Shown here one piece after another: positions 1-63,609 of a DNA stretch of 63,609 nt; positions within the stretch are counted from its first letter, which is position 1; every line of letters starts with the position of its first letter. The notes below the pieces were generated by a model. It was given only the letters and a program-made list of their open reading frames with translations. It had not been told where the DNA came from and searched no databases. The stretch spans positions 1 to 63,609 of the forward strand of contig JAUNDG010000015.1 in assembly GCA_030526195.1 (NCBI GenBank), in the 5' to 3' direction. The DNA comes from Lachnospiraceae bacterium (GTDB lineage: Bacteria; Bacillota; Clostridia; Lachnospirales; Lachnospiraceae). Position numbers and translations under genes: made by a program.

Positions 1-374
1 TTATCAATGTGCTTTTCGTAGTTCCGCAAGCGGCGCTACGAGTTATTATTTTAACCGTTTGTCTTTTGAATGTCAAGAACTTTTTCAGAAAGATTTTTCA
101 TTTCCTTAATTTTCTTTTGACATTCTTTACGAGAAGTTGACCGTTCATCCTCGCTGCTCCCGCAGGATTTTGTTCGGCGCTTTTCAGCGGCGAGGACGAT
201 AGTACCACGTTTCGACACCTTAATGCAAGCATTATTTTACCCATTTCCCATTTCCGTCAAAATGCCCTAAACATCTCCCACCATAGTTCGATATTCGGCA
301 TGTTTTTATTTACGAACCAGATCCTTCTGTCCCTGTCCGATCATGAGTCGTGCCGTGTCCCGCCTTCTTGTTAA
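1..374. other. Non-coding left flank of the IS605 element
   Basis: I find no credible gene here. Two inverted repeats are visible: CGTAG with CTACG near 17-42, and TCCTCGCTGC (148-157) with GCGGCGAGGA (187-196). One copy of the dispersed CATTT-N-AAATG palindrome lies at 249-264. The last roughly 16-20 bases, read on the minus strand from 374 downward, would be the guide portion of the TnpB-associated RNA if the element ends at 375. Confidence 0.5.
249..264. repeat. Dispersed palindrome copy (CATTT-6-AAATG)
   Basis: The sequence is CATTTCCGTCAAAATG, with 5-bp arms CATTT/AAATG around six bases. It belongs to the dispersed family seen at 12444, 17412-17600, 23243 and elsewhere. This copy is intergenic. 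Confidence 0.5.
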
Positions 375-560
375 GTGACATGCTCCCGCCTCTTACCCTT
401 TCAGGCTTGAAGAGGGGGCTTCTTACTCAATGCCTCTTTTGAGGCAAGTATCAATAAGCTATCCCCGCGTGTCCCGCGGTTCTTTTGCCCGGATACGGGC
501 ATTTATTATTCTTGTGGTCCGGATACAGATTTTTTATGCGATGCCGAGGAGACGTTTGCC
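375..560 (-). ncRNA. Putative omega RNA (TnpB guide RNA) at the right end
   Basis: In IS605-type elements the RNA that guides TnpB spans the tnpB 3' end and the right end, and its guide is the adjacent flanking DNA. Here, downstream of tnpB, the minus strand shows several hairpins: CCGTATCCGGGCAAA-type, CCGCGGGACACGCGG, GCCTC-AAAA-GAGGC, and a long stem pairing CCCCCTCTTCAAG with GTAAGAGGCGGG. The element appears to end in GTCAC at 375. The guide would then start TTAACAAGAAGGCGGG (374 downward). The 5' end is not determined. Confidence 0.5.
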
Positions 561-1658
561 TTCCTCCCGGATATTTATGGCCGCATTCAGATCACGATCC
601 ATTCGATTGCCACAACAACAGATATAGGTACGTTCTGATAATGTCAGCTCAGCTTTTATCTTTCCACATCTGCTGCAGGTCTTGCTTGAGGGGTAGAATC
701 TATCGATCTTGATAAAGATTTTTCCTTTTCTCTCAAGCTTATACTCCAGTTTTTCAATAAAGGCGCCGAAACCGTTGTCCATGACACTTTTCCCGAAATG
801 AAGGCCTCCGCTCATCCCTTTCATATTGAGATTTTCGACAACGATCACATCATATTCTTCTGTCAGTCTATGACTCAGTTTATGCTGGAAATCATTGCGC
901 TGATGCCGGATTTTTTCATGAGCCCGGGCCAGTTTCTGTCTCTGTTTTCTATAGTTTTGGCTGCCTTTCTGGCAGTGACTGAGTTTTCTCTGTTCCCGGG
1001 CCAGCTTTTTCTGAGTTGTTCGGTAATACATGGGATAAGCTGCACTTGTGCCATCTGAAAATACTGCTAGTTCTTTCATCGAAAAGTCTATCCCCAATAC
1101 CTTTTTATCCCTTATTTCTGATGTTTGGTTTTCGCATCGCTCACGGGCATAAAGGAGAGCGGCATAATACTTCCCTGATGGTTCTCTGCTGACAGTAACT
1201 GACTTAAGTATCCAATCCGCATCGATACGGCGATGGACCTTCAGTCTTATCTTACCGATCTTCGGAAGGCGCAGGTGACTACCTTCTAATCGAATATTTC
1301 CTTTGATGACGTTCGTGGTATAGGCATCACGTGATCTGTGCTTTGACTTGAACTTCGGAAAGCCGATCCTCGGATCTCTGAAAAAATTACGATAGGCCTG
1401 CTCCAGATGAAGCTGTGCATTTGAGAGCGCAAGCGCATCCACTTCCTTCAGCCAGGGATAGTCTTTCTTATATTTTGCCGGTGTGTTCCGCAGGCTTTTT
1501 CCTGTCTCCTGATAATAGGCGATCTTTTCCGCCAGCATCATGTTATAGACAAACCGCACACAGCCAAAGCACCGGGCGAAATAGTTTCTCTGTTCATTAT
1601 TCGGATAGAGACGATACCGCCTCACAGTATTTTCGATAGCGTTTCTTTTTTCTGCCAT
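534..1658 (-). CDS. tnpB: TnpB, RNA-guided nuclease of IS605 (OrfB family)
   Basis: This 374-residue protein has the TnpB layout: an N-terminal OrfB helix-turn-helix segment (about 1-50), a RuvC-like nuclease split into VLGIDFS (D near 190), VVENLNM (E near 273) and MDRDLNAAINI (D near 355), and a zinc ribbon (CSRCG then CCCG) before the last motif. All three acidic residues are present, so it should be active. TnpB proteins are Cas12 ancestors that cut DNA at a TAM under guidance of the RNA from the right end. The start ATG overlaps the tnpA 3' end by 62 bp, implying coupled expression. Confidence 0.95.
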   Translation of the reverse strand: MAEKRNAIENTVRRYRLYPNNEQRNYFARCFGCVRFVYNMMLAEKIAYYQETGKSLRNTPAKYKKDYPWLKEVDALALSNAQLHLEQAYRNFFRDPRIGFPKFKSKHRSRDAYTTNVIKGNIRLEGSHLRLPKIGKIRLKVHRRIDADWILKSVTVSREPSGKYYAALLYARERCENQTSEIRDKKVLGIDFSMKELAVFSDGTSAAYPMYYRTTQKKLAREQRKLSHCQKGSQNYRKQRQKLARAHEKIRHQRNDFQHKLSHRLTEEYDVIVVENLNMKGMSGGLHFGKSVMDNGFGAFIEKLEYKLERKGKIFIKIDRFYPSSKTCSRCGKIKAELTLSERTYICCCGNRMDRDLNAAINIREEGKRLLGIA

Positions 1659-2058
1659 CTTCTTCCCCCTGAGTCTCTATGTACTGCCGAATCACATCGA
1701 TCGTTGCACCTCCTGTTGTCAGAAGACAGTAACTCTGACTCCAGAAGGCTTCGTTCCATAGTTTTTCTTTTATCTCAGGGTATTCTTTTTTTATCAGACG
1801 ACTGCTGGCGCTTTTATACGCATTGATAAACTTTGAGATCTCAGTCTGGGACTTTGCCCGAAACATCACGTGAACATGATCGATATCGTGATTCCATTCT
1901 TCAAGAACGACACCAAAGGGTTCTCCTATCTTGATGAATAATGATCGTGCTCTTTCTGAGATAGCCTCATCGATAACCTTCCGACGATACTTCACAACCA
2001 TGATAAGATGGTAGTACAAAAGATATACCGAATGTTGATTTCTGTCCAGTTTATCCAT
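1597..2058 (-). CDS. tnpA: TnpA, Y1 HUH transposase of IS200/IS605
   Basis: The 153-residue protein is a single-strand DNA transposase. The HUH metal motif is visible as HVHVMF (near residue 60), preceded by HDID, and the catalytic tyrosine lies in VIRQYIETQ (near residue 127). The length is normal for the family. It sits behind a strong AGGAGG site and a TATAAT promoter inside the left end. It moves the element as single-stranded circles at replication forks. Confidence 0.95.
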   Translation of the reverse strand: MDKLDRNQHSVYLLYYHLIMVVKYRRKVIDEAISERARSLFIKIGEPFGVVLEEWNHDIDHVHVMFRAKSQTEISKFINAYKSASSRLIKKEYPEIKEKLWNEAFWSQSYCLLTTGGATIDVIRQYIETQGEEDGRKKKRYRKYCEAVSSLSE

Positions 2059-2091
2059 ATAATCAGCCTCCTATAACTATCGACTGATTAT

Positions 2092-2120
2092 ATTATAGCA
2101 CCCGCGCACCAATCGAACAA
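2092..2120 (-). promoter_or_regulatory. Promoter of tnpA-tnpB
   Basis: On the minus strand TTGTTC (2120-2115) and TATAAT (2097-2092) are separated by 17 bp. An AGGAGG ribosome site follows just upstream of the tnpA ATG. Confidence 0.6.
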
Positions 2121-2138
2121 GTGTTCTTTTTGCTTTTG

Positions 2139-2220
2139 CAATTCATCCCCCACTTACTCATTTTTTCTCATCCACTAGTTTGTGTAAACCTGTCAGTCAT
2201 TCCTTGAAGTGGGGGAATTC
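2139..2220 (-). repeat. Left-end hairpin of the IS605 element
   Basis: CCCCCACTT (2147-2155) pairs with AAGTGGGGG (2207-2215), and the flanking ATTC/GAATT bases extend the stem. Its minus-strand reading (CCCCCACTTCAAGG) resembles the right-end motif of the same element. It may alternatively be the right end of a nested, older copy. Confidence 0.55.
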
Positions 2221-2293
2221 TTGCTATATATGTTAAAGAAGGTTCTACGAGAGCCATTTTTTCAGGTAAGATTTCATCTGATCTGTTCAGTTA

Positions 2294-2326
2294 CAAAAAA
2301 AAGACTGCCGCAACGCGACAGCCTTT
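2294..2326 (-). terminator. Terminator after the alsE-like gene
   Basis: Minus strand: AGGCTGTCGC, loop GTT, GCGGCAGTCT, then a run of eight T residues. It closes the carbohydrate locus. Confidence 0.8.
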
Positions 2327-2389
2327 TCCATAGACAGAGTTTCAGATATATCAGATAAAACCGTTATCTCATACGAGATAATTCATGCA

Positions 2390-3097
2390 TTAGCCGTTCA
2401 CTTCTTTATCGAAGGTATCAGCCATGATATCCCAGGCCTTCACAAGGTCCGGATCGTTATTGAAGAGACCTGAGGAACCAACGATGAAGGATTCAACACC
2501 GGCTTCAGCCAGGATTTTGAATGTCTTCTTATTGCAGGAGCCGTCGATCTCAATGATGTAGTGATATTTGTCCGGGTTGGCTTCACGCAGGGCTTTAGCT
2601 TCTGCAATCTTATCCAGCATTTCCGGAATAAAGGGCTGACCGGCAAAACCCGGGTCAACACTGAGGATTGTGATCTTATCTACCTTCTGCAGATAAGATT
2701 CCACCATGCAAAGCGGTGTTTCCGGATTCAGAACAACACCGGTCTTGAAGCCGGCAGCGTGAATCTGATCCATGATACGGAAAGCCTTGCCGCTGATGAC
2801 TTCAGCGTGGGGGCAGAAGTAGCTGACAATACCCTTGTCTGTCATCGGCTTAACGGCGGCAGCGCAGGCATCGATGAACTGAGCCGGTTCTTCTACCATA
2901 AGGTGGAAGTCCATCGGGATTTCGCAATACGGAGCCATAGCCTTGGCCATATCCGGTGACAGTGTGATGTTCGGAACAAAATGACCATCCATAATATCAA
3001 AATGATACATGTCGGCACGCTTGTTTAAGATATCCAGCTGGTTCTTCATATCCATGAAGTCCATGCACATAAGGGACGGATTCCAAATCGGTTTCAT
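2390..3097 (-). CDS. alsE: D-allulose-6-phosphate 3-epimerase (AlsE type)
   Basis: This 235-residue TIM-barrel protein of the ribulose-phosphate 3-epimerase family is closest to AlsE rather than Rpe: it carries NPSLMCMDFMDMKNQ at the start, the metal/catalytic FDIMDGHFVPN, FHLMV, SVDPGFAGQPFIPEMLDK, IEIDGSCN and VGSSGLFN. AlsE interconverts D-allulose 6-phosphate and D-fructose 6-phosphate. It is the last gene of the minus-strand locus, separated from the aldolase by a hairpin. A close paralogue of the same length lies at 32571-33278 in the second locus, so substrate ranges may differ. The exact epimeric substrate here is inferred. Confidence 0.85.
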   Translation of the reverse strand: MKPIWNPSLMCMDFMDMKNQLDILNKRADMYHFDIMDGHFVPNITLSPDMAKAMAPYCEIPMDFHLMVEEPAQFIDACAAAVKPMTDKGIVSYFCPHAEVISGKAFRIMDQIHAAGFKTGVVLNPETPLCMVESYLQKVDKITILSVDPGFAGQPFIPEMLDKIAEAKALREANPDKYHYIIEIDGSCNKKTFKILAEAGVESFIVGSSGLFNNDPDLVKAWDIMADTFDKEVNG

Positions 3098-3177
3098 AAT
3101 AACTCTCCTGAATACTATTCATGCTTTCACCTTACCCTGACAGATAAGGCATCGTTTGTTACATTTTTAAATACAAG

Positions 3178-3214
3178 CCCCTGCCTCGTCTCCGCGACTG
3201 ACAGACGGGGGCTG
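3178..3214 (-). terminator. Intercistronic hairpin between aldolase and epimerase genes
   Basis: AGCCCCTGCC and the later GGGGGCT-type arm can pair across about 20 bases; the minus-strand reading continues into TTGTATTTAAAAA. It may partly terminate or stabilise the upstream message. Confidence 0.45.
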
Positions 3215-3240
3215 AGATATATCATTAATTCAGCGGCAGA

Positions 3241-3891
3241 TTACTTGCCCTGGCCGTAATGATTCTTAACGAAATCCTGCATGATGGCGCAGTCTTCAGC
3301 CGGGATACCTGACGGTGTGCCGTTGCAGGCCTTCATCATGTAGTAGATCTGAGCTGTCATTTCCAGAACTGTGCAGGATGTGAAAGCGCCATCGATGTCA
3401 CCACCAACGCAAACAGCGCCGTGTGAGTTAATGAGGCAAGCCATAGCCTTGTCGCCAAGAGCCTTAACAGTAGCATCAGCCAGTTCCTGTGAACCCGGGA
3501 TATCATGCTTCGGTGTGCTCTTAACAGTGTCAACCAGCAGCTGAGCAGCTTCGTCGATGATAAGCGGGATATCTTCAGCCATTGTGGCAAACAGTGTGGA
3601 ATACAGCGCATGTGTGTGGATAACAGCGTTGACATCCGGTCTGGCCTTCATGATAGCCAGGTGCATCGTTGTTTCGATTGTCGGTTTTCTATGGCCATCT
3701 ACTACGTTGCCGTCAAGATCACAGACAACAATGTCATCTTCTGTGATGATGTTGTAGTTCATACCGCTCGGTGTCAGGTAAACAAGGCCTGTCTCCGGAT
3801 CACGGATGCTGATGTTGCCATATGTAGCAACAGTAAGACCTGAAGATGCCATTCTGACGCCGCTGTCGACGACAAGTTTTTTGTAGTTCAT
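3241..3891 (-). CDS. Class II aldolase / FucA-AraD family protein
   Basis: The protein is 216 residues from the second ATG, chosen because AAGGAG lies 7 bases upstream of it and only 1 base upstream of the earlier ATG. The zinc site is intact: VIHTHALYS supplies two histidines, NSHGAVCVG the third, and ETTMHLA the catalytic glutamate. GNIS and TPSGM are the phosphate-binding loop signatures. Family members cleave fuculose- or rhamnulose-1-phosphate to DHAP and lactaldehyde, or epimerise ribulose-5-phosphate. With an FGGY kinase and an epimerase in the same locus, a ketose-phosphate aldolase role is likely; the substrate is unknown. Confidence 0.85.
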   Translation of the reverse strand: MNYKKLVVDSGVRMASSGLTVATYGNISIRDPETGLVYLTPSGMNYNIITEDDIVVCDLDGNVVDGHRKPTIETTMHLAIMKARPDVNAVIHTHALYSTLFATMAEDIPLIIDEAAQLLVDTVKSTPKHDIPGSQELADATVKALGDKAMACLINSHGAVCVGGDIDGAFTSCTVLEMTAQIYYMMKACNGTPSGIPAEDCAIMQDFVKNHYGQGK

Positions 3892-3947
3892 AATCATTCT
3901 CCTTCTTTTAATCAGCTTTTTGCCGATAATACACGTATTTAAAGTCT

Positions 3948-4328
3948 CTACTTATCCCCGTTTTTCTTCATAGTCATTTTCCAGACACGGATCATACCAA
4001 GAATCACAAGGACAATACCGATCACCCCGATAATCCCGGTGATGATCACATGAATGGACTGCGCTTCTGCGCCGCCTCTGACAAGAGGCAACACGCAGCC
4101 CGACAGACCGGTGGCCGCCAGATAAATACCGCCAATAATGATGAGCCAGCCAAACCAGAGCTTCATTTTCTCAAGCTCAAGTGCCCTCTCCTCAGGGTCC
4201 GGTTCCGGATTCTCGGGGATATGCCGGAAAGACGACTGGGCCTCCGATGCCTCATTTTCTGAAATGTCGACCGGTGCGGTTTCCTCCGGTACCTTCTGTT
4301 CTGTCAGCTTTTCTTCATTCATAGCCAT
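3948..4328 (-). CDS. Small two-helix membrane protein, unknown function
   Basis: The 126-residue protein has an acidic, proline-rich cytosolic-looking N-terminus (about 1-55) followed by two hydrophobic helices (WFGWLIIIGGIYLAATGL and HVIITGIIGVIGIVLVILG) and a basic tail (MTMKKNGDK). It overlaps the AroE-like stop by one base, so it is probably translationally coupled. I do not recognise a family. Its N-terminal region contains the peptide ISENE, encoded by a copy of the dispersed palindrome (4253-4266). It could be a small accessory to the transporter. Confidence 0.7.
   Translation of the reverse strand: MAMNEEKLTEQKVPEETAPVDISENEASEAQSSFRHIPENPEPDPEERALELEKMKLWFGWLIIIGGIYLAATGLSGCVLPLVRGGAEAQSIHVIITGIIGVIGIVLVILGMIRVWKMTMKKNGDK
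4253..4266. repeat. In-gene palindrome copy (CATTTTCTGAAATG)
   Basis: Arms are CATTT and AAATG. It is in frame inside the small membrane protein gene and encodes ISENE, as do the two copies in the MATE gene at 23243-23310. Confidence 0.6.
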
Positions 4329-5194
4329 TAATAATGCACGCTGATGCCGTATTCGGCAGCCAGGGCTTCTTTCATAACTTCTGCTTCCGGCACCTTGCCT
4401 GTCCAGTCATAGATACTTTCTACAGCCTGGTTAATCAGCATACCCAAACCGTCGATGGTCTTGGCACCGCGTTTTTCGGCTTCCTTAAGCAGCTGTGTGT
4501 GCGGGTGATTCGGGATGACGTCACACACCACCATCTTATCATGAATCGTATCAAAATCAATATCAGGCTTCTCGTCAACGTTCGGGAAGAGACCGATGCT
4601 GGTGGTGTTGACCAGGATGTCGGCATCCGCATCGATGGGCATGGTCTTATCCCACAGACGCAGAGAAACCTTCACGTCAAAGTTTTCGGAAATAGTTTTC
4701 ACGAGGCCCTGACCTCTTTCTTCTGATCGGTTGATGATGACCAGCTCGCCAATACCGGCGCGGCACAGCTCAACAGCAATGGCACGGGCAGCACCGCCGG
4801 CGCCCAACATGACAATCTTCATACCGGAGACATCGTAACCGGCATTGGCCACAGACTTCATGAAGCCCTTGCCGTCAGTATTTTCACCCCGCAGCTTACC
4901 ATCCTGATTGACAATGGTGTTAACGGCGCCCATGATGGCAGCTTCTTCTGAAATGCTGTCCAGATACGGAAGCGCTGCCACTTTATGGGGAATGGTCAGA
5001 TGGATACCCTTGAAGTTCATGGCCTTAAGACCCTGAAGGGCGTCCTTGAGATCCTCGGATTTGACATTGATGGTGACGTAGCGATAGGGGATACCCAGCT
5101 GTTCAAAGGCCTTGGAAGCGACCACAACGGTGGGATTTTCATCGATCGGATCGCCAAATACGCCGACCAGTTCTTCTCTGTAGGATTTTGCCAT
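4328..5194 (-). CDS. Shikimate/quinate dehydrogenase-like oxidoreductase (AroE fold)
   Basis: The 288-residue protein has the AroE fold: IHLTIPHK (catalytic Lys), GAVNTI (Asn), NTDGKG (catalytic Asp), a Rossmann loop MLGAGGAARAIA, NRSEER (NADP-type phosphate pocket), and a C-terminal GLGMLINQAVESIYDW. The N-terminal substrate motif Ser-x-Ser, normally in GDPIxHSxSPxxHN, is replaced by GDPIDENPTVVVAS. Because that motif binds the shikimate carboxylate, the substrate is probably not shikimate. The gene is in a sugar operon, not an aro cluster. It could act on a polyol, cyclitol or sugar acid. Its stop overlaps the next gene. Confidence 0.8.
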   Translation of the reverse strand: MAKSYREELVGVFGDPIDENPTVVVASKAFEQLGIPYRYVTINVKSEDLKDALQGLKAMNFKGIHLTIPHKVAALPYLDSISEEAAIMGAVNTIVNQDGKLRGENTDGKGFMKSVANAGYDVSGMKIVMLGAGGAARAIAVELCRAGIGELVIINRSEERGQGLVKTISENFDVKVSLRLWDKTMPIDADADILVNTTSIGLFPNVDEKPDIDFDTIHDKMVVCDVIPNHPHTQLLKEAEKRGAKTIDGLGMLINQAVESIYDWTGKVPEAEVMKEALAAEYGISVHY

Positions 5195-5197
5195 GAT

Positions 5198-5695
5198 TTA
5201 CTCCTCTCTCACTCTTTCGATATCAGTGATACCCAGATACTTGGCGATGCCGTCAACAGCTGTCTGATGATCAGAGGTATGAACCAGACCGGACACATTG
5301 AGGACACCGATGCAGCCCACATTTTTCACGAAAATGGGGAAACCGCCACCCATGTTGGAATACTCATTCGGATCCAGATGGGCATCGGTGTAAAGGTCAT
5401 CTTCACCGACCGCCGGCTGGTAATGAGTCCGCAGGGTGCTGCGATGGAACATATTGACTGTGTTGGTCTTGCGGCCAAGCCACAGGTCATTGTAGTTGTT
5501 GGTGCCGTTGAAGCCGTAGCGGAATACCATATAGCCGTTGATCCAGATCTCAACAGCGATGGCCAGTCCCTTTTCACGGGCATCATTCACCATCTGAGAG
5601 CCCAGCTTCCAGGCATCATCATTGTCAAAATGATCAAAAACAAGACGTTCTTCCTGACGCTTGCAGATCGCGTAATTATCAGCAGCCAGAGACAT
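5198..5695 (-). CDS. UPF0303 / GlcG-HbpS-like protein
   Basis: This 165-residue protein matches the UPF0303 group of the HbpS/GlcG (DUF336-like) fold. Recognisable features are EERLVFDHFDNDDAWKLG at the start, GLAIAVEI, the central RKTNTVNMFHRST, and the C-terminal GGGFPIFVKNVGCIGV followed by VSGL. Relatives bind heme or small molecules and are often found in glycolate or polyol operons without a defined reaction. Three bases separate it from the M24-like gene and from the AroE-like gene, so all three are one transcript. Confidence 0.8.
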   Translation of the reverse strand: MSLAADNYAICKRQEERLVFDHFDNDDAWKLGSQMVNDAREKGLAIAVEIWINGYMVFRYGFNGTNNYNDLWLGRKTNTVNMFHRSTLRTHYQPAVGEDDLYTDAHLDPNEYSNMGGGFPIFVKNVGCIGVLNVSGLVHTSDHQTAVDGIAKYLGITDIERVREE

Positions 5696-5697
5696 AA

Positions 5698-6795
5698 TTA
5701 TACCTCCTTGATCAGGATGTCGGGACGTTTGATGGTCTTGCCGTCGATGGTCACATCACGGTAAACCCAGGTGCCTGTGTAGGACACGATATCCTGTGTG
5801 TCAGCCTTGATCACATAGGTATCTTCCAGCTTGACGCCGGCAATGGTCGGGTTCCAGGAGAAGCCCTGATGTTCCATCACAACATCCGTATGACGCGGTG
5901 TGGTGCAGTAATCGCGGCAGAAGTAACCCAGCGCACCACCCTGATGATGCAGATGATAATCCGCTTCATAACCGGCAGCATCGTAAGCGGCATAGCCTTT
6001 AGCCAGAACCTCGCGGGCTTCCACACCCGGCAGTGTGTTCAGGATGTAAGTGCTGTCGATCTTCAGCAGTGCTTCATATTTAGCCTTGATCTCATCGGAC
6101 AGCGGACCGAAGCTGACAATACGGCTGATGGAAATGGTGAGGCCGTATTTCTGAGCGCAGATGGCGATCATAGCGCATTTTTCGATTTTTTTATCGGTGG
6201 GCAACGGATGACGGTATTTCAGAAGACGTTCATCGGAAGCCACCAGCATAACCGGTACAGCAAAGCCGGCTGCCACCAGACGACCGGCACAACGACCGGC
6301 AGCCTGCATTTCTGTTTCACCCGGCATGATGTCGCGGACTGAATCCTCCAGGATCTGAGCCGCCACCGGACCGATCTCAGCCATGCGAGCCTCTTCTGCC
6401 GGTGTTAAGACATAGCGCAGCGGGTTGATCAGAGCTTCGATATTGCGTGTGCCGTAGCACCCCTGATCAGAGCCGACACGGGAAAGATCCACATACTGTT
6501 TCACAACTTCAGCCTCATCTTCATGCCATTTGAATCCGATGAGTTCGAATGTACCGTCTGTGAGTTCCTCATCAAACACACGATACATTTCACTGGAATT
6601 GCAGATGGCATAAGCCTTATCCTTTGTGATCATGATCTTGGCAGCGGCATCACCTGTGGAACGGTCGACCATGTCGCCCTTACCGCCTGTGATCCAGTAG
6701 AAGTTATGCACACGGCCAAGGATCACAGCATCCAGATCCTCTTTAGCCATTAAATCTCTTACGCGTCCGAATTTTACTTTTAATTCTTCCGTCAT
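5698..6795 (-). CDS. M24 (pita-bread) family protein, probably non-metallo
   Basis: The protein has 365 residues: an N-terminal creatinase/prolidase-like domain (about 1-130) and a C-terminal pita-bread domain. The usual first two metal ligands (GxxxxGYxSDxTR context) are not evident: the segment reads AICAQKYGLTISISRIVSFG, with no Asp. The His of HHQGGALGY and an acidic residue in GVKLEDTYVI remain. Loss of metal ligands with retention of the His is reminiscent of creatinase, which cleaves C-N bonds without metal. It starts 4 bases inside the kinase stop (ATGA-type coupling). The substrate is unknown; peptide hydrolysis is unlikely. Confidence 0.75.
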   Translation of the reverse strand: MTEELKVKFGRVRDLMAKEDLDAVILGRVHNFYWITGGKGDMVDRSTGDAAAKIMITKDKAYAICNSSEMYRVFDEELTDGTFELIGFKWHEDEAEVVKQYVDLSRVGSDQGCYGTRNIEALINPLRYVLTPAEEARMAEIGPVAAQILEDSVRDIMPGETEMQAAGRCAGRLVAAGFAVPVMLVASDERLLKYRHPLPTDKKIEKCAMIAICAQKYGLTISISRIVSFGPLSDEIKAKYEALLKIDSTYILNTLPGVEAREVLAKGYAAYDAAGYEADYHLHHQGGALGYFCRDYCTTPRHTDVVMEHQGFSWNPTIAGVKLEDTYVIKADTQDIVSYTGTWVYRDVTIDGKTIKRPDILIKEV

Positions 6796-8279
6796 GTCAG
6801 TGAACCCTCCTTAACAAGCTTGCAAAACTGTTTATAGACGTCATCCCACAGCGCCTTGTCCTTCGGTTCGAAGTGCTTAATGTCGAATGACTCTGCAATG
6901 ATCCGGCGGCCTTCCTTAAGGTCGGCAATCTCACCGGCAGTGCGCATCTGAAGGACGATGTTGCCCACCAGGGCAGCTTCTGAAGGGCCGGCATGAACCG
7001 GGATCCCGCAGGCATCGGCCGTCAGCTGATCGAGAAGCAGGTTCTGACCGCCGCCGCCCACGATATAGATATCGGTCAGCTTATAGCCCACTGTTTCTTC
7101 GATCTGTTCATAGGTGTAACGATATTTCATGGCGAGGCTTTCCAGCACGCCGCGAATGATCTCGCCGAAAGTCTCCGGCACATACTGACCGGTACGGCGA
7201 CAATAGTCCTGAATCTTCCGAATCATATCACCCGGCATATAGAAGACATTGTCATCCGGGTCGATCATGAACTGATGACCCTTGGCCTCAGCTGACATCT
7301 GATTCATTTCATCAAAGCTCAAAGCCTTGTTGTACTTCACCTGATAATCCGCCAGACATTCCTGGATGATCCACAGGCCCATGACATTTTTAATCATGCG
7401 GTAGCGATGATCCACGCCACCTTCATAGGCAATATTCTTTTCAAAGGTATCATGAGTGATAATAGGCTCCGGCACCTCTGTGCCCACGATAGACCAGGTC
7501 CCGCTGCTGATAAAGCCCACATGTTCTTTTTCGGTGGGGATGGCCACAACAGCGGCAGCGGAATCATGTTCCGTGACAGCCACCACCTTGATCTTCCCCT
7601 CCGGATCCCGGCTCACAATGCCGGGCTTCAGATTGCCGATCACGGTACCAGTGGGAACCACGTCCGGGAAAATGTTTTCCGGGATTTCGAGACGTCTTAA
7701 GATATCGTAGGCCCATTCCTGCTTTTTGTAATCATAAAGCTGTGAAACGGAAGCCATGGTGTATTCCGTCACCATTTTCCCTGTCAGGAAATAAGCCAGT
7801 GTATCCGGCAGCATCATAGCTGCCTTGGCATGGTCCAACAGGAATTTATCCCCTTCGAAGGCCATGGACGCCATTTCCATGGATGTGTTGAAAAGTGCGG
7901 TCTGAGCGCAGGTTGTGCTGTAAAGCTCCTCGGCTGAGACACGACTGTAAATCTCGTCGGCATGGCGAGCTGTCCGCTCATCGCGATAGCAGCGCACCTG
8001 ATTTAAAAGACGGCCGTCCGGACCGATCAGCCCAAAATCGTTGCAGTAGGCGTCCATCCCGATGCTGGCCAGCTCGTCAGAGCTGTCCTTCAAGGATTCC
8101 TCAATGCCTGTGAGCAGGTTTCGATAAATGCTGATAATGTCCCAGTACAGGCCGCCACAAATGTCAATCTGTCTGTTGAGGAAGCGATGAACAACTTTTG
8201 TTTTCAGGATGCCGTTTTCCAGCTTGCCTTCCATCATTTTGCCGCTGCTGGCACCCAGGTCAAAACCAAGATATTTCAT
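6792..8279 (-). CDS. Rhamnulokinase-like FGGY-family carbohydrate kinase
   Basis: The 495-residue protein has both ASKHA halves. The start FDLGASSGKMMEG resembles RhaB, and GMDAYCNDFGL, DERTARHADEIY, TEHDSAAAVVAIP, SSGTWSIVGTE and the C-terminal VGGGGQNLLLDQLTAD are the ATP- and sugar-binding signatures. It would phosphorylate a keto sugar imported by the upstream transporter, feeding the aldolase and epimerase encoded downstream. The L-rhamnulose assignment is by similarity only; rhamnose isomerase is absent from the window. Confidence 0.85.
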   Translation of the reverse strand: MKYLGFDLGASSGKMMEGKLENGILKTKVVHRFLNRQIDICGGLYWDIISIYRNLLTGIEESLKDSSDELASIGMDAYCNDFGLIGPDGRLLNQVRCYRDERTARHADEIYSRVSAEELYSTTCAQTALFNTSMEMASMAFEGDKFLLDHAKAAMMLPDTLAYFLTGKMVTEYTMASVSQLYDYKKQEWAYDILRRLEIPENIFPDVVPTGTVIGNLKPGIVSRDPEGKIKVVAVTEHDSAAAVVAIPTEKEHVGFISSGTWSIVGTEVPEPIITHDTFEKNIAYEGGVDHRYRMIKNVMGLWIIQECLADYQVKYNKALSFDEMNQMSAEAKGHQFMIDPDDNVFYMPGDMIRKIQDYCRRTGQYVPETFGEIIRGVLESLAMKYRYTYEQIEETVGYKLTDIYIVGGGGQNLLLDQLTADACGIPVHAGPSEAALVGNIVLQMRTAGEIADLKEGRRIIAESFDIKHFEPKDKALWDDVYKQFCKLVKEGSLT

Positions 8280-8290
8280 AAGTCAATTCT

Positions 8291-9070
8291 TTAATCTGCA
8301 ATTAATACGGTTGTCGGATACTTGTTGAGGATGGCTTTATCGCGTTCGGACAGGTGACTGTCTGTAACCAGGGCATCGGCCTGATCCACATTCGTCATAC
8401 AGACACCGCCTTTTTTTCCGATCTTAGAATGATCCATCAGCATGATGATTTTCTCGGAATTATGAAGAAAATGGCGCTTCACTTCCGCCCCGTGCATATT
8501 AGCATCAAACAGGGTGCCATCTTCATCGATTCCCACGAAGGAGAAGAAGCTTTTGTTGGGGTGGAAGGGACGAATCATGTCCATAGCCATGTCGCCCGCG
8601 CACATATAGAAGTCTTTTTTAAATAAACCGCCCACCAGGATGATCGTCACGTTCGGACTTAAGATATTCTCCGATTCCATGACCACCTGAAGGGAGTTGG
8701 TGATCACCGTCAGCGTGTAAGCCGGGTTCACATATTTTAGCAACGAAAAGTTTGTAGTACTGCAGTCAATGAAGATGGTGTCTTCATTTTCGATAAGGGA
8801 AGCGGCTTTTTTACAGATAGCCTCTTTCTCCCTTGTGGCCAGTTTTTTTCGATAAGAAGTCCGCTCAAAAAGCGGTGAGACGCCTTCCGACCTGGCAGCG
8901 CCGCCATGGGTACGGGTCAGAACATTTTCTTTTTCCAGTTCTGACAGATCTTTACGCAGGGTTTCCTTGCTGACATGCAGTTTTTTGGATAACTCTGCCG
9001 TGTCAACCTGACCGTTAGCCTCCAGCTGTTCTATTATGTACTTTTTTCTTTCAAGAAAACTGTATCTCAT
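8291..9070 (-). CDS. DeoR-family transcriptional regulator
   Basis: The protein is 259 residues from the ATG that follows GGGAG by 5 bases; upstream in-frame ATGs lack a ribosome site. The N-terminal winged helix reads RKKYIIEQLEANGQVDTAELS and VSKETLRKDL, and the rest is a DeoRC sugar-phosphate sensor domain with the typical IFIDCSTTNFSLL and VGGLFKKDFYMCAG motifs. DeoR members usually repress catabolic operons and release DNA on binding a phosphorylated intermediate. It lies between transporter and kinase genes, so it is the likely local regulator. Confidence 0.9.
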   Translation of the reverse strand: MRYSFLERKKYIIEQLEANGQVDTAELSKKLHVSKETLRKDLSELEKENVLTRTHGGAARSEGVSPLFERTSYRKKLATREKEAICKKAASLIENEDTIFIDCSTTNFSLLKYVNPAYTLTVITNSLQVVMESENILSPNVTIILVGGLFKKDFYMCAGDMAMDMIRPFHPNKSFFSFVGIDEDGTLFDANMHGAEVKRHFLHNSEKIIMLMDHSKIGKKGGVCMTNVDQADALVTDSHLSERDKAILNKYPTTVLIAD

Positions 9071-9169
9071 ATAATCTCCCATCACTGAAGGCATATCGGC
9101 CGGTATTCAATGTGCCTCCCATACGAGAGGCACATCGAGCACAGGTACGATCTTGCGATCAAAAATGTT

Positions 9170-10153
9170 TTATCGGATTTCGCCGCTGAACTTGATACTA
9201 TCGATCATAACAGCGATGAAGATGATGACGCCTCGGAAAATCGTGTATACGTAAGCAGAGGCACCCATCATGGTCAGACCGTTGATGATGGCCTGAACCA
9301 GGAAGATACCGATGATGGCACCCGGCAGAACGCGGCCCTTGCCGCCGAACAGGGAAGCACCACCGATAACGGATGAAGAAATAACAACAAATTCATCACC
9401 CTGAGCAAAGTTGGCGTTGATAACACCCAGGTTGCAGGAGCTCAGCTCACCGGCAAAGCCGCAGAGAGCGCCGCAGATGACATAAGCCATGAAGACTGTG
9501 CGGGCACCGTTGATACCCATCTTATTGGCAGCTGTCAGGTTGTTACCGCAGGCGAACAGCTGACGGCCAAACTGAGTCTTGGTCAGCAGGATGTGAGCCA
9601 CGATAACGATGGCCAGGAAGATGTAAACGAAAGCGGAAACACCAAAGAACTTGGCATTGGCAATCGTCATAACCTTGCTGTCAAGGAAGACCATCTTCTG
9701 GTCTGTGAAGAGAAGCGCCAGACCTTTACACACGGAATAGGTGGCCAGTGTAACAATGAACGGCACGATCTTGATATAAGCAACGAAGAAACCGTTGATG
9801 ATACCGACAACAAGACCGGTCAGAGTAGCCATCAGGAAGGCCACACCCAGAGGAGCGCCCATACCGTTAAGGAAAACAGACCCCACAACGGCTGACAGAT
9901 ACATGTTCATGGATACGGAAATATCGATACCGGCTTCAATAAGAACGAAGAACATACCGACGCAGGCGATACCCAGAACGGAAGATGTTCTCAGGATCAG
10001 AAGCAGGTTGCTGATCTTCAGGAAGTTAGCATTTTTGATCTGGAAGAAGATCAGCAGAAGAATCATGACGATATAGATGCCATAATTCATCAGGAATTCT
10101 TTGGCGTTAAAGCCCCTTTTCGGAGCTGCTGCGGTGACTGCATTACTACTCAT
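9170..10153 (-). CDS. Sugar ABC transporter permease (RbsC/AlsC family)
   Basis: The 327-residue protein has about eight to ten hydrophobic helices and the family signatures IEAGIDISVSMNMYLSAVVG and SSVIGGASLFGGKGRVLPGAIIG. It pairs with the RbsA-type ATPase, whose stop overlaps its start by one base. It forms the membrane channel of a CUT2 importer for a monosaccharide. A second permease of the same family survives only as a C-terminal remnant at 11710-11886, so the original transporter probably used two permeases. Confidence 0.9.
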   Translation of the reverse strand: MSSNAVTAAAPKRGFNAKEFLMNYGIYIVMILLLIFFQIKNANFLKISNLLLILRTSSVLGIACVGMFFVLIEAGIDISVSMNMYLSAVVGSVFLNGMGAPLGVAFLMATLTGLVVGIINGFFVAYIKIVPFIVTLATYSVCKGLALLFTDQKMVFLDSKVMTIANAKFFGVSAFVYIFLAIVIVAHILLTKTQFGRQLFACGNNLTAANKMGINGARTVFMAYVICGALCGFAGELSSCNLGVINANFAQGDEFVVISSSVIGGASLFGGKGRVLPGAIIGIFLVQAIINGLTMMGASAYVYTIFRGVIIFIAVMIDSIKFSGEIR

Positions 10154-11664
10154 TATTCAGCACCTCCTACACAATATTTCATAATTTCTTCCGGAACGAA
10201 GCCATCCTCGCGGCTGAATTCGCCCGTGAACTTGTTTTCGGCCATAACCAGGATCTTGTCGCAGATACCCATCAGCTCTTCGATTTCGGAGGAAACCATG
10301 ATGACAGCTGATTTTTCCTTGGCCAGATTCTGGATGATGGAATAGATTTCATACTTGGCACCAACGTCGACACCCTTTGTCGGCTCGTCAAGAATGAAGA
10401 CCTTCGGATCTGACAGAACCCACTTAGCAAAGACGACCTTCTGCTGGTTACCACCGGACAGAGTACCCGCCTGCTGTTTGTGGACATCGAAAGTCTTGAT
10501 CAGAAGGCTGTCTCTCATCTTGGCAGCATCTTCTTTTTCCTTAGCGGCATCCATGAAGAAACGATTACCGTTCTTACGATGTGTCTTAAGGGATGACAGG
10601 ACGATGTTTTCAGTCAGAGTCTTCGGCAGCAGCAGACCTTCTTCACGTCTGTTTTCAGTGATCATGGCCATGCCGTTGTCGATGCAGTTCTCCGGTGTGA
10701 CCGGTTTAATCTGATTGCCTTTGTAAACAACCTCACCGGAGGTCATCGGATCAAGCCCGAAGATGCAGCGCATCAGTTCTGTACGACCGGCGCCCATCAG
10801 ACCGAAGATACCCACAATCTCACCTTCACGGACATCCAGGTTCACGTTGTCAAAGCGATCGGCTGAGCAGATATTCTTAGCCTGGAAAACAACATCACCG
10901 ACTTCCTTTTCGCAGGTCGGATAAATGTTTGTCAGTTCTCGACCAACCATTTCCTTGATGATGGTATTGGTGTCGCATTCAGCTGTAGGTCTCTGGGAAA
11001 TGATTTCGCCGTCACGCAGAACAGCGATTTCATCAGTGTATTCCATAACGTCTTCAAGGATGTGAGAAATGAAGATAATAGACTTACCCTGCTCTCTCAT
11101 CTGGTTGAAGATCTTGAAAAGTTTGACCTTTTCCGAGTTGGAAAGTGAAGTGGTCGGTTCGTCGAAAATGATGACGTTGGCGTCAATCATGATGGACTTT
11201 GTGATTTCGACCATCTGTCTCTGACCCATGGGCAGTGTGCCGATGATGGCATTCGGTGACAAATCGTCAGCGCCGATCTCTTTCAGTTTTTCCTTGACCA
11301 CGTTATACATGGCCTTTTTGTTGATCAGACCGACAGCATTCTTCAGCATACCTGTGATGTACAGGTTTTCCAGAACGCTGAGGTTTGTGAAGAGGTTCAG
11401 TTCCTGCTGAACGAAGGCGATACCGGCAGCTGCGGCATCCTTCGGGCCGTGAGGATTGTACGGTTTACCGTCAACCAGGATCTCACCGCCGTTTTTCTGA
11501 TAAATACCGTCAAGGACGTTCATCATGGTAGACTTACCGGCACCATTTTCACCGACAAGACCCACGATCTGGCCCTTTTTGACTTTCAAGGTGACGTCCT
11601 TCAGAACCTGAACATCACCGAATGATTTCGTAATATGATTTAACTCAATCGCGTATTCACTCAT
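10153..11664 (-). CDS. Sugar ABC transporter ATPase (RbsA/AlsA family, duplicated ABC domains)
   Basis: The 503-residue protein has two ABC domains. The first has Walker A VGENGAGKSTMMNVL, LPMGQRQMVEI and VIIFDEPTTSLS. The second has a degenerate Walker A (FGLMGAGRTELMR), SGGNQQKVVFAKW and VFILDEPTKGVDVG, as usual for CUT2 ATPases, where one site is catalytically impaired. It would energise uptake with the adjacent permease. No solute-binding protein remains in this locus, possibly because of the deletion or join at about 11886. Confidence 0.92.
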   Translation of the reverse strand: MSEYAIELNHITKSFGDVQVLKDVTLKVKKGQIVGLVGENGAGKSTMMNVLDGIYQKNGGEILVDGKPYNPHGPKDAAAAGIAFVQQELNLFTNLSVLENLYITGMLKNAVGLINKKAMYNVVKEKLKEIGADDLSPNAIIGTLPMGQRQMVEITKSIMIDANVIIFDEPTTSLSNSEKVKLFKIFNQMREQGKSIIFISHILEDVMEYTDEIAVLRDGEIISQRPTAECDTNTIIKEMVGRELTNIYPTCEKEVGDVVFQAKNICSADRFDNVNLDVREGEIVGIFGLMGAGRTELMRCIFGLDPMTSGEVVYKGNQIKPVTPENCIDNGMAMITENRREEGLLLPKTLTENIVLSSLKTHRKNGNRFFMDAAKEKEDAAKMRDSLLIKTFDVHKQQAGTLSGGNQQKVVFAKWVLSDPKVFILDEPTKGVDVGAKYEIYSIIQNLAKEKSAVIMVSSEIEELMGICDKILVMAENKFTGEFSREDGFVPEEIMKYCVGGAE

Positions 11665-11709
11665 ATTGTGTTCTCCTAATCTAATTTCACTGACAGATGA
11701 GTCTTGGTA

Positions 11710-11886
11710 TTACTTGCTTTCTCTTCTCTGGATTCTGATCAGATCGATACTGGCGGCTACCAGGATGATCAGACCCTTGATCAGTGTGATGTAGTAGTAC
11801 GGAACACCCAGAATGTTCAGCGCGTTGTCGATCATGGAGATGAGCAGCGCACCCATGAGTGTGTTAACGATCTTACCCTTACCACC
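11710..11886 (-). pseudogene. C-terminal remnant of a sugar ABC permease
   Basis: About 58 codons match the end of a RbsC-type permease: GGKGKIVNTLMGALLISMID, then NALNILGV, YYITLIKGLIILVAASIDLI and a basic tail. The N-terminal roughly 250 residues and any start or ribosome site are missing. Immediately upstream the DNA becomes the N-terminal coding region of an unrelated PatB-like protein in another frame, with the join near 11886-11893. The same strand and order as the intact ATPase and permease indicate it was part of this transporter. Confidence 0.8.
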
Positions 11887-12001
11887 GGCCGGGCTTGGGT
11901 GTGGTGGGCGCTTTGGCGAACCACACTTCGGCGCCGATGGCGTCAACCGCCAGGGCATCCTTGCCGTGGCGATCGATCAGAGAGGTAAAATCGTAAGTCA
12001 T
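11879..12001 (-). pseudogene. N-terminal fragment of a MalY/PatB-type C-S lyase
   Basis: A start codon with GGAGG upstream opens a 40-codon frame, MTYDFTSLIDRHGKDALAVD and onward to APTTPKPG, then a premature TAA. The segment is the characteristic N-terminus of MalY/PatB cystathionine beta-lyases (PLP fold type I), which normally continue to about 390 residues with VIPMWVADM. Here it is cut where the permease remnant begins. The function is lost in this form. It is either a real deletion product or an assembly join. Confidence 0.7.
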
Positions 12002-12020
12002 AAATCCTCCTAAACACAGG

Positions 12021-12071
12021 CCCGCCTCTCTCCCCAGGCACGACCCCCGGGAAAATGAAGAGGCGGGACAT
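12021..12071 (-). terminator. GC-rich hairpin after the small acidic protein gene
   Basis: CCCGCCTCT (about 12023) pairs with AGAGGCGGG (about 12058-12067) across a GC-rich loop. The minus-strand T-run is weak, so termination is uncertain. Confidence 0.4.
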
Positions 12072-12088
12072 TTTCATGATGCTTTCAG

Positions 12089-12403
12089 TTATACCTGACC
12101 GGTGATACGCTCGATCAAACCATTTTCATTTTCGACATAATGATACGGGGCGTATTCCGGATGGTTGGCCGGATCATCGATCACCTCTGCCCGGACACGC
12201 TTTTTAAGCTCCACGGCATATTCGTGGATCATCTGGGGCAGCAGGGCCTTCTGAATGCTGTTTTCGATCTTCAGAGCGTAGCAACCTTCCCGATCGTCAA
12301 TGAGCAGCAGCACGTAAGCATCGCAGGGCTGAATGCCGTATTCGTCATCATCATCGTCATCATCCAGATCAAACTGGAGGAATTTCTTCTCATCGTATTC
12401 CAT
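12089..12403 (-). CDS. Acidic small protein, unknown function
   Basis: The 104-residue protein begins MEYDEKKFLQF, followed by a run of seven aspartates, then a compact region (CDAYVLLLIDDREGCYALKI) and a charged C-terminus. It has no signal peptide or membrane helix. I recognise no family. The ribosome site is weak, and a small GGGAC-ATAC-GTCCC hairpin lies just upstream. The open frame, lack of an antisense alternative and its position between a kinase and the PatB fragment make it a plausible gene, but it may not belong to the sugar pathway. Confidence 0.6.
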   Translation of the reverse strand: MEYDEKKFLQFDLDDDDDDDEYGIQPCDAYVLLLIDDREGCYALKIENSIQKALLPQMIHEYAVELKKRVRAEVIDDPANHPEYAPYHYVENENGLIERITGQV

Positions 12404-12443
12404 TTTTTATCACATAAGGGACATACGTCCCATCCTTTCATTT

Positions 12444-12460
12444 TTCATTTCGGAAATGAA
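12444..12460. repeat. Dispersed palindrome copy (TTCATTT-CGG-AAATGAA)
   Basis: Seven-base arms surround CGG. It is intergenic, between the small acidic protein gene and the ribokinase gene. Confidence 0.6.
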
Positions 12461-12520
12461 CCATCAGCAGAATCGGGCATTTTCGCGATTCAGCTTTTGG
12501 GGATTTCCAATGACCTTGAT

Positions 12521-13432
12521 TTACAGGTCCTTGATTTCCTCAGCGGACGGAATGGAGCTCTGGGCACCCTTTCTGGTGACCACGATGCCGGAAACCTTCT
12601 GGCCAACTTCGATGGCTTTGTGGATATCGTCACCGCGGCTTAAGGAAATGACCACACCGGCTGTGAAGGAGTCGCCGGCAGCTGTTGTGTCAACAGCTTT
12701 GACCTTCATGGTGGGGATAAAGGATTCTTCTTCATCGGAAACCAGCAGACAGCCATCGCCGCCCAGGGAAATGAGGACATTCTTCACACCCTTGCTCTTC
12801 ATCATACGGGCGGATGTCATCAGGTTTTCCTGTGTATCGGTGGGCAGACCTGTCAGGATCTCAAGCTCTGTTTCGTTCGGTTTGATGTAATCGATACCCT
12901 GCCAGAAATCATCCGGGATATCGCCACGGGCCGGAGCCGGGTCAACCACCAGAGTCTTGCCCATTTCCAGAACCAGATTCTTGATGTAGACAACAGTTTC
13001 GAAGGGAATTTCCATCTGCATGACGATGATGTCAGCCGCTTCAATGAGATGACGGTTTCTGTCGATGAAGGGAATGGTCACCTCAAAGTTTGTGCCGGAA
13101 ACTGTCACGATGGAGTTCTGACCTGTGCTTTCATCTACCCAGATATAAGCCTGGCCTGTGGGCACACCGTCAATGACTTCGATGCCGTTCACATCCACAT
13201 TGACGCTCTTCAGATTATCAAGAAGGGCTTCACCGAAGCTGTCCTTACCAACTGCCCCCATCATGGCCACGTTGCCGCCCAGCTTACCGATGGCATAGGC
13301 CTGATTGGCACCCTTGCCACCCGGCACCTGAGCCAGAGATGTGCTGATGATGGTTTCACCCGGTTTGGGCATATGCGGGGTGGTTACAACGGTATCCATA
13401 TTAAGACTACCAATAACAAGAATCTTCTTCAT
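12521..13432 (-). CDS. rbsK: Ribokinase-like PfkB-family sugar kinase
   Basis: The 303-residue protein has the PfkB signatures: GSLNMDTVV at the start, GGKGANQAYAIGKLGG, the substrate-lid segment, PNETELEILTG, and the C-terminal ATP/anion-hole motif DTTAAGDSFTAGVV with the catalytic Asp. The length matches ribokinase. It phosphorylates ribose or a related pentose at O5. An AAGGAG site lies 6 bases upstream. It is the promoter-proximal gene of the minus-strand locus, preceded by an AT-rich promoter region and a phased GCCGTG array. Ribose is the best guess, given the RbsA/RbsC-type transporter. Confidence 0.88.
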   Translation of the reverse strand: MKKILVIGSLNMDTVVTTPHMPKPGETIISTSLAQVPGGKGANQAYAIGKLGGNVAMMGAVGKDSFGEALLDNLKSVNVDVNGIEVIDGVPTGQAYIWVDESTGQNSIVTVSGTNFEVTIPFIDRNRHLIEAADIIVMQMEIPFETVVYIKNLVLEMGKTLVVDPAPARGDIPDDFWQGIDYIKPNETELEILTGLPTDTQENLMTSARMMKSKGVKNVLISLGGDGCLLVSDEEESFIPTMKVKAVDTTAAGDSFTAGVVISLSRGDDIHKAIEVGQKVSGIVVTRKGAQSSIPSAEEIKDL

Positions 13433-13531
13433 AAGGATCTCCTTCCATAACAGGGTCCTGCCCTGATTTAGTCATAGATGTTAATAATATACCATATTGG
13501 GCCGTTTTTTTAAAGAGAATGCACAGGCAAA

Positions 13532-13580
13532 GCCGTGCGGATTGCCGTGTGTTTGCCGTGCACTCGCCGTGCTTGTCGTG
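13532..13580. repeat. Phased GCCGTG short repeats upstream of the ribokinase gene
   Basis: GCCGTG occurs at 13532, 13544, 13555 and 13566, and GTCGTG at 13575, giving spacings of 12, 11, 11 and 9 bases, close to one helical turn. The stretch lies upstream of the rbsK promoter region. It could be a binding array for a regulator; coding potential is poor. Confidence 0.45.
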
Positions 13581-13655
13581 TGGATTAGGGCTGCGATTGG
13601 GGCTGTCGAACAGCCCCTGTCAAGCCCGGATCGGACAGAATAATCAAGAGCCGGC

Positions 13656-15248
13656 TTAGCAACAGGATGCACGTGCTACATCCGACGGCCGCAAAAGAAG
13701 GCCCATGAAAATGACCACCACCGGCGTCACCTCCGGGGATGAGACCAAAAGCATTTCCATAGAAAGATACATAAGCATCACCATGACGGCGGTCAGACGA
13801 AGCAGGCTCTTCTCTCCTTTGATGAAAGAGCGGATACCGGCCAGGGTCAATGCAAGGAACGTGGCGAGCCCCAGAAGACCATTTTCGATCAGGATCTTCA
13901 GGAAAATGTTATGGGGCAGCAAAAACCGCGGATCCACATGAGACGGAAAATGGTCTATGTGCCGCACCATTTCATCAAAGAAGCGATCCGTCCCCACACC
14001 GATAAGTTTCTGGCGCAGGGGAAACTGCTGCCACTCTTCCAGCGACACCCGCCAGATGGCGCCCCGGGCGGTGCCCCAGTGGTCATGGATCACCAGTTTG
14101 TCTTGCAGGGTGGTCGGTAGTGTCACAAGGCCCAGATTAGCCAGAATCACCAAGGTCGCGGCCAGGCCTATGATGACAAAAACGGTGATGGCGCAATCGG
14201 CTGTACGCGTTGACTGCTCATCAGCGCCTGTATTGCCGGCATGGTTTTGAACGGACGAAATGATGCCGACTATAATGAGGCACACAGCGCCGGCAAGGAT
14301 GAAGATTCCCAAAGGAAACCGGACAACAAACCGTGACAGCCCGCTGTTTTCAAGGCGTGTGTACCAATTGGGCGCCAGGAGCCGAAGAATGGCCACCAGA
14401 CCAAAACCCCAGAAAAAGGCACCGGCGATAACGAGGAGACGCCGAAGGGGATAGCCATTTCGCAGTGCCCCGTATATGGCGATGACAGCGAGCAGTGCAA
14501 GACCCAACACAACGCTGTCGGTTCGGGACATGACGATGCCGGCTCCCAGCCAGACAAGCAGAGGGACAAATAAACGGCGACCGGATTCAAGGTAAAGCAA
14601 TGCGGCTGTGCCGAAGAAGAAGCAGCTCATAATGGCCAGCATATTGAAATTCGCACCGCAAGGGGACACGATGTTCATCACTCTGTTCCAGGTCGGGGCG
14701 ATGCCGGTCAGGAAAACAGCGGCAGGAATCAGCGCGATGGCGCCGGAAATCGTGAAAGCGAGCAACAGAGCCCTGGGATTTTGCATTGTCCGGTGCAGAC
14801 GGTTAAACGCCACAAGCAGATGCCGAATAAAACGGACTCCCGCCATATGCTGCTCTACTTCCTCACGAGGCTTCGACATCTCTTGCTGCGTGGATGCCCA
14901 CTGCGTCCCGCTATGCTTGACCAGCCATAACAGAAGCAAATCAGCCAGAATCACCGGGAAGCCTTCCCGGGTGACACCGGTAAGCGGGAACCCATCAACA
15001 AAATAAGCCCACAGAGAGGCGCCCACGGTTATGAGGGCCATGATCAGAATCACACCATCAGTCATGTTAACTCTGTATGTATGTGATGTCGGATTTGTTT
15101 TACGGACACAATAGATGCGCACAGCAAACACGATCAGCCCCACCAGAGCAAGGCCGATGGTCAGGCCGGCCTTTGCCGTCCAGTGAACGGACGACGGCAA
15201 GCCGATCAGCATGAAGATAGTTAGAAAAAACCAGATAACAAGCTGCAT
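13656..15248 (-). CDS. O-antigen ligase-like membrane protein
   Basis: The protein is 530 residues from the ATG preceded by CAGGAG; the longer upstream frame lacks a ribosome site. It has about 11-12 hydrophobic helices and a large outside loop near residues 420-460 containing RHIDHFPSHVDPRFLLPHNI, the WaaL/Wzy-type loop with conserved His, followed by FLKILIENGLLGL. Such proteins ligate or polymerise lipid-linked glycans at the outer face of the membrane. No other polysaccharide genes adjoin it, so its glycan is unknown. It is a single-gene unit. Confidence 0.75.
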   Translation of the reverse strand: MQLVIWFFLTIFMLIGLPSSVHWTAKAGLTIGLALVGLIVFAVRIYCVRKTNPTSHTYRVNMTDGVILIMALITVGASLWAYFVDGFPLTGVTREGFPVILADLLLLWLVKHSGTQWASTQQEMSKPREEVEQHMAGVRFIRHLLVAFNRLHRTMQNPRALLLAFTISGAIALIPAAVFLTGIAPTWNRVMNIVSPCGANFNMLAIMSCFFFGTAALLYLESGRRLFVPLLVWLGAGIVMSRTDSVVLGLALLAVIAIYGALRNGYPLRRLLVIAGAFFWGFGLVAILRLLAPNWYTRLENSGLSRFVVRFPLGIFILAGAVCLIIVGIISSVQNHAGNTGADEQSTRTADCAITVFVIIGLAATLVILANLGLVTLPTTLQDKLVIHDHWGTARGAIWRVSLEEWQQFPLRQKLIGVGTDRFFDEMVRHIDHFPSHVDPRFLLPHNIFLKILIENGLLGLATFLALTLAGIRSFIKGEKSLLRLTAVMVMLMYLSMEMLLVSSPEVTPVVVIFMGLLLRPSDVARASCC

Positions 15249-15392
15249 GTAGACTCCTGAATTTCCACGTCGTTGATGTCGCCAGTTTCGAAACGGCACC
15301 GCTATTTCTTGTATTGTAGCAAACAGTCTATGATATCGCCAAATGAATCCCGACAGGCCGGCTTGGGGACTTACGCGGCTCATCAGTATGTC

Positions 15393-15424
15393 AAAAAGGC
15401 TGCCTCCACAAGGAGACAGCCTTT
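15393..15424 (-). terminator. Terminator of the GGGtGRT operon
   Basis: Minus strand: AAAGGCTGTCTCC, short loop, GGAGGCAGCCTTTTTGAC. It lies just after the GGGtGRT stop. Confidence 0.75.
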
Positions 15425-15461
15425 AATCGTCATTGACTTAAGTCCTGTTATTCAGTTTGAA

Positions 15462-16475
15462 TCAGAACTTGCCGGCCTTTGCAGCTTCTTCAACAGAAAC
15501 AGCAACAGCAACTGTAGCACCAACCATCGGGTTGTTGCCCATACCGATCAGACCCATCATTTCAACGTGGGCCGGAACGGATGAAGAACCGGCGAACTGA
15601 GCATCACTGTGCATACGGCCCAGAGTATCAGTCATACCATAGGAAGCCGGGCCGGCTGCCATGTTGTCCGGATGAAGTGTACGGCCTGTGCCGCCGCCGG
15701 AAGCAACTGAGAAGTATTCCTTACCCTGCTCGATGCATTCTTTCTTGTATGTACCGGCAACCGGGTGCTGGAAACGTGTCGGGTTTGTGGAGTTACCTGT
15801 GATGGAAACACCGACATGTTCCTGATGCATGATAGCAACACCTTCCTGAACATCATCAGCGCCGTAGCATCTGACTGTTGCACGAAGACCGTTGGAGTAA
15901 GCTTTTTCGTAAACGATGTTCAGCTTAGCTTCTTTGTAATCATATTTTGTTTCAACGTATGTGAAGCCGTTGATACGGGAAATGATCTGAGCAGCATCCT
16001 TGCCAAGACCGTTCAGGATAACGCGCAGCGGTTTCTGACGAACCTTGTTAGCCTTTTCGGCGATACCGATGGCACCTTCAGCGGCAGCGAAGGATTCGTG
16101 GCCGGCCAGGAAAGCGAAGCATTCTGTTTCTTCTTCAAGAAGCATCTTACCAAGGTTACCATGGCCGATACCAACCTTACGGTGGTCAGCAACAGAACCC
16201 GGGATGCAGAAAGCCTGAAGGCCTTCGCCGATAGCGGCGGCGGCATCAGCAGCTCTGCGGCAGCCCTTCTTGATAGCGATAGCAGCACCTACCATGTAAG
16301 CATAGCAGGCATTTTCGAAGCAGATCGGCTGGATCTTCTTAACCTGTTCGTAAACATCAAGGCCGGCAGCCTTTGTGATTTCTTCAGCTTCTTCAATAGA
16401 AGAAATACCGACAGCGTTAAGGGCAGCATTGATCTGGTCAATTCTTCTCTCGTAGGATTCAAATGTGATAGCCAT
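15462..16475 (-). CDS. GGGtGRT protein
   Basis: The protein is 337 residues from the ATG 9-10 bases after AAAGGAG; a TTG two codons earlier is the alternative. It is recognised by its namesake motif GGGTGRTLHPDN near residue 260 and the glycine-rich C-terminus GLIGMGNNPMVGATVAV. Cysteines occur in the N-terminal half (CFENACYAYM). The family is conserved in anaerobic Firmicutes next to an IscU-like scaffold and has no established reaction. It is encoded 6 bases after the scaffold stop, so the two are co-expressed; a role in Fe-S or sulfur handling is inferred only from this pairing. Confidence 0.85.
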   Translation of the reverse strand: MAITFESYERRIDQINAALNAVGISSIEEAEEITKAAGLDVYEQVKKIQPICFENACYAYMVGAAIAIKKGCRRAADAAAAIGEGLQAFCIPGSVADHRKVGIGHGNLGKMLLEEETECFAFLAGHESFAAAEGAIGIAEKANKVRQKPLRVILNGLGKDAAQIISRINGFTYVETKYDYKEAKLNIVYEKAYSNGLRATVRCYGADDVQEGVAIMHQEHVGVSITGNSTNPTRFQHPVAGTYKKECIEQGKEYFSVASGGGTGRTLHPDNMAAGPASYGMTDTLGRMHSDAQFAGSSSVPAHVEMMGLIGMGNNPMVGATVAVAVSVEEAAKAGKF

Positions 16476-16481
16476 TGTCAA

Positions 16482-17174
16482 TTACTCCTTTCTCGGGTCG
16501 ATGATCTTAGCAGCATCAGCAACACGACCATACTGGCCTTTTGCCTTTTCCCAGGCAACGTTCGGTTCATCACCGTTCTTGATGAAGTCAGTCATCTTGC
16601 CAAGGGAGACAAACTGATAACCGATAACTTCGTCATTTTCGTCAAGAGCAATACCTGTGACATAGCCTTCAGCCATTTCCAGATAACGAACGCCTTTTTC
16701 CTTGGTGGCATACATTGTACCAACCTGAGAACGCAGACCCTTACCAAGGTCTTCCAGACCGGCGCCGATAGCCAGACCGTCATCAGAGAAAGCAGACTGT
16801 GTACGACCGTAAACGATCTGCAGGAACAGTTCTCTCATGGCTGTGTTGATGGCATCGCAGACAAGGTCAGTGTTCAGAGCTTCCAGGATAGTTTTACCCT
16901 GAAGGATTTCAGCGGCCATAGCAGCTGAGTGTGTCATACCTGAGCAGCCGATTGTTTCAACAAGAGCCTCTTCGATAACGCCGTTCTTGACGTTCAGAGA
17001 CAGCTTGCAGGCACCCTGCTGCGGAGCACACCAACCTACACCATGTGTAAAGCCGGAAATGTCTTCGATCTTTTTGGCATGTACCCACTTGCCTTCTTCC
17101 GGAATCGGGGCCGGTTCATGCTTGGCGCCTTTAGCGACGGGGCACATCATCTTGACTTCTTTTGTGTAAATCAT
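16482..17174 (-). CDS. IscU/NifU-like iron-sulfur cluster scaffold protein
   Basis: The 230-residue protein contains an IscU-like fold with GVIEEALVETIGCSGMTHSA near residue 75, matching the cysteine loop of the scaffold family, and GWCAPQQGAC upstream. It is longer than IscU (about 125-150) and has an extra C-terminal half. It has a good AAAGGAG site. It is the first gene of the two-gene unit with the GGGtGRT protein, behind a TATAAT promoter. No cysteine desulfurase is adjacent, so its sulfur donor must be encoded elsewhere. Confidence 0.82.
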   Translation of the reverse strand: MIYTKEVKMMCPVAKGAKHEPAPIPEEGKWVHAKKIEDISGFTHGVGWCAPQQGACKLSLNVKNGVIEEALVETIGCSGMTHSAAMAAEILQGKTILEALNTDLVCDAINTAMRELFLQIVYGRTQSAFSDDGLAIGAGLEDLGKGLRSQVGTMYATKEKGVRYLEMAEGYVTGIALDENDEVIGYQFVSLGKMTDFIKNGDEPNVAWEKAKGQYGRVADAAKIIDPRKE

Positions 17175-17246
17175 ATGATTCTCCTTTCAGATTGGAAGTC
17201 GCGGGTTTAGGATCTCCCTGATTAAAGCAAATAATATTTGCTGGAA

Positions 17247-17275
17247 ATTATACTTTGTGTAAGTTAACCCAACAG
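17247..17275 (-). promoter_or_regulatory. Promoter of the IscU-like/GGGtGRT operon
   Basis: On the minus strand TATAAT (17252-17247) is preceded by a weak -35 (TGTTGG) about 16 bp upstream. A GGAAATTATACTTTGTGTAA AT-rich segment surrounds it. Confidence 0.5.
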
Positions 17276-17411
17276 CCTTCATTATATTTAAGACAGGTCA
17301 CAGAGTCAACCGTATTCCCCGGGTTCTCGCCTTTTTCCTGGGCTTTTTTCATGTCTTTTTACATTCTTATGCGTTCAGACCAAACCGCAGGAGATTTCGC
17401 CGCCGATCCGT

Positions 17412-17600
17412 CATTTTTTCGGAAATGTGACGGCATCCCAACCGTATCGGCCACACACAGCCCGGCGCCGCCGATACTTCATTTTTGAGAAAATGTTCCG
17501 GCCTCTCGGGCAGGCGTTTTTCGAAAACGAACCGGCCTCTCGGAGCCCCATTTTCGGAAATGGTTCGACCTCACGAACGCGCCGTTTTTCCGGAAATGGC
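17412..17600. repeat. Tandem array of the CATTT...AAATG palindrome, period about 35 bp
   Basis: Palindromic cores start at 17412, 17480, 17515 (CG-variant), 17549 and 17584 (degenerate), so spacings are 68, 35, 34 and 35 bp. The 68 equals two periods, with a decayed unit between. Between cores the sequences are related (CCGGCCTCTCGG occurs twice). The stretch fills most of the 396-bp gap between the IscU-like gene and the acyltransferase gene, and its last unit overlaps the acyltransferase 3' end, encoding ISGKTARS. It is too degenerate for CRISPR. Confidence 0.75.
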
Positions 17601-18632
17601 ACCTTTCAAAGCCGTCACCCCTCGCAGCACCGCATCACTTATATAATGAAGGCACACGCCGGCGATGATGATCACCACCACATCAAGGGCAAACAAGAGA
17701 CCGAATTTATCCGTCATTCCCCGGGCGATCCACAGTTTTTCCAGACAGAGAATGATCACCAGGTGGTGCACCAGGAAAATGTCATAAGCATAGGTGCCCG
17801 CGGTTTTGACGAAGCCCGACAGCCGGGGCATTTTCGAAAATGAATCATCGAGGGACGCCCCCAGCATGAATAACAGCACCGCTGACACCGGCACCAGCCA
17901 GGCTCCGGGCACCGGCAGGGCCGTTGGCCACAGGGCGAGAGCTGCAAAGAGCAGTGCCCAGAGGCAGCCCCATTTTCGTGAAAGTTTCTGCCAGACCGTC
18001 GCCAACGCCATGCCCAGCAAAAACTCATACATCTTGAGGAAAAGATCCTGATAATAAGGGATCGGCCAGGGATACAAGGCACCGTAAATAAGGGCCGCAG
18101 CCGTGGCCAGAACGAGCGTGGGAACGGGGCATTTTTTCAGGAGAAGGCGGAGCAGCGGGAACACCAGGTACATGATGACGATGCAGCCCATGAACCACTC
18201 GCCCACCCCGAGGCTCATCACCGGGAAACCCAGGTTGGCCAGGAACCCGTCCATGGCCAGCAGATTGAAGACAAGTGTCCAGGGGGCGATGCCCTCCGGC
18301 ACGTGGCCGCCGTGGTTGATGAAAAAGACCGCCAGACTCATGATGTAGTAAGGGATCAGGATGCGCACCACCCGCTTCTTAAAATAAGTGCCGATGGAAA
18401 ACGGCGCGCTGCTCCGCTCCGCCGAGGTCATGAGACCCGCGCCGGAGAGCATGAAAAAGAGCGCCACCGCCGTCGTGGCCAGATGCAGGTTGCTGTTCAT
18501 ATAAAGATCGTGGTTAAACACCTCCGGCAGAATATCGTGCCGGACCATTTCCACCATCATGTGATAATAGATGATGGCGCTGAAGGCCAGCACCTTCAGC
18601 ACATCGAAATATACGATTCGTTTCTTGTCCAT
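17571..18632 (-). CDS. Acyltransferase family 3 membrane protein
   Basis: The protein is 353 residues from the Met that gives the canonical family start (KKRIVYFDVLKVLAFSAIIY); the ribosome site there is weak, and longer in-frame starts exist. It has about ten hydrophobic helices, the conserved H in YYHMM and the R in SAERSS. Such enzymes O-acylate envelope sugars or peptidoglycan. Its C-terminal codons lie in the palindrome array, and a perfect copy (17829-17842) is in frame in the SFSKMP segment. It is monocistronic. Confidence 0.8.
   Translation of the reverse strand: MDKKRIVYFDVLKVLAFSAIIYYHMMVEMVRHDILPEVFNHDLYMNSNLHLATTAVALFFMLSGAGLMTSAERSSAPFSIGTYFKKRVVRILIPYYIMSLAVFFINHGGHVPEGIAPWTLVFNLLAMDGFLANLGFPVMSLGVGEWFMGCIVIMYLVFPLLRLLLKKCPVPTLVLATAAALIYGALYPWPIPYYQDLFLKMYEFLLGMALATVWQKLSRKWGCLWALLFAALALWPTALPVPGAWLVPVSAVLLFMLGASLDDSFSKMPRLSGFVKTAGTYAYDIFLVHHLVIILCLEKLWIARGMTDKFGLLFALDVVVIIIAGVCLHYISDAVLRGVTALKGAISGKTARS
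17829..17842. repeat. Perfect 14-bp palindrome copy CATTTTCGAAAATG inside the acyltransferase gene
   Basis: This is the only exactly symmetric 14-mer of the family in the window. It encodes SFSKM in the loop between two predicted helices. Confidence 0.65.
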
Positions 18633-18890
18633 GCCCTCATTATAACCGCTCACAGGCGGCATGGCTACGGGATTTGTCCGGGGACTCATGTCCGCAACTG
18701 TGATATAATCAAGGTGATATGTGCCGAGGGGCACATGTGACCGGATGCATTATCACCCCATCATTTTTAGGACATGTTGGGAAAATGGCATTCGGCCGAT
18801 AACCGGCGGCGTTGGCTGTGATAAGTCACGGCAGCCGGGAAACTCATTTTCAAAAAAAGACGGCAGCTGTAAGGCTGCCGGGGAGGTCAA

Positions 18891-19529
18891 ATGACAAAAC
18901 AGGAACTGGCTCTTAAAACCATCGCCCGCCTGAAGGAGGCTTATCCGGATGCCGCCTGCACCCTGGATTACAATGAAGCCTGGAAGCTCCTTGTGAGTGT
19001 GCGGCTGGCGGCACAGTGCACCGACGCCCGGGTCAATGTGGTGGTGGAAGGCCTTTATGAAAAATACCCCACCGTGGCTGCCTTGGCCGCGGCGGATGTT
19101 AATGACATCGAAGCCATCGTGCGGCCCTGTGGGCTTGGGCCCAGCAAAGCCCGGGACATCAGCGCCTGCATGAAGATCCTGCACGAGACCTATAACGACC
19201 ATGTGCCGGATGATTTCAACGCACTCCTCAAGCTCCCCGGGGTGGGCCGGAAAAGTGCCAACCTCATCATGGGGGACGTGTTCGGCAAACCCGCCATCGT
19301 CACCGACACCCATTGCATCCGTCTCACCAACCGCATCGGCCTCGTAGACGGCATCAAGGAACCGAAAAAGGTGGAAATGGCGCTCTGGAAGATCATCCCG
19401 CCTGAGGAGGGCAGCGATTTCTGCCACCGCCTGGTAATCCACGGCCGGGAGGTCTGCACCGCCCGCACCCATCCCTATTGCGATAAATGTTGTTTGCAGG
19501 ATATCTGCGGAAAGCACGGGGTGGACTGA
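18891..19529 (+). CDS. nth: Endonuclease III
   Basis: The 212-residue DNA glycosylase/AP lyase has the helix-hairpin-helix LPGVGRKSANLIMG with catalytic Lys, the catalytic Asp in VTDTHC, and a C-terminal [4Fe-4S] cysteine loop CTARTHPYCDKC...C with one extra residue before the second cysteine relative to the E. coli enzyme. It removes oxidised pyrimidines. GGGGAGG lies 5 bases before the ATG. The stop is 3 bases from the downstream M20 gene, so they share a transcript; a functional link is not obvious. Confidence 0.95.
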   Translation: MTKQELALKTIARLKEAYPDAACTLDYNEAWKLLVSVRLAAQCTDARVNVVVEGLYEKYPTVAALAAADVNDIEAIVRPCGLGPSKARDISACMKILHETYNDHVPDDFNALLKLPGVGRKSANLIMGDVFGKPAIVTDTHCIRLTNRIGLVDGIKEPKKVEMALWKIIPPEEGSDFCHRLVIHGREVCTARTHPYCDKCCLQDICGKHGVD

Positions 19530-19532
19530 ACT

Positions 19533-20702
19533 ATGACATATTTTGAAAAAGCTTTGACTCTCAATGACACCATCATCAAGGACCGCCGCTGGTTCCACAC
19601 CAACGCGGAGGTGGGGCTTCATATGCCCAAGGCGCAAACTTACGTCCTCAGCCGTCTTTCGGAAATGGGGATCGTCGGCCGTCCCTGCGGCGGTGGCGTG
19701 GTCGCAGAGATCGGCAGTGGGGACAGGGTTCTGCTCCTCCGGGCCGATATGGACGCCCTGCCCATGCCGGAGGAAAGCGGCGAACCCTTCGCCTGCCCCA
19801 CCGGCACCGAGGCCCACACCTGTGGCCATGATTTCCATGCCGCCATGCTGCTCTCGGCCGCTTCCATGTTGAAGGCCAATGAAGCCAATCTGAAAGGCCG
19901 GGTGCGCTTTATGTTCCAGCCCGCCGAGGAAACCTTCGAAGGGGCCAAAGCCATGATGGCCGACGGCCTTTTTGACAACGGCAAGCCGGATGCGGCCATG
20001 GCCCTTCATGTCACCGCCGGCCGGATGCCCACGGGGCTTGTGATGTATAATGCCGGCCAGACCATGATGTTTTCCGCCGACGGCTTCCGCCTGACCATCA
20101 AGGGCAAAGGGTCCCACGGGGCCTATCCTCATCTGTCGGTGGATCCCATCAATATCGGGGTGCACATCCATCTGGCGCTGCAGGAACTGATCGCCCGGGA
20201 AGCGGATCCGACAAAGTCAGCCATTCTCACCATCGGCAAGTTTGAGGCCGGTGCCGCTGCCAATATCATCCCGGACACGGCCATTTTAGAAGGGACGCTC
20301 CGCACCAATGATGCGAAGGTCCGCAGTCTCCTGGTGCGCCGTATCAAGGAAGTGGCGGAAGGCACAGCCGCTCTGTTCGGTGGGTCTGTTGAACTGACGG
20401 TACTCTCCGATGTGCCGCCGCTCCTTTGCGACAAAACCCTGACGGACAAAATGGTCGGCTTCATCAAGGAATTGCCGATCCCGAACCTTAACTTTTTGCC
20501 GGAGGTCTCCTCCTCCGCCTCGGAGGATTTTGCTTTCATCGCCGAGCAGATCCCGGCCGTTTTCATGTATGTTTCCGCCGGCTTTACGGATGAGCGGGGC
20601 GATGCCTCCGCTCACAATCCCAAAGTTCGATTTAACGAAGGGGTCTGCCCCATCGGCGCCGCCGCGCTGGCCCACTGCGCGGAGCGGTATCTGGAATCCT
20701 GA
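19533..20702 (+). CDS. M20-family amidohydrolase (N-acyl amino acid hydrolase type)
   Basis: The 389-residue protein has the zinc/manganese binding motifs of the hippurate hydrolase/IAA-amino-acid hydrolase group: RADMDALPMPEE, HTCGHDFHAAML, QPAEETFEGAKAM and the C-terminal SSASEDFAF, with a dimerisation insert (about 180-290). It hydrolyses N-acylated amino acids in the cytosol. It is read directly after nth and ends at a strong terminator. The specific acyl substrate is not evident. Confidence 0.88.
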   Translation: MTYFEKALTLNDTIIKDRRWFHTNAEVGLHMPKAQTYVLSRLSEMGIVGRPCGGGVVAEIGSGDRVLLLRADMDALPMPEESGEPFACPTGTEAHTCGHDFHAAMLLSAASMLKANEANLKGRVRFMFQPAEETFEGAKAMMADGLFDNGKPDAAMALHVTAGRMPTGLVMYNAGQTMMFSADGFRLTIKGKGSHGAYPHLSVDPINIGVHIHLALQELIAREADPTKSAILTIGKFEAGAAANIIPDTAILEGTLRTNDAKVRSLLVRRIKEVAEGTAALFGGSVELTVLSDVPPLLCDKTLTDKMVGFIKELPIPNLNFLPEVSSSASEDFAFIAEQIPAVFMYVSAGFTDERGDASAHNPKVRFNEGVCPIGAAALAHCAERYLES

Positions 20703-20708
20703 GTATAT

Positions 20709-20769
20709 AAAAAACTTCCCTGATCTTGAGGACTGATCGTCATCAAGAGTCAGGGAAGTTCTTTTTTTA
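20709..20769 (+). terminator. Bidirectional terminator after the M20 gene
   Basis: AACTTCCCTGA pairs with TCAGGGAAGTT across about 25 bases and is followed by CTTTTTTTA. The leading AAAAAA also makes it usable for the convergent symporter gene. Confidence 0.85.
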
Positions 20770-20803
20770 TTTGTATCAGGCAATCACTGTCTGGGTGATC
20801 GCT

Positions 20804-22174
20804 TTATTTCTTTTTATGCGGAATGCACTTCACAACAATAGCTGTCAGGGCAAACAGGGCGATGGCGTTGGGGATAACCATCAGCTGGTTGAACATATCG
20901 GACAGTTCCCAGACAAGGTCGCTGGCTGTCAGTGTGCCCAGGAAGATGAAGACCAGGGCGATCACGGTGTAAACCACGGCGCTCTTCTTGCCGAAGAGAT
21001 ACTGCATGTTGATCTTGCCGAACAGGTTCCAGCTCAGGATGGTGGAGAAGGCAAAGAAGAACAGACAGATGGCCACGAAAATGGCACCGAAGTTGCTGCC
21101 CATAACAGAACCGAAAGCATTCTGGGCCAGGTTGGCTTTGTTGATGCTGTCCGGGATCACGCCGTTAGCCAGCACACCGTCAGAGGTGTACATAGTGGAA
21201 ATGATGACCAGAGCGTTCAGTGTCAGAACGATAAAGGTGTCGATGAACACACCGGCCATAGCCACAATACCCTGTTCATGGGGTGTTTCAACGTGAGCCA
21301 GCGCATGAGCATGCGGTGTGGAACCCATACCGGCTTCGTTTGAGAAAAGACCTCTCTTGGCACCCTGGCTCAGAGCTGTCTTCAGCGCGTAACCGATACC
21401 ACCACCGATGATGGCCTGCGGCTGGAAAGCATAACGGAAGATCATGGCGAATGTTGCCGGGATGTACTTGATCCGGATGATGAGCACGATAAGAGCACCA
21501 ACCAGGAAAATGCAGGCCATGATCGGCACGACCTTTTCAGTAACAGAAGCCAGACGCTTGACGCCGCCCAGGAAAACAGCACCGCAGATGAGCACCATAG
21601 CGATACCGATGACCCATGTGGGAATACCGAAGGCTGTGCTGGCTGTGGAAGCAATAGAGTTTGACTGCACCATGCAGCCGAAGAAACCAAGTGCCAGGAT
21701 AATGGCGACAGCAAAGAAACGAGCCAGGCCCTTACCGAAGGCGCCCTTGAAGGCTGTGGTGATGTAGTAGACCGGACCACCCTGAATGCTGCCGTCTTCA
21801 CTCACCTGACGTGTTTCCTGAGCCAGTGTGGCTTCAGCGTAAATGGTAGCCATACCAAAGAAGGCGATGACCCACATCCAGAAAATGGCACCCGGGCCGC
21901 CGGTGAGGATCGCACCGCTGGCGCCGACGATGTTGCCGGTACCGACCTGAGCCGCGATGGCTGTGGCCAGAGCCTGGAAGGATGTCATCCCGCCGTCATG
22001 CTTTTTACCGGAAAGATGAATGCTGCCGAAGGTCTTCTTCATGGAAGCCCCGAAGTAACGAACCTGCACAAAACGTGTCTTGAAGGTGTACCAAAGACCC
22101 ACGCCCAGCAGCAGGACGATCAGGACGTAGTCAGACAGGTACGCATTGATGGTTTGTACAATTTGCAATAACAT
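20804..22174 (-). CDS. Sodium:alanine/glycine symporter (AGCS family)
   Basis: The 456-residue protein with about eleven helices carries AGCS signatures: SFQALATAIAAQVGTGNIVG near residue 65, FWMWVIAFFGMATIYAEATLAQ, and SNEAGMGSTPHAHALAH near residue 280. It imports glycine or alanine with sodium across the inner membrane. The leader contains a glycine-riboswitch aptamer and an intrinsic terminator, which indicates that glycine, rather than alanine alone, is the regulated substrate. It is convergent with the M20 gene. Confidence 0.92.
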   Translation of the reverse strand: MLLQIVQTINAYLSDYVLIVLLLGVGLWYTFKTRFVQVRYFGASMKKTFGSIHLSGKKHDGGMTSFQALATAIAAQVGTGNIVGASGAILTGGPGAIFWMWVIAFFGMATIYAEATLAQETRQVSEDGSIQGGPVYYITTAFKGAFGKGLARFFAVAIILALGFFGCMVQSNSIASTASTAFGIPTWVIGIAMVLICGAVFLGGVKRLASVTEKVVPIMACIFLVGALIVLIIRIKYIPATFAMIFRYAFQPQAIIGGGIGYALKTALSQGAKRGLFSNEAGMGSTPHAHALAHVETPHEQGIVAMAGVFIDTFIVLTLNALVIISTMYTSDGVLANGVIPDSINKANLAQNAFGSVMGSNFGAIFVAICLFFFAFSTILSWNLFGKINMQYLFGKKSAVVYTVIALVFIFLGTLTASDLVWELSDMFNQLMVIPNAIALFALTAIVVKCIPHKKK

Positions 22175-22206
22175 AGTTCCCTCCTCATTTTTACCCTGAA
22201 GAAAAA

Positions 22207-22237
22207 GAAAAGAGCCGTCGAAACCGACGGCTCAGAA
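22207..22237 (-). terminator. Leader terminator of the glycine riboswitch
   Basis: Minus strand: GAGCCGTCGG, TTTC, CCGACGGCTC-type stem followed by TTTTCTTTTTC. It lies between aptamer and ribosome site of the symporter gene, so it is the likely expression platform. Confidence 0.75.
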
Positions 22238-22251
22238 TAAGTCAAAAACAC

Positions 22252-22266
22252 TCATTTTCAAAATGA
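22252..22266. repeat. Palindrome copy TCATTTT-C-AAAATGA in the riboswitch leader
   Basis: Seven-base arms surround a single C. It is located between the aptamer and the terminator hairpin, where it can form its own small stem. Confidence 0.65.
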
Positions 22267-22276
22267 TGGTTTTCAG

Positions 22277-22356
22277 CCTTGTTCTTTTGCCTGAGAGATT
22301 CGGCACACATCTGCACCTTACACCGTCGGCACTCAATTTAATGAGATTCTCCAAAG
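22277..22356 (-). promoter_or_regulatory. Glycine riboswitch aptamer
   Basis: The minus strand shows the aptamer from GGAGAATCTCATT (near 22352) through GTGCCGACGGTGTAAGG to the conserved ATCTCTCAGGCAAAAGAAC near 22284. A degenerate segment upstream (GTATCC ... GGATAT, about 22360-22410) may be a ghost or first aptamer. It controls the AGCS symporter through the downstream terminator. In other species glycine riboswitches act as ON switches for cleavage-system genes and sometimes as OFF switches for transporters. Confidence 0.88.
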
Positions 22357-22562
22357 CGCCCTCCATATCCGGTTTCAGCGGCCATCGTCTTCAGCCAAGC
22401 CGATTCTGGATACTTCTTCGGGATTCAGTTGTACATTCGTTACAGTATCACAGAATTCAATACTTTACAAGATAAAAGTGACCGGAAACGAAGCATTTTC
22501 TTTCGAATCTCGCTTCGCTCCGGTCAATTATATTTTTGAAAATGAAGTGGCATGTGCCCGTC

Positions 22563-24041
22563 TTACGGTGAAGCAGTCACAGCCTCATGTGTCCGGTCAT
22601 AACGCCACTTCCGCAGCAGGAACACCACCAGCATGTAGCACCAGCTGAAGCCCTCAGCCCAGGCGATGACCATATTATCAAAGATGCCCACCAGCGAGTA
22701 AGACAGCGCGATACGCACCAGAAGACCTGACACGGTGATGGCTCCGGCGGCGAACACATCGCCCCGGCCCTCCAGATAACCGCTCAGCGCCAGCATCACG
22801 CCGAAGATCGGATAGAAGGAGCCCAGTCTCCGGAAGAAATTAAGGCCGATGGAGGCCGCTTCCGGTCCAACGCCGAAAATGCTGACCATGGTGCCGCCCA
22901 TGAACCAGATAAAGAGGGCCATGATGCCGGAAAACAGCAGCATCAGGAGCACACCCTTTGAGAAGAACTGCCGGGCCCTCTTGGTATCGCCGGCTCCCAC
23001 GCTTTGAGATACCATGGTGGAAATCCCGACCCCCGTGTTGATGACCGGCAGGAGCAGGGCGGAATCCACCCGGTAGCTGGTGGTGATGGCCGCGACGGTC
23101 ACTTCGCCGAAGCCATTCATGAAATTCTGCAGCAGCACAGAGCCAAGGCCCGTGAGCATACTCTTGATGGTGATGGGAATCGCCAGCGCCAATCCCTCCC
23201 GCACGATCACCGGATCCCAGAGACGGCGATCCGCAGCCGTATCATTTTCGGAAATGGGCTGTGTCGCAGCCACTGATGCCGCGCCCGCAGCGGACTCATT
23301 TTCGGAAATGGGCTGCGTCGGGGCCTGTAACAACTTGCCGAAAAGATGCAGATCGGGGTATTTACGGCAGGTGATGATCACCACAAGGATCGCCGACAGA
23401 GCCTGGGTCAGCACCGTCGCCCAGGCGGCACCGGCCACGCCGGCATTGAGAACCGCCACAAAAACATAGTCAAGGATCACATTTAAAATGCCTGCCACGG
23501 CCAGGCACACGAAGGGGCTGCGGCTGTTGCCCATCCCCCGGAGGATGGCGGCGTACACGTTGTAAATGGCGAGCCACGGCATACCCAGGAGCACCAGATG
23601 CATGTACACGGCCCCATCCTCTAAGATCGCGGCCGGTGTTTCCATGATGAGGAGGATCTGACCGCTGAAGAAGAAGCCGATGACAGCCAGGACAAGCCCC
23701 ACCGCCAGAAGGATCGCCAGGAAGCTCCCCAGCACCCGGCGCTGCTTATGATGTTCGCCGGCACCAAAGTAGCGGGCGGACAGAATGGACACGCCGGAGG
23801 AAAAGCCCGTCAGCAACATCACCAGCAACTGGGTCAGGACCACGGTGGCCCCCACCGCCCCCAGGGCTGCCTCACCGGCCACATTGCCCAGAATGAAGGC
23901 GTCGGCCCAGTTGAACATCTGCTGCAGCAGAGCCCCCAGAATGAGGGGAATCGAGAATAGCACCAGCTGCTTCGTGAGACTCATTTCCTTAGGATTGCTG
24001 TGATTGGCCGGTCCTTTTGCGGCCGTGTTATGACTCGTCAT
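22563..24041 (-). CDS. MATE-family efflux protein with in-frame repeat insertion
   Basis: The 492-residue protein has the twelve-helix MATE fold in two halves (SIPLILGALLQQMFNWADAF in the first, AIPITIKSMLTGLGSVLLQN in the second). It exports drugs or metabolites by cation antiport. The cytosolic linker between the halves is extended by an 18-residue duplicated unit: TQPISENESAAGAASVAA, then TQPISEND. Each unit carries a palindrome copy (23243, 23297). The gene starts 14 bases inside the diguanylate cyclase 3' end, so translation is coupled. Confidence 0.85.
   Translation of the reverse strand: MTSHNTAAKGPANHSNPKEMSLTKQLVLFSIPLILGALLQQMFNWADAFILGNVAGEAALGAVGATVVLTQLLVMLLTGFSSGVSILSARYFGAGEHHKQRRVLGSFLAILLAVGLVLAVIGFFFSGQILLIMETPAAILEDGAVYMHLVLLGMPWLAIYNVYAAILRGMGNSRSPFVCLAVAGILNVILDYVFVAVLNAGVAGAAWATVLTQALSAILVVIITCRKYPDLHLFGKLLQAPTQPISENESAAGAASVAATQPISENDTAADRRLWDPVIVREGLALAIPITIKSMLTGLGSVLLQNFMNGFGEVTVAAITTSYRVDSALLLPVINTGVGISTMVSQSVGAGDTKRARQFFSKGVLLMLLFSGIMALFIWFMGGTMVSIFGVGPEAASIGLNFFRRLGSFYPIFGVMLALSGYLEGRGDVFAAGAITVSGLLVRIALSYSLVGIFDNMVIAWAEGFSWCYMLVVFLLRKWRYDRTHEAVTASP
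23243..23310. repeat. Two in-frame CATTTTCGGAAATG palindromes, 54 bp apart, in the MATE gene
   Basis: Identical 14-mers at 23243-23256 and 23297-23310 sit in matching contexts (CATTTTCGGAAATGGGCTG), separated by exactly 18 codons. They encode repeated TQPISEN peptides in the linker between transporter halves. Confidence 0.75.
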
Positions 24042-25206
24042 GGTTATCAGATTCCATCCTTTGTTTCCGACGATCCGCCGGATTGTTTTGATAGTAGACC
24101 TGCTTGTTCAGGTACATTTTCTTGTCGATGGTATTGAGGAACTCGTTGACCGACTGGGCGCCGGTGTCGAACACCGCATAGCCCATGCTGACCGACAGCT
24201 CGTAGGGCTTGCCGCTGACCTCATTGTACCGGTGGAAGCCTTCCTCGATGCGTTTCGTGCAGGCCAGCACCTGATCCGCCTCCCAGGTATTGATGAGGGC
24301 AATGAATTCGTCGCCGGCGTAGCGGATAACATCGCCGTAACTGCCCACGCCTGTCTTGATGATGCCCGCAGCATTGACAAGCGCCCGATCTCCTTCGGCA
24401 TGTCCGTAGGTGTCGTTGATGCCCTTAAAAATGTTAAGATCCAGCATAATGCCCGAGACGAACTGATCCGTCTGCTTTTCCAGCCGGCTCTTCACTTCCT
24501 CAAGATAAGAGCGATTGTAAAGGCCCGTCAGGCTGTCCCGGAAAATGCGCTCGTCCATAAGGCTCGAAAGCACAGCGGAAATGGCGATGGCATTGCACAG
24601 CCCCATAAAACTGGTTTGCAGCAACAGTTCCATCACCATACCGAAAAATGACGGCAGCATGTACTCCCAGATGGGGAAATACTTCAGCGCGCCGCCTTTG
24701 TGGCGGGATGACCGATAAACCACCAGGGCACAGGCGAAGTAAAAGAGCACGATCAGGCCGAAAATGGCCACACGTCCTTCCGTCCGATAGATATTGTCCC
24801 GATAGCTGAACACCTGCGCATCAAACAGGTTGGCCACCAGAAGCCCGATGCCCACCAGAACCGGCACCTGCATCACCAGGCGGAGGCTACGGCCAAGCTT
24901 AACACCCACATGCTCCGCCACAAACTTGACCCAGGTCATTTCCAAAAGGACATTGATGAGGTAATCAAGCGAACACGCCGTATACAGCACCACCGTGACG
25001 GCCTTCCCCGGCACACCATCCAGAAGTCCGTTCAGGAGATCCAGCACACAATAAATGCCCACCATCAGCACCATGCCGAGGATCAGCGCATACTGCTTGC
25101 CATAAGAGCGAAACCGCTTGCGCGCCCCCACCAGCATAATGACACACAGCAGGATGCCGGACAGATTCGCGATCAGCGGGGCCTTGACTGATAATAGATA
25201 ATCCAT
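24028..25206 (-). CDS. Membrane-bound diguanylate cyclase (GGDEF domain)
   Basis: The 392-residue protein has six to seven N-terminal helices (about 1-200) and a C-terminal GGDEF domain: DSLTGLYNRSYLEE, LDLNIFKGINDTYGHAEGD and the active loop RYAGDEF. The first Gly is Ala, a tolerated change in active enzymes. No RxxD inhibitory site precedes the loop (the segment reads IKTGVGSY). It would make cyclic di-GMP in response to a membrane or extracellular signal. Its 3' end overlaps the start of the MATE exporter, suggesting joint expression. Confidence 0.85.
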   Translation of the reverse strand: MDYLLSVKAPLIANLSGILLCVIMLVGARKRFRSYGKQYALILGMVLMVGIYCVLDLLNGLLDGVPGKAVTVVLYTACSLDYLINVLLEMTWVKFVAEHVGVKLGRSLRLVMQVPVLVGIGLLVANLFDAQVFSYRDNIYRTEGRVAIFGLIVLFYFACALVVYRSSRHKGGALKYFPIWEYMLPSFFGMVMELLLQTSFMGLCNAIAISAVLSSLMDERIFRDSLTGLYNRSYLEEVKSRLEKQTDQFVSGIMLDLNIFKGINDTYGHAEGDRALVNAAGIIKTGVGSYGDVIRYAGDEFIALINTWEADQVLACTKRIEEGFHRYNEVSGKPYELSVSMGYAVFDTGAQSVNEFLNTIDKKMYLNKQVYYQNNPADRRKQRMESDNHDES

Positions 25207-25282
25207 AAACCTTTTCCCTTATGAGGTCCGATCCTGTCCTGTTTGCCTATCCTAAGGACACGAGAACCCCCATTAACTGACA

Positions 25283-25303
25283 AAGCGGACAAACTGTCCG
25301 CTT
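25283..25303. repeat. Perfect hairpin AAGCGGACA/TGTCCGCTT
   Basis: Nine-base arms surround AAC. The same TGTCCGCTT word recurs near 25513, 48484 and 60609. Confidence 0.55.
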
Positions 25304-25360
25304 CAACTCTCTCCTCTCAAGTATACCCCATCGCCGATGTCAAGACAACCCGAGGAAACA

Positions 25361-25435
25361 GCATCCAAACATTACAAAAAATCGCATTTTCTGTTATCTT
25401 CGGTTGGCTGACAAAACCGCATCCAAACATTACAA
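25361..25435 (+). promoter_or_regulatory. Direct-repeat operator candidate, GCATCCAAACATTACAA twice
   Basis: Identical 17-mers start at 25361 and 25419, 58 bp apart (about five to six helical turns), upstream of the ABC exporter whose third gene is an XRE-AbrB regulator. The spacing would suit looped or cooperative binding. Confidence 0.45.
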
Positions 25436-25476
25436 TAATCATACAAATCATATCTTTCGGAAATGCTGTCCGGCTT

Positions 25477-25530
25477 GTAAAGCAGACACTCGCAATACCC
25501 AGAGGGCACGCTGTCCGCTTCGCTACTTTG
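25477..25530. repeat. Dispersed 50-bp repeat, copy 1
   Basis: It contains GACACTCGCAATACCCAGAG, then GGCACGCTGTCCGCTTCGCT. A second copy with a few differences lies at 53928-53985. Both copies are intergenic. Confidence 0.6.
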
Positions 25531-25551
25531 CTCTTCAAAAAGGAGGTTGCC

Positions 25552-26262
25552 ATGGCACTTGTTGATGTGCGTCACCTGACCAAGACTTATCCCGCCTTCC
25601 GTTTAGAGGACGTGTCATTTTCCATTGAAAAAGGCCGCATTACCGGCTTTGTGGGGCGGAACGGAGCCGGCAAATCCACCACCATCAAGGCGATGCTGAA
25701 CCTGGTGCATCCCGACAGCGGCTCCGTGTCCTATTTTGGTCTGAACCTGGCCGATCAGGAGGCCGCCATCAAAACGAGGCTCGGTTACTCCACCGGCACT
25801 GTCAACTGGTATCCCCGTAAGAAGCTCCGGGACATCGCCGCCATCGTCAAGCCCTTTTACCCCAACTGGGACGAGGATGCCTACGGCCGGTATCTTAAGC
25901 TTTTCGGCCTCGATGATGCCAAGACGCCCCTCACCATGTCCGAGGGCATGAAGGTGAAAAGCAATCTGCTGCTGGCACTCTCCCATCGGGCCGAGGTGCT
26001 CATTCTGGATGAGCCCACCAGCGGCCTGGATCCCTTTTCCCGGGATGAGTTGCTGGATGTGCTGGTCGGTCTTAAGAATGAAGGTTGCGCCGTCTTCTTC
26101 TCCACCCATATCATTGCCGACCTGGAAAAATGCGCCGACGACATCATCCTCATTTCCGAGGGCACCATCAAAGCTGTCCTCCCGAAGACAGAACTCATGG
26201 CCCGATATGCCACGACAGGGGAAAGTCTGGAGGAGACACTGCTGAAGTTGGAGAAATCATAA
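25552..26262 (+). CDS. ABC exporter ATPase
   Basis: The protein is 236 residues from the ATG 5-6 bases after AAGGAGG; an upstream extension in frame is non-coding. Motifs are Walker A VGRNGAGKSTTIKAM, a Q-loop-like segment, signature TMSEGMKVKSNLLLALSH (a diverged LSGGQ), Walker B VLILDEPTSGLD and the switch His in FFSTHI. This form is typical of small ABC-2 exporters such as the YtrB/EcsA type. It forms a unit with the permease at 26424 and the XRE-AbrB regulator at 27090. The substrate is unknown. Confidence 0.88.
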   Translation: MALVDVRHLTKTYPAFRLEDVSFSIEKGRITGFVGRNGAGKSTTIKAMLNLVHPDSGSVSYFGLNLADQEAAIKTRLGYSTGTVNWYPRKKLRDIAAIVKPFYPNWDEDAYGRYLKLFGLDDAKTPLTMSEGMKVKSNLLLALSHRAEVLILDEPTSGLDPFSRDELLDVLVGLKNEGCAVFFSTHIIADLEKCADDIILISEGTIKAVLPKTELMARYATTGESLEETLLKLEKS

Positions 26263-26423
26263 TCAGCCTGTCACCAGGCAATCGACCACAGCGAAATCGA
26301 TTCTCAACAAAATCAGACCGCAATGGCATTTCCCACAACAGAATCGATTCGCAGCGGGATTGCTGTCACAACTTATCACAGTTGAAAACGATTTCAGATC
26401 TACCATCATCACGGAGGTTTCCA

Positions 26424-27077
26424 ATGCCCTATATATTAAGGAAAGAATTCATTCTCAGCGCCTCGCCGCTCACCTATTGCTTCATCCTCTTCGGCCTGAT
26501 GTTTTTCCTGCCGGGATACCCGGTGCTGTGCGGTGTGTTCTTCGTCACACTGGGCATTTTCCAAAGTTTTCAGACCGCCCGGGAGGCGGGGGACATCCTC
26601 TTCTCCGCCCTGCTGCCCATCAAAAAAAACGATGTGGTGAAGGGCAAATATCTCTTTGTGGTCCTCATTGAAGGCTGCGCGCTGATACTGATGGTAATCG
26701 CCGTCCTTCTCCGCATGACCCTTCTGGCCGATGCAGGACCATATCGGCAGAATCCGCTGATGAATGCCAATCTCTTTGCATTGGCCCTTGCCCTCGTCAT
26801 CTTCGGCCTCTTCAACCTCATTTTCGTGGGGGGCTTCTTCAAAACGGCCTACCGCTTCGCCCGCCCCTTCGTGACCTACATCGTGCTGTGCTTTGTGGTC
26901 ATCGGCCTCGGGGAAGCGCTGTGGCATTTCCCCGGCATGAGCGGCCTCAACGCCTTCGGTTTTGAGAAAATGGGGCTGCAACTTGGCCTTCTGGCAGCCG
27001 GGAGCCTCATTTTCATAGGATTGACCCTGGTGTCACTCAAAAATGCGATGGCGAACTTTGAAAAAATTGATCTGTGA
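26424..27077 (+). CDS. ABC-2 type membrane component
   Basis: The protein is 217 residues from the ATG six bases after GGAGG. It has six hydrophobic segments, for example LTYCFILFGLMFFLPGYPVL and a C-terminal LGLLAAGSLIFIGLTLV. ABC-2 proteins of this size are accessory or half permeases, so it probably dimerises. A 160-bp gap after the ATPase holds no gene. The regulator gene follows 12 bases after the stop. Confidence 0.78.
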   Translation: MPYILRKEFILSASPLTYCFILFGLMFFLPGYPVLCGVFFVTLGIFQSFQTAREAGDILFSALLPIKKNDVVKGKYLFVVLIEGCALILMVIAVLLRMTLLADAGPYRQNPLMNANLFALALALVIFGLFNLIFVGGFFKTAYRFARPFVTYIVLCFVVIGLGEALWHFPGMSGLNAFGFEKMGLQLGLLAAGSLIFIGLTLVSLKNAMANFEKIDL

Positions 27078-27089
27078 AAGGAGTTGTCT

Positions 27090-27527
27090 ATGCTGAAGGA
27101 AAATCTCATGATGCTGCGCCGGATCAAGGGCTATTCTCAAGAGGAGCTGGCCGAGCGCATCGGCATTTCCCGTCAGGCCTATGCCAAATGGGAAACCGGC
27201 GCCACGGTGCCCGATATTGAAAAATGCAGTCTGCTGGCGGATGTTTACGGGGTGAGTCTTGATAGTCTCGTCAAGCCCCACGAAGCTGAAGGGGTGGGGG
27301 CTATCCCGCCGGCGCCGAAGGGCAAAAGCATCTGGGGCGCCGTGACGGTGAGCGACCGGGGCCAGATCGTCATTCCCAAGGAGGCCCGGGATCGCTACGG
27401 GATCACCGGCGGGTCCCGGCTGATCATCCTGGGGGATGAGGAAGGGATCGCGCTCTTGCCCGCAGAAACCTTCGAAAACAATATGAAAAAAGCCATGGCC
27501 TTTGCCGGTCTGGAGCCCGGGACTTGA
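27090..27527 (+). CDS. XRE-family regulator fused to an AbrB/SpoVT-type domain
   Basis: The protein is 145 residues from the ATG six bases after AAAGGAG (a TTG two codons earlier is possible). The N-terminal helix-turn-helix (NLMMLRRIKGYSQEELAERI, ISRQAYAKWETG) is followed by a swapped-hairpin AbrB domain (VTVSDRGQIVIPKEARDRYG, GSRLIILGDEEGIAL). The combination gives two DNA-binding modules in one chain. It likely autoregulates the exporter operon, and the 17-bp direct repeats upstream are candidate sites. Confidence 0.85.
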   Translation: MLKENLMMLRRIKGYSQEELAERIGISRQAYAKWETGATVPDIEKCSLLADVYGVSLDSLVKPHEAEGVGAIPPAPKGKSIWGAVTVSDRGQIVIPKEARDRYGITGGSRLIILGDEEGIALLPAETFENNMKKAMAFAGLEPGT

Positions 27528-27871
27528 TGCGCCGCAGCGGCTGGGGAACTGATACCTCGCCGGAGACTTGATGCACCGCAGAATCTGTCCACGGTCTACC
27601 TGAAAAACCATCGCTCATGCATGCCGGTTGAAGCGAACCACCTGCTCCGTGGGTATTGAGCGTGTCCGCTTTACATAGCGATGTGACTATCGTATGATGG
27701 AAGCGATCATTCATGATGTTCCGAAGGAGGACGACATCCGGCAGATAGCATCAGATATCAGGCTGATGCGTGCGCCGAAGGCCTTCGGAGGACATCGTGC
27801 ATCATAACGAGAGAAAGCACGACCGCTGCCGGTGCCCTATGTCAGCGCCCCGGTCGTGAGAGGATTACGAT
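27528..27871. other. Intergenic gap without a supported gene
   Basis: It is 344 bp long. It contains a short direct repeat (GACTTGATGCGCCGCAG near 27523 and GACTTGATGCACCGCAG near 27565), a GTGTCCGCTT word near 27662, and GAGAGG just before the TTG start of the next gene. A palindromic GCCGAAGGCCTTCGG lies near 27773. No function is evident. Confidence 0.5.
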
Positions 27872-29137
27872 TTGAGCAATGCCAACTGGTACAACGTGGA
27901 TAATGTGTCCAAGGTCTTTCTGGCCTCCTACAACAAACGGGACACACGCTGCATCCGCGTCACCTGCACTTTAAAGGAAATGATCGAGCCGGAGCTGCTT
28001 CAGGAGGCTCTGACCCAGACGGTGGAAGCCATGCCGCAGTATCAGGTGCGCATCCGCCGGGGTTTCTTCTGGCACTATCTGGATCCCACGGACGCCATGC
28101 CTGTTGTGTCTGAAGAGGACGGCCGGCTTTATCCCCTGTTATACGGTCCCAATCACAAGGGGCTGCTGCATTATAAGGTGTCCTATTACCGATGCCGCAT
28201 CACACTGGAAATCTTCCATGTGCTGTGCGACGGCACCGGTGCTCTGGAATTCTTAAATGCCCTTGTGGGACACTATCTCAAACTGAAATACCCGGCGGCC
28301 CTGACCGCCTACACCCCCACCTCCGCTGCGCCTTTGTACGAGCGGACCCGGGATGATTATGCACAGTTCTTCGACCGGGAAAACACCAGCCATTCGGTGG
28401 CACCGAAAAAGCGCCGGAAGGCTTATCGGATCCAGGGGCGTCTTTTGCCCTACGATCAGCTGCAGCATTTTGAACTTCACATGGAAGCGGCCAAAGTGGT
28501 GGCGGCAGCTAAGGCGTGCGGTTGTTCCGTCACGGCTTATTTCACGGCGCTTTTTATGCTGGCGATCCAGCGGGATATGCCCACAGCAAAGCGGAAGCGC
28601 CCCGTGGCCATTTCCTTGCCCGTGAACCTCCGCCGCTTCTACGGCTCGGAGACCTCCCGCAATTTCTTTAATAATATCTCACTGACCCATACCTTCGACA
28701 AACCCATTTCCTTACCGGAACTGGCGGCCCTCATGGACAAAAAGCTGAAGGAGCTGACCTCCGAAGAGGCGGTGCGCTTCCGTATGAATGAGTTTGTGAA
28801 GATCGAGCGGCCCATTTACACCCGTATGACACCGCTCCTCATCAAACAGCATGTGGTGCGGCAATTTACCGCTGTTGAGGCGAAGCAGGTCAGCGCTGTG
28901 ATATCAAATCTTGGTCTGATCCGGCCGGACGAGGCCATCCTGCCCTACGTGGATTATTACAGCATCGGTTGCAGTGCCCCCAATCTTTTCAGCACTATCT
29001 GCAGCTTCGGATCGGATCTGTGTATGACGATTTCCTATCCCTTCGTCAACACAGGCGTGCTGAAGGCATTTGTGGATTTGCTGCAACGGGAAAATATTCC
29101 GGTGAAACTTGATGCCACGGAGGTGATCACACGATGA
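27872..29137 (+). CDS. Condensation/alcohol-acetyltransferase-like acyltransferase
   Basis: The 421-residue protein starts at TTG (GAGAGG eight bases upstream; the next in-frame ATG would remove conserved sequence). The catalytic HxxxDG motif is present as FHVLCDGTGALEFL near residue 115, and the second-half motif ISLPVNLRRFYG resembles the AATase/condensation fold. Such enzymes transfer acyl groups to alcohols or amines. The downstream DUF6320-like gene overlaps by four bases. No NRPS or PKS genes adjoin, so the acceptor is unknown. Confidence 0.72.
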   Translation: MSNANWYNVDNVSKVFLASYNKRDTRCIRVTCTLKEMIEPELLQEALTQTVEAMPQYQVRIRRGFFWHYLDPTDAMPVVSEEDGRLYPLLYGPNHKGLLHYKVSYYRCRITLEIFHVLCDGTGALEFLNALVGHYLKLKYPAALTAYTPTSAAPLYERTRDDYAQFFDRENTSHSVAPKKRRKAYRIQGRLLPYDQLQHFELHMEAAKVVAAAKACGCSVTAYFTALFMLAIQRDMPTAKRKRPVAISLPVNLRRFYGSETSRNFFNNISLTHTFDKPISLPELAALMDKKLKELTSEEAVRFRMNEFVKIERPIYTRMTPLLIKQHVVRQFTAVEAKQVSAVISNLGLIRPDEAILPYVDYYSIGCSAPNLFSTICSFGSDLCMTISYPFVNTGVLKAFVDLLQRENIPVKLDATEVITR

Positions 29138-29802
29138 AAACCTGTCGAAAATGCGCTATTGAGGTGGGCGGCGACCGGAAACTGTGTCCCCTTTGTCAGG
29201 GGACGCTCATCGGCGATGCCACCCCGGCCTTATGGCCTGCCAATACCAAAATCAAAAAACGCAGCCTGCTTTACCGGCTGCAGCTTTATGCCGCCCTCAT
29301 TGTGGTGGTGCTCTTTCTGTTCGGAGATTTCGTCCTGACGGGACCCGAACCGCCGGCCAAATACATCAGTCTTGTGGTCGCGGCCTGGGTTCTGGCCTTT
29401 GAGATTTTCTTAAACCGCGCCCTGCACTGGTCCGCCGTTCCGGTCCGTATCTGGAACCTGGCCTGCCTGGCCGCTGCCATCCTGATGATCTTTACAGGCT
29501 GGTATCTGGGTTTTCTGCGCATGACGCTGACCCTGATCATCCCCATCGCCTGCGGCATCCTGCTGATCGTGAATTTCATCTTTGCACTGATCGATCGGAA
29601 GGACAATGTGATGGTCTACCTGCTGTGCAACATCCCGGTAGGCCTCTTCCCATACATTGTCATGTCCATCGTGAAAGGCCGCGCCTACCCCACCTGGGCC
29701 TGGCGTTACTGCATGCTCATCTGCGTCATCACCATCCTCGGAATCGCCATTTTCAAAGGCAAAAAAATGATGGCTGAGATCAGCAAGCGGATGCATTTTT
29801 AG
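29134..29802 (+). CDS. Zinc-ribbon membrane protein (DUF6320-like)
   Basis: The 222-residue protein begins with a CxxC zinc ribbon (MKTCRKC ... KLCPLCQG) and continues with about six hydrophobic helices and a short basic tail. It overlaps the acyltransferase by ATGA, a tight coupling seen repeatedly with this pair in related bacteria. The ribbon faces the cytosol in the likely topology. Function is unknown; it may anchor the acyltransferase to the membrane. Confidence 0.7.
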   Translation: MKTCRKCAIEVGGDRKLCPLCQGTLIGDATPALWPANTKIKKRSLLYRLQLYAALIVVVLFLFGDFVLTGPEPPAKYISLVVAAWVLAFEIFLNRALHWSAVPVRIWNLACLAAAILMIFTGWYLGFLRMTLTLIIPIACGILLIVNFIFALIDRKDNVMVYLLCNIPVGLFPYIVMSIVKGRAYPTWAWRYCMLICVITILGIAIFKGKKMMAEISKRMHF

Positions 29803-29817
29803 TGAACATGTCATAAA

Positions 29818-29842
29818 TAAAGGCGCTTATGGCGTCTTTTTT
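29818..29842 (+). terminator. Terminator after the zinc-ribbon membrane protein gene
   Basis: AAAGGCGC, loop TTATG, GCGTCTTT followed by TTTTTATAAAG. Confidence 0.75.
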
Positions 29843-29977
29843 TATAAAGTTTTTTATGTAATCACAAATAATTTGTTGTTTGCCTTGGACAAGAATTATG
29901 CTAAAGTAACAATGTCTATAAAATTCATAATTGATTTTTACCAGACTGATAGAAATATTTGGAAGTGAGGGTATTGA

Positions 29978-31495
29978 ATGGAACCTTTGATTCAAATGGT
30001 TGGAATAACCAAAGAGTTTCCCGGTGTAAAAGCATTGGACAATATCAGTTTTGATATCCTGCCCGGCGAAGTTCACGTTCTTATCGGCGAAAACGGTGCC
30101 GGTAAATCAACATTGATGAAGATTCTTTCCGGTGTCTATACACCCACATCAGGTAAAATCATCGCCAATGGCCGTGAATACTCTGCATTGACGACGAAGG
30201 ATTCCTATAACGAAGGTATCGCCATCGTTTATCAGGAGCTTTCCGTCATCAACGAGCTGTCTATTCTCGAAAACCTCTTCGTCGGCAAGCTGCCGACAAA
30301 ACGCTTCTGCGGTCTTCCGGTCGTTGACTACAAACTGATGGAAGAAAAAGCCGCCGGCGTTCTGAAAAAGGTCGGTCTTAACCGCGATCCGAAGACTCTG
30401 GTCGGCGAGCTCGCCATGCCGGAAAAGCAGCTCTGCGAAATCGCCAAAGCTCTGGTCTCCGGTGCCAAGGTCATCGTTCTTGATGAGCCGACAACATCTC
30501 TGACAACTTCCGAAGTTGCCAATCTGCACGATCTGATCCGCAATCTGAGAACTGAGGGCTGCGGTATCGTCTACATTTCTCACAAGATGAGCGAGCTTCA
30601 TCAGATCGGTGACCGTATCACGGTCCTTAAGGACGGGACCTATGTCGGGACTTATCCGATCCAGGATCTGTCCATCGATCAGCTGGTCACACTGATGGTC
30701 GGCCGTGAAGTCAGCGGCACTTATCTGGCTGATCCGGATATCGACATCGAAAGCCAGCCGGTCATCTTTGAAGCCAAAAACATCACCCGTGCTGACGGCA
30801 AGTGCCGTAACATCTCCTTCCAGCTGCACAAAGGCGAGATTCTCGGTTTTGCCGGTCTGGTCGGTGCCGGTCGTACGGAATGTATGGAAGCGATCTTCGG
30901 TGCTGTGCCGAAGAGCGACGGTCAGGTTTTCCTTAACGGCAAAGAGCTGAAGATCAAAAACCCCTATACAGCCATCAAAAACGGCCTCGGCATGCTGACA
31001 GAGAACCGTCGTGAAACAGGCTTCGCCAAAAACTTCAGCTGCAAGCAGAATATTTCTCTTGTTCCGTTCATCAAGACTTCCACGGCCGGTGGCATCGGCG
31101 GTCTTCTTGAACTTGGAAATGAAATCGGATGGGCCGAAGAACAGAAAAAGAGCATTGGCATTAAATGTACCAGTGTGAATCAGATGACAACTGACCTTTC
31201 CGGTGGCAATCAGCAGAAAGTCATTCTGGGCAAATGGATGGCTGCCGAATCTGAGGTCCTCATCTTCGATGAACCGACAAAGGGCATCGATGTCGGCTCA
31301 AAGGCTGAGATCTATCAGCTGATGCGCCGTCTGGCCAACGAAGGCAAAGGTGTTCTGATGGTATCATCCGAACAGACAGAGCTGTTAAGTTCTTGCGATC
31401 GTATCGCCGTCTTCCGTGGCGGGGAACTTCAGGAAATCCTGAAGAATGCTGATGCTTCCGAAGAAAAGATTGTCAAGATTTCAACAAATGAATAA
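29978..31495 (+). CDS. alsA: Allose/ribose-type ABC transporter ATPase
   Basis: The 505-residue duplicated ABC protein has first-domain Walker A IGENGAGKSTLMKI and VIVLDEPTTSLTT, and second-domain degenerate Walker A GLVGAGRTECMEAI with SGGNQQKVILGKW and VLIFDEPTKGIDVG. Its gene order (ATPase, permease, alsE, ROK kinase, binding protein) matches the contents of the E. coli als operon. GGAAGTGAGG precedes the ATG. It powers import of the sugar bound by the lipoprotein at 34350. Confidence 0.92.
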   Translation: MEPLIQMVGITKEFPGVKALDNISFDILPGEVHVLIGENGAGKSTLMKILSGVYTPTSGKIIANGREYSALTTKDSYNEGIAIVYQELSVINELSILENLFVGKLPTKRFCGLPVVDYKLMEEKAAGVLKKVGLNRDPKTLVGELAMPEKQLCEIAKALVSGAKVIVLDEPTTSLTTSEVANLHDLIRNLRTEGCGIVYISHKMSELHQIGDRITVLKDGTYVGTYPIQDLSIDQLVTLMVGREVSGTYLADPDIDIESQPVIFEAKNITRADGKCRNISFQLHKGEILGFAGLVGAGRTECMEAIFGAVPKSDGQVFLNGKELKIKNPYTAIKNGLGMLTENRRETGFAKNFSCKQNISLVPFIKTSTAGGIGGLLELGNEIGWAEEQKKSIGIKCTSVNQMTTDLSGGNQQKVILGKWMAAESEVLIFDEPTKGIDVGSKAEIYQLMRRLANEGKGVLMVSSEQTELLSSCDRIAVFRGGELQEILKNADASEEKIVKISTNE

Positions 31496-31510
31496 GAGAG
31501 GGATTTTTTC

Positions 31511-32482
31511 ATGAGTAACACAACTGAAAAGACAAAAATAAATTTTGGTACGCTGTGGCAGAAATACGGTACGATTGGTATCCTGGTTCTTCTGTTAGTC
31601 GTTCTGGCCGTTTGCAAACCCAGCGCGCTGTTCACAAAAACATCCATTCCGCAGATTCTGAAACAGTCTTCTGTTAACATCCTGCTGGCTCTTGGCGAAT
31701 TCTTTGCCATCCTGCTTGGTTTTATTGATTTGTCTGTATCCGCCGCCTGCGGTCTGACCGGTATGGTTGCCGCCATGGCCATGGTCAATCTGGGCCTGCC
31801 CTGGGTAGTTGCCTGCATCATCGGTGTTTTAACCGGTACTTTGATCGGTGCCATCAACGGTGCTCTGATCAACTTCACAGGTCTTCATCCGTTTATCATC
31901 ACTTTAGGTATGCAGACCATCTACTTCGGCGTCATGCTGGTTGTTTCCGGTGCTCAGAACGTTTACGGCTTCCCGGCATCCTTCTCACAGTTCATGTCCG
32001 GTCAGATTGGTTTCCTTCCGTTCTCGGCCATTATCGCACTGACTACCGCCTTGATTCTCTGGTTCATGACAACACGGACGAAGCTTGGCCGTAACCTTTA
32101 TGCTTTAGGCGGCAACCGCGAATCAGCCTGGTATTCAGGTATCAACATCAAGCTTCACCAGATGATCGTTTACATGATCTCCGGTACATGTGCCGGTCTT
32201 GCCGGTGTTGTTCTTATCGGCCGTCTGAACGCAGCTGCTCCGACAGCCGGTACAGGTTATGAAACATATGCTATCGCCGCTACGATCATCGGCGGCACCT
32301 CCTTCTTTGGTGGTGTTGGTAAGATCCCGGGCGTTGTTGTCGGTGGTCTTATCATCGGTATCATCAACTACGGTATGACCGTACTTATGATCGATGCTTC
32401 TATGCAGAAGATCGTCATGGGTGCTCTGATCATCATCTCCGTCACAATCGATCACTTTGTTTCAAAAGCTTCAAAGAAATAA
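31511..32482 (+). CDS. alsC: Allose/ribose-type ABC transporter permease
   Basis: The 323-residue protein has about ten helices and the family motifs ILLGFIDLSVSAACGLTG and AATIIGGTSFFGGVGKIPG. It follows alsA by 15 bases with GAGAGGG upstream. It should form the homodimeric channel of the CUT2 importer. A hairpin between alsC and alsE may set the relative expression of transport and enzyme genes. Confidence 0.92.
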   Translation: MSNTTEKTKINFGTLWQKYGTIGILVLLLVVLAVCKPSALFTKTSIPQILKQSSVNILLALGEFFAILLGFIDLSVSAACGLTGMVAAMAMVNLGLPWVVACIIGVLTGTLIGAINGALINFTGLHPFIITLGMQTIYFGVMLVVSGAQNVYGFPASFSQFMSGQIGFLPFSAIIALTTALILWFMTTRTKLGRNLYALGGNRESAWYSGINIKLHQMIVYMISGTCAGLAGVVLIGRLNAAAPTAGTGYETYAIAATIIGGTSFFGGVGKIPGVVVGGLIIGIINYGMTVLMIDASMQKIVMGALIIISVTIDHFVSKASKK

Positions 32483-32519
32483 TTTCATTCACTATTTGCT
32501 CATCAATAAATGTCAAAAT

Positions 32520-32550
32520 AATGGAGAATGTCGATGCGGCATTCTCCATT
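32520..32550 (+). repeat. Intercistronic stem-loop, AATGGAGAATG/CATTCTCCATT
   Basis: The arms are a perfect 11-bp inverted repeat with a nine-base loop, followed by TTATAG and the alsE ribosome site (AAAGGA). It resembles a processing or attenuation hairpin between transporter and enzyme genes. Confidence 0.6.
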
Positions 32551-32570
32551 TTATAGAAAGGAAAACTATT

Positions 32571-33278
32571 ATGAAACCGATTATCAACCCGTCTCTGATG
32601 TGCATGGACTTCCTGGATATGAAAAACCAGCTTTCTATCCTGAACAAACGCGCCGACATGTATCACTTTGATATCATGGATGGTCACTATGTCCCGAATA
32701 TCACGCTGTCTCCGGACATTGCCAAAGCCATGGCGCCGGCCGTTGATATCCCGTTCGATTTTCATCTGATGGTGACAGATCCGGCCATGTATCTGCCGAT
32801 GTGTGAAAAAGCCTGCGCCGACATGACAGCCCGCGGCATCGTCAGCTACTACTGTCCGCACGCCGAAACCGTTAACGGCAGCGCTTTCCGTCTTATCGAC
32901 CAGATCAAGAAAGCCGGCTTCAAAGCAGGTATCGTCATCAATCCGGAAACACCGCTCTCCATGATCGAAGCCTATATGCACAAGCTTGATAAGATCACCT
33001 TCATGAGCGTTGACCCGGGCTTTGCCGGTCAGGCCTTCATTCCGGAGGTGCTTGACAAGGTGCGCGAGGCCAAGAGACTGAAAGAAGAGAATCCGGAGAA
33101 ATATCACTACATCATCGAGATTGACGGTTCCTGCAACGCCAAGACATTCAAAACTCTGGCCGATGCCGGTATCGAATCCTTCATCGTCGGCACTTCCGGT
33201 CTGTTTAACAATGACAAAGACCTGGAAAAGGCCTGGGATATCATGATGGACGCTTTCAACACAGCTGTAAACGCATAA
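32571..33278 (+). CDS. alsE: D-allulose-6-phosphate 3-epimerase
   Basis: The protein is 235 residues from the ATG nine bases after AAAGGA. It shows SLMCMDFLDMKNQ, FDIMDGHYVPN, FHLMV, SVDPGFAGQAFIPE, IEIDGSCN and VGTSGLFN, as in E. coli AlsE. It converts allulose 6-phosphate to fructose 6-phosphate. It is the paralogue of 2390-3097, of identical length and very similar throughout. Here it sits between the transporter and the ROK kinase, the arrangement expected for allose or allulose use. Confidence 0.9.
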   Translation: MKPIINPSLMCMDFLDMKNQLSILNKRADMYHFDIMDGHYVPNITLSPDIAKAMAPAVDIPFDFHLMVTDPAMYLPMCEKACADMTARGIVSYYCPHAETVNGSAFRLIDQIKKAGFKAGIVINPETPLSMIEAYMHKLDKITFMSVDPGFAGQAFIPEVLDKVREAKRLKEENPEKYHYIIEIDGSCNAKTFKTLADAGIESFIVGTSGLFNNDKDLEKAWDIMMDAFNTAVNA

Positions 33279-33288
33279 GGAGTTGACA

Positions 33289-34203
33289 ATGGCAAAATCC
33301 TATGCTCTCGGTATTGATATCGGCGGCACGAACATCCGCATGGGTATCGTTGATACTGATTTCGAACTGACATCCTTTGAGAGACGCAGTTCCCAGGAAT
33401 TGCTCTCCGAAAACTCTGTGGAAAACCTTATTGAAGCCACACGCGACTATATAGCCCGTGAAGCTAACGGCCGCGAGATTTCCGGCATCGCCATCGGCGT
33501 TCCCGGTGCTGTCAGCAAAAATGGCAGTTTTATTTATTCCGTTCCGTTCCTTCAGGGCCTTCAAGGCATAGAACTTGGCCACATCATGGAAGAAGCCCTG
33601 GGCATCCCGGTCTTCGTCGGCCATGACGTCATCTTCCTCCTGATGCACGACATCAAGGAAATGGATCTCGACCCGAACAAAGACAAAACGATCCTGGGCA
33701 TGTATCTTGGCACAGGTCTCGGCAACGCCCTTTACCTTGACGGCCATTTCTTCAACGGTAAGCACGGTGTCACAGGCGAACTCGGTCATATCCCGCTCTA
33801 CGGTGTTGAAGATGTCTGTGGCTGCGGCGCTGTCGGCTGTGTTGAAACACGTTGTTGCGGCAATGCCCTGGCCAAGCTGACAAAGGAACTTTTCCCGGAT
33901 TGCCATATTGGTGATGTCTTCACAAAGCATGGCTCCGATCCGCGTATTCAGCAGTTCGTCAGGGAATGCGCCATCCCGATGGCTTCCGAGATCACACTGC
34001 TCGATCCGGACTATGTCATCCTCGGCGGCGGTGTTATCTCCATGCCGGATTTCCCGATCGCCATGCTTGAAGACGAGATCCGCCTGCGCACACGTCATCC
34101 GCTTCCGGCTGAAGATCTTGTCTTTATCCATGCCACTGATGGACAGAATAATGGTGTTATCGGCGGCGCAATGGTCATGTTAGACAAATTAAACAAGTTA
34201 TAA
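33289..34203 (+). CDS. alsK: ROK-family sugar kinase (AlsK type)
   Basis: The protein is 304 residues from the ATG six bases after AAGGAG. It shows the ATP motif GIDIGGTNIRMG, the catalytic GHDVIF segment, GTGLGNALYLDG, HGVTGELGHIPL and the zinc-site CGCGAVGCVET. ROK kinases phosphorylate hexoses; with AlsE next to it, allose or allulose is the likely substrate. An allose 6-phosphate isomerase is not present in the window, which favours direct allulose use or an isomerase elsewhere. Confidence 0.87.
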   Translation: MAKSYALGIDIGGTNIRMGIVDTDFELTSFERRSSQELLSENSVENLIEATRDYIAREANGREISGIAIGVPGAVSKNGSFIYSVPFLQGLQGIELGHIMEEALGIPVFVGHDVIFLLMHDIKEMDLDPNKDKTILGMYLGTGLGNALYLDGHFFNGKHGVTGELGHIPLYGVEDVCGCGAVGCVETRCCGNALAKLTKELFPDCHIGDVFTKHGSDPRIQQFVRECAIPMASEITLLDPDYVILGGGVISMPDFPIAMLEDEIRLRTRHPLPAEDLVFIHATDGQNNGVIGGAMVMLDKLNKL

Positions 34204-34219
34204 TTATACGTTTTGTCAA

Positions 34220-34248
34220 TTGGCATTTTACAATTTCAACAATATAAT
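34220..34248 (+). promoter_or_regulatory. Internal promoter of the binding-protein gene
   Basis: TTGGCA (34220-34225) and TATAAT (34243-34248) are 17 bp apart. Downstream lie CTTGTT-TATTC-AACAAG (about 34266) and CAGTCA-TAG-TGACTG (34305-34319), candidate operators or leader stems. Extra expression of binding proteins relative to ABC subunits is common. Confidence 0.75.
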
Positions 34249-34349
34249 TATTTCTTGTTAAAGTTCTTGTTTATTCAACAAGCACCTGTTCAACTTGTGT
34301 AGAACAGTCATAGTGACTGTTTACAGATACAAAAAAGGAGAAGAAAGTT

Positions 34350-35369
34350 ATGAAAAAGAAAGTACTTGCTACAATCCTGGCAACAGCCATGACTCTGTCT
34401 ATGGTTGGTTGCGGCGCTAAGGCTGCCGATGAAGCTCCGGCTGAATCAGCTGCTACTGAAGAAGCTGCCGCTGAAGAAGAAGCTGTTGAAGAAGTTGCTG
34501 CTGCCGCAGACGGTAAGATCGCTGTTATCCTTAAAACTCAGGCTACTGACTTCTGGGTAAAGATGGGCGACGGTGTCAAAGAATACTGCGACGCTAACGG
34601 CATTGAAATGGACTTCTATGCTGCCACAGCTGATACAGATTACGAAGGCCAGCTGGCTATTCTTGAACAGTGCGTTAACTCCGGTGAATATGCCGGTATC
34701 GCCATCGCTCCGTGCTCAGGCGTTAACATGATCCAGGGTGTCAAGGCTGCTAATGACGCCGGTATCACAATCGTTAACATTGACGAACAGTTCGACGAAG
34801 CTGAAATGACAGCTCAGGGTGCCACATGTGTGGCTTACATCTCTTCTGATAACGAATCCATCGGTTACATGGGTGCTGAATACCTTTGCACTCTGATCGA
34901 TGAAGGTTCAGAAGTTGGTGTTGTTGAAGGTATTGCCGGTAACGCTTCTTCTGAAGCTCGTGCCGCTGGTGCTAAGGCTGCCTTCACAGAAAAAGGCATG
35001 AACATCGTAGCTGACAAAGCTTGCGATTGGGATATGCAGACTGCCCTTGATGCTGTTGCTGCTTGGCTGACACAGTATCCGAACCTGAAGGCTATCTACT
35101 GCTGCAACGACGGCATGGCTGCTGGTGTTCGCCAGGCTGTTGCTAACGCCGGCAAGACTGGTGAAGTCCTTGTTTGCGGTACTGACGGTGATGCTGATGC
35201 CATCGAAGCTGTTGAAGCTGGCAATATGACTGCTACAGTTGCTCAGGATCCGGCTGGTATCGGTGTTAAATCCGTTGAAATCCTGATGGATGCTCTGGCT
35301 AACCCGGACAGCTACACACCGTCCGCAGCTCCGGAAAAAACTCCGGTTGATGCTATCCTGGTAAAATAA
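34350..35369 (+). CDS. alsB: Sugar-binding lipoprotein of the als transporter
   Basis: The 339-residue protein has a lipoprotein signal (MKKKVLATILATAMTLSMVGC, lipobox SMVGC), an acidic Ala/Glu linker (about 25-55), then a type 1 periplasmic-binding fold with FWVKMGDGVKEY, IAIAPCSGV and AVAAWLTQYPNLKAIYCCND. It captures the sugar outside the membrane for AlsA/AlsC. AAGGAGAAG lies at good spacing. It is the only CUT2 binding protein in the window, so it could also serve the ATPase/permease pair at 9170-11664. Confidence 0.92.
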   Translation: MKKKVLATILATAMTLSMVGCGAKAADEAPAESAATEEAAAEEEAVEEVAAAADGKIAVILKTQATDFWVKMGDGVKEYCDANGIEMDFYAATADTDYEGQLAILEQCVNSGEYAGIAIAPCSGVNMIQGVKAANDAGITIVNIDEQFDEAEMTAQGATCVAYISSDNESIGYMGAEYLCTLIDEGSEVGVVEGIAGNASSEARAAGAKAAFTEKGMNIVADKACDWDMQTALDAVAAWLTQYPNLKAIYCCNDGMAAGVRQAVANAGKTGEVLVCGTDGDADAIEAVEAGNMTATVAQDPAGIGVKSVEILMDALANPDSYTPSAAPEKTPVDAILVK

Positions 35370-35401
35370 TTGACCTGAAAGCTCAATCATCTTAAATGAT
35401 G

Positions 35402-35448
35402 AAGAGCCAGTGAAAAATGATTCATTTTTCACTGGCTCTTTTTTTTGT
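35402..35448 (+). terminator. Strong terminator of the als operon
   Basis: AAGAGCCAGTGAAAAATGA pairs with TTCATTTTTCACTGGCTCTT and is followed by eight T residues. The inner part is a variant of the AAATG/CATTT palindrome. Confidence 0.92.
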
Positions 35449-35471
35449 CCCACAAACATCATGATATTCGA

Positions 35472-36299
35472 TTAATACGATTGATAACTCATCAATCGAT
35501 ACACATCCTCCCGTCTGGCGGACAGAATCGGCAGCTGCACCCGGATACGCTCGCACTCTGTAATGTCAATGTCCGTGATCTTGCCGCCGGCGCGCTCATC
35601 CATTTCACTGACAACATCCCCCCAGGGCGAGGTGATGATGCTGTGCCCGTAGGCCACGTAGCCGGCCTTTTCATTCCGGGCGGTACAGGTCCCCACCATA
35701 AAGCATTGATTGTCCAGCGCCCGGGAGCGGAAGTTCAGCGTCCAATGGGCCGGACCGGTGGTCATGTTAAAGGCCGCCGGCACCAGAATGACCCGCGCCC
35801 CCTGCTGCACCATGAGCCGGGCCAGTTCCACAAAGCGAATATCAAAGCAGATCATGAGACCCATTTTGCCAAAGGCTGTGTCAAAAACCGTCACCTCATC
35901 CCCTGCGGACAGGGAATCAGATTCCTTAAAATGCTGCCCGCCTTCAATGGCGATGTCGAAAAGATGCATCTTCCGGTGGTGTGCCACCTCACGCCCGTCA
36001 GGATCAAACATATAGGCGGTGTTGTAAATCCGCCCTGCCGCATCCCGTTCCGGGATGGATCCGGCCTGCAGCCAGATGCCGTGCTTACGGGCAAGGTCGC
36101 TCAAATACTGCCAGGAGGGGCCGCCCTGCTCTTCGGCATAGGCTGCGAACAGCTGCGTGTCGTAGGGGCAGGTGAACATCTCTCCCACCGTCACCAGGTC
36201 AGGTTTCTGCCCCCGGAAAGATTCAAGCTGAGCCGCCAGGCATGCCAGGTTGGCCTTTTTATCGGTGCTTACCGGTGTCTGAAGTTGTAAGATTCTCAT
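35472..36299 (-). CDS. Carbon-nitrogen hydrolase (nitrilase superfamily, omega-amidase-like)
   Basis: The 275-residue protein carries the catalytic triad of the superfamily: Glu in VTVGEMFTCPYD, Lys in HHRKMHLFDI and Cys in LMICFDIRF. The HLFDI and FDIRFVELARLM contexts resemble omega-amidase (Nit2), which hydrolyses alpha-ketoglutaramate or ketosuccinamate. It is cytosolic with no signal peptide. It is a single gene convergent with the als operon. Confidence 0.85.
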   Translation of the reverse strand: MRILQLQTPVSTDKKANLACLAAQLESFRGQKPDLVTVGEMFTCPYDTQLFAAYAEEQGGPSWQYLSDLARKHGIWLQAGSIPERDAAGRIYNTAYMFDPDGREVAHHRKMHLFDIAIEGGQHFKESDSLSAGDEVTVFDTAFGKMGLMICFDIRFVELARLMVQQGARVILVPAAFNMTTGPAHWTLNFRSRALDNQCFMVGTCTARNEKAGYVAYGHSIITSPWGDVVSEMDERAGGKITDIDITECERIRVQLPILSARREDVYRLMSYQSY

Positions 36300-36406
36300 C
36301 GTTATGTCCTCTTCTTGCGCGCAAAGCCATTTTCACCGTTATTGTTTGGACATGTCTCTCGACTCAACCGATTGGCTGCTCCTGTTCAACGTTGATGGCG
36401 CATACT

Positions 36407-37405
36407 TTACTTATCTGTCGCATCAGATTCACCCGGCGTCTCCGCGAAGGTTCTCTCCGAAATAACATACCGCGGCCGCTGTTTCGTCTCCATGTAAATC
36501 TTTCCGATGTATTCGCCCATCACACCGAGGCAAATGAGCTGCACGCCGGACACAAAACAAATGATGCAGGTCATGCTGGCCCAGCCGCTGATGGTTCTGC
36601 CAAGGATGGCCATCACGATGGCCCAAATGACCCCCAGGAAGCTGATGGCGGCGATGCCAAGCCCCAGGCCCGTGATCATACGCAGCGGCTTGATGGTCAG
36701 ACTCGTGATGCCGTCAAAAGCGAAATTGAGCATTTTCGACAGCGGATAACGGGACTCCCCGGCCAGCCGCTCGTGCCGGTCATAATACACATTGGCACTG
36801 GAAAAGCCCACCAGCGGCACCAGGCCCCGCAGGAACACGTTGACCTCCTTATAGCCGGCCAGCGCCTCCAGCACCCGGGCAGAGATCAGGCGGTAATCCG
36901 CATGATTAAAGACCACATCTGCGCCCATTTTCCGGATCAGCTTGTAGAAAGCCTCCGCTGTCCATTTTTTAAAAAATGAGTCTTTGTCCCGGCTTTTCCG
37001 CACACCGTAGACCACGTCGGCGCCGTTGTGGTAAGCATCCACCATTTCCTCCATAACACTGATGTCGTCCTGACCGTCGCAATCGGCGGTGATGGTGATG
37101 TCAGCATACCCTTTTTCCTCCATGAGACCGGCCAGAAGGGCGTTCTGATGCCCCCGGTTCCGACTCTGCGCAATACCAAGGAAATGGGCTTCCTGGGCAG
37201 CCAGGACCTTGATAATGGCCCAGGTATCATCACGGCTCCCGTCATTAACAAACAGAATCCGACTCTCGTCTGATATTTTTCCCTTATCGATCATCCCCTG
37301 CAGCGCTTCCAAAAACATCGGGGCTGTCAGCGGCAACACCTTTTCTTCGTTATAGCAGGGAATGATGACCACAAGTTTTGTCTGATTCATATTCGGTATT
37401 TCCAT
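36407..37405 (-). CDS. Membrane-anchored GT2 glycosyltransferase (GtrB/DPM1-like)
   Basis: The 332-residue protein has an N-terminal GT-A domain (VVIIPCYNEEKVLPL, FVNDGSRDDTW, ADCDGQDD as the DXD region) and two C-terminal helices (GLGLGIAAISFLGVIWAIVM and MTCIICFVSGVQLICLGVMG). Such enzymes move a sugar from a nucleotide donor to undecaprenyl phosphate. The start is either this ATG or the one six codons in; ribosome sites are weak for both. A perfect 16-bp palindrome at 36963-36978 is in frame (FFKKW). Confidence 0.85.
   Translation of the reverse strand: MEIPNMNQTKLVVIIPCYNEEKVLPLTAPMFLEALQGMIDKGKISDESRILFVNDGSRDDTWAIIKVLAAQEAHFLGIAQSRNRGHQNALLAGLMEEKGYADITITADCDGQDDISVMEEMVDAYHNGADVVYGVRKSRDKDSFFKKWTAEAFYKLIRKMGADVVFNHADYRLISARVLEALAGYKEVNVFLRGLVPLVGFSSANVYYDRHERLAGESRYPLSKMLNFAFDGITSLTIKPLRMITGLGLGIAAISFLGVIWAIVMAILGRTISGWASMTCIICFVSGVQLICLGVMGEYIGKIYMETKQRPRYVISERTFAETPGESDATDK
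36963..36978. repeat. Perfect palindrome CATTTTTTAAAAAATG in the glycosyltransferase gene
   Basis: It has eight-base symmetric arms and encodes DSFFKKW. It belongs to the dispersed CATTT/AAATG family. Confidence 0.55.
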
Positions 37406-37732
37406 TCTTTTCTGTCAGGCATGCTCAAGCGCAGCCTATGTGTTTCTCCACATAACCTCTGCATCGACGAACGCCGTGCAAATACCGATTTTCGCTTCCT
37501 CAAATGCTGACAGATCATCCTTTTCTAATTATGGTATGTCATAACAAGGCAATTGTAAAGAATGTGTACAGCCTATCGGCATAAAACAACGTCGAAGCCA
37601 ACTATAACAGATAATCCAAATTCAGACATAATAAGATGCCCCTCAAGCAGCTCAATTCAGCAACCCGAGGGGCAATTTTTTATTTTTGTATTATCTATTG
37701 TCTTGCACGCATCGCCTGTAAAGCGGCCGCTG
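37406..37732. other. Intergenic region between glycosyltransferase and surface protein genes
   Basis: It is 327 bp with no gene. It contains the surface protein terminator at 37637-37674 and an AT-rich stretch near 37530-37620 that may hold the glycosyltransferase promoter; I see no convincing -35/-10 pair. Confidence 0.5.
37637..37674 (-). terminator. Terminator near the surface protein gene
   Basis: TGCCCCTC and GAGGGGCA pair across a 22-base loop. The plus side is followed by ATTTTTTATTTTT, the minus side by TCTTATTATG, so it can act in either direction. Confidence 0.6.
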
Positions 37733-39337
37733 TCAATGCTGCTTTTTCCGGGCAGCCAGCACGAGAATAGCGCCACTGACACCAAGCATGATGAGCAACA
37801 GCCAGATTGAAGTGTTATCCCCGGTCAGCGGCATCCCCTGCGCGGGAGATGTCTGTGTTCCGGACGGCTGCGGGTTTACACCGGTATTGTTCGGCTGCGG
37901 TGTGTCATTTTCGGGCGGCACAATCGGTGTATTGCCATGATACACATTTTCAAAGGTGGCTGACTGCAGTGACCGACTGTAGATCTTTTTATCGATAGCC
38001 TCCGCATCATCCGAATGGAAAATGAAATAGGGGACGGTCGCCCATACCATATCACCGGGTTTTGTATCAAATGTCCCCTGATCATCGAGTATGAAATAGG
38101 ACGCATCTGAATAGGTCCATCGGCTGTCAGTGCCCGGCACCTGTTTCACCACAACACCGTTTTTCACCAGAGTTCTCAAAACGCGTGAGGGCCCCGAGAA
38201 AACCATTTTTCCTTTGTAAATGCCGTCGCCGTTTGTCGTAAATGACGCTGTGAAAGTCAGATCGTCCCAGTAGGAAGCCGGACGTGTTTCGCTGACGGGA
38301 TATTCCGGTTTCAATGTGAAAATGGTTTCGCCGGGCATCTCTGATCCGTCATGCTTCACCACGATCGTCACAGGAATGGATTTCGTGACGATATTATTGC
38401 CGTAAGTTTCTGCCTTCCAGTGAGCGTAGAATGTCACATTTCCTTTCACGGTATCTGACCCGAAATTAACGGGTTCACCGGCCACAGGATCTGTATACCA
38501 GCCGTCAAAGGTATACTCATAATAGTCATCCCTATAGGAGCCCGGTTTTGTCGGTACCAGAATGGCGTCACCGTAAGATACCTGCTGTGAAGTCTGTGCG
38601 CCATTCGGTTTATTGAGATTATACGTAATTGTAAACTGTTTGGCTTCAGCCTTCCAATGAGCATAGTAGCTGACATTTTCTGTGACGGTGAGCGAGGGTC
38701 CGAAGGTCACTCTTTCTCCGCCTTCAGCTGCTGTATACCAACCGTCAAAGGTGTATGTATACCCCTCGTCTTCCGCCTTGGTCGGATCTGCCGGCGGTGT
38801 GATCTCAGTCCCATACACAGCATTGGTGCCCGTAGCCCCTGTGCTATCCACAGTTCCGCCATTTCCGTCCCAACTGATATCGAAGCGGCAGGCCACCTCG
38901 TAGGGGGTTTCTGTCATTTCAATCCGATTTCCGGTGCTATCAACGTAAACGGACAGCTCATAGGTTGTGCGGGTGGCATCTTTGACGCCTTTCCCCTGAG
39001 GTAAATGGTCCTGCACATCTGTCACGGTTACCGTATAGCGCCAGGCCGGCAATTGACCGGGTTCCAACTCGGCAGGGATGTTCTCTTCCGTAATGGCTGT
39101 CGGTGTCTGACCTACCGAATAGGTGAAGTCTTTCAGCGGCAGATTAAACTCTGCCACGTGGGTTGTGTCATCATCGGATATTTCGGAGACACACACCATG
39201 TGCACCTCCAGATCATCTTCAAGCGCGGTCTTCCAGGCCGGAGCCTGCGGATCGTTGTCATCGGCATAAACAACACCTGCCATGAGACTTATCAACATGA
39301 CTATACTCAACAGGAAACAACTGAGCCGTTTTTTCAT
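37733..39337 (-). CDS. Sortase-anchored surface protein with InlB-type repeats
   Basis: The 534-residue protein starts with a signal peptide (MKKRLSCFLLSIVMLISLMA, cleaved near VYADD) and ends in a sorting signal: MPLTGD, hydrophobic helix, RKKQH. Two InlB/Flg_new B-repeats lie at about 150-290 (YTFDGWYT and YYAHWKAE each seen twice), followed by a pilin-like (FctA-type) region and a proline-rich stalk. It should be covalently attached to the wall by sortase and could be an adhesin or pilus subunit. No sortase gene adjoins. Confidence 0.82.
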   Translation of the reverse strand: MKKRLSCFLLSIVMLISLMAGVVYADDNDPQAPAWKTALEDDLEVHMVCVSEISDDDTTHVAEFNLPLKDFTYSVGQTPTAITEENIPAELEPGQLPAWRYTVTVTDVQDHLPQGKGVKDATRTTYELSVYVDSTGNRIEMTETPYEVACRFDISWDGNGGTVDSTGATGTNAVYGTEITPPADPTKAEDEGYTYTFDGWYTAAEGGERVTFGPSLTVTENVSYYAHWKAEAKQFTITYNLNKPNGAQTSQQVSYGDAILVPTKPGSYRDDYYEYTFDGWYTDPVAGEPVNFGSDTVKGNVTFYAHWKAETYGNNIVTKSIPVTIVVKHDGSEMPGETIFTLKPEYPVSETRPASYWDDLTFTASFTTNGDGIYKGKMVFSGPSRVLRTLVKNGVVVKQVPGTDSRWTYSDASYFILDDQGTFDTKPGDMVWATVPYFIFHSDDAEAIDKKIYSRSLQSATFENVYHGNTPIVPPENDTPQPNNTGVNPQPSGTQTSPAQGMPLTGDNTSIWLLLIMLGVSGAILVLAARKKQH

Positions 39338-39759
39338 AAAGTATTCTCCTTTCTTTCACAGAATGCGTCTCGCGCCGTGTGTTCGCGGATGCGCCGGGCG
39401 GGTAACCGCCTTCTTCTGAATCTATGGCCTTGCCCCATCCTGCCCGACGCTTCATTGGCCGGCAGGGCGGATTCGTCTTCTATGGTCATCGTAACATCAA
39501 TTCTTTCATTTGCCAACCATTTGATTCATTTTTTTGTAATATTTACGTTATACAAAATAAATCTTCACATAATCTCTCGAACTCAATGGAACATCAAGGC
39601 TTGATCCGGCTCATCGGGATACACAAAGTGCCCGCAGGTTGTCACCAAGCCAACCCGCGAGCACTTTCATCGAATCCTTTTGAGAAAAGAATACCCCCGC
39701 CTCAGGCTCTTGCCTTTGAAGCGGGGGAATACTTTTTGTCATTTCGTTATCATCACACC
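39338..39759. other. Intergenic region upstream of the surface protein gene
   Basis: It is 422 bp with no supported gene. It carries an AT-rich promoter-like block (TTATACAAAATAAATC near 39548), an inverted repeat AAAGTGC...GCACTTT (39626-39667) flanked by GGCTCATCGGGATA, which recurs at 48430, and the kinase terminator at 39686-39736. Confidence 0.55.
39686..39736 (-). terminator. Terminator of the hybrid kinase gene
   Basis: AAAGAATACCCCCGC pairs with GCGGGGGAATACTTTTT. The core is similar to the hairpin at 54056-54091 (CCCCCGC ... CTTTGAAGCGGGGGAAT). Confidence 0.75.
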
Positions 39760-42700
39760 TCACCGTGCAAACCGCTGCACCGCAGCTTTCAGCTTGCTCT
39801 GTTCGATGGGCTTGGAGATATGGGCGTTCATGCCGCTGGCCAGTGAGGACTTGATGTCCTCGTCAAAGGCGTTGGCACTGACCGCGATCATGGGGATGCT
39901 GTCGCTGTCGGGATGACCGCAGGTACGGATCATATGGGCCGCTTCAAGGCCGCCCATGACAGGCATCATCACGTCCATGAAAATCATCTTGAAGGCACCC
40001 GGCGCTGAAGCCTTGAAAATGTCCAGGGCTTCCTGACCGTTAAAGGCACTGGTGACCACACAGCCCATCTGTTCCAGGAAGGCACAGATGATCTCCATGT
40101 TGAGCTCATTGTCTTCAGCCACCAGGACCGGTACACCATTCAGGTCAATGTCTGCCTGAACCTCTTCCTTCTGTTCCCGAACTTCAGCCACCGGCAGATC
40201 CAGTGTGAAATAGAAGGTGCTGCCCTTGCCAAGCTCGCTGTCCAGCAGGATCTCGCTGTCCATCATATGGATCAGACGGTTACAGATAGCAAGCCCCAGA
40301 CCGCTGCCCTGGCGTTTGGCAGAGGCATTGTCCAGCTGTTCGAAGACGCCAAAGACACGCTGACGATCTTTCTCGCTGATGCCGGTCCCCTGATCCTTAA
40401 CGGCAAAGTAAAGTCGGGAGATTTGCCTGTCAGCCGCATCATTGTGGCCGGAAGCCTTACCGGCCGCCTCAGCCATAGCCTCAAAGGGTGTTTCCTTCAC
40501 GATCAATGTCGTCTCGGCACCGCTCTTCGAGTACTTCACCGCATTACCGATGAGGTTGATGAGCACCTGACTGATGCGCAGAGCATCGCCGTGGAACCAG
40601 CTGTGGGTCAGCTGAATATCTGTCTTAAAGGTCTGGCCCTTGTCAGCAAACTCGCCGTCCAGCACCGGATGCAGGCCATCCAGCAGCTTGGTCAGATCAA
40701 AGTCGGCCTTTGTCAGGGACATCTTGCCGCTTTCGATCTTGGACATATCGAGAATATCATTTAACAACCCCAGCAGATAATCGGAGCTGCTGCGCACCTT
40801 CTTCAGACAGTCAAGGCGCACCTCTTCGGACTGTCCCTCCTGAAGAGCGATCTCCGTCATACCGATGATACCGTTCATCGGGGTCCGGATTTCATGGGAC
40901 ATACGGGCCAGGAAGTCTGACTTCGCCTGGGCGGACTGATCATGATGCTCCAGATTGACGCGGTTCTGGATGATGGTGCCGATCTCCCAGAGAAGATCGT
41001 AGCTGTCCTTCACCTTCAGCACCTCGGGATCCACCCCCACAAAGAAAATGCTGCCGGAGTAGCTGCCGTTATCGGCCATGGGGAACACAATGCCCCTTGC
41101 CGGCCGGATATTCTTCTGGAAAACAGCCGCTGTATCCGTCTGCTCCTCCATGGAGCGAAGATCATGGAGCGCCGCCGCTTCATTCATGCTGCGGTACTCT
41201 TCGTCCGTGTAATAGTAAACCGGATCCACACCCTCGGGTGTCTCCGTAAACTGCCAGCAATATTCCACCATCCCGGCCAGGTACTCGCCGCGGAAGGAGG
41301 TCACCAGCAGATCCTCAAGGCCAAACCGCTTCTGCAGACGGCGCGCCGTCAGATCCAGGGCCGCCGTCACCGATGCCCGGCGATCCAGAAGATTCAGAAT
41401 CAGGGAGGCCAGTCCCATCCGATTGATGTAGTCCTGAGACATCACCTCATGGAAGGGCTCAATAGCTTCTGTTCGGAAATGGGTTTCTTCCCACATCACC
41501 ACAGTGATGTCCCGCCGGCGGGCTTCTCTCAGGGCAGCCTGTACCCGGGCGATCAGTTCATGAGTCGGCTCTGTTGTGGCCTCTGTCATACCGGCACAGA
41601 ACCGCAGTTCCAGCGCGCTCCGCCGGACGATCGCACCGAAGGCCTCCTGAAGTTTGCTGATCATCCGATGGCTATCATCGGCAGCCGTCCCCGGCAACCA
41701 CAGCAGAAATTCATCGGAACCGGCGCGGATCAGCACCATTTCCTCCGTGCACACCTGCCGGCAAAGATCAGCGGTGACCTCGGCAAACTCATTTAAGACG
41801 ACATCACCGAAGGTCAGACCGTAATTCTGAACCGTACGGGAGAATTCACAGATATCCAGCAGCACCAGGACACCGCCGGCCTGCTGACGCCGGGAAATGG
41901 CCAGAGCCTTTTCGCCGGGTTTCAAACGGTAGAATTCCGTCACAGGGTCCATCTTCAGGCGGTTTTCCCGCTCCATTTCCAGAAGCTTGATGCTGTTGAT
42001 ATCCCGGGTATATCCCACCACCATGATGTGGCCGGTGGCCTCGTCAGTGGAGGTCTTGCCGGTCACCTCGATCCAGTAGCTTTCCCGGTCAGGCAGCAAC
42101 AGCCTGATCTGACCGTGAACCTCGCTCTCCTGACCCGCCAGCATATTTTCAAGGAAGGCCATATCCCGGGGCGATACCACCGGCTTCACGATCTTGTCAC
42201 AAAACTCATTCACGTCCCAGACACCGTCAAAGCGATGGCTGTTGACGATTTCCATGGTGTTATTTTCCTGACGGAAAGTAAAGAACATATCCTGGGAGCT
42301 TTCCAGTGCGATACGGTAACGCTCCTTATCCTCGTGCAACTGCTTCTCCGTCAGAATCTCATTTTCGGTCAGATTCTTGACGACGTGATGCAACTCATCG
42401 ATTTCCTGAATATTGGACGGTTGGAAAGCTCTCAGGCCCTTGATTCCGCCGCGCACACTGTCCATCAGTCGGTAAACCGGTCGGGACACGTAACGCACCA
42501 CCACAAACATGATGACCATACCCAATGCCGCACAAAGCACGATCGTGGTCAGGATACTGCGATACAGATGATTGCCCAGGCCGAAAATGGAATCCTCTGT
42601 CACAAAACCGCACAGTGTCCAGTTTGTATTTTCGTAGGGCACCTTGCCGCCGTACAGATTGAAATCCGACATAACGGCATAAATCTGCTGTTCCCCTACC

Positions 42701-43686
42701 ATGGCATCGCGGACCCTGGCAAGCTCACGATGCGGTGTTTCTTCTAATATAAATTCATCCTGTTCCCGACGAATGGTATCGAACAAAAGACCTTTGCCGG
42801 AAATAGCCCGGTATACGCCGTCGCCTTCTTTGATGGAAATGGCGTACCCGGCGTTCTGGTTGCGGTCCAGATCATTGACCGGCAGGAAACCGGTGCTCAG
42901 ATAGGCTGTGGCGATTTCAGTCCCCAGCACACCGTAAACCTGTCCGTTGAGACACAGCGGAATGGAGTAGGTGATCATGCGATGATTGTCCATGGTGTTG
43001 TCTTCCAGAACGAAGGGCATCGCCCAATAGCCTAAATCCATCATATCCGCATCGGTGTTGGCCTGCGCCGCCAGATACGGCGTATAGAAAAAGTCATCCG
43101 CCTCCCGGGCTCCGCTGCCCGCAAAGGCAAAGGATGACGCCCAGGCCCGGTCAAGAGCAATGCCGTATTCGCGGGCCAGAGCATTATCGCCCTTCTCAAA
43201 CAGAAGGTCGGAATTGGTTTCTGTCTTGGTTACAGGATCCGAATCACGCAGGAAAAAGCCTTCGTAATTGTGCGGCAATGACGGATCGGCCGCATTACCG
43301 ATGATGAGGAACACACCGCAGGAATCATCATCCCGCAGATATCCCAGCATCTCATCGAAGACCCGCCGTGCATAGACGCGCTGCAACGCCTCATTTTCTA
43401 AAAAATGAGTCATGGTGACCTGTTCTTCTTCGAGCAGGGCCGCCAGCACATTGTCCAGATAGGTGCTTTCGTGACGCACACTGCTCCACTGGTCCACCAT
43501 GGCATTCTGCAGGACAACCCGCCGGTTCTCCACCAGGTTGTTGTCGATGTCGACGGCGTTCACCACCATCGTTTCCTTAACCTTGCTGACGAGCAGAACA
43601 GAAAACGGCAGAAGACCCTGCAGGAACACGATCAGTACCAGAGGGATCAGAAGCAAATAGGTCAGTTTTGTCTTACGTTGTTTCAT
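39760..43686 (-). CDS. Hybrid sensor histidine kinase with Cache, PAS, GGDEF-like and receiver domains
   Basis: The protein is 1308 residues from the ATG seven bases after AGGAG. Order: helix (about 8-33), extracellular Cache-like sensor (to about 370), second helix (TTIVLCAALGMVIMFVVV), linker, PAS, GGDEF-like domain (active loop RAGSDEF), another sensory segment, HisKA with phospho-His in MSHEIRTPMNGIIGMTE, HATPase_c (LINLIGNAVKYS, GSGLGLAICNRL), and receiver with phospho-Asp in IFMDVMMPVMGG. The upstream gene is a solute-binding lipoprotein, possibly its ligand partner. Its terminal output partner is not in the window. Confidence 0.88.
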   Translation of the reverse strand: MKQRKTKLTYLLLIPLVLIVFLQGLLPFSVLLVSKVKETMVVNAVDIDNNLVENRRVVLQNAMVDQWSSVRHESTYLDNVLAALLEEEQVTMTHFLENEALQRVYARRVFDEMLGYLRDDDSCGVFLIIGNAADPSLPHNYEGFFLRDSDPVTKTETNSDLLFEKGDNALAREYGIALDRAWASSFAFAGSGAREADDFFYTPYLAAQANTDADMMDLGYWAMPFVLEDNTMDNHRMITYSIPLCLNGQVYGVLGTEIATAYLSTGFLPVNDLDRNQNAGYAISIKEGDGVYRAISGKGLLFDTIRREQDEFILEETPHRELARVRDAMVGEQQIYAVMSDFNLYGGKVPYENTNWTLCGFVTEDSIFGLGNHLYRSILTTIVLCAALGMVIMFVVVRYVSRPVYRLMDSVRGGIKGLRAFQPSNIQEIDELHHVVKNLTENEILTEKQLHEDKERYRIALESSQDMFFTFRQENNTMEIVNSHRFDGVWDVNEFCDKIVKPVVSPRDMAFLENMLAGQESEVHGQIRLLLPDRESYWIEVTGKTSTDEATGHIMVVGYTRDINSIKLLEMERENRLKMDPVTEFYRLKPGEKALAISRRQQAGGVLVLLDICEFSRTVQNYGLTFGDVVLNEFAEVTADLCRQVCTEEMVLIRAGSDEFLLWLPGTAADDSHRMISKLQEAFGAIVRRSALELRFCAGMTEATTEPTHELIARVQAALREARRRDITVVMWEETHFRTEAIEPFHEVMSQDYINRMGLASLILNLLDRRASVTAALDLTARRLQKRFGLEDLLVTSFRGEYLAGMVEYCWQFTETPEGVDPVYYYTDEEYRSMNEAAALHDLRSMEEQTDTAAVFQKNIRPARGIVFPMADNGSYSGSIFFVGVDPEVLKVKDSYDLLWEIGTIIQNRVNLEHHDQSAQAKSDFLARMSHEIRTPMNGIIGMTEIALQEGQSEEVRLDCLKKVRSSSDYLLGLLNDILDMSKIESGKMSLTKADFDLTKLLDGLHPVLDGEFADKGQTFKTDIQLTHSWFHGDALRISQVLINLIGNAVKYSKSGAETTLIVKETPFEAMAEAAGKASGHNDAADRQISRLYFAVKDQGTGISEKDRQRVFGVFEQLDNASAKRQGSGLGLAICNRLIHMMDSEILLDSELGKGSTFYFTLDLPVAEVREQKEEVQADIDLNGVPVLVAEDNELNMEIICAFLEQMGCVVTSAFNGQEALDIFKASAPGAFKMIFMDVMMPVMGGLEAAHMIRTCGHPDSDSIPMIAVSANAFDEDIKSSLASGMNAHISKPIEQSKLKAAVQRFAR
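43391..43408. repeat. Palindrome copy TCATTTTCTAAAAAATGA in the kinase gene
   Basis: Seven-base arms surround CTAA. It is in frame and encodes THFLENEA in the extracellular sensor domain. Confidence 0.6.
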
Positions 43687-43845
43687 CATTTTTCTCCTGT
43701 CGGGGAAGGCGGTCCTAAGCGAACCGCCGGCCTGTTCCGAAGCTGCGGATGTCTCATCCGCTCTGATTGCCGCTTTCAGATGAGGCTGTCCGACGAAAAT
43801 GGGCCGCCAGTCCTCATCCGGCAACTGCGTGGCAATCTGTCTTTA

Positions 43846-45327
43846 TCAGGCGTTGTGAGCGGCACCTTCCAGGGCAGCCACAAACTCTTCATACCAGGCT
43901 TCGAAAGCATCGTCTGCGATGTAAGATGCCACAGCCTCATCGCGGGAAACACCGCCGGCCACAGCCTCATCGATGGCGGCTCTGTCAGCCACAGCTTTGT
44001 CGGCCAGGTTGTAGTCCAGAACCTTACGGGAAGCATAAGCATTGTTGAAAGACTTCATGGCATAGAATGTCACGTCATTGTAACGCTCCAGCACGTTGGC
44101 CAGGCAGTCATGAGCCTTCGGATTCACATTGATCTCCGGTTCAGCGGCGATCTTGTCCACCATTTCCACAGAGTTAGCGTCAAGACGGACCGGCAGGTAA
44201 GCGGATTCGCAAACGAAACGCAGATTGTTCTCGGCTGCGGTGAACCATTTCAGGAATTCGCAGGCCGCATATTCATGCTGTTCATCGGACTTGGTGACCG
44301 CCATACCGGCACCCTGCTGAACCTGGTAAGCCTCGCCACCTTCCATGATCGGAGCCGGAAGCACCATATAGTCGATGGGTGTGCTGCCGGATTCCAGGAC
44401 GACCTCATCCGGGAAATACATGGAGGAGGAAGTTGAACCTGTGTAAGCCAGAATGTCACCGGTCTTCACATCGTCGGAACGGAACTTGCCCAGGCTGTTG
44501 AAGTGACCCTTCACAAAGGGCACATAGTAATTATCCCACAGACGACGGATGGCTGTCTTATCCGCCTGAATGGTGACTTCGCCATCTTTCACATCGAAAA
44601 TGTCGATGCCCATCTGTTTCATGGCGATGATGAAGTAGTTGGCCATGGAGTCACGACCGTAGAAGGCCTTGCCGTCATCCGGCACATCCGGTGTCTGAGC
44701 GTCTGTCCAATCATAATAACGTTCAGCCACAGCGGTGATGCCTTCCAGAGTCTTCAGCTCATCGATAGTGGAACCGGTGGCTTCGGCGAAGGGTACCCAG
44801 TCGGTGGCGTTCATCATCATAATCTCTGTTGACTTGGCGACCGGGAAAAGATAGAGAGCGCCGTCATCATTGAAATGGCCTTCCTGAATGTATGACTCAA
44901 CGTATTCGCTCAGCTCTTCCTCTGTGAAATAAGCATTGAGGTCGGCCAGTTTCCCCTGCTGCTGCACACCGTAAGCTGTGTCGGCATAAGTGGAGAAGAG
45001 GTCCGGCATGGGCTGAGAGCCAACCTTCTCTTCTACGGAGTCTGTAATGGCGGTTTCCAGGTCAACAACTGAGCCCTGGCTGTAACCTTCCACATAAATG
45101 CCCTTTTCCTTGCCGACGGTGGCATTGAATTCCTGCACCAGTTCGTCAAAAGCGGCCTGCTGAGCTCCGTTGTAATAATGCCAGATTGTCAGGGACACCG
45201 GATTGCTGGGATCCAGCTTCACATCGGCGGTGTTTTCCCCTGTGCCGGTGCCGGCACCGCAGCCGGTCATCAGAGACATCAGCATGGCGCCGGCCGTCAG
45301 TGCGGTCATCAGTCTTGTTTTTCTCAT
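43846..45327 (-). CDS. Extracellular solute-binding lipoprotein (family 1), orphan
   Basis: The protein is 493 residues from the Met that begins a lipoprotein signal (MRKTRLMTALTAGAML, lipobox SLMTGC). The mature part has the family 1 start (PVSLTIWHYYNGAQQAAFDE) and the hinge region MFPDEV-type with PAPIMEGGEAYQVQQGAG. It would bind a sugar or polyol outside the membrane. No permease or ATPase genes are near; instead the sensor kinase follows 159 bp downstream on the same strand, so it may deliver a signal rather than a nutrient. Confidence 0.87.
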   Translation of the reverse strand: MRKTRLMTALTAGAMLMSLMTGCGAGTGTGENTADVKLDPSNPVSLTIWHYYNGAQQAAFDELVQEFNATVGKEKGIYVEGYSQGSVVDLETAITDSVEEKVGSQPMPDLFSTYADTAYGVQQQGKLADLNAYFTEEELSEYVESYIQEGHFNDDGALYLFPVAKSTEIMMMNATDWVPFAEATGSTIDELKTLEGITAVAERYYDWTDAQTPDVPDDGKAFYGRDSMANYFIIAMKQMGIDIFDVKDGEVTIQADKTAIRRLWDNYYVPFVKGHFNSLGKFRSDDVKTGDILAYTGSTSSSMYFPDEVVLESGSTPIDYMVLPAPIMEGGEAYQVQQGAGMAVTKSDEQHEYAACEFLKWFTAAENNLRFVCESAYLPVRLDANSVEMVDKIAAEPEINVNPKAHDCLANVLERYNDVTFYAMKSFNNAYASRKVLDYNLADKAVADRAAIDEAVAGGVSRDEAVASYIADDAFEAWYEEFVAALEGAAHNA

Positions 45328-45592
45328 TTTTTCAGGTTCCTTTCCTCTTTCATAAGCGCACGGCCCCCGGTCTGTCAAAGCAGAAACGCGGACCTTTGGG
45401 ACGATTTTGTTGAATCGTCAATATTATTGACCTTTTCAGAATTATGTAGCACCCCATTTTAACAAGTTTGTAACAAAAGGGCAACCATCCGAAGTACGAA
45501 ACCCCATGTTTTCCTGCTATTTTCTACCCTTGTTGTCTGCCCGCATGCAGAGGCCCCCACCCGGAGATTTGTCCCGGCATAGCCTCTAAAAC

Positions 45593-45629
45593 AAAAAAAG
45601 ACCGCCGCATCGTTTCTGATGCGACGGCC
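45593..45629 (-). terminator. Terminator of the P-type ATPase gene
   Basis: Minus strand: GGCCGTCGCATCAG, AAA, CGATGCGGCGGTC followed by TTTTTTTGTTTT. Confidence 0.88.
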
Positions 45630-45634
45630 AAAGA

Positions 45635-48199
45635 TTATGACGCCTTGTCTGCTTTCTTGAATTTTCCGTAAATGGTGCCGCAGGCCCGGCTGATGATCTT
45701 CACAAGGAACGTGAAAAACCTCATCACAGGTTCTGCCGCGATGGCAAAGACCGCCAGCAGCATGGCACACTGAACGGAAATGCCGGTGATGGCAAAAAGG
45801 TCGTTAACAAAATAAATGCACACGGCCATGCCCACCGCGCTCAGGATCAGGATCATGGTCCGGAAGAAATTGAGCGGCTTCGACACGCGGTACAGGATCA
45901 GCAGACCCACCACCGCCAGCAAGAGCGTGGCGGCTGTGGAAATATCTGTGGGATCCACCTCAAAGGCCTTCCCGAAGATCACAAGCCCCGCCACCATCAG
46001 CGCATCCGTCAGCCCCGCCGGTAGCGCCGCCATGATAACGTTCAGAATGAATCGGCCCTGAATGCGGTTGATGTTGGGCTGCATCGCCAGGAAAAAGCCG
46101 GGCATGCCGATGGTGAACATACTGATCAGGGATATCTGAGCCGGCTTCATGGGATAATCCAGCATAAAGTAAATGGAAAACAGCGCCAGCAGCAAAGAGA
46201 AAATGTTCTTCACCAGGAACAGACTGGCGGACCGGGTGATGTTGTTCACAACCCGTCGACCCTCGGCCACCACAGACGGTAGTCCGGAGAACTGAGAATC
46301 CAGCAGCACCAGATCCGAGGTCTGCGCCGCCGCATCCGACCCGGAGGCCATGGCGATGCTGCAATCCGCATCCTTCAGCGCCAGCACGTCGTTGACACCG
46401 TCGCCGGTCATGGCCACGGTATGGCCCGCCTCCTGAAGCGCCTTCACCAGCTGTCGTTTCTGATCCGGTGTCACACGGCCGAACACGGTATAGCGGCTCA
46501 CCGCCTCCCGAATCTGTCCCATGGTCACCAGGGTGCGGGCATCCACCGCCTGATCCGCATCGGGAATCCCCGCCTTGCCGGCCACTTCCGCCACGGTCAG
46601 CGGATTATCGCCGGAAATAACCTTCACGTTCACGCCCTGCTCCGCAAAATACCGGAAGGTATCCGGTGCCTCCGGCCGGATCTTATTGCCCAGCAGAATC
46701 AGGCACAAGGGTGTAAAGGGCTTCGTCAGGGCCTGTCCCTCCGGATCTTCCGGATACTGCCCGAAAATGAGGACGCGGTAGCCCTTTTCGCTGTTGGCGG
46801 TCACCTGATCGGCGTACTTATCAAAATCATCCCGAAGGACAAATTCCGGCGCCCCGAGCACCAGAGTAGTATCGTCTTCGAAAGTCACCGCGCTGTATTT
46901 ATGAACAGATGAGAAGGGCCGCACCTGTTTCGCCTTCGCTGTCACATTTCCCTTAAAATGAGCCTTCAGTGCCTTCATGGTGGCATTATCCGCCTCCATG
47001 GCCGCTGCGAAAGCCGTAATTTTCTCGACGCAGGCAACCGTCTCGGCATCTGCGGCCGCCTCGGTCACTGTTTCCGTTTCTTTGTCAGGTTCAGTCGCCG
47101 TCATCTCGCCGCCGGCTGTCTTCACCATCTCCGTGTTTCCTGACTCAGCCTTGGCAACAGTTGTCCCGGCACTGTCTGTCGTCGCTTTGTTATCAGTATC
47201 CGTCACCGGCACAGGGTCAGCCGGCTTTGTCAGGGGCAGTACCCCCTCCACCACCATGTTGTTTTCGGTGATGGTACCGGTTTTATCGACACAGAGCACA
47301 TCCACCCGGGCCAGGGTCTCGATGCATTTCATATCGTGCACCAGAACATTTTTCTGAGCAAGGCGCATGACACTGACCACCAGCGCCACACTGGCCAGAA
47401 GGAACAGACCTTCCGGGATCATACCGATCACCGCTGCCACCATGGAGGTGACACTGGCCCGGAAGCCGGCGCCTTCGATAATGAACTGCTGTGTGAACAA
47501 GGTAATGCCGATGGGAATAATGAGAATACCCGCGATCAGAACCAGCTTGTTGAGAGACCGGATCATTTCCGTGGGGGCTTTGGGCTTCTGGCGTTTGGCT
47601 TCCAGGGTCAGCTTGGAAATATAGGAATCTTCGCCCACCCGAGTGAGACGGGCGTAGCATTTTCCACCCACAATAAAGCTGCCGGACAGGAGCTCATCGC
47701 CCTTGCTCTTTGTGATCTCATCCGCTTCGCCGGTGAGCAGGGATTCGTTGACCTGCACCTGGCCGTCAACCACCTCCGCATCCGCCGGGATCTGATTGCC
47801 GGCGGTGAAAATCACCACATCGTCCAGGACCAGCTCAGAGGACGGTATCGTAGATACCTTGCCATCCCGCAGCACACTGGTCCTCGGCGCATTCAACATG
47901 GACAGCTTGTCCAGCACCTTCTTGGAGCGCAACTCCTGCACAATACCGATTACGGTATTGGCGATGATGACAATCATAAAGGTCAGGTCCCGGAAGGACC
48001 CGGCCAGGATGAGAAGGATCGCCAGGACGGAGAACACCAGGTTAAAGTAGGTAAACACATTGCTTCGGACAATCTCCGACACCGTCTTTGACGGGGACTC
48101 CACCGGTGTGTTCACCCGGCCGGTCCGGAGGCGCTTTTGTACCTGTTCGGTTGTCAGCCCGGTTTTCAGATTCGGGCCCATACTTTGGTTTTGATTCAT
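45635..48199 (-). CDS. Cation-translocating P-type ATPase
   Basis: The protein is 854 residues from the ATG seven bases after GGAG; a longer upstream frame lacks a ribosome site. It shows the phosphorylation motif DKTGTIT, actuator loop LLTGEADE, hinge MTGDGVNDVLALKDAD and TM4 motif MIPEGLFLL, as in P2-type calcium/sodium or magnesium pumps. An unusual Thr/Glu/Ala-rich segment of about 65 residues (KATTDSAGTTVAKAESGNTE and on) is inserted early in the nucleotide-binding domain. It is monocistronic. The ion cannot be assigned confidently. Confidence 0.88.
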   Translation of the reverse strand: MNQNQSMGPNLKTGLTTEQVQKRLRTGRVNTPVESPSKTVSEIVRSNVFTYFNLVFSVLAILLILAGSFRDLTFMIVIIANTVIGIVQELRSKKVLDKLSMLNAPRTSVLRDGKVSTIPSSELVLDDVVIFTAGNQIPADAEVVDGQVQVNESLLTGEADEITKSKGDELLSGSFIVGGKCYARLTRVGEDSYISKLTLEAKRQKPKAPTEMIRSLNKLVLIAGILIIPIGITLFTQQFIIEGAGFRASVTSMVAAVIGMIPEGLFLLASVALVVSVMRLAQKNVLVHDMKCIETLARVDVLCVDKTGTITENNMVVEGVLPLTKPADPVPVTDTDNKATTDSAGTTVAKAESGNTEMVKTAGGEMTATEPDKETETVTEAAADAETVACVEKITAFAAAMEADNATMKALKAHFKGNVTAKAKQVRPFSSVHKYSAVTFEDDTTLVLGAPEFVLRDDFDKYADQVTANSEKGYRVLIFGQYPEDPEGQALTKPFTPLCLILLGNKIRPEAPDTFRYFAEQGVNVKVISGDNPLTVAEVAGKAGIPDADQAVDARTLVTMGQIREAVSRYTVFGRVTPDQKRQLVKALQEAGHTVAMTGDGVNDVLALKDADCSIAMASGSDAAAQTSDLVLLDSQFSGLPSVVAEGRRVVNNITRSASLFLVKNIFSLLLALFSIYFMLDYPMKPAQISLISMFTIGMPGFFLAMQPNINRIQGRFILNVIMAALPAGLTDALMVAGLVIFGKAFEVDPTDISTAATLLLAVVGLLILYRVSKPLNFFRTMILILSAVGMAVCIYFVNDLFAITGISVQCAMLLAVFAIAAEPVMRFFTFLVKIISRACGTIYGKFKKADKAS
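46945..46960. repeat. Palindrome variant CATTTCCCTTAAAATG in the P-type ATPase gene
   Basis: Arms are CATTT/AAATG with a six-base centre. It encodes AHFKGN in the nucleotide-binding domain, near the low-complexity insertion. Confidence 0.4.
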
Positions 48200-48445
48200 T
48201 ATTACTCTCCGTTCAAAAGACATATACATACTGTGCACTTTCCCGGCGAACTTTGCAAGTATATTTCCGTGTACACATCTATCTTTTCCTCCCGCACTCT
48301 GTCGCAATAATTCCAATGGCTGACTCATAACGCGCTATCCGTTCGGTAACACCTCGGTTCCGCGTTGCTGCATCTCGAAGATTGCCGTTCGTCAAACGAA
48401 TCCCTTCATGCAAGCAAGAGGATTCTCCTGGCTCATCGGGATAAC

Positions 48446-48490
48446 AAAAAAGCGGACATGCGCCATACTCACAGGGCGCCATGTCCGCTT
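48446..48490 (-). terminator. Terminator after the cystathionine synthase/lyase gene
   Basis: Minus strand: AAGCGGACATGGCGCC, loop, GGCGCATGTCCGCTT, then TTTTGTTAT. It carries the TGTCCGCTT word shared with other intergenic repeats. Confidence 0.8.
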
Positions 48491-48545
48491 AACTGTTTCT
48501 ATTCTTTTTGCTATTGGCTTTTCTTCTTTATTCTCTTCAACACAC

Positions 48546-49718
48546 TCAGATGTACTGCGCTTTGTACCCATCATAGGAGTCCATGGCCGCCTTCAGATCG
48601 GCGATAAGATCCTCCGCTGACTCAAGACCGACAGACATCCGCAGCACGCAGTCCGTGATGCCGTTGGCGATGCGCTCCTCTTCCGGCACATCCGCGTGGG
48701 TCTGTGTACAGGGATAGGTGAGCAGGGTCTCAACACCGCCGAGACTTTCCGCGAAGGGAATCAGCTTGGTATATTTCAGGATATGTTTGGCCAGCGGCGC
48801 ACTTTCCACCTCAAAGGTCAGCATAGAACCAAAGCCTCGGGCCTGACGTTTACAGATTTCATAACCGCCGGACCCCGGAATGCCGGGGTAATAGACGTTC
48901 TTGACCTTCGGCTCCGCCTGCAGGAACTTCACGATGGCCATGGCATTTTCCTGAGCCCGTTCCATACGGACCGAAAGCGTCTTAATACCTCTGAGCACCA
49001 GCCAGCTGTCGAAGGGCGCCAGCCCGGACCCAACGGTCTTGATGATATAACGCAGCTGATCGGAGATATCCTGTCGGTTAGTGACAAGGAATCCTGCAAT
49101 GGTGTCATTATGCCCACCCAGGAATTTCGTGCCGCTGTGCACCACAATGTCAGCCCCAAGATCCAGCGGATTCTGGAAATAGGGGGACAAAAATGTGTTA
49201 TCGACGATCAGCAGCAGGTTGTGCTTTTTAGCCAGTGCCGCCACCTTCGCAATGTCGATCACCCGCATCATGGGGTTGGTCGGGGTTTCGATATAAAGGG
49301 CTTTGGTATTGTCCCTGATGAGGGACTCGATGGAGGCCTTGCCCCAGTCAATACGTGTAAACGCGATACCATTTTTGGCACTGATGGCATCAAACAAACG
49401 AATGCTGCCACCGTAAAGGTCCGCATCCGTGATGATGTGATCGCCGGGCTTGAACATCTCCATCATAGCCGCGATGGCCGCCATGCCACTGGAAAAGGCA
49501 AGGGCATCAAGGCCATTTTCCAAAGAAGCCACCACCTTCTCCAGCTGCTGACGTGTCGGATTCTGTAACCGGGAATAGTCAAAACCGGTGCTCTGTCCCA
49601 CCTCCGGATGGGCGTAGGTGGCGGACTGATAGATCGGGTAGCTGATCGCACCATAGTGATGGTCGTCAGCCACCTCATTTTCTAAATGCAAACATTTTGT
49701 TTCAATATCTAACCCCAT
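48546..49718 (-). CDS. Cystathionine gamma-synthase/gamma-lyase family PLP enzyme
   Basis: The 390-residue protein has the Cys/Met-metabolism PLP fold: FDYSRLQNPTR, SSGMAAI, YIETPTNPMM, VDNTF and the PLP lysine in VVHSGTKFLGGHND. Synthase versus lyase cannot be settled from sequence alone. The N-terminus reads CLHLENEVADDHHYGAIS where relatives usually have a glycine-rich IHGG segment; the odd LENE is encoded by a palindrome copy (49676). It lies with the CysK fusion on the same strand, consistent with transsulfuration. Confidence 0.88.
   Translation of the reverse strand: MGLDIETKCLHLENEVADDHHYGAISYPIYQSATYAHPEVGQSTGFDYSRLQNPTRQQLEKVVASLENGLDALAFSSGMAAIAAMMEMFKPGDHIITDADLYGGSIRLFDAISAKNGIAFTRIDWGKASIESLIRDNTKALYIETPTNPMMRVIDIAKVAALAKKHNLLLIVDNTFLSPYFQNPLDLGADIVVHSGTKFLGGHNDTIAGFLVTNRQDISDQLRYIIKTVGSGLAPFDSWLVLRGIKTLSVRMERAQENAMAIVKFLQAEPKVKNVYYPGIPGSGGYEICKRQARGFGSMLTFEVESAPLAKHILKYTKLIPFAESLGGVETLLTYPCTQTHADVPEEERIANGITDCVLRMSVGLESAEDLIADLKAAMDSYDGYKAQYI
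49676..49688. repeat. Palindrome copy CATTT-TCT-AAATG in the PLP enzyme gene
   Basis: It is in frame and encodes LENE at residues 12-15 of the protein, again producing an ENE peptide. Confidence 0.55.
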
Positions 49719-49769
49719 GAGTTCTCAACCTTTCCATCTCATTCACCTTTTCATCAAGCGGTGAATGAT

Positions 49770-50783
49770 TTATTTCAACAAATATGCTTTAATATCCTGC
49801 AAAAATGATTCTGTCTGGTAAGCCTTCAGCTTAGCCAATGTATCCGGATTGGCGATAGCCCGGCCCGGTGTCATGTATTCCACATAAGCCATGGCGCACC
49901 AGGTGATACCGCGCAGACAGGTGACCGGCAAGAAGACCTTCACCCGTTCCTCGAGATTGCCCAGGCGGATCCTGTCATCTACAAAACTCCGATAATCCCG
50001 CACAAAGGCCTCCACCGTTTCTTCCTTTAAAATGATGTCCGTCCGCCAGAAGCTGGTTGTCGGCGCCAGCATATGACCGAGGTCCTGAGCCGGATCGCCC
50101 CAAAGGGGTTTCTCCCAGTCGATCAGAGACACGAAACCCGTTTTCTCGTTCACCAGAAAATTATGATTGTTTAATTCCGTGTTGATGCAGACATTCTGAT
50201 AGTCCAACGCCTTCATTTCATCGGCTTTCTGATAGGCAAGACCCATCAGTTCCTCGATCATGGCCACCTTGCGGGGGTCGGCTACGGCGGATTGCTTATA
50301 GACAGCAAACATCTGCTCGCATTCCTCCAGAATGCCCTTGATCGGATTCCCGATTTCAATGAGCGATTCCGGTGAAGAGATCGGTGTGCTGTGCACATCG
50401 GCCAGACAGGCTGCCGCCCGGAAAAGATCCCGCTCATAATCAAGGGGGCGGCCCTCAATAAAGGCCATCACCAGGATCCCGTGGCCGTCAACAGCGCCGC
50501 TGTTATCCACAAAAACCGGGACCGGCGTTCTGCCGCTGAATTTGAGCATGTCAAGAGCCTTGTATTCATAACCAATCTGGTTATCGAGATGCATCTGGCT
50601 GCCGTAGTTCACCCGAAGCACGTATTTTTTTTCGGTAATCGGGTGTGCGAACACAAAATTCCGATGATACTCACCCTGAGCCAACGGCACGAATGTCACA
50701 GGCGCCTCGGCAGGTATGTCCAGCGCTTTCTTAAACTCAGGGCTTTCGCTGTAGGCCGTAATTGTCTTTAATAACTGTTCCAT
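49770..50783 (-). CDS. APH/choline-kinase-fold phosphotransferase
   Basis: The protein is 337 residues from the ATG after a leader hairpin; a GTG seven codons earlier is possible. It shows a kinase N-lobe (KKYVLRVNYGSQ), ILVMAFIEGRPLDYE hinge, and a catalytic loop INTELNNHNFLV followed by SLIDWEKPLWGDPAQDLGHM. The usual catalytic HxD is changed to NTE, while the metal-binding Asn and Asp remain. The substrate is unknown. It lies between the PLP enzyme gene and the CysK fusion gene, and another APH-fold protein is in the divergent arm. Confidence 0.8.
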   Translation of the reverse strand: MEQLLKTITAYSESPEFKKALDIPAEAPVTFVPLAQGEYHRNFVFAHPITEKKYVLRVNYGSQMHLDNQIGYEYKALDMLKFSGRTPVPVFVDNSGAVDGHGILVMAFIEGRPLDYERDLFRAAACLADVHSTPISSPESLIEIGNPIKGILEECEQMFAVYKQSAVADPRKVAMIEELMGLAYQKADEMKALDYQNVCINTELNNHNFLVNEKTGFVSLIDWEKPLWGDPAQDLGHMLAPTTSFWRTDIILKEETVEAFVRDYRSFVDDRIRLGNLEERVKVFLPVTCLRGITWCAMAYVEYMTPGRAIANPDTLAKLKAYQTESFLQDIKAYLLK

Positions 50784-50794
50784 ATCATATTCTG

Positions 50795-50828
50795 AAAGCC
50801 CCACAAGTTCTGACCTGTGAGGCTTTTT
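50795..50828. terminator. Hairpin between the CysK fusion and kinase genes
   Basis: AAGCCCCACA and TGTGAGGCTT pair with one wobble. The T-run lies on the plus side, so on the minus transcript it may act as an intercistronic stem rather than a terminator. Confidence 0.5.
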
Positions 50829-50840
50829 GATTTTTATTCT

Positions 50841-52331
50841 TTAGATTCTGATCTTATTGGGATTATTGATGTATTTTTTCTTTTCCTCAAGCTGCTTGCC
50901 ACCGTTTTCCGGTAAGTATTCAAGAAGCTCTCTCTGAATAATATCATCAATAATTTCCGATGCATGCTTAACCAGCTGTTCGCAGCAAAGTTTGTGCTCC
51001 GCGGAGTTCCATTCCACCTTGCTGGTCAGAGCGCGGCAGCACAGAGCCTTATGGGCCTGGCGGAACTTGTCATGCAGTTCATTAACAACCGTAAATGAGA
51101 CTCTTTCAGACTCATAGTTATGAGTACGGCCGCAAATGAGACTCAGCACCATGGCGGCACCGGTCACAGCACCGCAAGAACAGCCGGATTCACCCAGACC
51201 GGAACCAAAGGCCGTGGCGATCTTGTACTGTTCCTCCGGGAATCCAAGATTGTAAGCCTCATTAAAGCCACGGAGAATAGCCTCGCTGCAGTATAAACCG
51301 TTCTGGAAATAGCGCAGTGACAGCGCCACAGATTTCGGCAGGTCTGTATCCAGTGTTTCCAGAATCTGCTGATTGAGCTTATTGGTGCCCTGATCCAGAT
51401 TCTTGGCAAAATCTTCATAGAGCCATGTGGACAGATATCGTTCACCGCTGTCCGGCAGAACGGTCACGATGGTCTTGCCGGCATTTTCCGGCCGTTTGGC
51501 CAGTTCAATGGCAGCCCAGACATTGGCGGCACCGGAAATACCGGTCAGAATACCTTCATTTTCTGCCATCAGGTGCGCATACTTGCTGGCATCCTCATCG
51601 ATGACGCAGAGGATCTCATCCACGATATCCTGGTTCAGGACATCCGGGATAAAGCCGGCGCCGATACCCTGAATCCGATGGGGATAGGCCTGCTTACCTG
51701 AGAGAACGGCTGATTTAAAGGGTTCTACAGCCACCACCTGTGTCTCTTTATTATGAGCCTTTAACACCTCGCCGATACCGGTTAAGGTACCGCCGGTCCC
51801 GACACCGGCCACGAAGATGTCAACCTTGCCGTCTGTATCACGAAGAATTTCCGGGCCGGTTGTCTTACGATGAGCCTCGGCATTAGCGGCATTTGAGAAC
51901 TGATCCGGGATCCAGGAACCCGGAATTTCCTTATTTAACTCCTTAGCCTTTTCAACGGAGCCAACCATGCTGGAATAAGCTTCGGTCAGGACGATCTCAG
52001 CACCCAGAGCACTTAAGATCATACGACGCTCGACACTCATGGTCTCCGGCATTGTCAGGATCAGACGATAACCCTTCACCGCACAGGCAAAGGCCAGACC
52101 GATACCGGTATTACCGCTGGTGGGTTCAATGATGGTGGCACCGGGTTTGATGATGCCCTGACGTTCGGCTTCTTCAAGCATGGCCACACCGACGCGATCT
52201 TTAACAGAAGACATCGGATTGAAATACTCCAGTTTGACCAAAACCTCAGCGTCATACGGATTTGTTTTCTTACTTAAACGAACCATCGGTGTATTACCGA
52301 TCAGTTCAACAACATTGTTTGCAACATTCAT
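50841..52331 (-). CDS. cysK: Cysteine synthase fused to a C_GCAxxG_C_C redox domain
   Basis: The protein is 496 residues from the ATG behind GAGAGGGG. Residues 1 to about 310 are cysteine synthase A: ELIGNTPMVRL, PLP lysine in SSVKDRVG, PTSGNTGIGL and VGTGGTLTG; they make cysteine from O-acetylserine and sulfide. The remaining 180 residues are an extra C_GCAxxG_C_C domain: YCSEAILRGF, GCSCGAVTGAAMVLSL, LCCRAL and LCCEQL. This domain family is thought to be redox-active and is not part of normal CysK (about 310 residues). It may deliver or sense sulfur. Confidence 0.92.
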   Translation of the reverse strand: MNVANNVVELIGNTPMVRLSKKTNPYDAEVLVKLEYFNPMSSVKDRVGVAMLEEAERQGIIKPGATIIEPTSGNTGIGLAFACAVKGYRLILTMPETMSVERRMILSALGAEIVLTEAYSSMVGSVEKAKELNKEIPGSWIPDQFSNAANAEAHRKTTGPEILRDTDGKVDIFVAGVGTGGTLTGIGEVLKAHNKETQVVAVEPFKSAVLSGKQAYPHRIQGIGAGFIPDVLNQDIVDEILCVIDEDASKYAHLMAENEGILTGISGAANVWAAIELAKRPENAGKTIVTVLPDSGERYLSTWLYEDFAKNLDQGTNKLNQQILETLDTDLPKSVALSLRYFQNGLYCSEAILRGFNEAYNLGFPEEQYKIATAFGSGLGESGCSCGAVTGAAMVLSLICGRTHNYESERVSFTVVNELHDKFRQAHKALCCRALTSKVEWNSAEHKLCCEQLVKHASEIIDDIIQRELLEYLPENGGKQLEEKKKYINNPNKIRI

Positions 52332-52359
52332 AACGGTTCCCCTCTCATTTAACTCTATT

Positions 52360-52434
52360 TCCAACCGGGTTTAACTCTATTCCCTACTGGGTTAGTATGC
52401 TATTAACAATACTCACTCTTGGCGTTCCTGTCAA
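52360..52434 (-). promoter_or_regulatory. cysK promoter with operator-like repeats
   Basis: On the minus strand TTGACA (52434-52429) and TATTGT (52411-52406) are 17 bp apart. Just past the expected start site lies TAACCCAGTAGGG (about 52395-52382), then a weaker copy AAACCCGGTTGG (52371-52360). The first matches the element beside the divergent promoter. Confidence 0.8.
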
Positions 52435-52502
52435 TGTTGATTTTTTACAAATTCCCACTTGCATGGTCGGCATTATTTGGTGATTATTCACCCTCAAATC
52501 AT

Positions 52503-52559
52503 TTGACTTCGCACCTGACAGGGTGTATACTGCGTCCATAACCCACTTACCCAGTAGGT
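52503..52559 (+). promoter_or_regulatory. Promoter and operator of the free C_GCAxxG_C_C gene
   Basis: TTGACT (52503-52508) and TATACT (52526-52531) are 17 bp apart. ACCCAGTAGGT (52549-52559) lies about 12-20 bases after the expected start, the same position relative to transcription as ACCCAGTAGGG in the cysK leader. A repressor, possibly of the Rrf2/CymR type, is inferred. Confidence 0.78.
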
Positions 52560-52638
52560 ATACGGATTTAAAACCCGTGAAACACTATTATTCATATCTG
52601 TTCACTTATAACATTTTTATTTGAAGGAGAAAAAAGAA

Positions 52639-53103
52639 ATGGCTCACGAACACTTAACAGTTAACAAGGAACTTGTGGATTCCGCTGCCGCCCAGTTTGG
52701 CGAAGGTCTTCACTGCTCACAGATCGTCTTCGGCTATGCCGCCAAGAAGCTGGGCTTTGATGAAGTCGCTGCCAAGAAGATCGCCGATGCCTTCGGTGGC
52801 GGTATGTTTAACGGCGAACGCTGCGGCAGCCTGACAGGCGCTATGATGGCTCTTTCTCTGGCTTTTGGTCACTACAATGCTGAAACAAAACCGGACGAAG
52901 CCAAGCTTCATGAAAAGAGAATTGAAATCGAAAAGAGATTTAAAGAAGCCTTCGGTTCTCTTTACTGCCAGGATATCATCGGCGCCAACATCGGCACACC
53001 GGAAGGTATGGCTCGCTTCAAAGCCGAAAACCTGGCTAAGGATTGCCCGGTTCTGGTCGCTTATGTTATCGAACAGCTTGATGAACTGCTGGAATTAGAC
53101 TAA
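52639..53103 (+). CDS. C_GCAxxG_C_C family redox protein
   Basis: The protein is 154 residues from the ATG nine bases after AAGGAG. The pattern cysteines are visible: LHCSQI, ERCGSLTGAMMALSLAF, SLYCQDI and KDCPVLV. The same domain is the C-terminal half of the CysK fusion across the divergent promoter. The family is described as probable redox proteins with no defined reaction. It is followed three bases later by an APH-fold kinase gene. Confidence 0.88.
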   Translation: MAHEHLTVNKELVDSAAAQFGEGLHCSQIVFGYAAKKLGFDEVAAKKIADAFGGGMFNGERCGSLTGAMMALSLAFGHYNAETKPDEAKLHEKRIEIEKRFKEAFGSLYCQDIIGANIGTPEGMARFKAENLAKDCPVLVAYVIEQLDELLELD

Positions 53104-53106
53104 AGC

Positions 53107-53856
53107 ATGCTATTTAAGGGACGTTGTAATTTCACAGAATTAGACGCACAGACAGGCCAACATGTTATACGGAAGCATTTTTCGGAAAAGCTTCTAACGT
53201 ATGATGTGCTTTGGCCTGTTTCCCGTGCCGATGTGGAAGCTTTTGTTCTTAATAAAACAGAAGCCTTGGCTGATGGCAATCCCCATTTTCATCAGCCCCA
53301 TGTGATCGACTTTGACAAAACGCAGCACACGTTGACGCTGACCTATATCCCGGCAGAGCCCCTCTCCGTTCTCTGCTGTGAAAAGGCTCCGGCAAACACC
53401 GGTGTTGGTCTGCCCTCTGTCCATCAGTTGACAGAGCTCCTCCGATTTCTGCATCGGATCAATCACCTGCCTTATGACAGTTTTTCTGCTGACGAAAAAC
53501 GGCTGCTGGATCAACAGCTTGAGATTGTGCAGTGCATGTACCACAACAAAATGAAGGATATCTGCCGGCCGTTGACCGGGGCGCCCTGGTATTTCTGTCT
53601 GGGTGATGTGAGCCTCAACAACATCTTATTTGACGGCGATTGCTTTACACTGCTTGATTTTGAGTGTGCGCATATGGGGTATGCCGGCTACGACATCGGC
53701 CAGCTGCTGGGCATGGCCCGCGTATCGGACAGCCTTCTGGCTGAGCGACTCATACAGGCTTTAAAAACAGCTGTGCCGGATGAAGCCGAACGAGCCCTCA
53801 TCCTGATATGGGCTGACCGGTTTGAGCAGTATTATGCTGCGGAGGGTGCTTCATAA
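53107..53856 (+). CDS. APH/choline-kinase-fold phosphotransferase
   Basis: The 249-residue protein has a short N-lobe and a clear catalytic segment: CLGDVSLNNILFDGD, then LLDFECAHMGYAGYDIGQLLG, corresponding to the GDxxxxN and DxE motifs of aminoglycoside and choline kinases. It is shorter than typical members (about 300-350). It is co-transcribed with the C_GCAxxG_C_C gene, mirroring the kinase beside the CysK fusion. A small-molecule kinase in sulfur metabolism is inferred; resistance is not supported. Confidence 0.78.
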   Translation: MLFKGRCNFTELDAQTGQHVIRKHFSEKLLTYDVLWPVSRADVEAFVLNKTEALADGNPHFHQPHVIDFDKTQHTLTLTYIPAEPLSVLCCEKAPANTGVGLPSVHQLTELLRFLHRINHLPYDSFSADEKRLLDQQLEIVQCMYHNKMKDICRPLTGAPWYFCLGDVSLNNILFDGDCFTLLDFECAHMGYAGYDIGQLLGMARVSDSLLAERLIQALKTAVPDEAERALILIWADRFEQYYAAEGAS

Positions 53857-53870
53857 CGCCAAACATTTAT

Positions 53871-53931
53871 AAAAGGGATTTCGGGAGACTGCCGATACGG
53901 CAGTTCCTGAAATCCCTTTTTACTTTAGTAA
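53871..53931 (+). terminator. Terminator of the C_GCAxxG_C_C-kinase operon
   Basis: AAAAGGGATTTC pairs with GAAATCCCTTTTT, with an inner ACTGCC/GGCAGT stem. Both strands end in T-runs. Confidence 0.9.
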
Positions 53932-53985
53932 AGCGGACACTCGCAATACCCAGAGGACACGCTGTACGCTTCGCTCCTTGCTCGT
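53928..53985. repeat. Dispersed 50-bp repeat, copy 2
   Basis: It contains AAGCGGACACTCGCAATACC then CAGAGGACACGCTGTACGCT; it matches 25477-25530 with only a few differences. It directly follows the terminator and precedes IS605-end-like hairpins. Confidence 0.6.
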
Positions 53986-54268
53986 GAACCGCAGCTACCT
54001 TCGGTAGCCCATCAGCAGGGGCTTTTACCCCTGCTGATGCAAGCTTCCCCCGTAACCCCCGCTTAAGACTCTACGTCTTTGAAGCGGGGGAATGCTTGCT
54101 GCAGTTCATATTACTTGCGCTTTCTTCCGGGTTCATCATACATATAATACTTTTCTCCGCCACAAAATATCAAACACAAATAAAATTTCAACCAACAGGT
54201 TGACTAATTATTCGTTTTGTGATACAAATTCTATAGACCATTGTGGTTTCAAAGAAGGAGGAATGCAT
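53932..54268. other. Intergenic junction between core genes and the AT-rich island
   Basis: It is 337 bp with no gene. It has two hairpins: ATCAGCAGGGG...CCCCTGCTGAT (54011-54038) and CCCCCGCTT...AAGCGGGGG (54056-54091), the latter with the GAAGCGGGGGAAT word of IS605-like ends. Composition becomes AT-rich after about 54110. It may mark the left boundary of a transferred segment. Confidence 0.55.
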
Positions 54269-54631
54269 ATGTTGACAAGTATTGGTCGATTCTTACGTAA
54301 ATTAAGAATCGACGAAAGAGAAATCTTAAAAGACATGGCTGAAAAATTGGAAGTAACCATTTCATTTCTTTCGGCCGTAGAAAATGGAAAGAAGCACATG
54401 CCTGCAGCATGGAACAGCCGTATATGTGAGCTCTATCAATTAACAGAAGAACAGCGAAAAGCTTTTACCACGGCAATCGCTGAAACAGAGGACGCAATAG
54501 AGATGAATTTTATCGGCCAAAGCCTACAAAATCGTGAATTGGCTGTTTCTTTTGCAAGAAAGTTCTCAGAGATTAACGATGAACAGGCCGAAGCGATTAA
54601 AAATATACTATCAGGAGATAAAGAACAATAA
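54269..54631 (+). CDS. XRE-family helix-turn-helix protein (ImmR-like)
   Basis: The protein is 120 residues from the second of two nearby ATGs (AAGGAGG seven bases upstream). It has an N-terminal helix-turn-helix (SIGRFLRKLRIDEREILKDM, LEVTISFLSAVENGKK) and an acidic helical C-terminus. It overlaps the ImmA/IrrE gene start by one base, the classic ImmR-ImmA pairing of conjugative elements and prophages, where the regulator is cleaved by the protease on damage or mating signals. Confidence 0.82.
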   Translation: MLTSIGRFLRKLRIDEREILKDMAEKLEVTISFLSAVENGKKHMPAAWNSRICELYQLTEEQRKAFTTAIAETEDAIEMNFIGQSLQNRELAVSFARKFSEINDEQAEAIKNILSGDKEQ

Positions 54632-55149
54632 TGAATCGTTACAAAGCTGATGCCGTTTCCAGAAATGAGATTCGAAGATTTATTCATACTCTTAAGAAAA
54701 AGGTCGGGCTAGAGAATAAACTCTATTTTCCAATTCTTCCTTTTGTAGAGAATATCCTTCCAATCCTCATTCCTGATTTTCAATTTGAAGTTGCCCCCTC
54801 CATCGAAATGGGAAATAAGCACGGCGAAACATATCCCAGCAAAAATTTAATCCGGATCCGAGAGGATGTCTATCTCCGTGCTGCTGTTGGTGAAGGGCGC
54901 GATCGACTCACAATCGCACATGAAGTAGGCCATCTATTCATGCATGAGGATGACAGCATCGCATTATGCAGATTGGCGCCTACCGAAAAACTAAAACCCT
55001 ACGAAGATCCCGAATGGCAAGCTGATGCTTTCGGAGGCGAACTCCTTGCATCGTCTTACCTAATAAAAGGAATGAACCCGCTTGCTATATCTATCAACTG
55101 CGGAGTGTCTATCTCTGCTGCACGGGTTCAGCTTCGGTCTCTTCGTTAA
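54631..55149 (+). CDS. ImmA/IrrE-family metallo-endopeptidase
   Basis: The 172-residue protein has the zinc motif HEVGHLFMHEDD (HExxH near residue 95) and the downstream WQADAFGGELLA segment with the third ligand glutamate. It is expected to cleave the adjacent XRE regulator. Base composition is lower in GC than the flanking core genes. Confidence 0.88.
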   Translation: MNRYKADAVSRNEIRRFIHTLKKKVGLENKLYFPILPFVENILPILIPDFQFEVAPSIEMGNKHGETYPSKNLIRIREDVYLRAAVGEGRDRLTIAHEVGHLFMHEDDSIALCRLAPTEKLKPYEDPEWQADAFGGELLASSYLIKGMNPLAISINCGVSISAARVQLRSLR

Positions 55150-55159
55150 TTTTAAGGAG

Positions 55160-55295
55160 GTGATGTCCTATGAATGTAAAAAAATAAAACGCGTTGGAAA
55201 ACTGTTACCAGCAGCTTTTCAACACGTTTCATTCCTCGGAAGTGCTATTGCAAAACCAAGTGTCATTACCTGAAATAATAGCACTTCCTCGTAAC
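55160..55295 (+). ncRNA. Possible structured RNA with two hairpins
   Basis: After AAGGAGG and a five-codon frame (MNVKK, near 55170) comes a hairpin AAACGCGTTGG.../...CAACACGTTTC (about 55187-55230) and a second perfect stem GGAAGTGCTATT (55238-55249) with AATAGCACTTCC (55277-55288). No longer gene is present. It could be a small RNA or an attenuator; promoter and function are not visible. Confidence 0.35.
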
Positions 55296-55379
55296 TTCAT
55301 CTATTGGCATTTTGAATAAAAAGCACAATAGCAAACAAATTATTGGCTCGTCAGCCATAAAGTTTACGAGGTGATTATT

Positions 55380-56003
55380 ATGACGAGTAAAGAAATGCGT
55401 GAAGATCCTCTCTTCATGCGAAACAATTTTAATCCCGTTGGGAAATGGGGCTTCGCGCTTATCCAGAAACAGGACATTGATCTTAGCAATATATCTCTTA
55501 TTGCCTCTTCAAACACAAGAGCAAATGATACTCCAAAGAACAGATGTAACGGTGTACATCATTATGTAGATGATTATCGATTCAATGGAGTCTATGACCA
55601 CCCTGACCGCAGCCTTTCCAGATACTCACAATATCGTTTTCTTATTTCCCCTGAGTACTCTACTTATGCAGACATGGACTTATGGAGACAAATAGAAAGT
55701 ACCGGCAAAAATCGTTGGGTAGGCGCCTACTGGCAAGACAAAGGGCTCAAGGTTGTTCCCGCAGTCTGCTGGAGTACCCCTAGGAGCTATGATTTCTGTT
55801 TCGATGCAATAGAAACCGGCTGTATTGTTGCAGTTGGCATGATTGAATGTAAAACGAGCAAGAAACTCTTTCTCCATGGATATGATGCAATGCTCGAAAG
55901 AATCCAGCCTTCTGCAATCATCGTTCTCGGCACTCCTTTCGCTGAAATGAGAGGAAATATCATTCCTGTTAAATACAGTTTCAATGGTAGAGGAGGATGT
56001 TAA
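55380..56003 (+). CDS. DUF4417 domain-containing protein
   Basis: The protein is 207 residues from the ATG six bases after GAGGTG. Features are NNFNPVGKWGFALI near the start, HHYVDDYRF, SRYSQYRFLISPEYSTYADM and FLHGYDAMLERI near the end. The DUF4417 family is common on phages and plasmids and in conjugative elements of Firmicutes; no function is established. It belongs to the AT-rich island with the next two genes. Confidence 0.82.
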   Translation: MTSKEMREDPLFMRNNFNPVGKWGFALIQKQDIDLSNISLIASSNTRANDTPKNRCNGVHHYVDDYRFNGVYDHPDRSLSRYSQYRFLISPEYSTYADMDLWRQIESTGKNRWVGAYWQDKGLKVVPAVCWSTPRSYDFCFDAIETGCIVAVGMIECKTSKKLFLHGYDAMLERIQPSAIIVLGTPFAEMRGNIIPVKYSFNGRGGC

Positions 56004-56004
56004 C

Positions 56005-56394
56005 ATGGGCGGAAAAGGAACTTATTCTACCGGCAAATCGCCGGCCTATACATTTGAAACAGTCGGTTTTCTTGATAATGTGAAGGTACTCCGTCCCATC
56101 GATCAATCCAAGTCGCTAAAACTTCCAGAAGAGTCGCATACTCCAGGCAACAAATATGTGTTACTTGATAAGGATGGAGTTTTTCACCAGTATCGGGAAT
56201 ATGACGATAATCATAAGGTCGTCTTGGAAATTGGCTATCACCATGAAAAGGCGCTTGGTCAGGGCGATGTATTACATGTCCATATCCACAATAAGCCAGG
56301 CATAGAAAACCACTCTAGTGCGACCAAATATAAAATTGGACCAGGGAATCCTTATTATGAAAAATATAAACATCTGTTTGTGGGGGTGAAATAA
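56005..56394 (+). CDS. Small element-borne protein, phage-like, unknown function
   Basis: The protein is 129 residues from the ATG eight bases after GAGGAGG. It starts MGGKGTYSTGKS and has LPEESHTPGNKYVLLDKDG, QYREYDDNHKVVLEIGYHHE and VLHVHIHN. Similar segments occur in phage and mobile-element proteins of Firmicutes, sometimes fused to head-morphogenesis or toxin-like proteins, but I know of no assigned function. It is co-transcribed with the DUF4417 gene and the next gene. Confidence 0.65.
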   Translation: MGGKGTYSTGKSPAYTFETVGFLDNVKVLRPIDQSKSLKLPEESHTPGNKYVLLDKDGVFHQYREYDDNHKVVLEIGYHHEKALGQGDVLHVHIHNKPGIENHSSATKYKIGPGNPYYEKYKHLFVGVK

Positions 56395-56700
56395 ATGAAA
56401 GGTAATACAATTGGCGAGTTTATCGATGATCTGTTAATGATGGGTGGACCGGAGAAAGAATTTATATTTCGCAAAAAATACTATTTCCTTGAAATCACCT
56501 ATGACAATTCTTCTTGCAATTACAATCTTTGTATTGACGAGTACGATAATACTACCCAAAGAAGCAAGACCTTAACACATACTTATAGTTTTTCTGGGAG
56601 AGACTACACCGAATGCGTCAATAAATTTGAAGATGCAGAAATATTCGCTGGCATGACAGTATATCAGGCAGAGCAAGAGATTGAAGTTTTGTTCGGATAA
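56395..56700 (+). CDS. Small orphan protein of the island
   Basis: The 101-residue protein starts directly after the previous stop (TAAATG). It is acidic with a central KYYFLEITYDNSSCNYNLC and CTECVN-like cysteines, and a C-terminal VYQAEQEIEVLFG. I recognise no family. The tight spacing with its neighbour suggests a pair, perhaps an immunity or accessory partner, which is speculation. Confidence 0.65.
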   Translation: MKGNTIGEFIDDLLMMGGPEKEFIFRKKYYFLEITYDNSSCNYNLCIDEYDNTTQRSKTLTHTYSFSGRDYTECVNKFEDAEIFAGMTVYQAEQEIEVLFG

Positions 56701-56794
56701 CTTCTGACGAGATGATTGCAACGGCTGAGCCCGTGCTCAATCTCAAATTTCCAAAAAATCTGTTGCTATTGAGAATATGTAACATCAAAAACCC

Positions 56795-56836
56795 GGGCTG
56801 GCTCAATGGTTTTTCCTTTGAGCCAGCTCTTTGTTT
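56795..56836. terminator. Bidirectional terminator at the island/rlmD junction
   Basis: GGGCTGGCTCAA pairs with TTTGAGCCAGCTC and both sides carry T-rich tracts. Confidence 0.8.
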
Positions 56837-56851
56837 TTGCTGTCGCAATAT

Positions 56852-56881
56852 AAAAAACTGCCCTCCTGAGAGAGCAGTCTT
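56852..56881 (-). terminator. Terminator of the rlmD transcript
   Basis: Minus strand: GACTGCTCTC, loop, GGGCAGTTTTTTATATTG. Confidence 0.7.
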
Positions 56882-56949
56882 ATACTTCTTATTTACCTTC
56901 TTTGATTTTATAGTAATTCTCTGAATCCACACCAATCTCAATGGTATCC

Positions 56950-58329
56950 TTATCTATGACTCTTTTTGTTGCTCAAGAGAACCACATTTTCTATATGCTC
57001 CGTCTGCGGGAAAAGATCCACGGGCTGCATCCGCATCACACGATAACCGGACTTGGTGAGGATTCCCAGATCCCGGGCCAGTGTATCCGGCCCGCAGGAA
57101 ATATAGACGATGCGGTCAGGACCCATTTTTGTGACCGCCGACAGGAAGTTCTTGTCAGAGCCTGTCCGGGGCGGATCCATCAAAACCACATCCGCTTTCT
57201 CACCCCGAGCCGCCATTTCCAGCATGAACCGGCCGGCATCGTCCTGCTTGACGGTCATATTCTTGACCGCGTTATCCTTCAGATTCAAACGGGCATCCCG
57301 CACCGCTGCTTTGTTCACTTCCACACCGATCACCCGACCGGCTTTTCTTGAAGCAGCAATGCCGATGGTGCCGGTGCCGCAGTAGGCATCGATCACCGTT
57401 TCTTTGCCTGTCAATCCCGCCATCTCGATGGCTGTGTTGTACAGCTTCTCCGTCTGCGCCGGATTCACCTGATAAAATGAAGAGGCTGAGATCCGGAAGG
57501 TAAAGCCGCACAGTTCATCGCGGATAAAGCCGGGCCCGTAGAGCACCTGCTCCCGTTCCCCCAGCACCACGGAGGTCCGCCGGTCATTGATATTCTGAAC
57601 AATGGTGGTGATCTCCGGATGTTCTTTCACCAGAGCCTTCACGAAATTATTCTTGCCCGGGAAGACCACCGTCCCTGTCACCAGCACTACCAGGATCTCA
57701 CCGGTGGCATAACCCCGGCGCACCAGGACATGACGCATCAGGCCGGTACCCAGATCTTCATCATAGATGTAAAGCTTAAATTCCTTGATCAGCCGGCGCA
57801 CCGTGGCGATCACCGCCTGAGCCTTCTCATCCTCAATGAGGCAATGCTCCACCGGCACGATCTTATGGGACCGGGCTTCATAGGTTCCGGAAATGATCTC
57901 GCCTTTCCGGCCTCTGCCCAGCACAGCGTGCACCTTGTGCCGATAATAAAGAGGCTGTTCCATCCCGATGATGGGCTCCACCTTGCCAAATCGGCCCAGA
58001 AGTTTCCGCATATGCATCTGTTTATGCTTCAGCTGCTCCGTGTAGGGCACCTTGGTGAACTGGCAGCCACCGCACTTCTTTGTGAGCGGACAGCCGGCTG
58101 CCTCGTCGCAGCCTTCGGGTTTCACGACAGCATTTGCCTTCTGCTGCCATTTGAAATCATCACCCGATTTTCTCACCGGACATGTTGTCTTCTTTGCTGT
58201 CTGCTCGCGACCCATTTCTTTCTTTGAATGCCCATTAGCAGAATCCTTATGATCATTCTGAATCTTTGAGCCGACCGGTTTCTTGCTATGATTAATTTTC
58301 TTAAAATTACGTTTCCCTGCTTCAGTCAT
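56950..58329 (-). CDS. rlmD: 23S rRNA (uracil-5)-methyltransferase RlmD-like
   Basis: The protein is 459 residues from the ATG that overlaps the preceding stop. After a basic, low-complexity N-terminal tail (about 1-80) come iron-sulfur cysteines (CPLTKKCGGCQF), a SAM-binding motif DAYCGTGTIGIAASR, MDPPRTG and the catalytic Cys in YISCGPDTLARDL. It methylates a 23S rRNA uridine. The C-terminus (LSNKKSHR) stops early; a frame shifted by one base continues for 27 codons, suggesting a recent frameshift. The rumA/rlmD 3' end is a known integration site for some streptococcal elements. Confidence 0.88.
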   Translation of the reverse strand: MTEAGKRNFKKINHSKKPVGSKIQNDHKDSANGHSKKEMGREQTAKKTTCPVRKSGDDFKWQQKANAVVKPEGCDEAAGCPLTKKCGGCQFTKVPYTEQLKHKQMHMRKLLGRFGKVEPIIGMEQPLYYRHKVHAVLGRGRKGEIISGTYEARSHKIVPVEHCLIEDEKAQAVIATVRRLIKEFKLYIYDEDLGTGLMRHVLVRRGYATGEILVVLVTGTVVFPGKNNFVKALVKEHPEITTIVQNINDRRTSVVLGEREQVLYGPGFIRDELCGFTFRISASSFYQVNPAQTEKLYNTAIEMAGLTGKETVIDAYCGTGTIGIAASRKAGRVIGVEVNKAAVRDARLNLKDNAVKNMTVKQDDAGRFMLEMAARGEKADVVLMDPPRTGSDKNFLSAVTKMGPDRIVYISCGPDTLARDLGILTKSGYRVMRMQPVDLFPQTEHIENVVLLSNKKSHR

Positions 58330-58840
58330 TTTTCCGAATTCCAATCTTGATCTCACCGGCCCACAGCTTCAGCATAAAGCCTTCGCAGGCTTCGAAATTG
58401 AAGGCATCCAGGTCCACCATCCCCTCATCCTTTGTCACCACCACAATGGTGTGGCCCAGGAAAGTCCGGCAACCGTCCTTTTCGATCTGCTTGCCGCCGC
58501 GAGATGCTACGTGAGCGTAATAGATTTCCGGCATCATGGGACGCTTGAACCCGGCCAGTGACACAGATGTGACGTTCAGGTCCTCACCCGAAAATAGCCC
58601 GTCGCTGTGGAGGGTCATGACCACGCCCTGCACCCGCTTCCGCTTGTCATCATTCTGGGGGAAAACAAGGAAATCCGTCTGCAGAATCCCATTTCCGAGA
58701 ACCCGGTCCCGCATACGGTCAAAGCCGCATTTTTCGCCGCCGACCTCCAGATCAAAAGTAAAGCCGCCTGTCACGATCTTTTCCAGAATCGTGTCATCGG
58801 CCGCTGCGATCATTTTCTGAAAACGTTCACTAAATGCCAT
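58322..58840 (-). CDS. Conserved cytosolic protein, unknown function
   Basis: The 172-residue protein has no membrane segment or signal. It is rich in conserved-looking acidic and glycine residues: FDLEVGGEKCGFDRMRDRVL, DFLVFPQNDDKR and LAGFKRPMMPEIYYAHVASR. I do not recognise a family. It overlaps rlmD (ATGACTGA arrangement) and is preceded by GGAGAG-type spacing, so both share a transcript. Confidence 0.7.
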   Translation of the reverse strand: MAFSERFQKMIAAADDTILEKIVTGGFTFDLEVGGEKCGFDRMRDRVLGNGILQTDFLVFPQNDDKRKRVQGVVMTLHSDGLFSGEDLNVTSVSLAGFKRPMMPEIYYAHVASRGGKQIEKDGCRTFLGHTIVVVTKDEGMVDLDAFNFEACEGFMLKLWAGEIKIGIRKND

Positions 58841-58993
58841 ATTACTCTCCTGTTTCTTCTTTATATAAGATGCCGCGCATCGTGTGCGGCTGTGATTTTT
58901 GACTTTCCTGCTTATTATACACGTTGTGCGGTGGAATTTGTGTCTGATTTTTCCTATAATAAAAGCCAGAACACAGAATATGGGAGGTTCCCT

Positions 58994-60292
58994 ATGAGTG
59001 ATAATAAAAACCGCGATCTTTTTGATGATTTCTTCGGCAGTGTGTCCGACCTTAGCGACAGCCTGAAAAAAACAGCCGATTTCACACAGGACATCGCCAA
59101 ACCCACAGGCCTTGAGGATACCATCGCCCGCAACCAGGCCGGCATGACCGAGCTCCTTGGCCGGGGTGACAGCCGCCTGAACGACATTGTTACCGATGTC
59201 TATAAAGATTTTTTCGGAAATGATTTTGTCGACCGCTTCAACGACAACAAGGGCGCTGATGCGGATACCGCTTTAAAAAATGCCATCACCAATGCCCTTT
59301 ACGCTCCGGTCGAAAATGCCCTGCCCCGAGATACTGCGGCCCCGGCATCAGACGCTACTGCTTTGCCGGATCAGAATCCTTCTTCCGGCAATCCGGCCGG
59401 CCCGTCTGCCGCAGCCGGTGCGGCTCCGTCCGCTGCCGGCGATCAGGCTCAGGCCCGGACCGCCGAGGCTCAGACAGAAAAAAAGCCGGAAAAATCCGGT
59501 ATGGAACAGCTTGAGGAGCTCATTGGTCTTGACTCCATCAAGCACGATGTCCGGGAGCTGGTGAACCTGGTCAAGATCCAGAAGCTCCGTGAAGAAAAGG
59601 GCCTGGCCTACGTGCCCACCTCTCTTCACCTTGTTTTCGCCGGCAATCCCGGCACAGGCAAAACCACTGTGGCTCGTATTCTGGCCCAGCTCTACAAGGA
59701 GATCGGCGTGCTCTCCAAGGGCCAGCTGGTGGAGGTGGACCGCTCCGGGCTTGTGGCCGGGTATGTGGGACAGACCGCCATCAAAACTCAGGAAAAGATC
59801 AAGGAAGCCATGGGTGGTGTGCTATTCATCGACGAAGCCTATGCGTTGAATAAAGAAGGCCCGGACTACGGTCAGGAGGCCATCGACACCATTCTGAAGG
59901 CCATGGAGGATAACCGGAAGGACTTCGTTGTCATCGCTGCCGGTTATACCGAGCTCATGGAACGCTTCATCAACAGCAACCCGGGGCTCAAATCCCGGTT
60001 CAACAAGTACCTGACCTTCCCGGATTACACCGCCGAAGAAATGATGGCGATCTTCGACATCAACTGCAAAAAATACAGTTACACCCTCTCCGATGAGGCC
60101 CGCACCGCTGTGGAAGCCCTCATCAGGGAACGGGAAGCCAACAAGGGCGAGAATTTCGCCAATGCCCGTGATGTGCGGAATATCTTCGAAGCCATCATCA
60201 CCAATCAGGCCTCCCGGGTGGCCGCACTGGAAAATCCCAGCGAGGAGGATATCACCACCATCCTGCCGGAGGACCTGTCCGATTTTTCTTGA
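58994..60292 (+). CDS. CbxX/CfxQ-type AAA ATPase
   Basis: The protein is 432 residues from the ATG six bases after GGGAGG, with a TATAAT box at 58955. The N-terminal 170 residues are helical with an Ala/Pro-rich linker. The AAA module shows Walker A FAGNPGTGKTTVARIL, Walker B GVLFIDEAYAL, and sensor/arginine motifs SRFNKYLTF. Members remodel protein complexes (Rubisco activase CbbX, SpoVK). Here no sporulation or Rubisco context is visible, so the client is unknown. Confidence 0.88.
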   Translation: MSDNKNRDLFDDFFGSVSDLSDSLKKTADFTQDIAKPTGLEDTIARNQAGMTELLGRGDSRLNDIVTDVYKDFFGNDFVDRFNDNKGADADTALKNAITNALYAPVENALPRDTAAPASDATALPDQNPSSGNPAGPSAAAGAAPSAAGDQAQARTAEAQTEKKPEKSGMEQLEELIGLDSIKHDVRELVNLVKIQKLREEKGLAYVPTSLHLVFAGNPGTGKTTVARILAQLYKEIGVLSKGQLVEVDRSGLVAGYVGQTAIKTQEKIKEAMGGVLFIDEAYALNKEGPDYGQEAIDTILKAMEDNRKDFVVIAAGYTELMERFINSNPGLKSRFNKYLTFPDYTAEEMMAIFDINCKKYSYTLSDEARTAVEALIREREANKGENFANARDVRNIFEAIITNQASRVAALENPSEEDITTILPEDLSDFS

Positions 60293-60307
60293 TGGAAGGG
60301 GCAACAT

Positions 60308-60526
60308 ATGGTTACTCAAATAGAGAAAAGAAAGTCTCCTCCATTATCACCCCAATCAATTCTGTTAGCGAAGCAAGCGATGATCGAACAACAGAAAAAC
60401 GGTTATGTGACAATCACATGCCCGAAATGTCAAGGACATCCGGTGATCTCGATGACTTCGAGAAGTGAAAGAACTCTGATCAGTTGCCCGTGTGGATATG
60501 TAAAAAATATTGACATTAATTTCTAA
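60308..60526 (+). CDS. Small zinc-ribbon protein
   Basis: The 72-residue protein has a CPKC pair and CPCG pair (TCPKCQGHPVISM, ISCPCGYVKN), probably one zinc site. It follows the AAA gene by 15 bases, with a GGAAGGGG-like ribosome site. The N-terminal half is basic. Function unknown; co-expression with the ATPase is likely. Confidence 0.65.
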   Translation: MVTQIEKRKSPPLSPQSILLAKQAMIEQQKNGYVTITCPKCQGHPVISMTSRSERTLISCPCGYVKNIDINF

Positions 60527-60531
60527 CGACA

Positions 60532-60577
60532 AAAACCACTTGATACATCATGAGAGGTATCAAGTGGTTTCGTTTTT
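60532..60577 (+). terminator. Terminator after the zinc-ribbon gene
   Basis: AAACCACTTGATAC pairs with GTATCAAGTGGTTT, followed by CGTTTTTC. Confidence 0.9.
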
Positions 60578-60639
60578 CTTTTAACTAAATGACATATCAA
60601 GGACACGATGTCCGCTTCGCCAGTGGATTTTCTAACCGC

Positions 60640-62004
60640 TCACACCTCCGGGCTGTCTTCCTTCGGCAAGAGCCTGAAGTAGCGTTTCACCAGAATAGCC
60701 ACCGGAATCACCGATAAGAGGTAGGCCACCGGCTGGGCTTCCTGAATACCCGTCAGTCCACGGAAATGTTCCAGCACCAGCACCACCGGAATGAACAGAA
60801 GCCCGTTTCGGATCGTGGCTGCGATGGAAGCACTCCATTTTTTGCCGGTGCTTTGCATCAGCATTTCCGAGCTCATCAGGAAAGGCAGCACCAACGACGA
60901 GAGACACTGCAGGATCAGAGCTCGCTGCGCAATGGCGATGACCTCCGGATCATTTCTGAAAAGCGGAATGATGTGGCCGGAGAAAGCGATCACCACGATG
61001 GTCAGAATCCCCATCAGGCACTCCGACAGCTTGAATGTGAAGCGATAACCCGCCCGCACACGGGAATATTTTCCCGCGCCGTAGTTAAAGGCGCTCACCG
61101 GCTGGAACCCCTGGCCCACACCGATGGACACCGAATAAATAAAGAAGAAAATCCGGCCAACGATACTCATGGCCGCCACCGCCGCATCGCCGTAGCCGCC
61201 GGCCAGGGTGTTGAGCAGGATCGATGTGACCGAGCTCATCCCCTGCCGGATCAGGGATGGCAGCCCCGTGGATCCGATCTGCAGGACCCGTTTCGGCCGC
61301 CAGTTCACCATTTTCAAAGAAATCGTGGCTTCCGTTTTGCCTCTTAAATAAGCGGAAATGAGGATTCCGAAGCCGATTACCTGTGAAATGGCCGTGGACA
61401 GGCCGGCCCCGGCAATGCCCATGTGGAAGCCCTTCATGAGAATGGCATCCCCGGCAATGTTGATAAGCGCCCCGGCCATAAGGCCCATCATGCCGTAAAA
61501 GGCCTTGCCCTCATACCGCAGCAGGTTGTTGAGCGTCAAGGACCCCATCATAAAGGGGGCCACGATGAGGATGTAGGTGATGTAAACCTTCGCATAAGGG
61601 GCGATGGTGGGGGTGCTGCCCAGCATCATGACAATGGGATCCAGGAACATGAGGCAGAAAATGAGTTCCAGGATGCCGATAAAAAATGACATGAAAAAGG
61701 CGGTGGACACCACCACGGAGGCACTGTGGTCATCCTGATGACCCATGAGGCGGGAGGAAATGCTGCCGCCGCCCTGGCCGAACATATAGGCGCAGGCCTG
61801 CTGAATGGTCATGAAGCTGAACACGATGCCCACGGCGCCGCTGGCGGAATTGCCCAGCTCGCCCACGAAGGCGTTATCGACTAAGTTGTAGATATTGGAC
61901 ACCATCATGGTGATGATGGAGGGCACGCACAGACGAGAGATCAGTCTGGACACCGGTGTCTCCGTCATGGTGCGGTATTGAAGTTCGGTTTCTTGTTTCG
62001 TCAT
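60640..62004 (-). CDS. MATE-family efflux protein
   Basis: The 454-residue protein has the twelve-helix MATE fold, with RLCVPSIITMMVSNIYNLVD at the start and VNWRPKRVLQIGSTGLPSLI opening the second half. It is of the DinF/NorM-like branch common in Clostridia. It lacks the repeat-bearing linker of the MATE protein at 22563. It exports cationic drugs or metabolites. It is followed by the 60.6-kb TGTCCGCTT word and is monocistronic. Confidence 0.9.
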   Translation of the reverse strand: MTKQETELQYRTMTETPVSRLISRLCVPSIITMMVSNIYNLVDNAFVGELGNSASGAVGIVFSFMTIQQACAYMFGQGGGSISSRLMGHQDDHSASVVVSTAFFMSFFIGILELIFCLMFLDPIVMMLGSTPTIAPYAKVYITYILIVAPFMMGSLTLNNLLRYEGKAFYGMMGLMAGALINIAGDAILMKGFHMGIAGAGLSTAISQVIGFGILISAYLRGKTEATISLKMVNWRPKRVLQIGSTGLPSLIRQGMSSVTSILLNTLAGGYGDAAVAAMSIVGRIFFFIYSVSIGVGQGFQPVSAFNYGAGKYSRVRAGYRFTFKLSECLMGILTIVVIAFSGHIIPLFRNDPEVIAIAQRALILQCLSSLVLPFLMSSEMLMQSTGKKWSASIAATIRNGLLFIPVVLVLEHFRGLTGIQEAQPVAYLLSVIPVAILVKRYFRLLPKEDSPEV

Positions 62005-62150
62005 AAGAAAATGCGGCTTCTATCATGCCGCCATGCTGATGCCTCCCCGCCCCTAAAAACGTAACAGTTTCGAAACGGGAAAAGGCACGTCTGTGGTTCA
62101 CTGGTCCGGTATCGCTGTCCTCATGAGGGGCGGCGATCTCGATTAACAGA

Positions 62151-62200
62151 AAAGAACCCCCGCCTTCGTCTCGAAAGATCGGGAGGCGGGGGCAATACTC
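62151..62200. terminator. GC-rich bidirectional terminator hairpin
   Basis: CCCCCGCCT pairs with AGGCGGGGG across 20 bases; AAAAGAA precedes and CAATACTCAATTTGTTG follows. It lies after the DUF4428 gene on the minus strand. Confidence 0.7.
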
Positions 62201-62222
62201 AATTTGTTGTGAAAAAATGTTG

Positions 62223-63119
62223 TCAGTTGACAGCACCGCCGCAGTATTCGCAGCAGCCGCTGGCATCCGGTGTTGTGGTGGCACCGCAGTACGGACAGGT
62301 CACGGCTGCCTTCGGAGCAGCAGCGGCCATGGCCTCGGCGCGGGCTTCATAGCGGGCATTGAGCAGAGCTTCACGAATTTCAGCCCCCTGCTGAGCACAC
62401 TGAGCGTAGACGGGATCCATCATGGGATCCGGCTTGTAGCTGTTGGTCACGGTGTTGCCGAGCATACCGCCGGTCCGGGCACGCTGTGCCGCAGCGCCGC
62501 GGATGCCGCCCATGTTGGAAGGCTGACCAGGACGTGTCATGGCGTTGAACATGGCCCCCATCGGGCCACCGCCGACCTGACGTTCAATCTGGCTTTCCAT
62601 CTCAATGGTCTTATTGTTGAGCTGGAAACGGATCACATTGAAGTAGGGGTGGTTCACATTGATGGTGATATAGAAGTTATAGGTATATTTGTAGCGCTTC
62701 GGATTGTAGCTGACGCTCTTGCCGTCTGCGCCCTGACGATAGATTTCTCTTTGATCTTCCTTGATCTCCATATCGCAGTTGGTCACATCGGTCAGATCCA
62801 GCACATCCGGATTGGCACCCACGATATCTGCCGCATCGGTCACCATGAACTTACGGTTGTCCTCATCGATCAGAATCTTATAACGGCCCTGGCCATAGGA
62901 TCTGGTGGGATGAAAATCCATCACCTTCGCCTTATTCTCTTCACGGAAGGCCAGCTGCTCTTTGATCTGCTCGATGGTGGTCTGCTTCATACCGCTGAAC
63001 CAGGGAGACAGCTTCTTGGCGCAGTCATGGCAAAGACCGCCGTCAGCCAGCTTATTGTCTGTCACGATACCCATGTTGCCGCCGCAGACGGAACAGGCTT
63101 TCTTACTGAATAAACCCAT
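62223..63119 (-). CDS. DUF4428 domain-containing protein with C-terminal zinc ribbon
   Basis: The 298-residue protein begins with a DUF4428 zinc finger (ACSVCGGNMGIVTDNKLADG then CHDCAKKLSPWF), continues with a central beta-rich region (TYNFYITINVNHPYFNVIRF), a Gly/Met-rich linker, and ends with a double CxxC ribbon (CPYCG ... CEYCGGAVN). Members are widespread in Firmicutes and have no assigned function; they often accompany SPFH-type zinc-ribbon proteins. The gene lies just downstream of such a candidate. Confidence 0.85.
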   Translation of the reverse strand: MGLFSKKACSVCGGNMGIVTDNKLADGGLCHDCAKKLSPWFSGMKQTTIEQIKEQLAFREENKAKVMDFHPTRSYGQGRYKILIDEDNRKFMVTDAADIVGANPDVLDLTDVTNCDMEIKEDQREIYRQGADGKSVSYNPKRYKYTYNFYITINVNHPYFNVIRFQLNNKTIEMESQIERQVGGGPMGAMFNAMTRPGQPSNMGGIRGAAAQRARTGGMLGNTVTNSYKPDPMMDPVYAQCAQQGAEIREALLNARYEARAEAMAAAAPKAAVTCPYCGATTTPDASGCCEYCGGAVN

Positions 63120-63271
63120 CGTATTCCTCCTGTATCAGGCGGATGCACATCTTGCCGGAATCCTTATGCTCTCAACTTTGAATGCGATCCGCTTTTGTTT
63201 CTGTCGCATGGCTTCGGGGCAAGAGGCTGTCTCTTTAGCGCCGACAGCCATGCGGTCATCTGTCATGTTAC

Positions 63272-63609
63272 TTAAGACACAATATCACTTTCGTTGAAGG
63301 GATCGCCGCATTCCGGGCAGAACTTCGGCGGATTCTTCGGATCTTCCGGCTCCCAGCCGCACTTGTCGCACTTGTAAAGCGGTTCGCCGGCCGGTTTCTT
63401 TGTGCCGCATTCGGCGCAGAACTTACCTTTGTTCACAGTACCGCAAGTCGGGCATGTCCAACCGGCAGCTTCTTCCGGTTTCTTGGCACCGCATTCCGGG
63501 CAGAACTTACCGGCAGCCACTGAGCCGCAGGCCGGGCACTTCCAGCCATTGGCCGGATTCTGGGCTGACCATTCGGCGGCAACCTTAGCCGCATCGGCAA
63601 CGGCAGCCT
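63272..63609 (-). CDS. C-terminal part of a multi-zinc-ribbon protein, cut by the window edge
   Basis: The reading frame is open to the right edge, so the N-terminus is missing. Visible are repeated ribbons: [42 protein letters not shown] and FCPECGDPF, with alanine-rich helices before them. The pattern resembles the tail of SPFH-domain (virion-core-like) proteins. This cannot be confirmed without the missing part. A GTG within the frame could be mistaken for a start. Confidence 0.75.

Follow-up and report, generated by a model that had tools for sequence, protein, structure and literature searches.

One of the closest described counterparts of the locus reported here is the CymR/IscR cysteine regulon of Firmicutes. 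One source (PMC3828012) places the B. subtilis genes cysK, ssu and mccAB under the control of CymR and notes that the motifs of CymR and IscR resemble each other. A second point of comparison is the C_GCAxxG_C_C family, whose members are listed in two papers as putatively redox-active and as including selenoproteins (PMC13188914, PMC9312934). No assigned function for this family was found in the literature searched, and no paper on a fusion of cysteine synthase (CysK) with a C_GCAxxG_C_C domain was found in the open-access literature.

We analyzed a window of 63,609 nucleotides, which is contig JAUNDG010000015.1 of a Lachnospiraceae bacterium (assembly GCA_030526195.1). It contains a divergon that encodes a CysK-C_GCAxxG_C_C fusion, an APH-fold kinase (KIN1) and a PLP enzyme on the left arm, and a free C_GCAxxG_C_C protein and a second kinase (KIN2) on the right arm (Table 1). 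The four genes named in the first-pass annotation of this DNA lie at the coordinates it gave, and all their family scores exceed the cut-offs; the PLP enzyme, 51 bp from KIN1, is a fifth gene that we add to them. A lack of conservation of the four-gene arrangement had been named beforehand as refuting the idea, and the module passes this test: the four genes were found again, collinear and all in the same orientation, in the genomes of two uncultured Clostridiales (L134 and L186), with remnants of the module in a congener (L133). A homologue of the PLP enzyme with 51% identity lies near the L186 module (16814-17935), and a 46% identical start was found in L133; in the window, each of the 25 NCBIfam matches listed for this enzyme is under its cut-off.

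Table 1. Genes, predicted promoters and repeated elements of the divergon, with their positions in the window.
Feature	Position	Strand	Remarks
Cys/Met-metabolism PLP enzyme, cystathionine gamma-lyase/synthase type	48546..49718	-	terminal gene of the left arm; PF01053 475 bits
KIN1, APH-fold small-molecule kinase	49770..50804	-	PF01636 54.2 vs cut-off 23.2
CysK-C_GCAxxG_C_C fusion, 496 aa	50841..52331	-	TIGR01139 432.6 bits vs 350.95; PF09719
Fused C_GCAxxG_C_C domain, aa 347-464	50940..51293	-	PF09719 93.4 vs 27
Tandem 22-bp repeats, two, 86% alike	52348..52391	-	interval between left promoter and fusion gene; promoter-side copy overlaps TAACCCAGTAGGGA
Motif TAACCCAGTAGGGA	52381-52394	-	mismatch-free; one of only two such places in the window
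Left operator-like dyad	52382..52400	-	2 mismatches to RCCYAYTN5ARTRGGY
Predicted left promoter, TTGACA-17-TATTGT	52406..52434	-	promoter scan
Predicted right promoter, TTGACT-17-TATACT	52503..52531	+	promoter scan
Right operator dyad, ACCCACT-n5-AGTAGGT	52541..52559	+	exact match; candidate operator
Motif TTACCCAGTAGGTA	52547-52560	+	mismatch-free; one of only two such places in the window
Free C_GCAxxG_C_C protein, 154 aa	52639..53103	+	PF09719 88 vs 27; TIGR01909 over cut-off
KIN2, second APH-fold kinase, 249 aa	53107..53856	+	PF01636 42.3 vs cut-off 23.2

The divergon had been described as symmetric, with its redox domain and its kinase duplicated around CysK. The layout is symmetric, but the two kinases are 14% identical and the two thiol domains about 30%, and in a quick tree the two C_GCAxxG proteins of the window fall into separate, strongly supported groups; a recent duplication of the two arms is therefore ruled out, and the claim of a duplicated redox domain and kinase is not borne out. 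A role in anti-phage defence was also rejected, as PADLOC returned no match for the four module genes.

The motifs SxKDR (with the PLP lysine), TSGNTG, GTGGT and QGIGAGF are kept in six of six fusions, and the six Cys of the C-terminal domain are likewise invariant in all of them. At least five CysK-C_GCAxxG fusions were found among the matches listed, a count that leaves out eight listed matches with frames of about 350-750 aa (G441, G513, G533, G624, G648, G720, G721 and G726). In an alignment of 36 chosen rows, the three module sequences read GISGAAN and the 12 other CysK read GI[ST][SA]GA, and given this difference an altered specificity of the module CysK is possible. In the AlphaFold2 model of the fusion the C_GCAxxG domain is helical and is joined to CysK by a low-confidence linker (about aa 300-325) that is probably flexible; the fold matches listed for this model are CysK-like chains. 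The same genome encodes a CysE that scores over its cut-off and ends in Ile, so no kinase is required to feed CysK. The statement that the locus is not explained by known cysteine biosynthesis was thus too strong, since CysE is encoded, the CysK motifs are intact and the regulation looks like sulfur control of the Rrf2 type.

C_GCAxxG_C_C proteins are common in these anaerobes, with matches in 44 of 61 genomes, counting the organism's own. In two loci the domain is joined to NIR_SIR sulfite/nitrite reductase domains, next to a sirohaem-synthase-like gene in one (L129) and 2 kb from a TusA-like gene in the other (L131). These fusions to a sulfite-reductase-like protein favour a sulfur role for the domain, and a putative function as sulfur carrier is plausible. 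The search for solved structures gave no significant relative of the domain; split-Soret cytochrome c, which is said to hold a "novel iron centre" in the words of a reference title, appeared at E 0.28 and 0.48. CysK takes sulfide as its second substrate, and the fusion to it, along with the one to a sulfite-reductase-like protein, leads to a guess that can be assayed, namely that C_GCAxxG proteins handle sulfide.

The operator-like motif reported for both divergon promoters was confirmed: in the whole 2.54-Mb genome WACCCAGTAGG matches exactly at just two sites, which lie in these two promoters, and each copy (TAACCCAGTAGGGA and TTACCCAGTAGGTA) stands immediately 3' of a predicted -10 box. Allowing one mismatch, the genome holds 26 copies of the motif and 73 of the reversed pattern, so the motif is not over-represented; allowing three, the window holds 11 against 6.73 in shuffles, with 7 of 100 shuffles reaching 11. 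The promoters themselves are predictions, because the scan gives 8 sites in the window against 6.3 in shuffles. The comparison of the operator dyad was made post hoc, after the sites had been seen: written from the window sites, the dyad has two exact places in the genome, the right divergon promoter and the promoter of a nifS-nifU-Rrf2 operon that diverges from a stand-alone cysK and an OAH sulfhydrylase gene. Looser forms of the pattern are not enriched in the window: with up to two mismatches, RCCYAYTN5ARTRGGY occurs there at 5 places, and shuffles give 5.08. The exact dyad common to the two promoters suggests Rrf2-type sulfur control. The Rrf2 protein of this genome scores 126.7 for the Rrf2 superfamily (cut-off 73.3) and stays under the equivalog cut-offs for IscR (106 vs 207.55) and CymR (93.2 vs 195).

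In L186, an SsuABC-type operon adjoins the module and has, 3' of its -10 box, a copy of the dyad shared with the nifS promoter that contains one mismatch (by eye), and SsuA- or SsuC-like transport genes, all under curated cut-offs, are found in three of the seven loci with a fusion or a fusion tail (L186, L133 and L235). The window motif is absent from the fusion promoters of L134 and L186, which carry another dyad, ACCTATT-n13-WATAGGK. With up to three mismatches, this pattern, written from those two sites, has 4 matches in the L134 sequence, where shuffles give 2.0 and 30 of 200 attain 4, and 6 in that of L186, where shuffles give 1.7 and 1 of 100 attains 6. Control by a riboswitch or T-box was rejected, as no Rfam match at gathering scores was obtained in seven related loci; in the window, Rfam identifies a distant glycine riboswitch and nothing else. 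It is likely that a repressor of the Rrf2 family, similar in kind to CymR and IscR, switches the module off when the supply of sulfur or Fe-S clusters is sufficient.

Our preferred, still tentative reading is that the module serves regulated sulfur assimilation with C_GCAxxG as the sulfur-handling partner of CysK. The module would serve under sulfur limitation. The C_GCAxxG domains would then hold sulfide or persulfide, alone or on an iron centre, and pass it to the active site of CysK, which could thereby use the O-acetylserine made by CysE even when free sulfide is low; we hold this carrier step slightly less firmly than the reading as a whole. More doubtful is the place of the kinases, which may act upstream on a small molecule with a hydroxyl group, in the first place a sulfur compound derived from a sugar or nucleoside; by activating or trapping it, they would make its sulfur available to the module. 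The combination of the fusion, a second C_GCAxxG protein and two kinases in a few anaerobes looks like an undescribed form of sulfur handling. A bolder version, which we regard as unlikely, would make C_GCAxxG_C_C an unrecognised class of sulfide or persulfide carriers, fused to or paired with both sulfide-making (sulfite-reductase-like) and sulfide-using (CysK) enzymes. The four genes would then form a new pathway, with a CysK of altered specificity bringing together the sulfur on the carrier and a metabolite activated by a kinase.

The catalytic Asp of APH phosphotransferases sits in an HxDxxxxN motif. KIN1 has a Glu (E204) at this position in all 40 rows of an alignment of rows chosen among those found; in 3i0o and 7s3l the residue aligned to E204 is the Asp, and D223 is kept. 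KIN2 has the Asp, as LGDxSLNN is invariant in all three sequences (D167, N172). The module also links C_GCAxxG to a kinase family in which Glu replaces the catalytic Asp. The AlphaFold2 model of KIN1 (pLDDT 91.5) is close to APH, choline, homoserine and N-acetylhexosamine kinase folds. A KIN1 match is present in 12 of 392 genomes, four of which have just weak matches (E 1e-4 to 9e-4); all seven strong ones besides the organism's own were followed. The family lies mostly away from cysteine synthase genes, with no CysK in the examined flank of 78 of 80 loci (this and the other counts per 80 refer to the best 80 of 210 confirmed loci).

Salvage of thio-sugars, in which KIN1 would phosphorylate a pentose-type compound and the thiol or sulfide released would be fixed to cysteine by CysK and the cystathionine-type enzyme, is the alternative that survives best, and it too is unlikely. 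Methylthioribose kinase has the APH fold, and N-acetylhexosamine 1-kinase is among the fold matches of KIN1. A nucleoside-hydrolase-like gene stands in 32 of 88 scanned loci of KIN1 relatives, TIGR04282- or TIGR04283-like transferase genes stand in 68 of 80, and one such cluster has ArsS (TIGR04167, 439 vs 300 bits) and an ArsM-like methyltransferase under its cut-offs, a setting in which a ribose derivative is expected. However, relatives of nucleoside hydrolase, TIGR04282 and TIGR04283 are all absent from the examined flanks of L134 and L186, and the fold comparison, with many kinases within a few Z, does not separate substrates; methylthioribose kinase is not among the 50 fold matches listed.

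It is less probable still that serine or homoserine is the substrate of KIN1 or KIN2 and that CysK or the cystathionine-type enzyme takes O-phosphoserine or O-phosphohomoserine in place of the acetyl ester. The CysE of the same genome, over its cut-off, argues against it, as does its terminal Ile; moreover, the CysK part has QGIGAGF and is scored as a cysteine synthase A, and neither kinase has an NCBIfam homoserine-kinase match at E 0.001.

A response to metalloid or redox stress, with C_GCAxxG and KIN1 engaged in arsenic- or selenium-type chemistry and the fused CysK supplying cysteine or trapping toxic species, agrees with the KIN1-family gene in an arsenosugar-type cluster (L095), with C_GCAxxG genes at 23 of 80 KIN1 loci and with the AIR-synthase-like (SelD-like by eye) and TusA-like genes near the L131 fusion. 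We give it little credence, as inspection by eye of L134 and L186 showed no arsenic or selenium gene next to the module and the candidate operator is shared with a cysteine desulfurase operon, not with a metalloid operon.

The conservation of the module bears on whether its genes work together at all. The fusion is 82% identical over its full length between the window and both L134 and L186, the free C_GCAxxG_C_C protein 70% (L134) and 65% (L186), and KIN2 36-41%, while the KIN1 sequences of the three complete modules form one group (SH-aLRT 100, quick tree). KIN2, searched with a profile built from the three module sequences themselves, gave matches in 2 genomes of a set of 296 and in 1 of a set of 42, all of them genomes that bear the module. 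This restriction, together with the gap between the identities of the fusion and of KIN2, indicates long co-existence, not a single recent joint transfer. Three of six complete fusions have neither kinase in the examined stretch, which shows that the fusion can exist without them. That the fusion and unrelated kinases are carried together by chance, without joint function, would fit these three loci and the presence of the full set in 1 of 42 genomes of the genus, but it is made improbable by the recurrence of the four genes in three genomes with two different layouts, by the restriction of KIN2 to these among the genomes searched and by their long co-existence.

Compared with known systems, the module shares the KIN1 family and often C_GCAxxG with the TIGR04282/TIGR04283 ("arsenosugar") clusters of clostridia, which differ in having glycosyltransferases, DedA proteins and rhodanese and no CysK or KIN2 in their examined flanks. 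None of the five window genes has a TIGR04282 or TIGR04283 match among the families listed. The fusion differs from cysteine synthase A (CysK, TIGR01139) by an extra C-terminal part of about 185 residues and, in the three modules, by GISGAAN in place of GISSGAA near the cofactor. Both window proteins are members of the C_GCAxxG_C_C family (PF09719/TIGR01909), scoring over its cut-offs; what sets the locus apart from it is the fusion to CysK. With the CymR/IscR regulon of Firmicutes (cysK, ssu, mccAB) the locus has in common similar kinds of genes and an Rrf2-type candidate operator: cysK and a cystathionine-type gene are shared, as are ssu-like transport genes in L186 and L133. It departs from that regulon in an Rrf2 protein that scores under the IscR and CymR cut-offs, in a CysK that bears a C_GCAxxG domain, and in the addition of two kinases and a free C_GCAxxG protein.

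GTDB species genomes were scanned with a profile of KIN1, the APH-family kinase of the left arm, and its relatives; of the 210 loci confirmed, the 80 best were retained. Two of these best 80 (L134 in RUG067 and L186 in RUG12926, both from uncultured Clostridiales; RUG names denote rumen genomes) carry the CysK-C_GCAxxG_C_C fusion, KIN1, the free C_GCAxxG protein and KIN2, the kinase of the right arm, in this order and on one strand. The four-gene set described in the first-pass annotation thus recurs, and the absence of conservation named there as a refutation is not seen. Their identity to the window's proteins is 82% for the fusion, 55-56% for KIN1, 65-70% for the free C_GCAxxG protein and 36-41% for KIN2. 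The KIN1s of the three complete modules form one group (SH-aLRT 100, quick tree), the fragment from the congener G018 not being firmly placed.

Among the 42 genomes of the window's genus, the full module occurs in its own genome only. In G018 a KIN1 (44% identical) sits beside a fusion tail (59% over aa 419-496). The opposite strand encodes part of a free-type C_GCAxxG protein, and the contig ends within a cystathionine-type gene of which the start is present; the truncated head-to-head pair in G018 is either a deletion or an assembly artefact. KIN2 was found in one of the 42 genomes of the genus (again the window's own) and in two of the 296 of the L186 family (those of L134 and L186), with a profile built from the window, L134 and L186 sequences that favours finding those three, although this make-up does not by itself account for the absence elsewhere.

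Features of the module, of the window and of related loci
Feature	Position	Strand	Remarks
CysK-C_GCAxxG_C_C fusion	window 50841-52331	-	left arm; over Pfam cut-offs; CysK part over TIGR01139 cut-off
KIN1, APH-family kinase	window 49770-50804	-	left arm; over Pfam cut-off
Cys/Met-metabolism PLP enzyme	window 48546-49718	-	left arm, 51 bp beyond KIN1; over Pfam cut-off
Free C_GCAxxG_C_C protein	window 52639-53103	+	right arm; over Pfam cut-off
KIN2, second APH-family kinase	window 53107-53856	+	right arm; over Pfam cut-off
Exact dyad	window 52541-52559		lies 9 nt after -10 box
Exact dyad	C29 8411-8429		upstream of nifS-nifU-Rrf2; lies 7 nt after -10 box (box by eye)
HTH and ImmA/IrrE-type peptidase pair, then DUF4417 protein	window 54266-56000		just past right arm; weak capH, capP matches
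Glycine riboswitch aptamer	window 22269-22364	-	54.2 bits
Sodium:amino-acid symporter-like open frame	window 20804-22174	-	after the aptamer; by eye
Two open frames resembling IS200/IS605 TnpB and TnpA pair	window 534-2058	-	by eye
Tails of fusion and free-type C_GCAxxG gene	L133 (G018) 1-1204		head to head; both N-terminal parts missing
thiC-like gene (HMP-phosphate synthase)	L134 6179-7507	+	by eye; ~100 bp after KIN2; TPP riboswitch looked for here, none found
C_GCAxxG ahead of sulfite/nitrite-reductase-like part	L129 6368-7900	-	beside sirohaem-synthase-like gene
C_GCAxxG ahead of sulfite/nitrite-reductase-like part	L131 6795-8123	+	near AIR-synthase-like and TusA-like genes
DUF362-C_GCAxxG fusion	L130 8325-9953	+	
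DUF362-C_GCAxxG fusion	L132 8777-10477		

The two arms had been taken to reflect duplication of the redox domain and the kinase, a view that did not hold. The fused and free C_GCAxxG proteins are 32% identical in their best local alignment and fall into separate, strongly supported tree groups, and the alignment of KIN1 with KIN2 gives 14% identity (35% probability). Judged from sequence, the arms share a plan, a thiol domain plus a kinase, and not an origin by recent copying.

No published account of the fusion was found in the open-access literature. It occurs in at least 5 of the 296 genomes of the L186 family (L134, L186, L234, L235 and L236; domains confirmed), and in the last three the stretch of sequence covered around it shows neither KIN1 nor KIN2, the L234 contig ending ~550 bp past the fusion. 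KIN1 itself mostly sits away from the module. Its family marks a recurrent clostridial cluster (80 loci, best of 210; L134-L213) with TIGR04282/TIGR04283-like transferases, DedA proteins, an Fe-S protein, a rhodanese, a nucleoside hydrolase and often C_GCAxxG; catalytic Asp is replaced by Glu in all 40 KIN1 rows, chosen from those found, of one alignment (A5). One genome of the window's family has the same KIN1 locus as Acetivibrio ethanolgignens (L091, L164). Transferases of either type are present in 68 of the best 80 loci, and a C_GCAxxG gene in 23 of the same 80 (1.38 Mb in total, compared with 0-3 such genes per genome in 61 whole genomes), directly adjoining KIN1 on the same strand in 7. 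ArsS scores over its cut-off in one cluster with such transferases. KIN1 and C_GCAxxG thus also partner outside cysteine synthesis.

The earlier claim that known cysteine biosynthesis does not explain the module goes too far. The genome (2.54 Mb) encodes CysE (220.5 against a cut-off of 210.65 bits), with Ile as its C-terminal residue, so that O-acetylserine should be available without any need for a kinase to make a CysK substrate. As it also encodes an OAH sulfhydrylase and a cysK that stands alone, the fusion counts as an extra, probably regulated enzyme.

In L129 and L131 the C_GCAxxG domain is joined to sulfite/nitrite-reductase domains; the third C_GCAxxG gene of the window's genome adjoins, by eye, a DUF362-like gene. 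A domain linked both with a likely producer of sulfide and with an enzyme that consumes it would most simply be a sulfide or persulfide handler, a role as electron donor or iron-sulfur sensor being possible. Both kinases would act upstream, on a hydroxylated compound. Nucleoside-hydrolase-like genes (32 of 88 scanned KIN1-family loci) and sugar-transferase-like genes, also common company, point weakly to a sugar-type substrate. The other two complete copies of the module both come from uncultured genomes.

The 307-bp intergenic stretch between the arms contains two outward-facing predicted sigma-70 promoters and an inverted pair with 21-nt arms, 81% complementary; WACCCAGTAGG has two exact matches genome-wide, one per arm promoter. 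As the promoter scan of the window gave 8 sites against 6.3 in shuffles, no excess, both promoters are predictions. The pattern RCCYAYTN5ARTRGGY was written post hoc, when the promoter dyad of an isc-type operon inspected in the same genome, adjoining the stand-alone cysK, resembled the window's right site. It matches that genome exactly at two places and with one mismatch at five more. Of these five, three fall within long open frames; L249 lies under a doubtful frame of 71 aa, in the gap separating two long ones, and L246 adjoins what looks by eye like a further Rrf2-type gene. In this post hoc search the control, the pattern reversed, had 58 matches, compared with 7 for the pattern itself. 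By eye, an SsuABC-type operon close to the module in L186 has a one-mismatch copy directly behind its -10. The fusion promoters of L134 and L186 have a different dyad with similar half-sites, ACCTATT-n13-WATAGGK. The genome's own Rrf2 protein scores below the equivalog cut-offs of both IscR and CymR. In B. subtilis, CymR controls cysK, ssu and mccAB, and the IscR and CymR motifs are alike (PMC3828012); the dyads at the module, nifS-nifU-Rrf2 and SsuABC-type promoters fit this known control.
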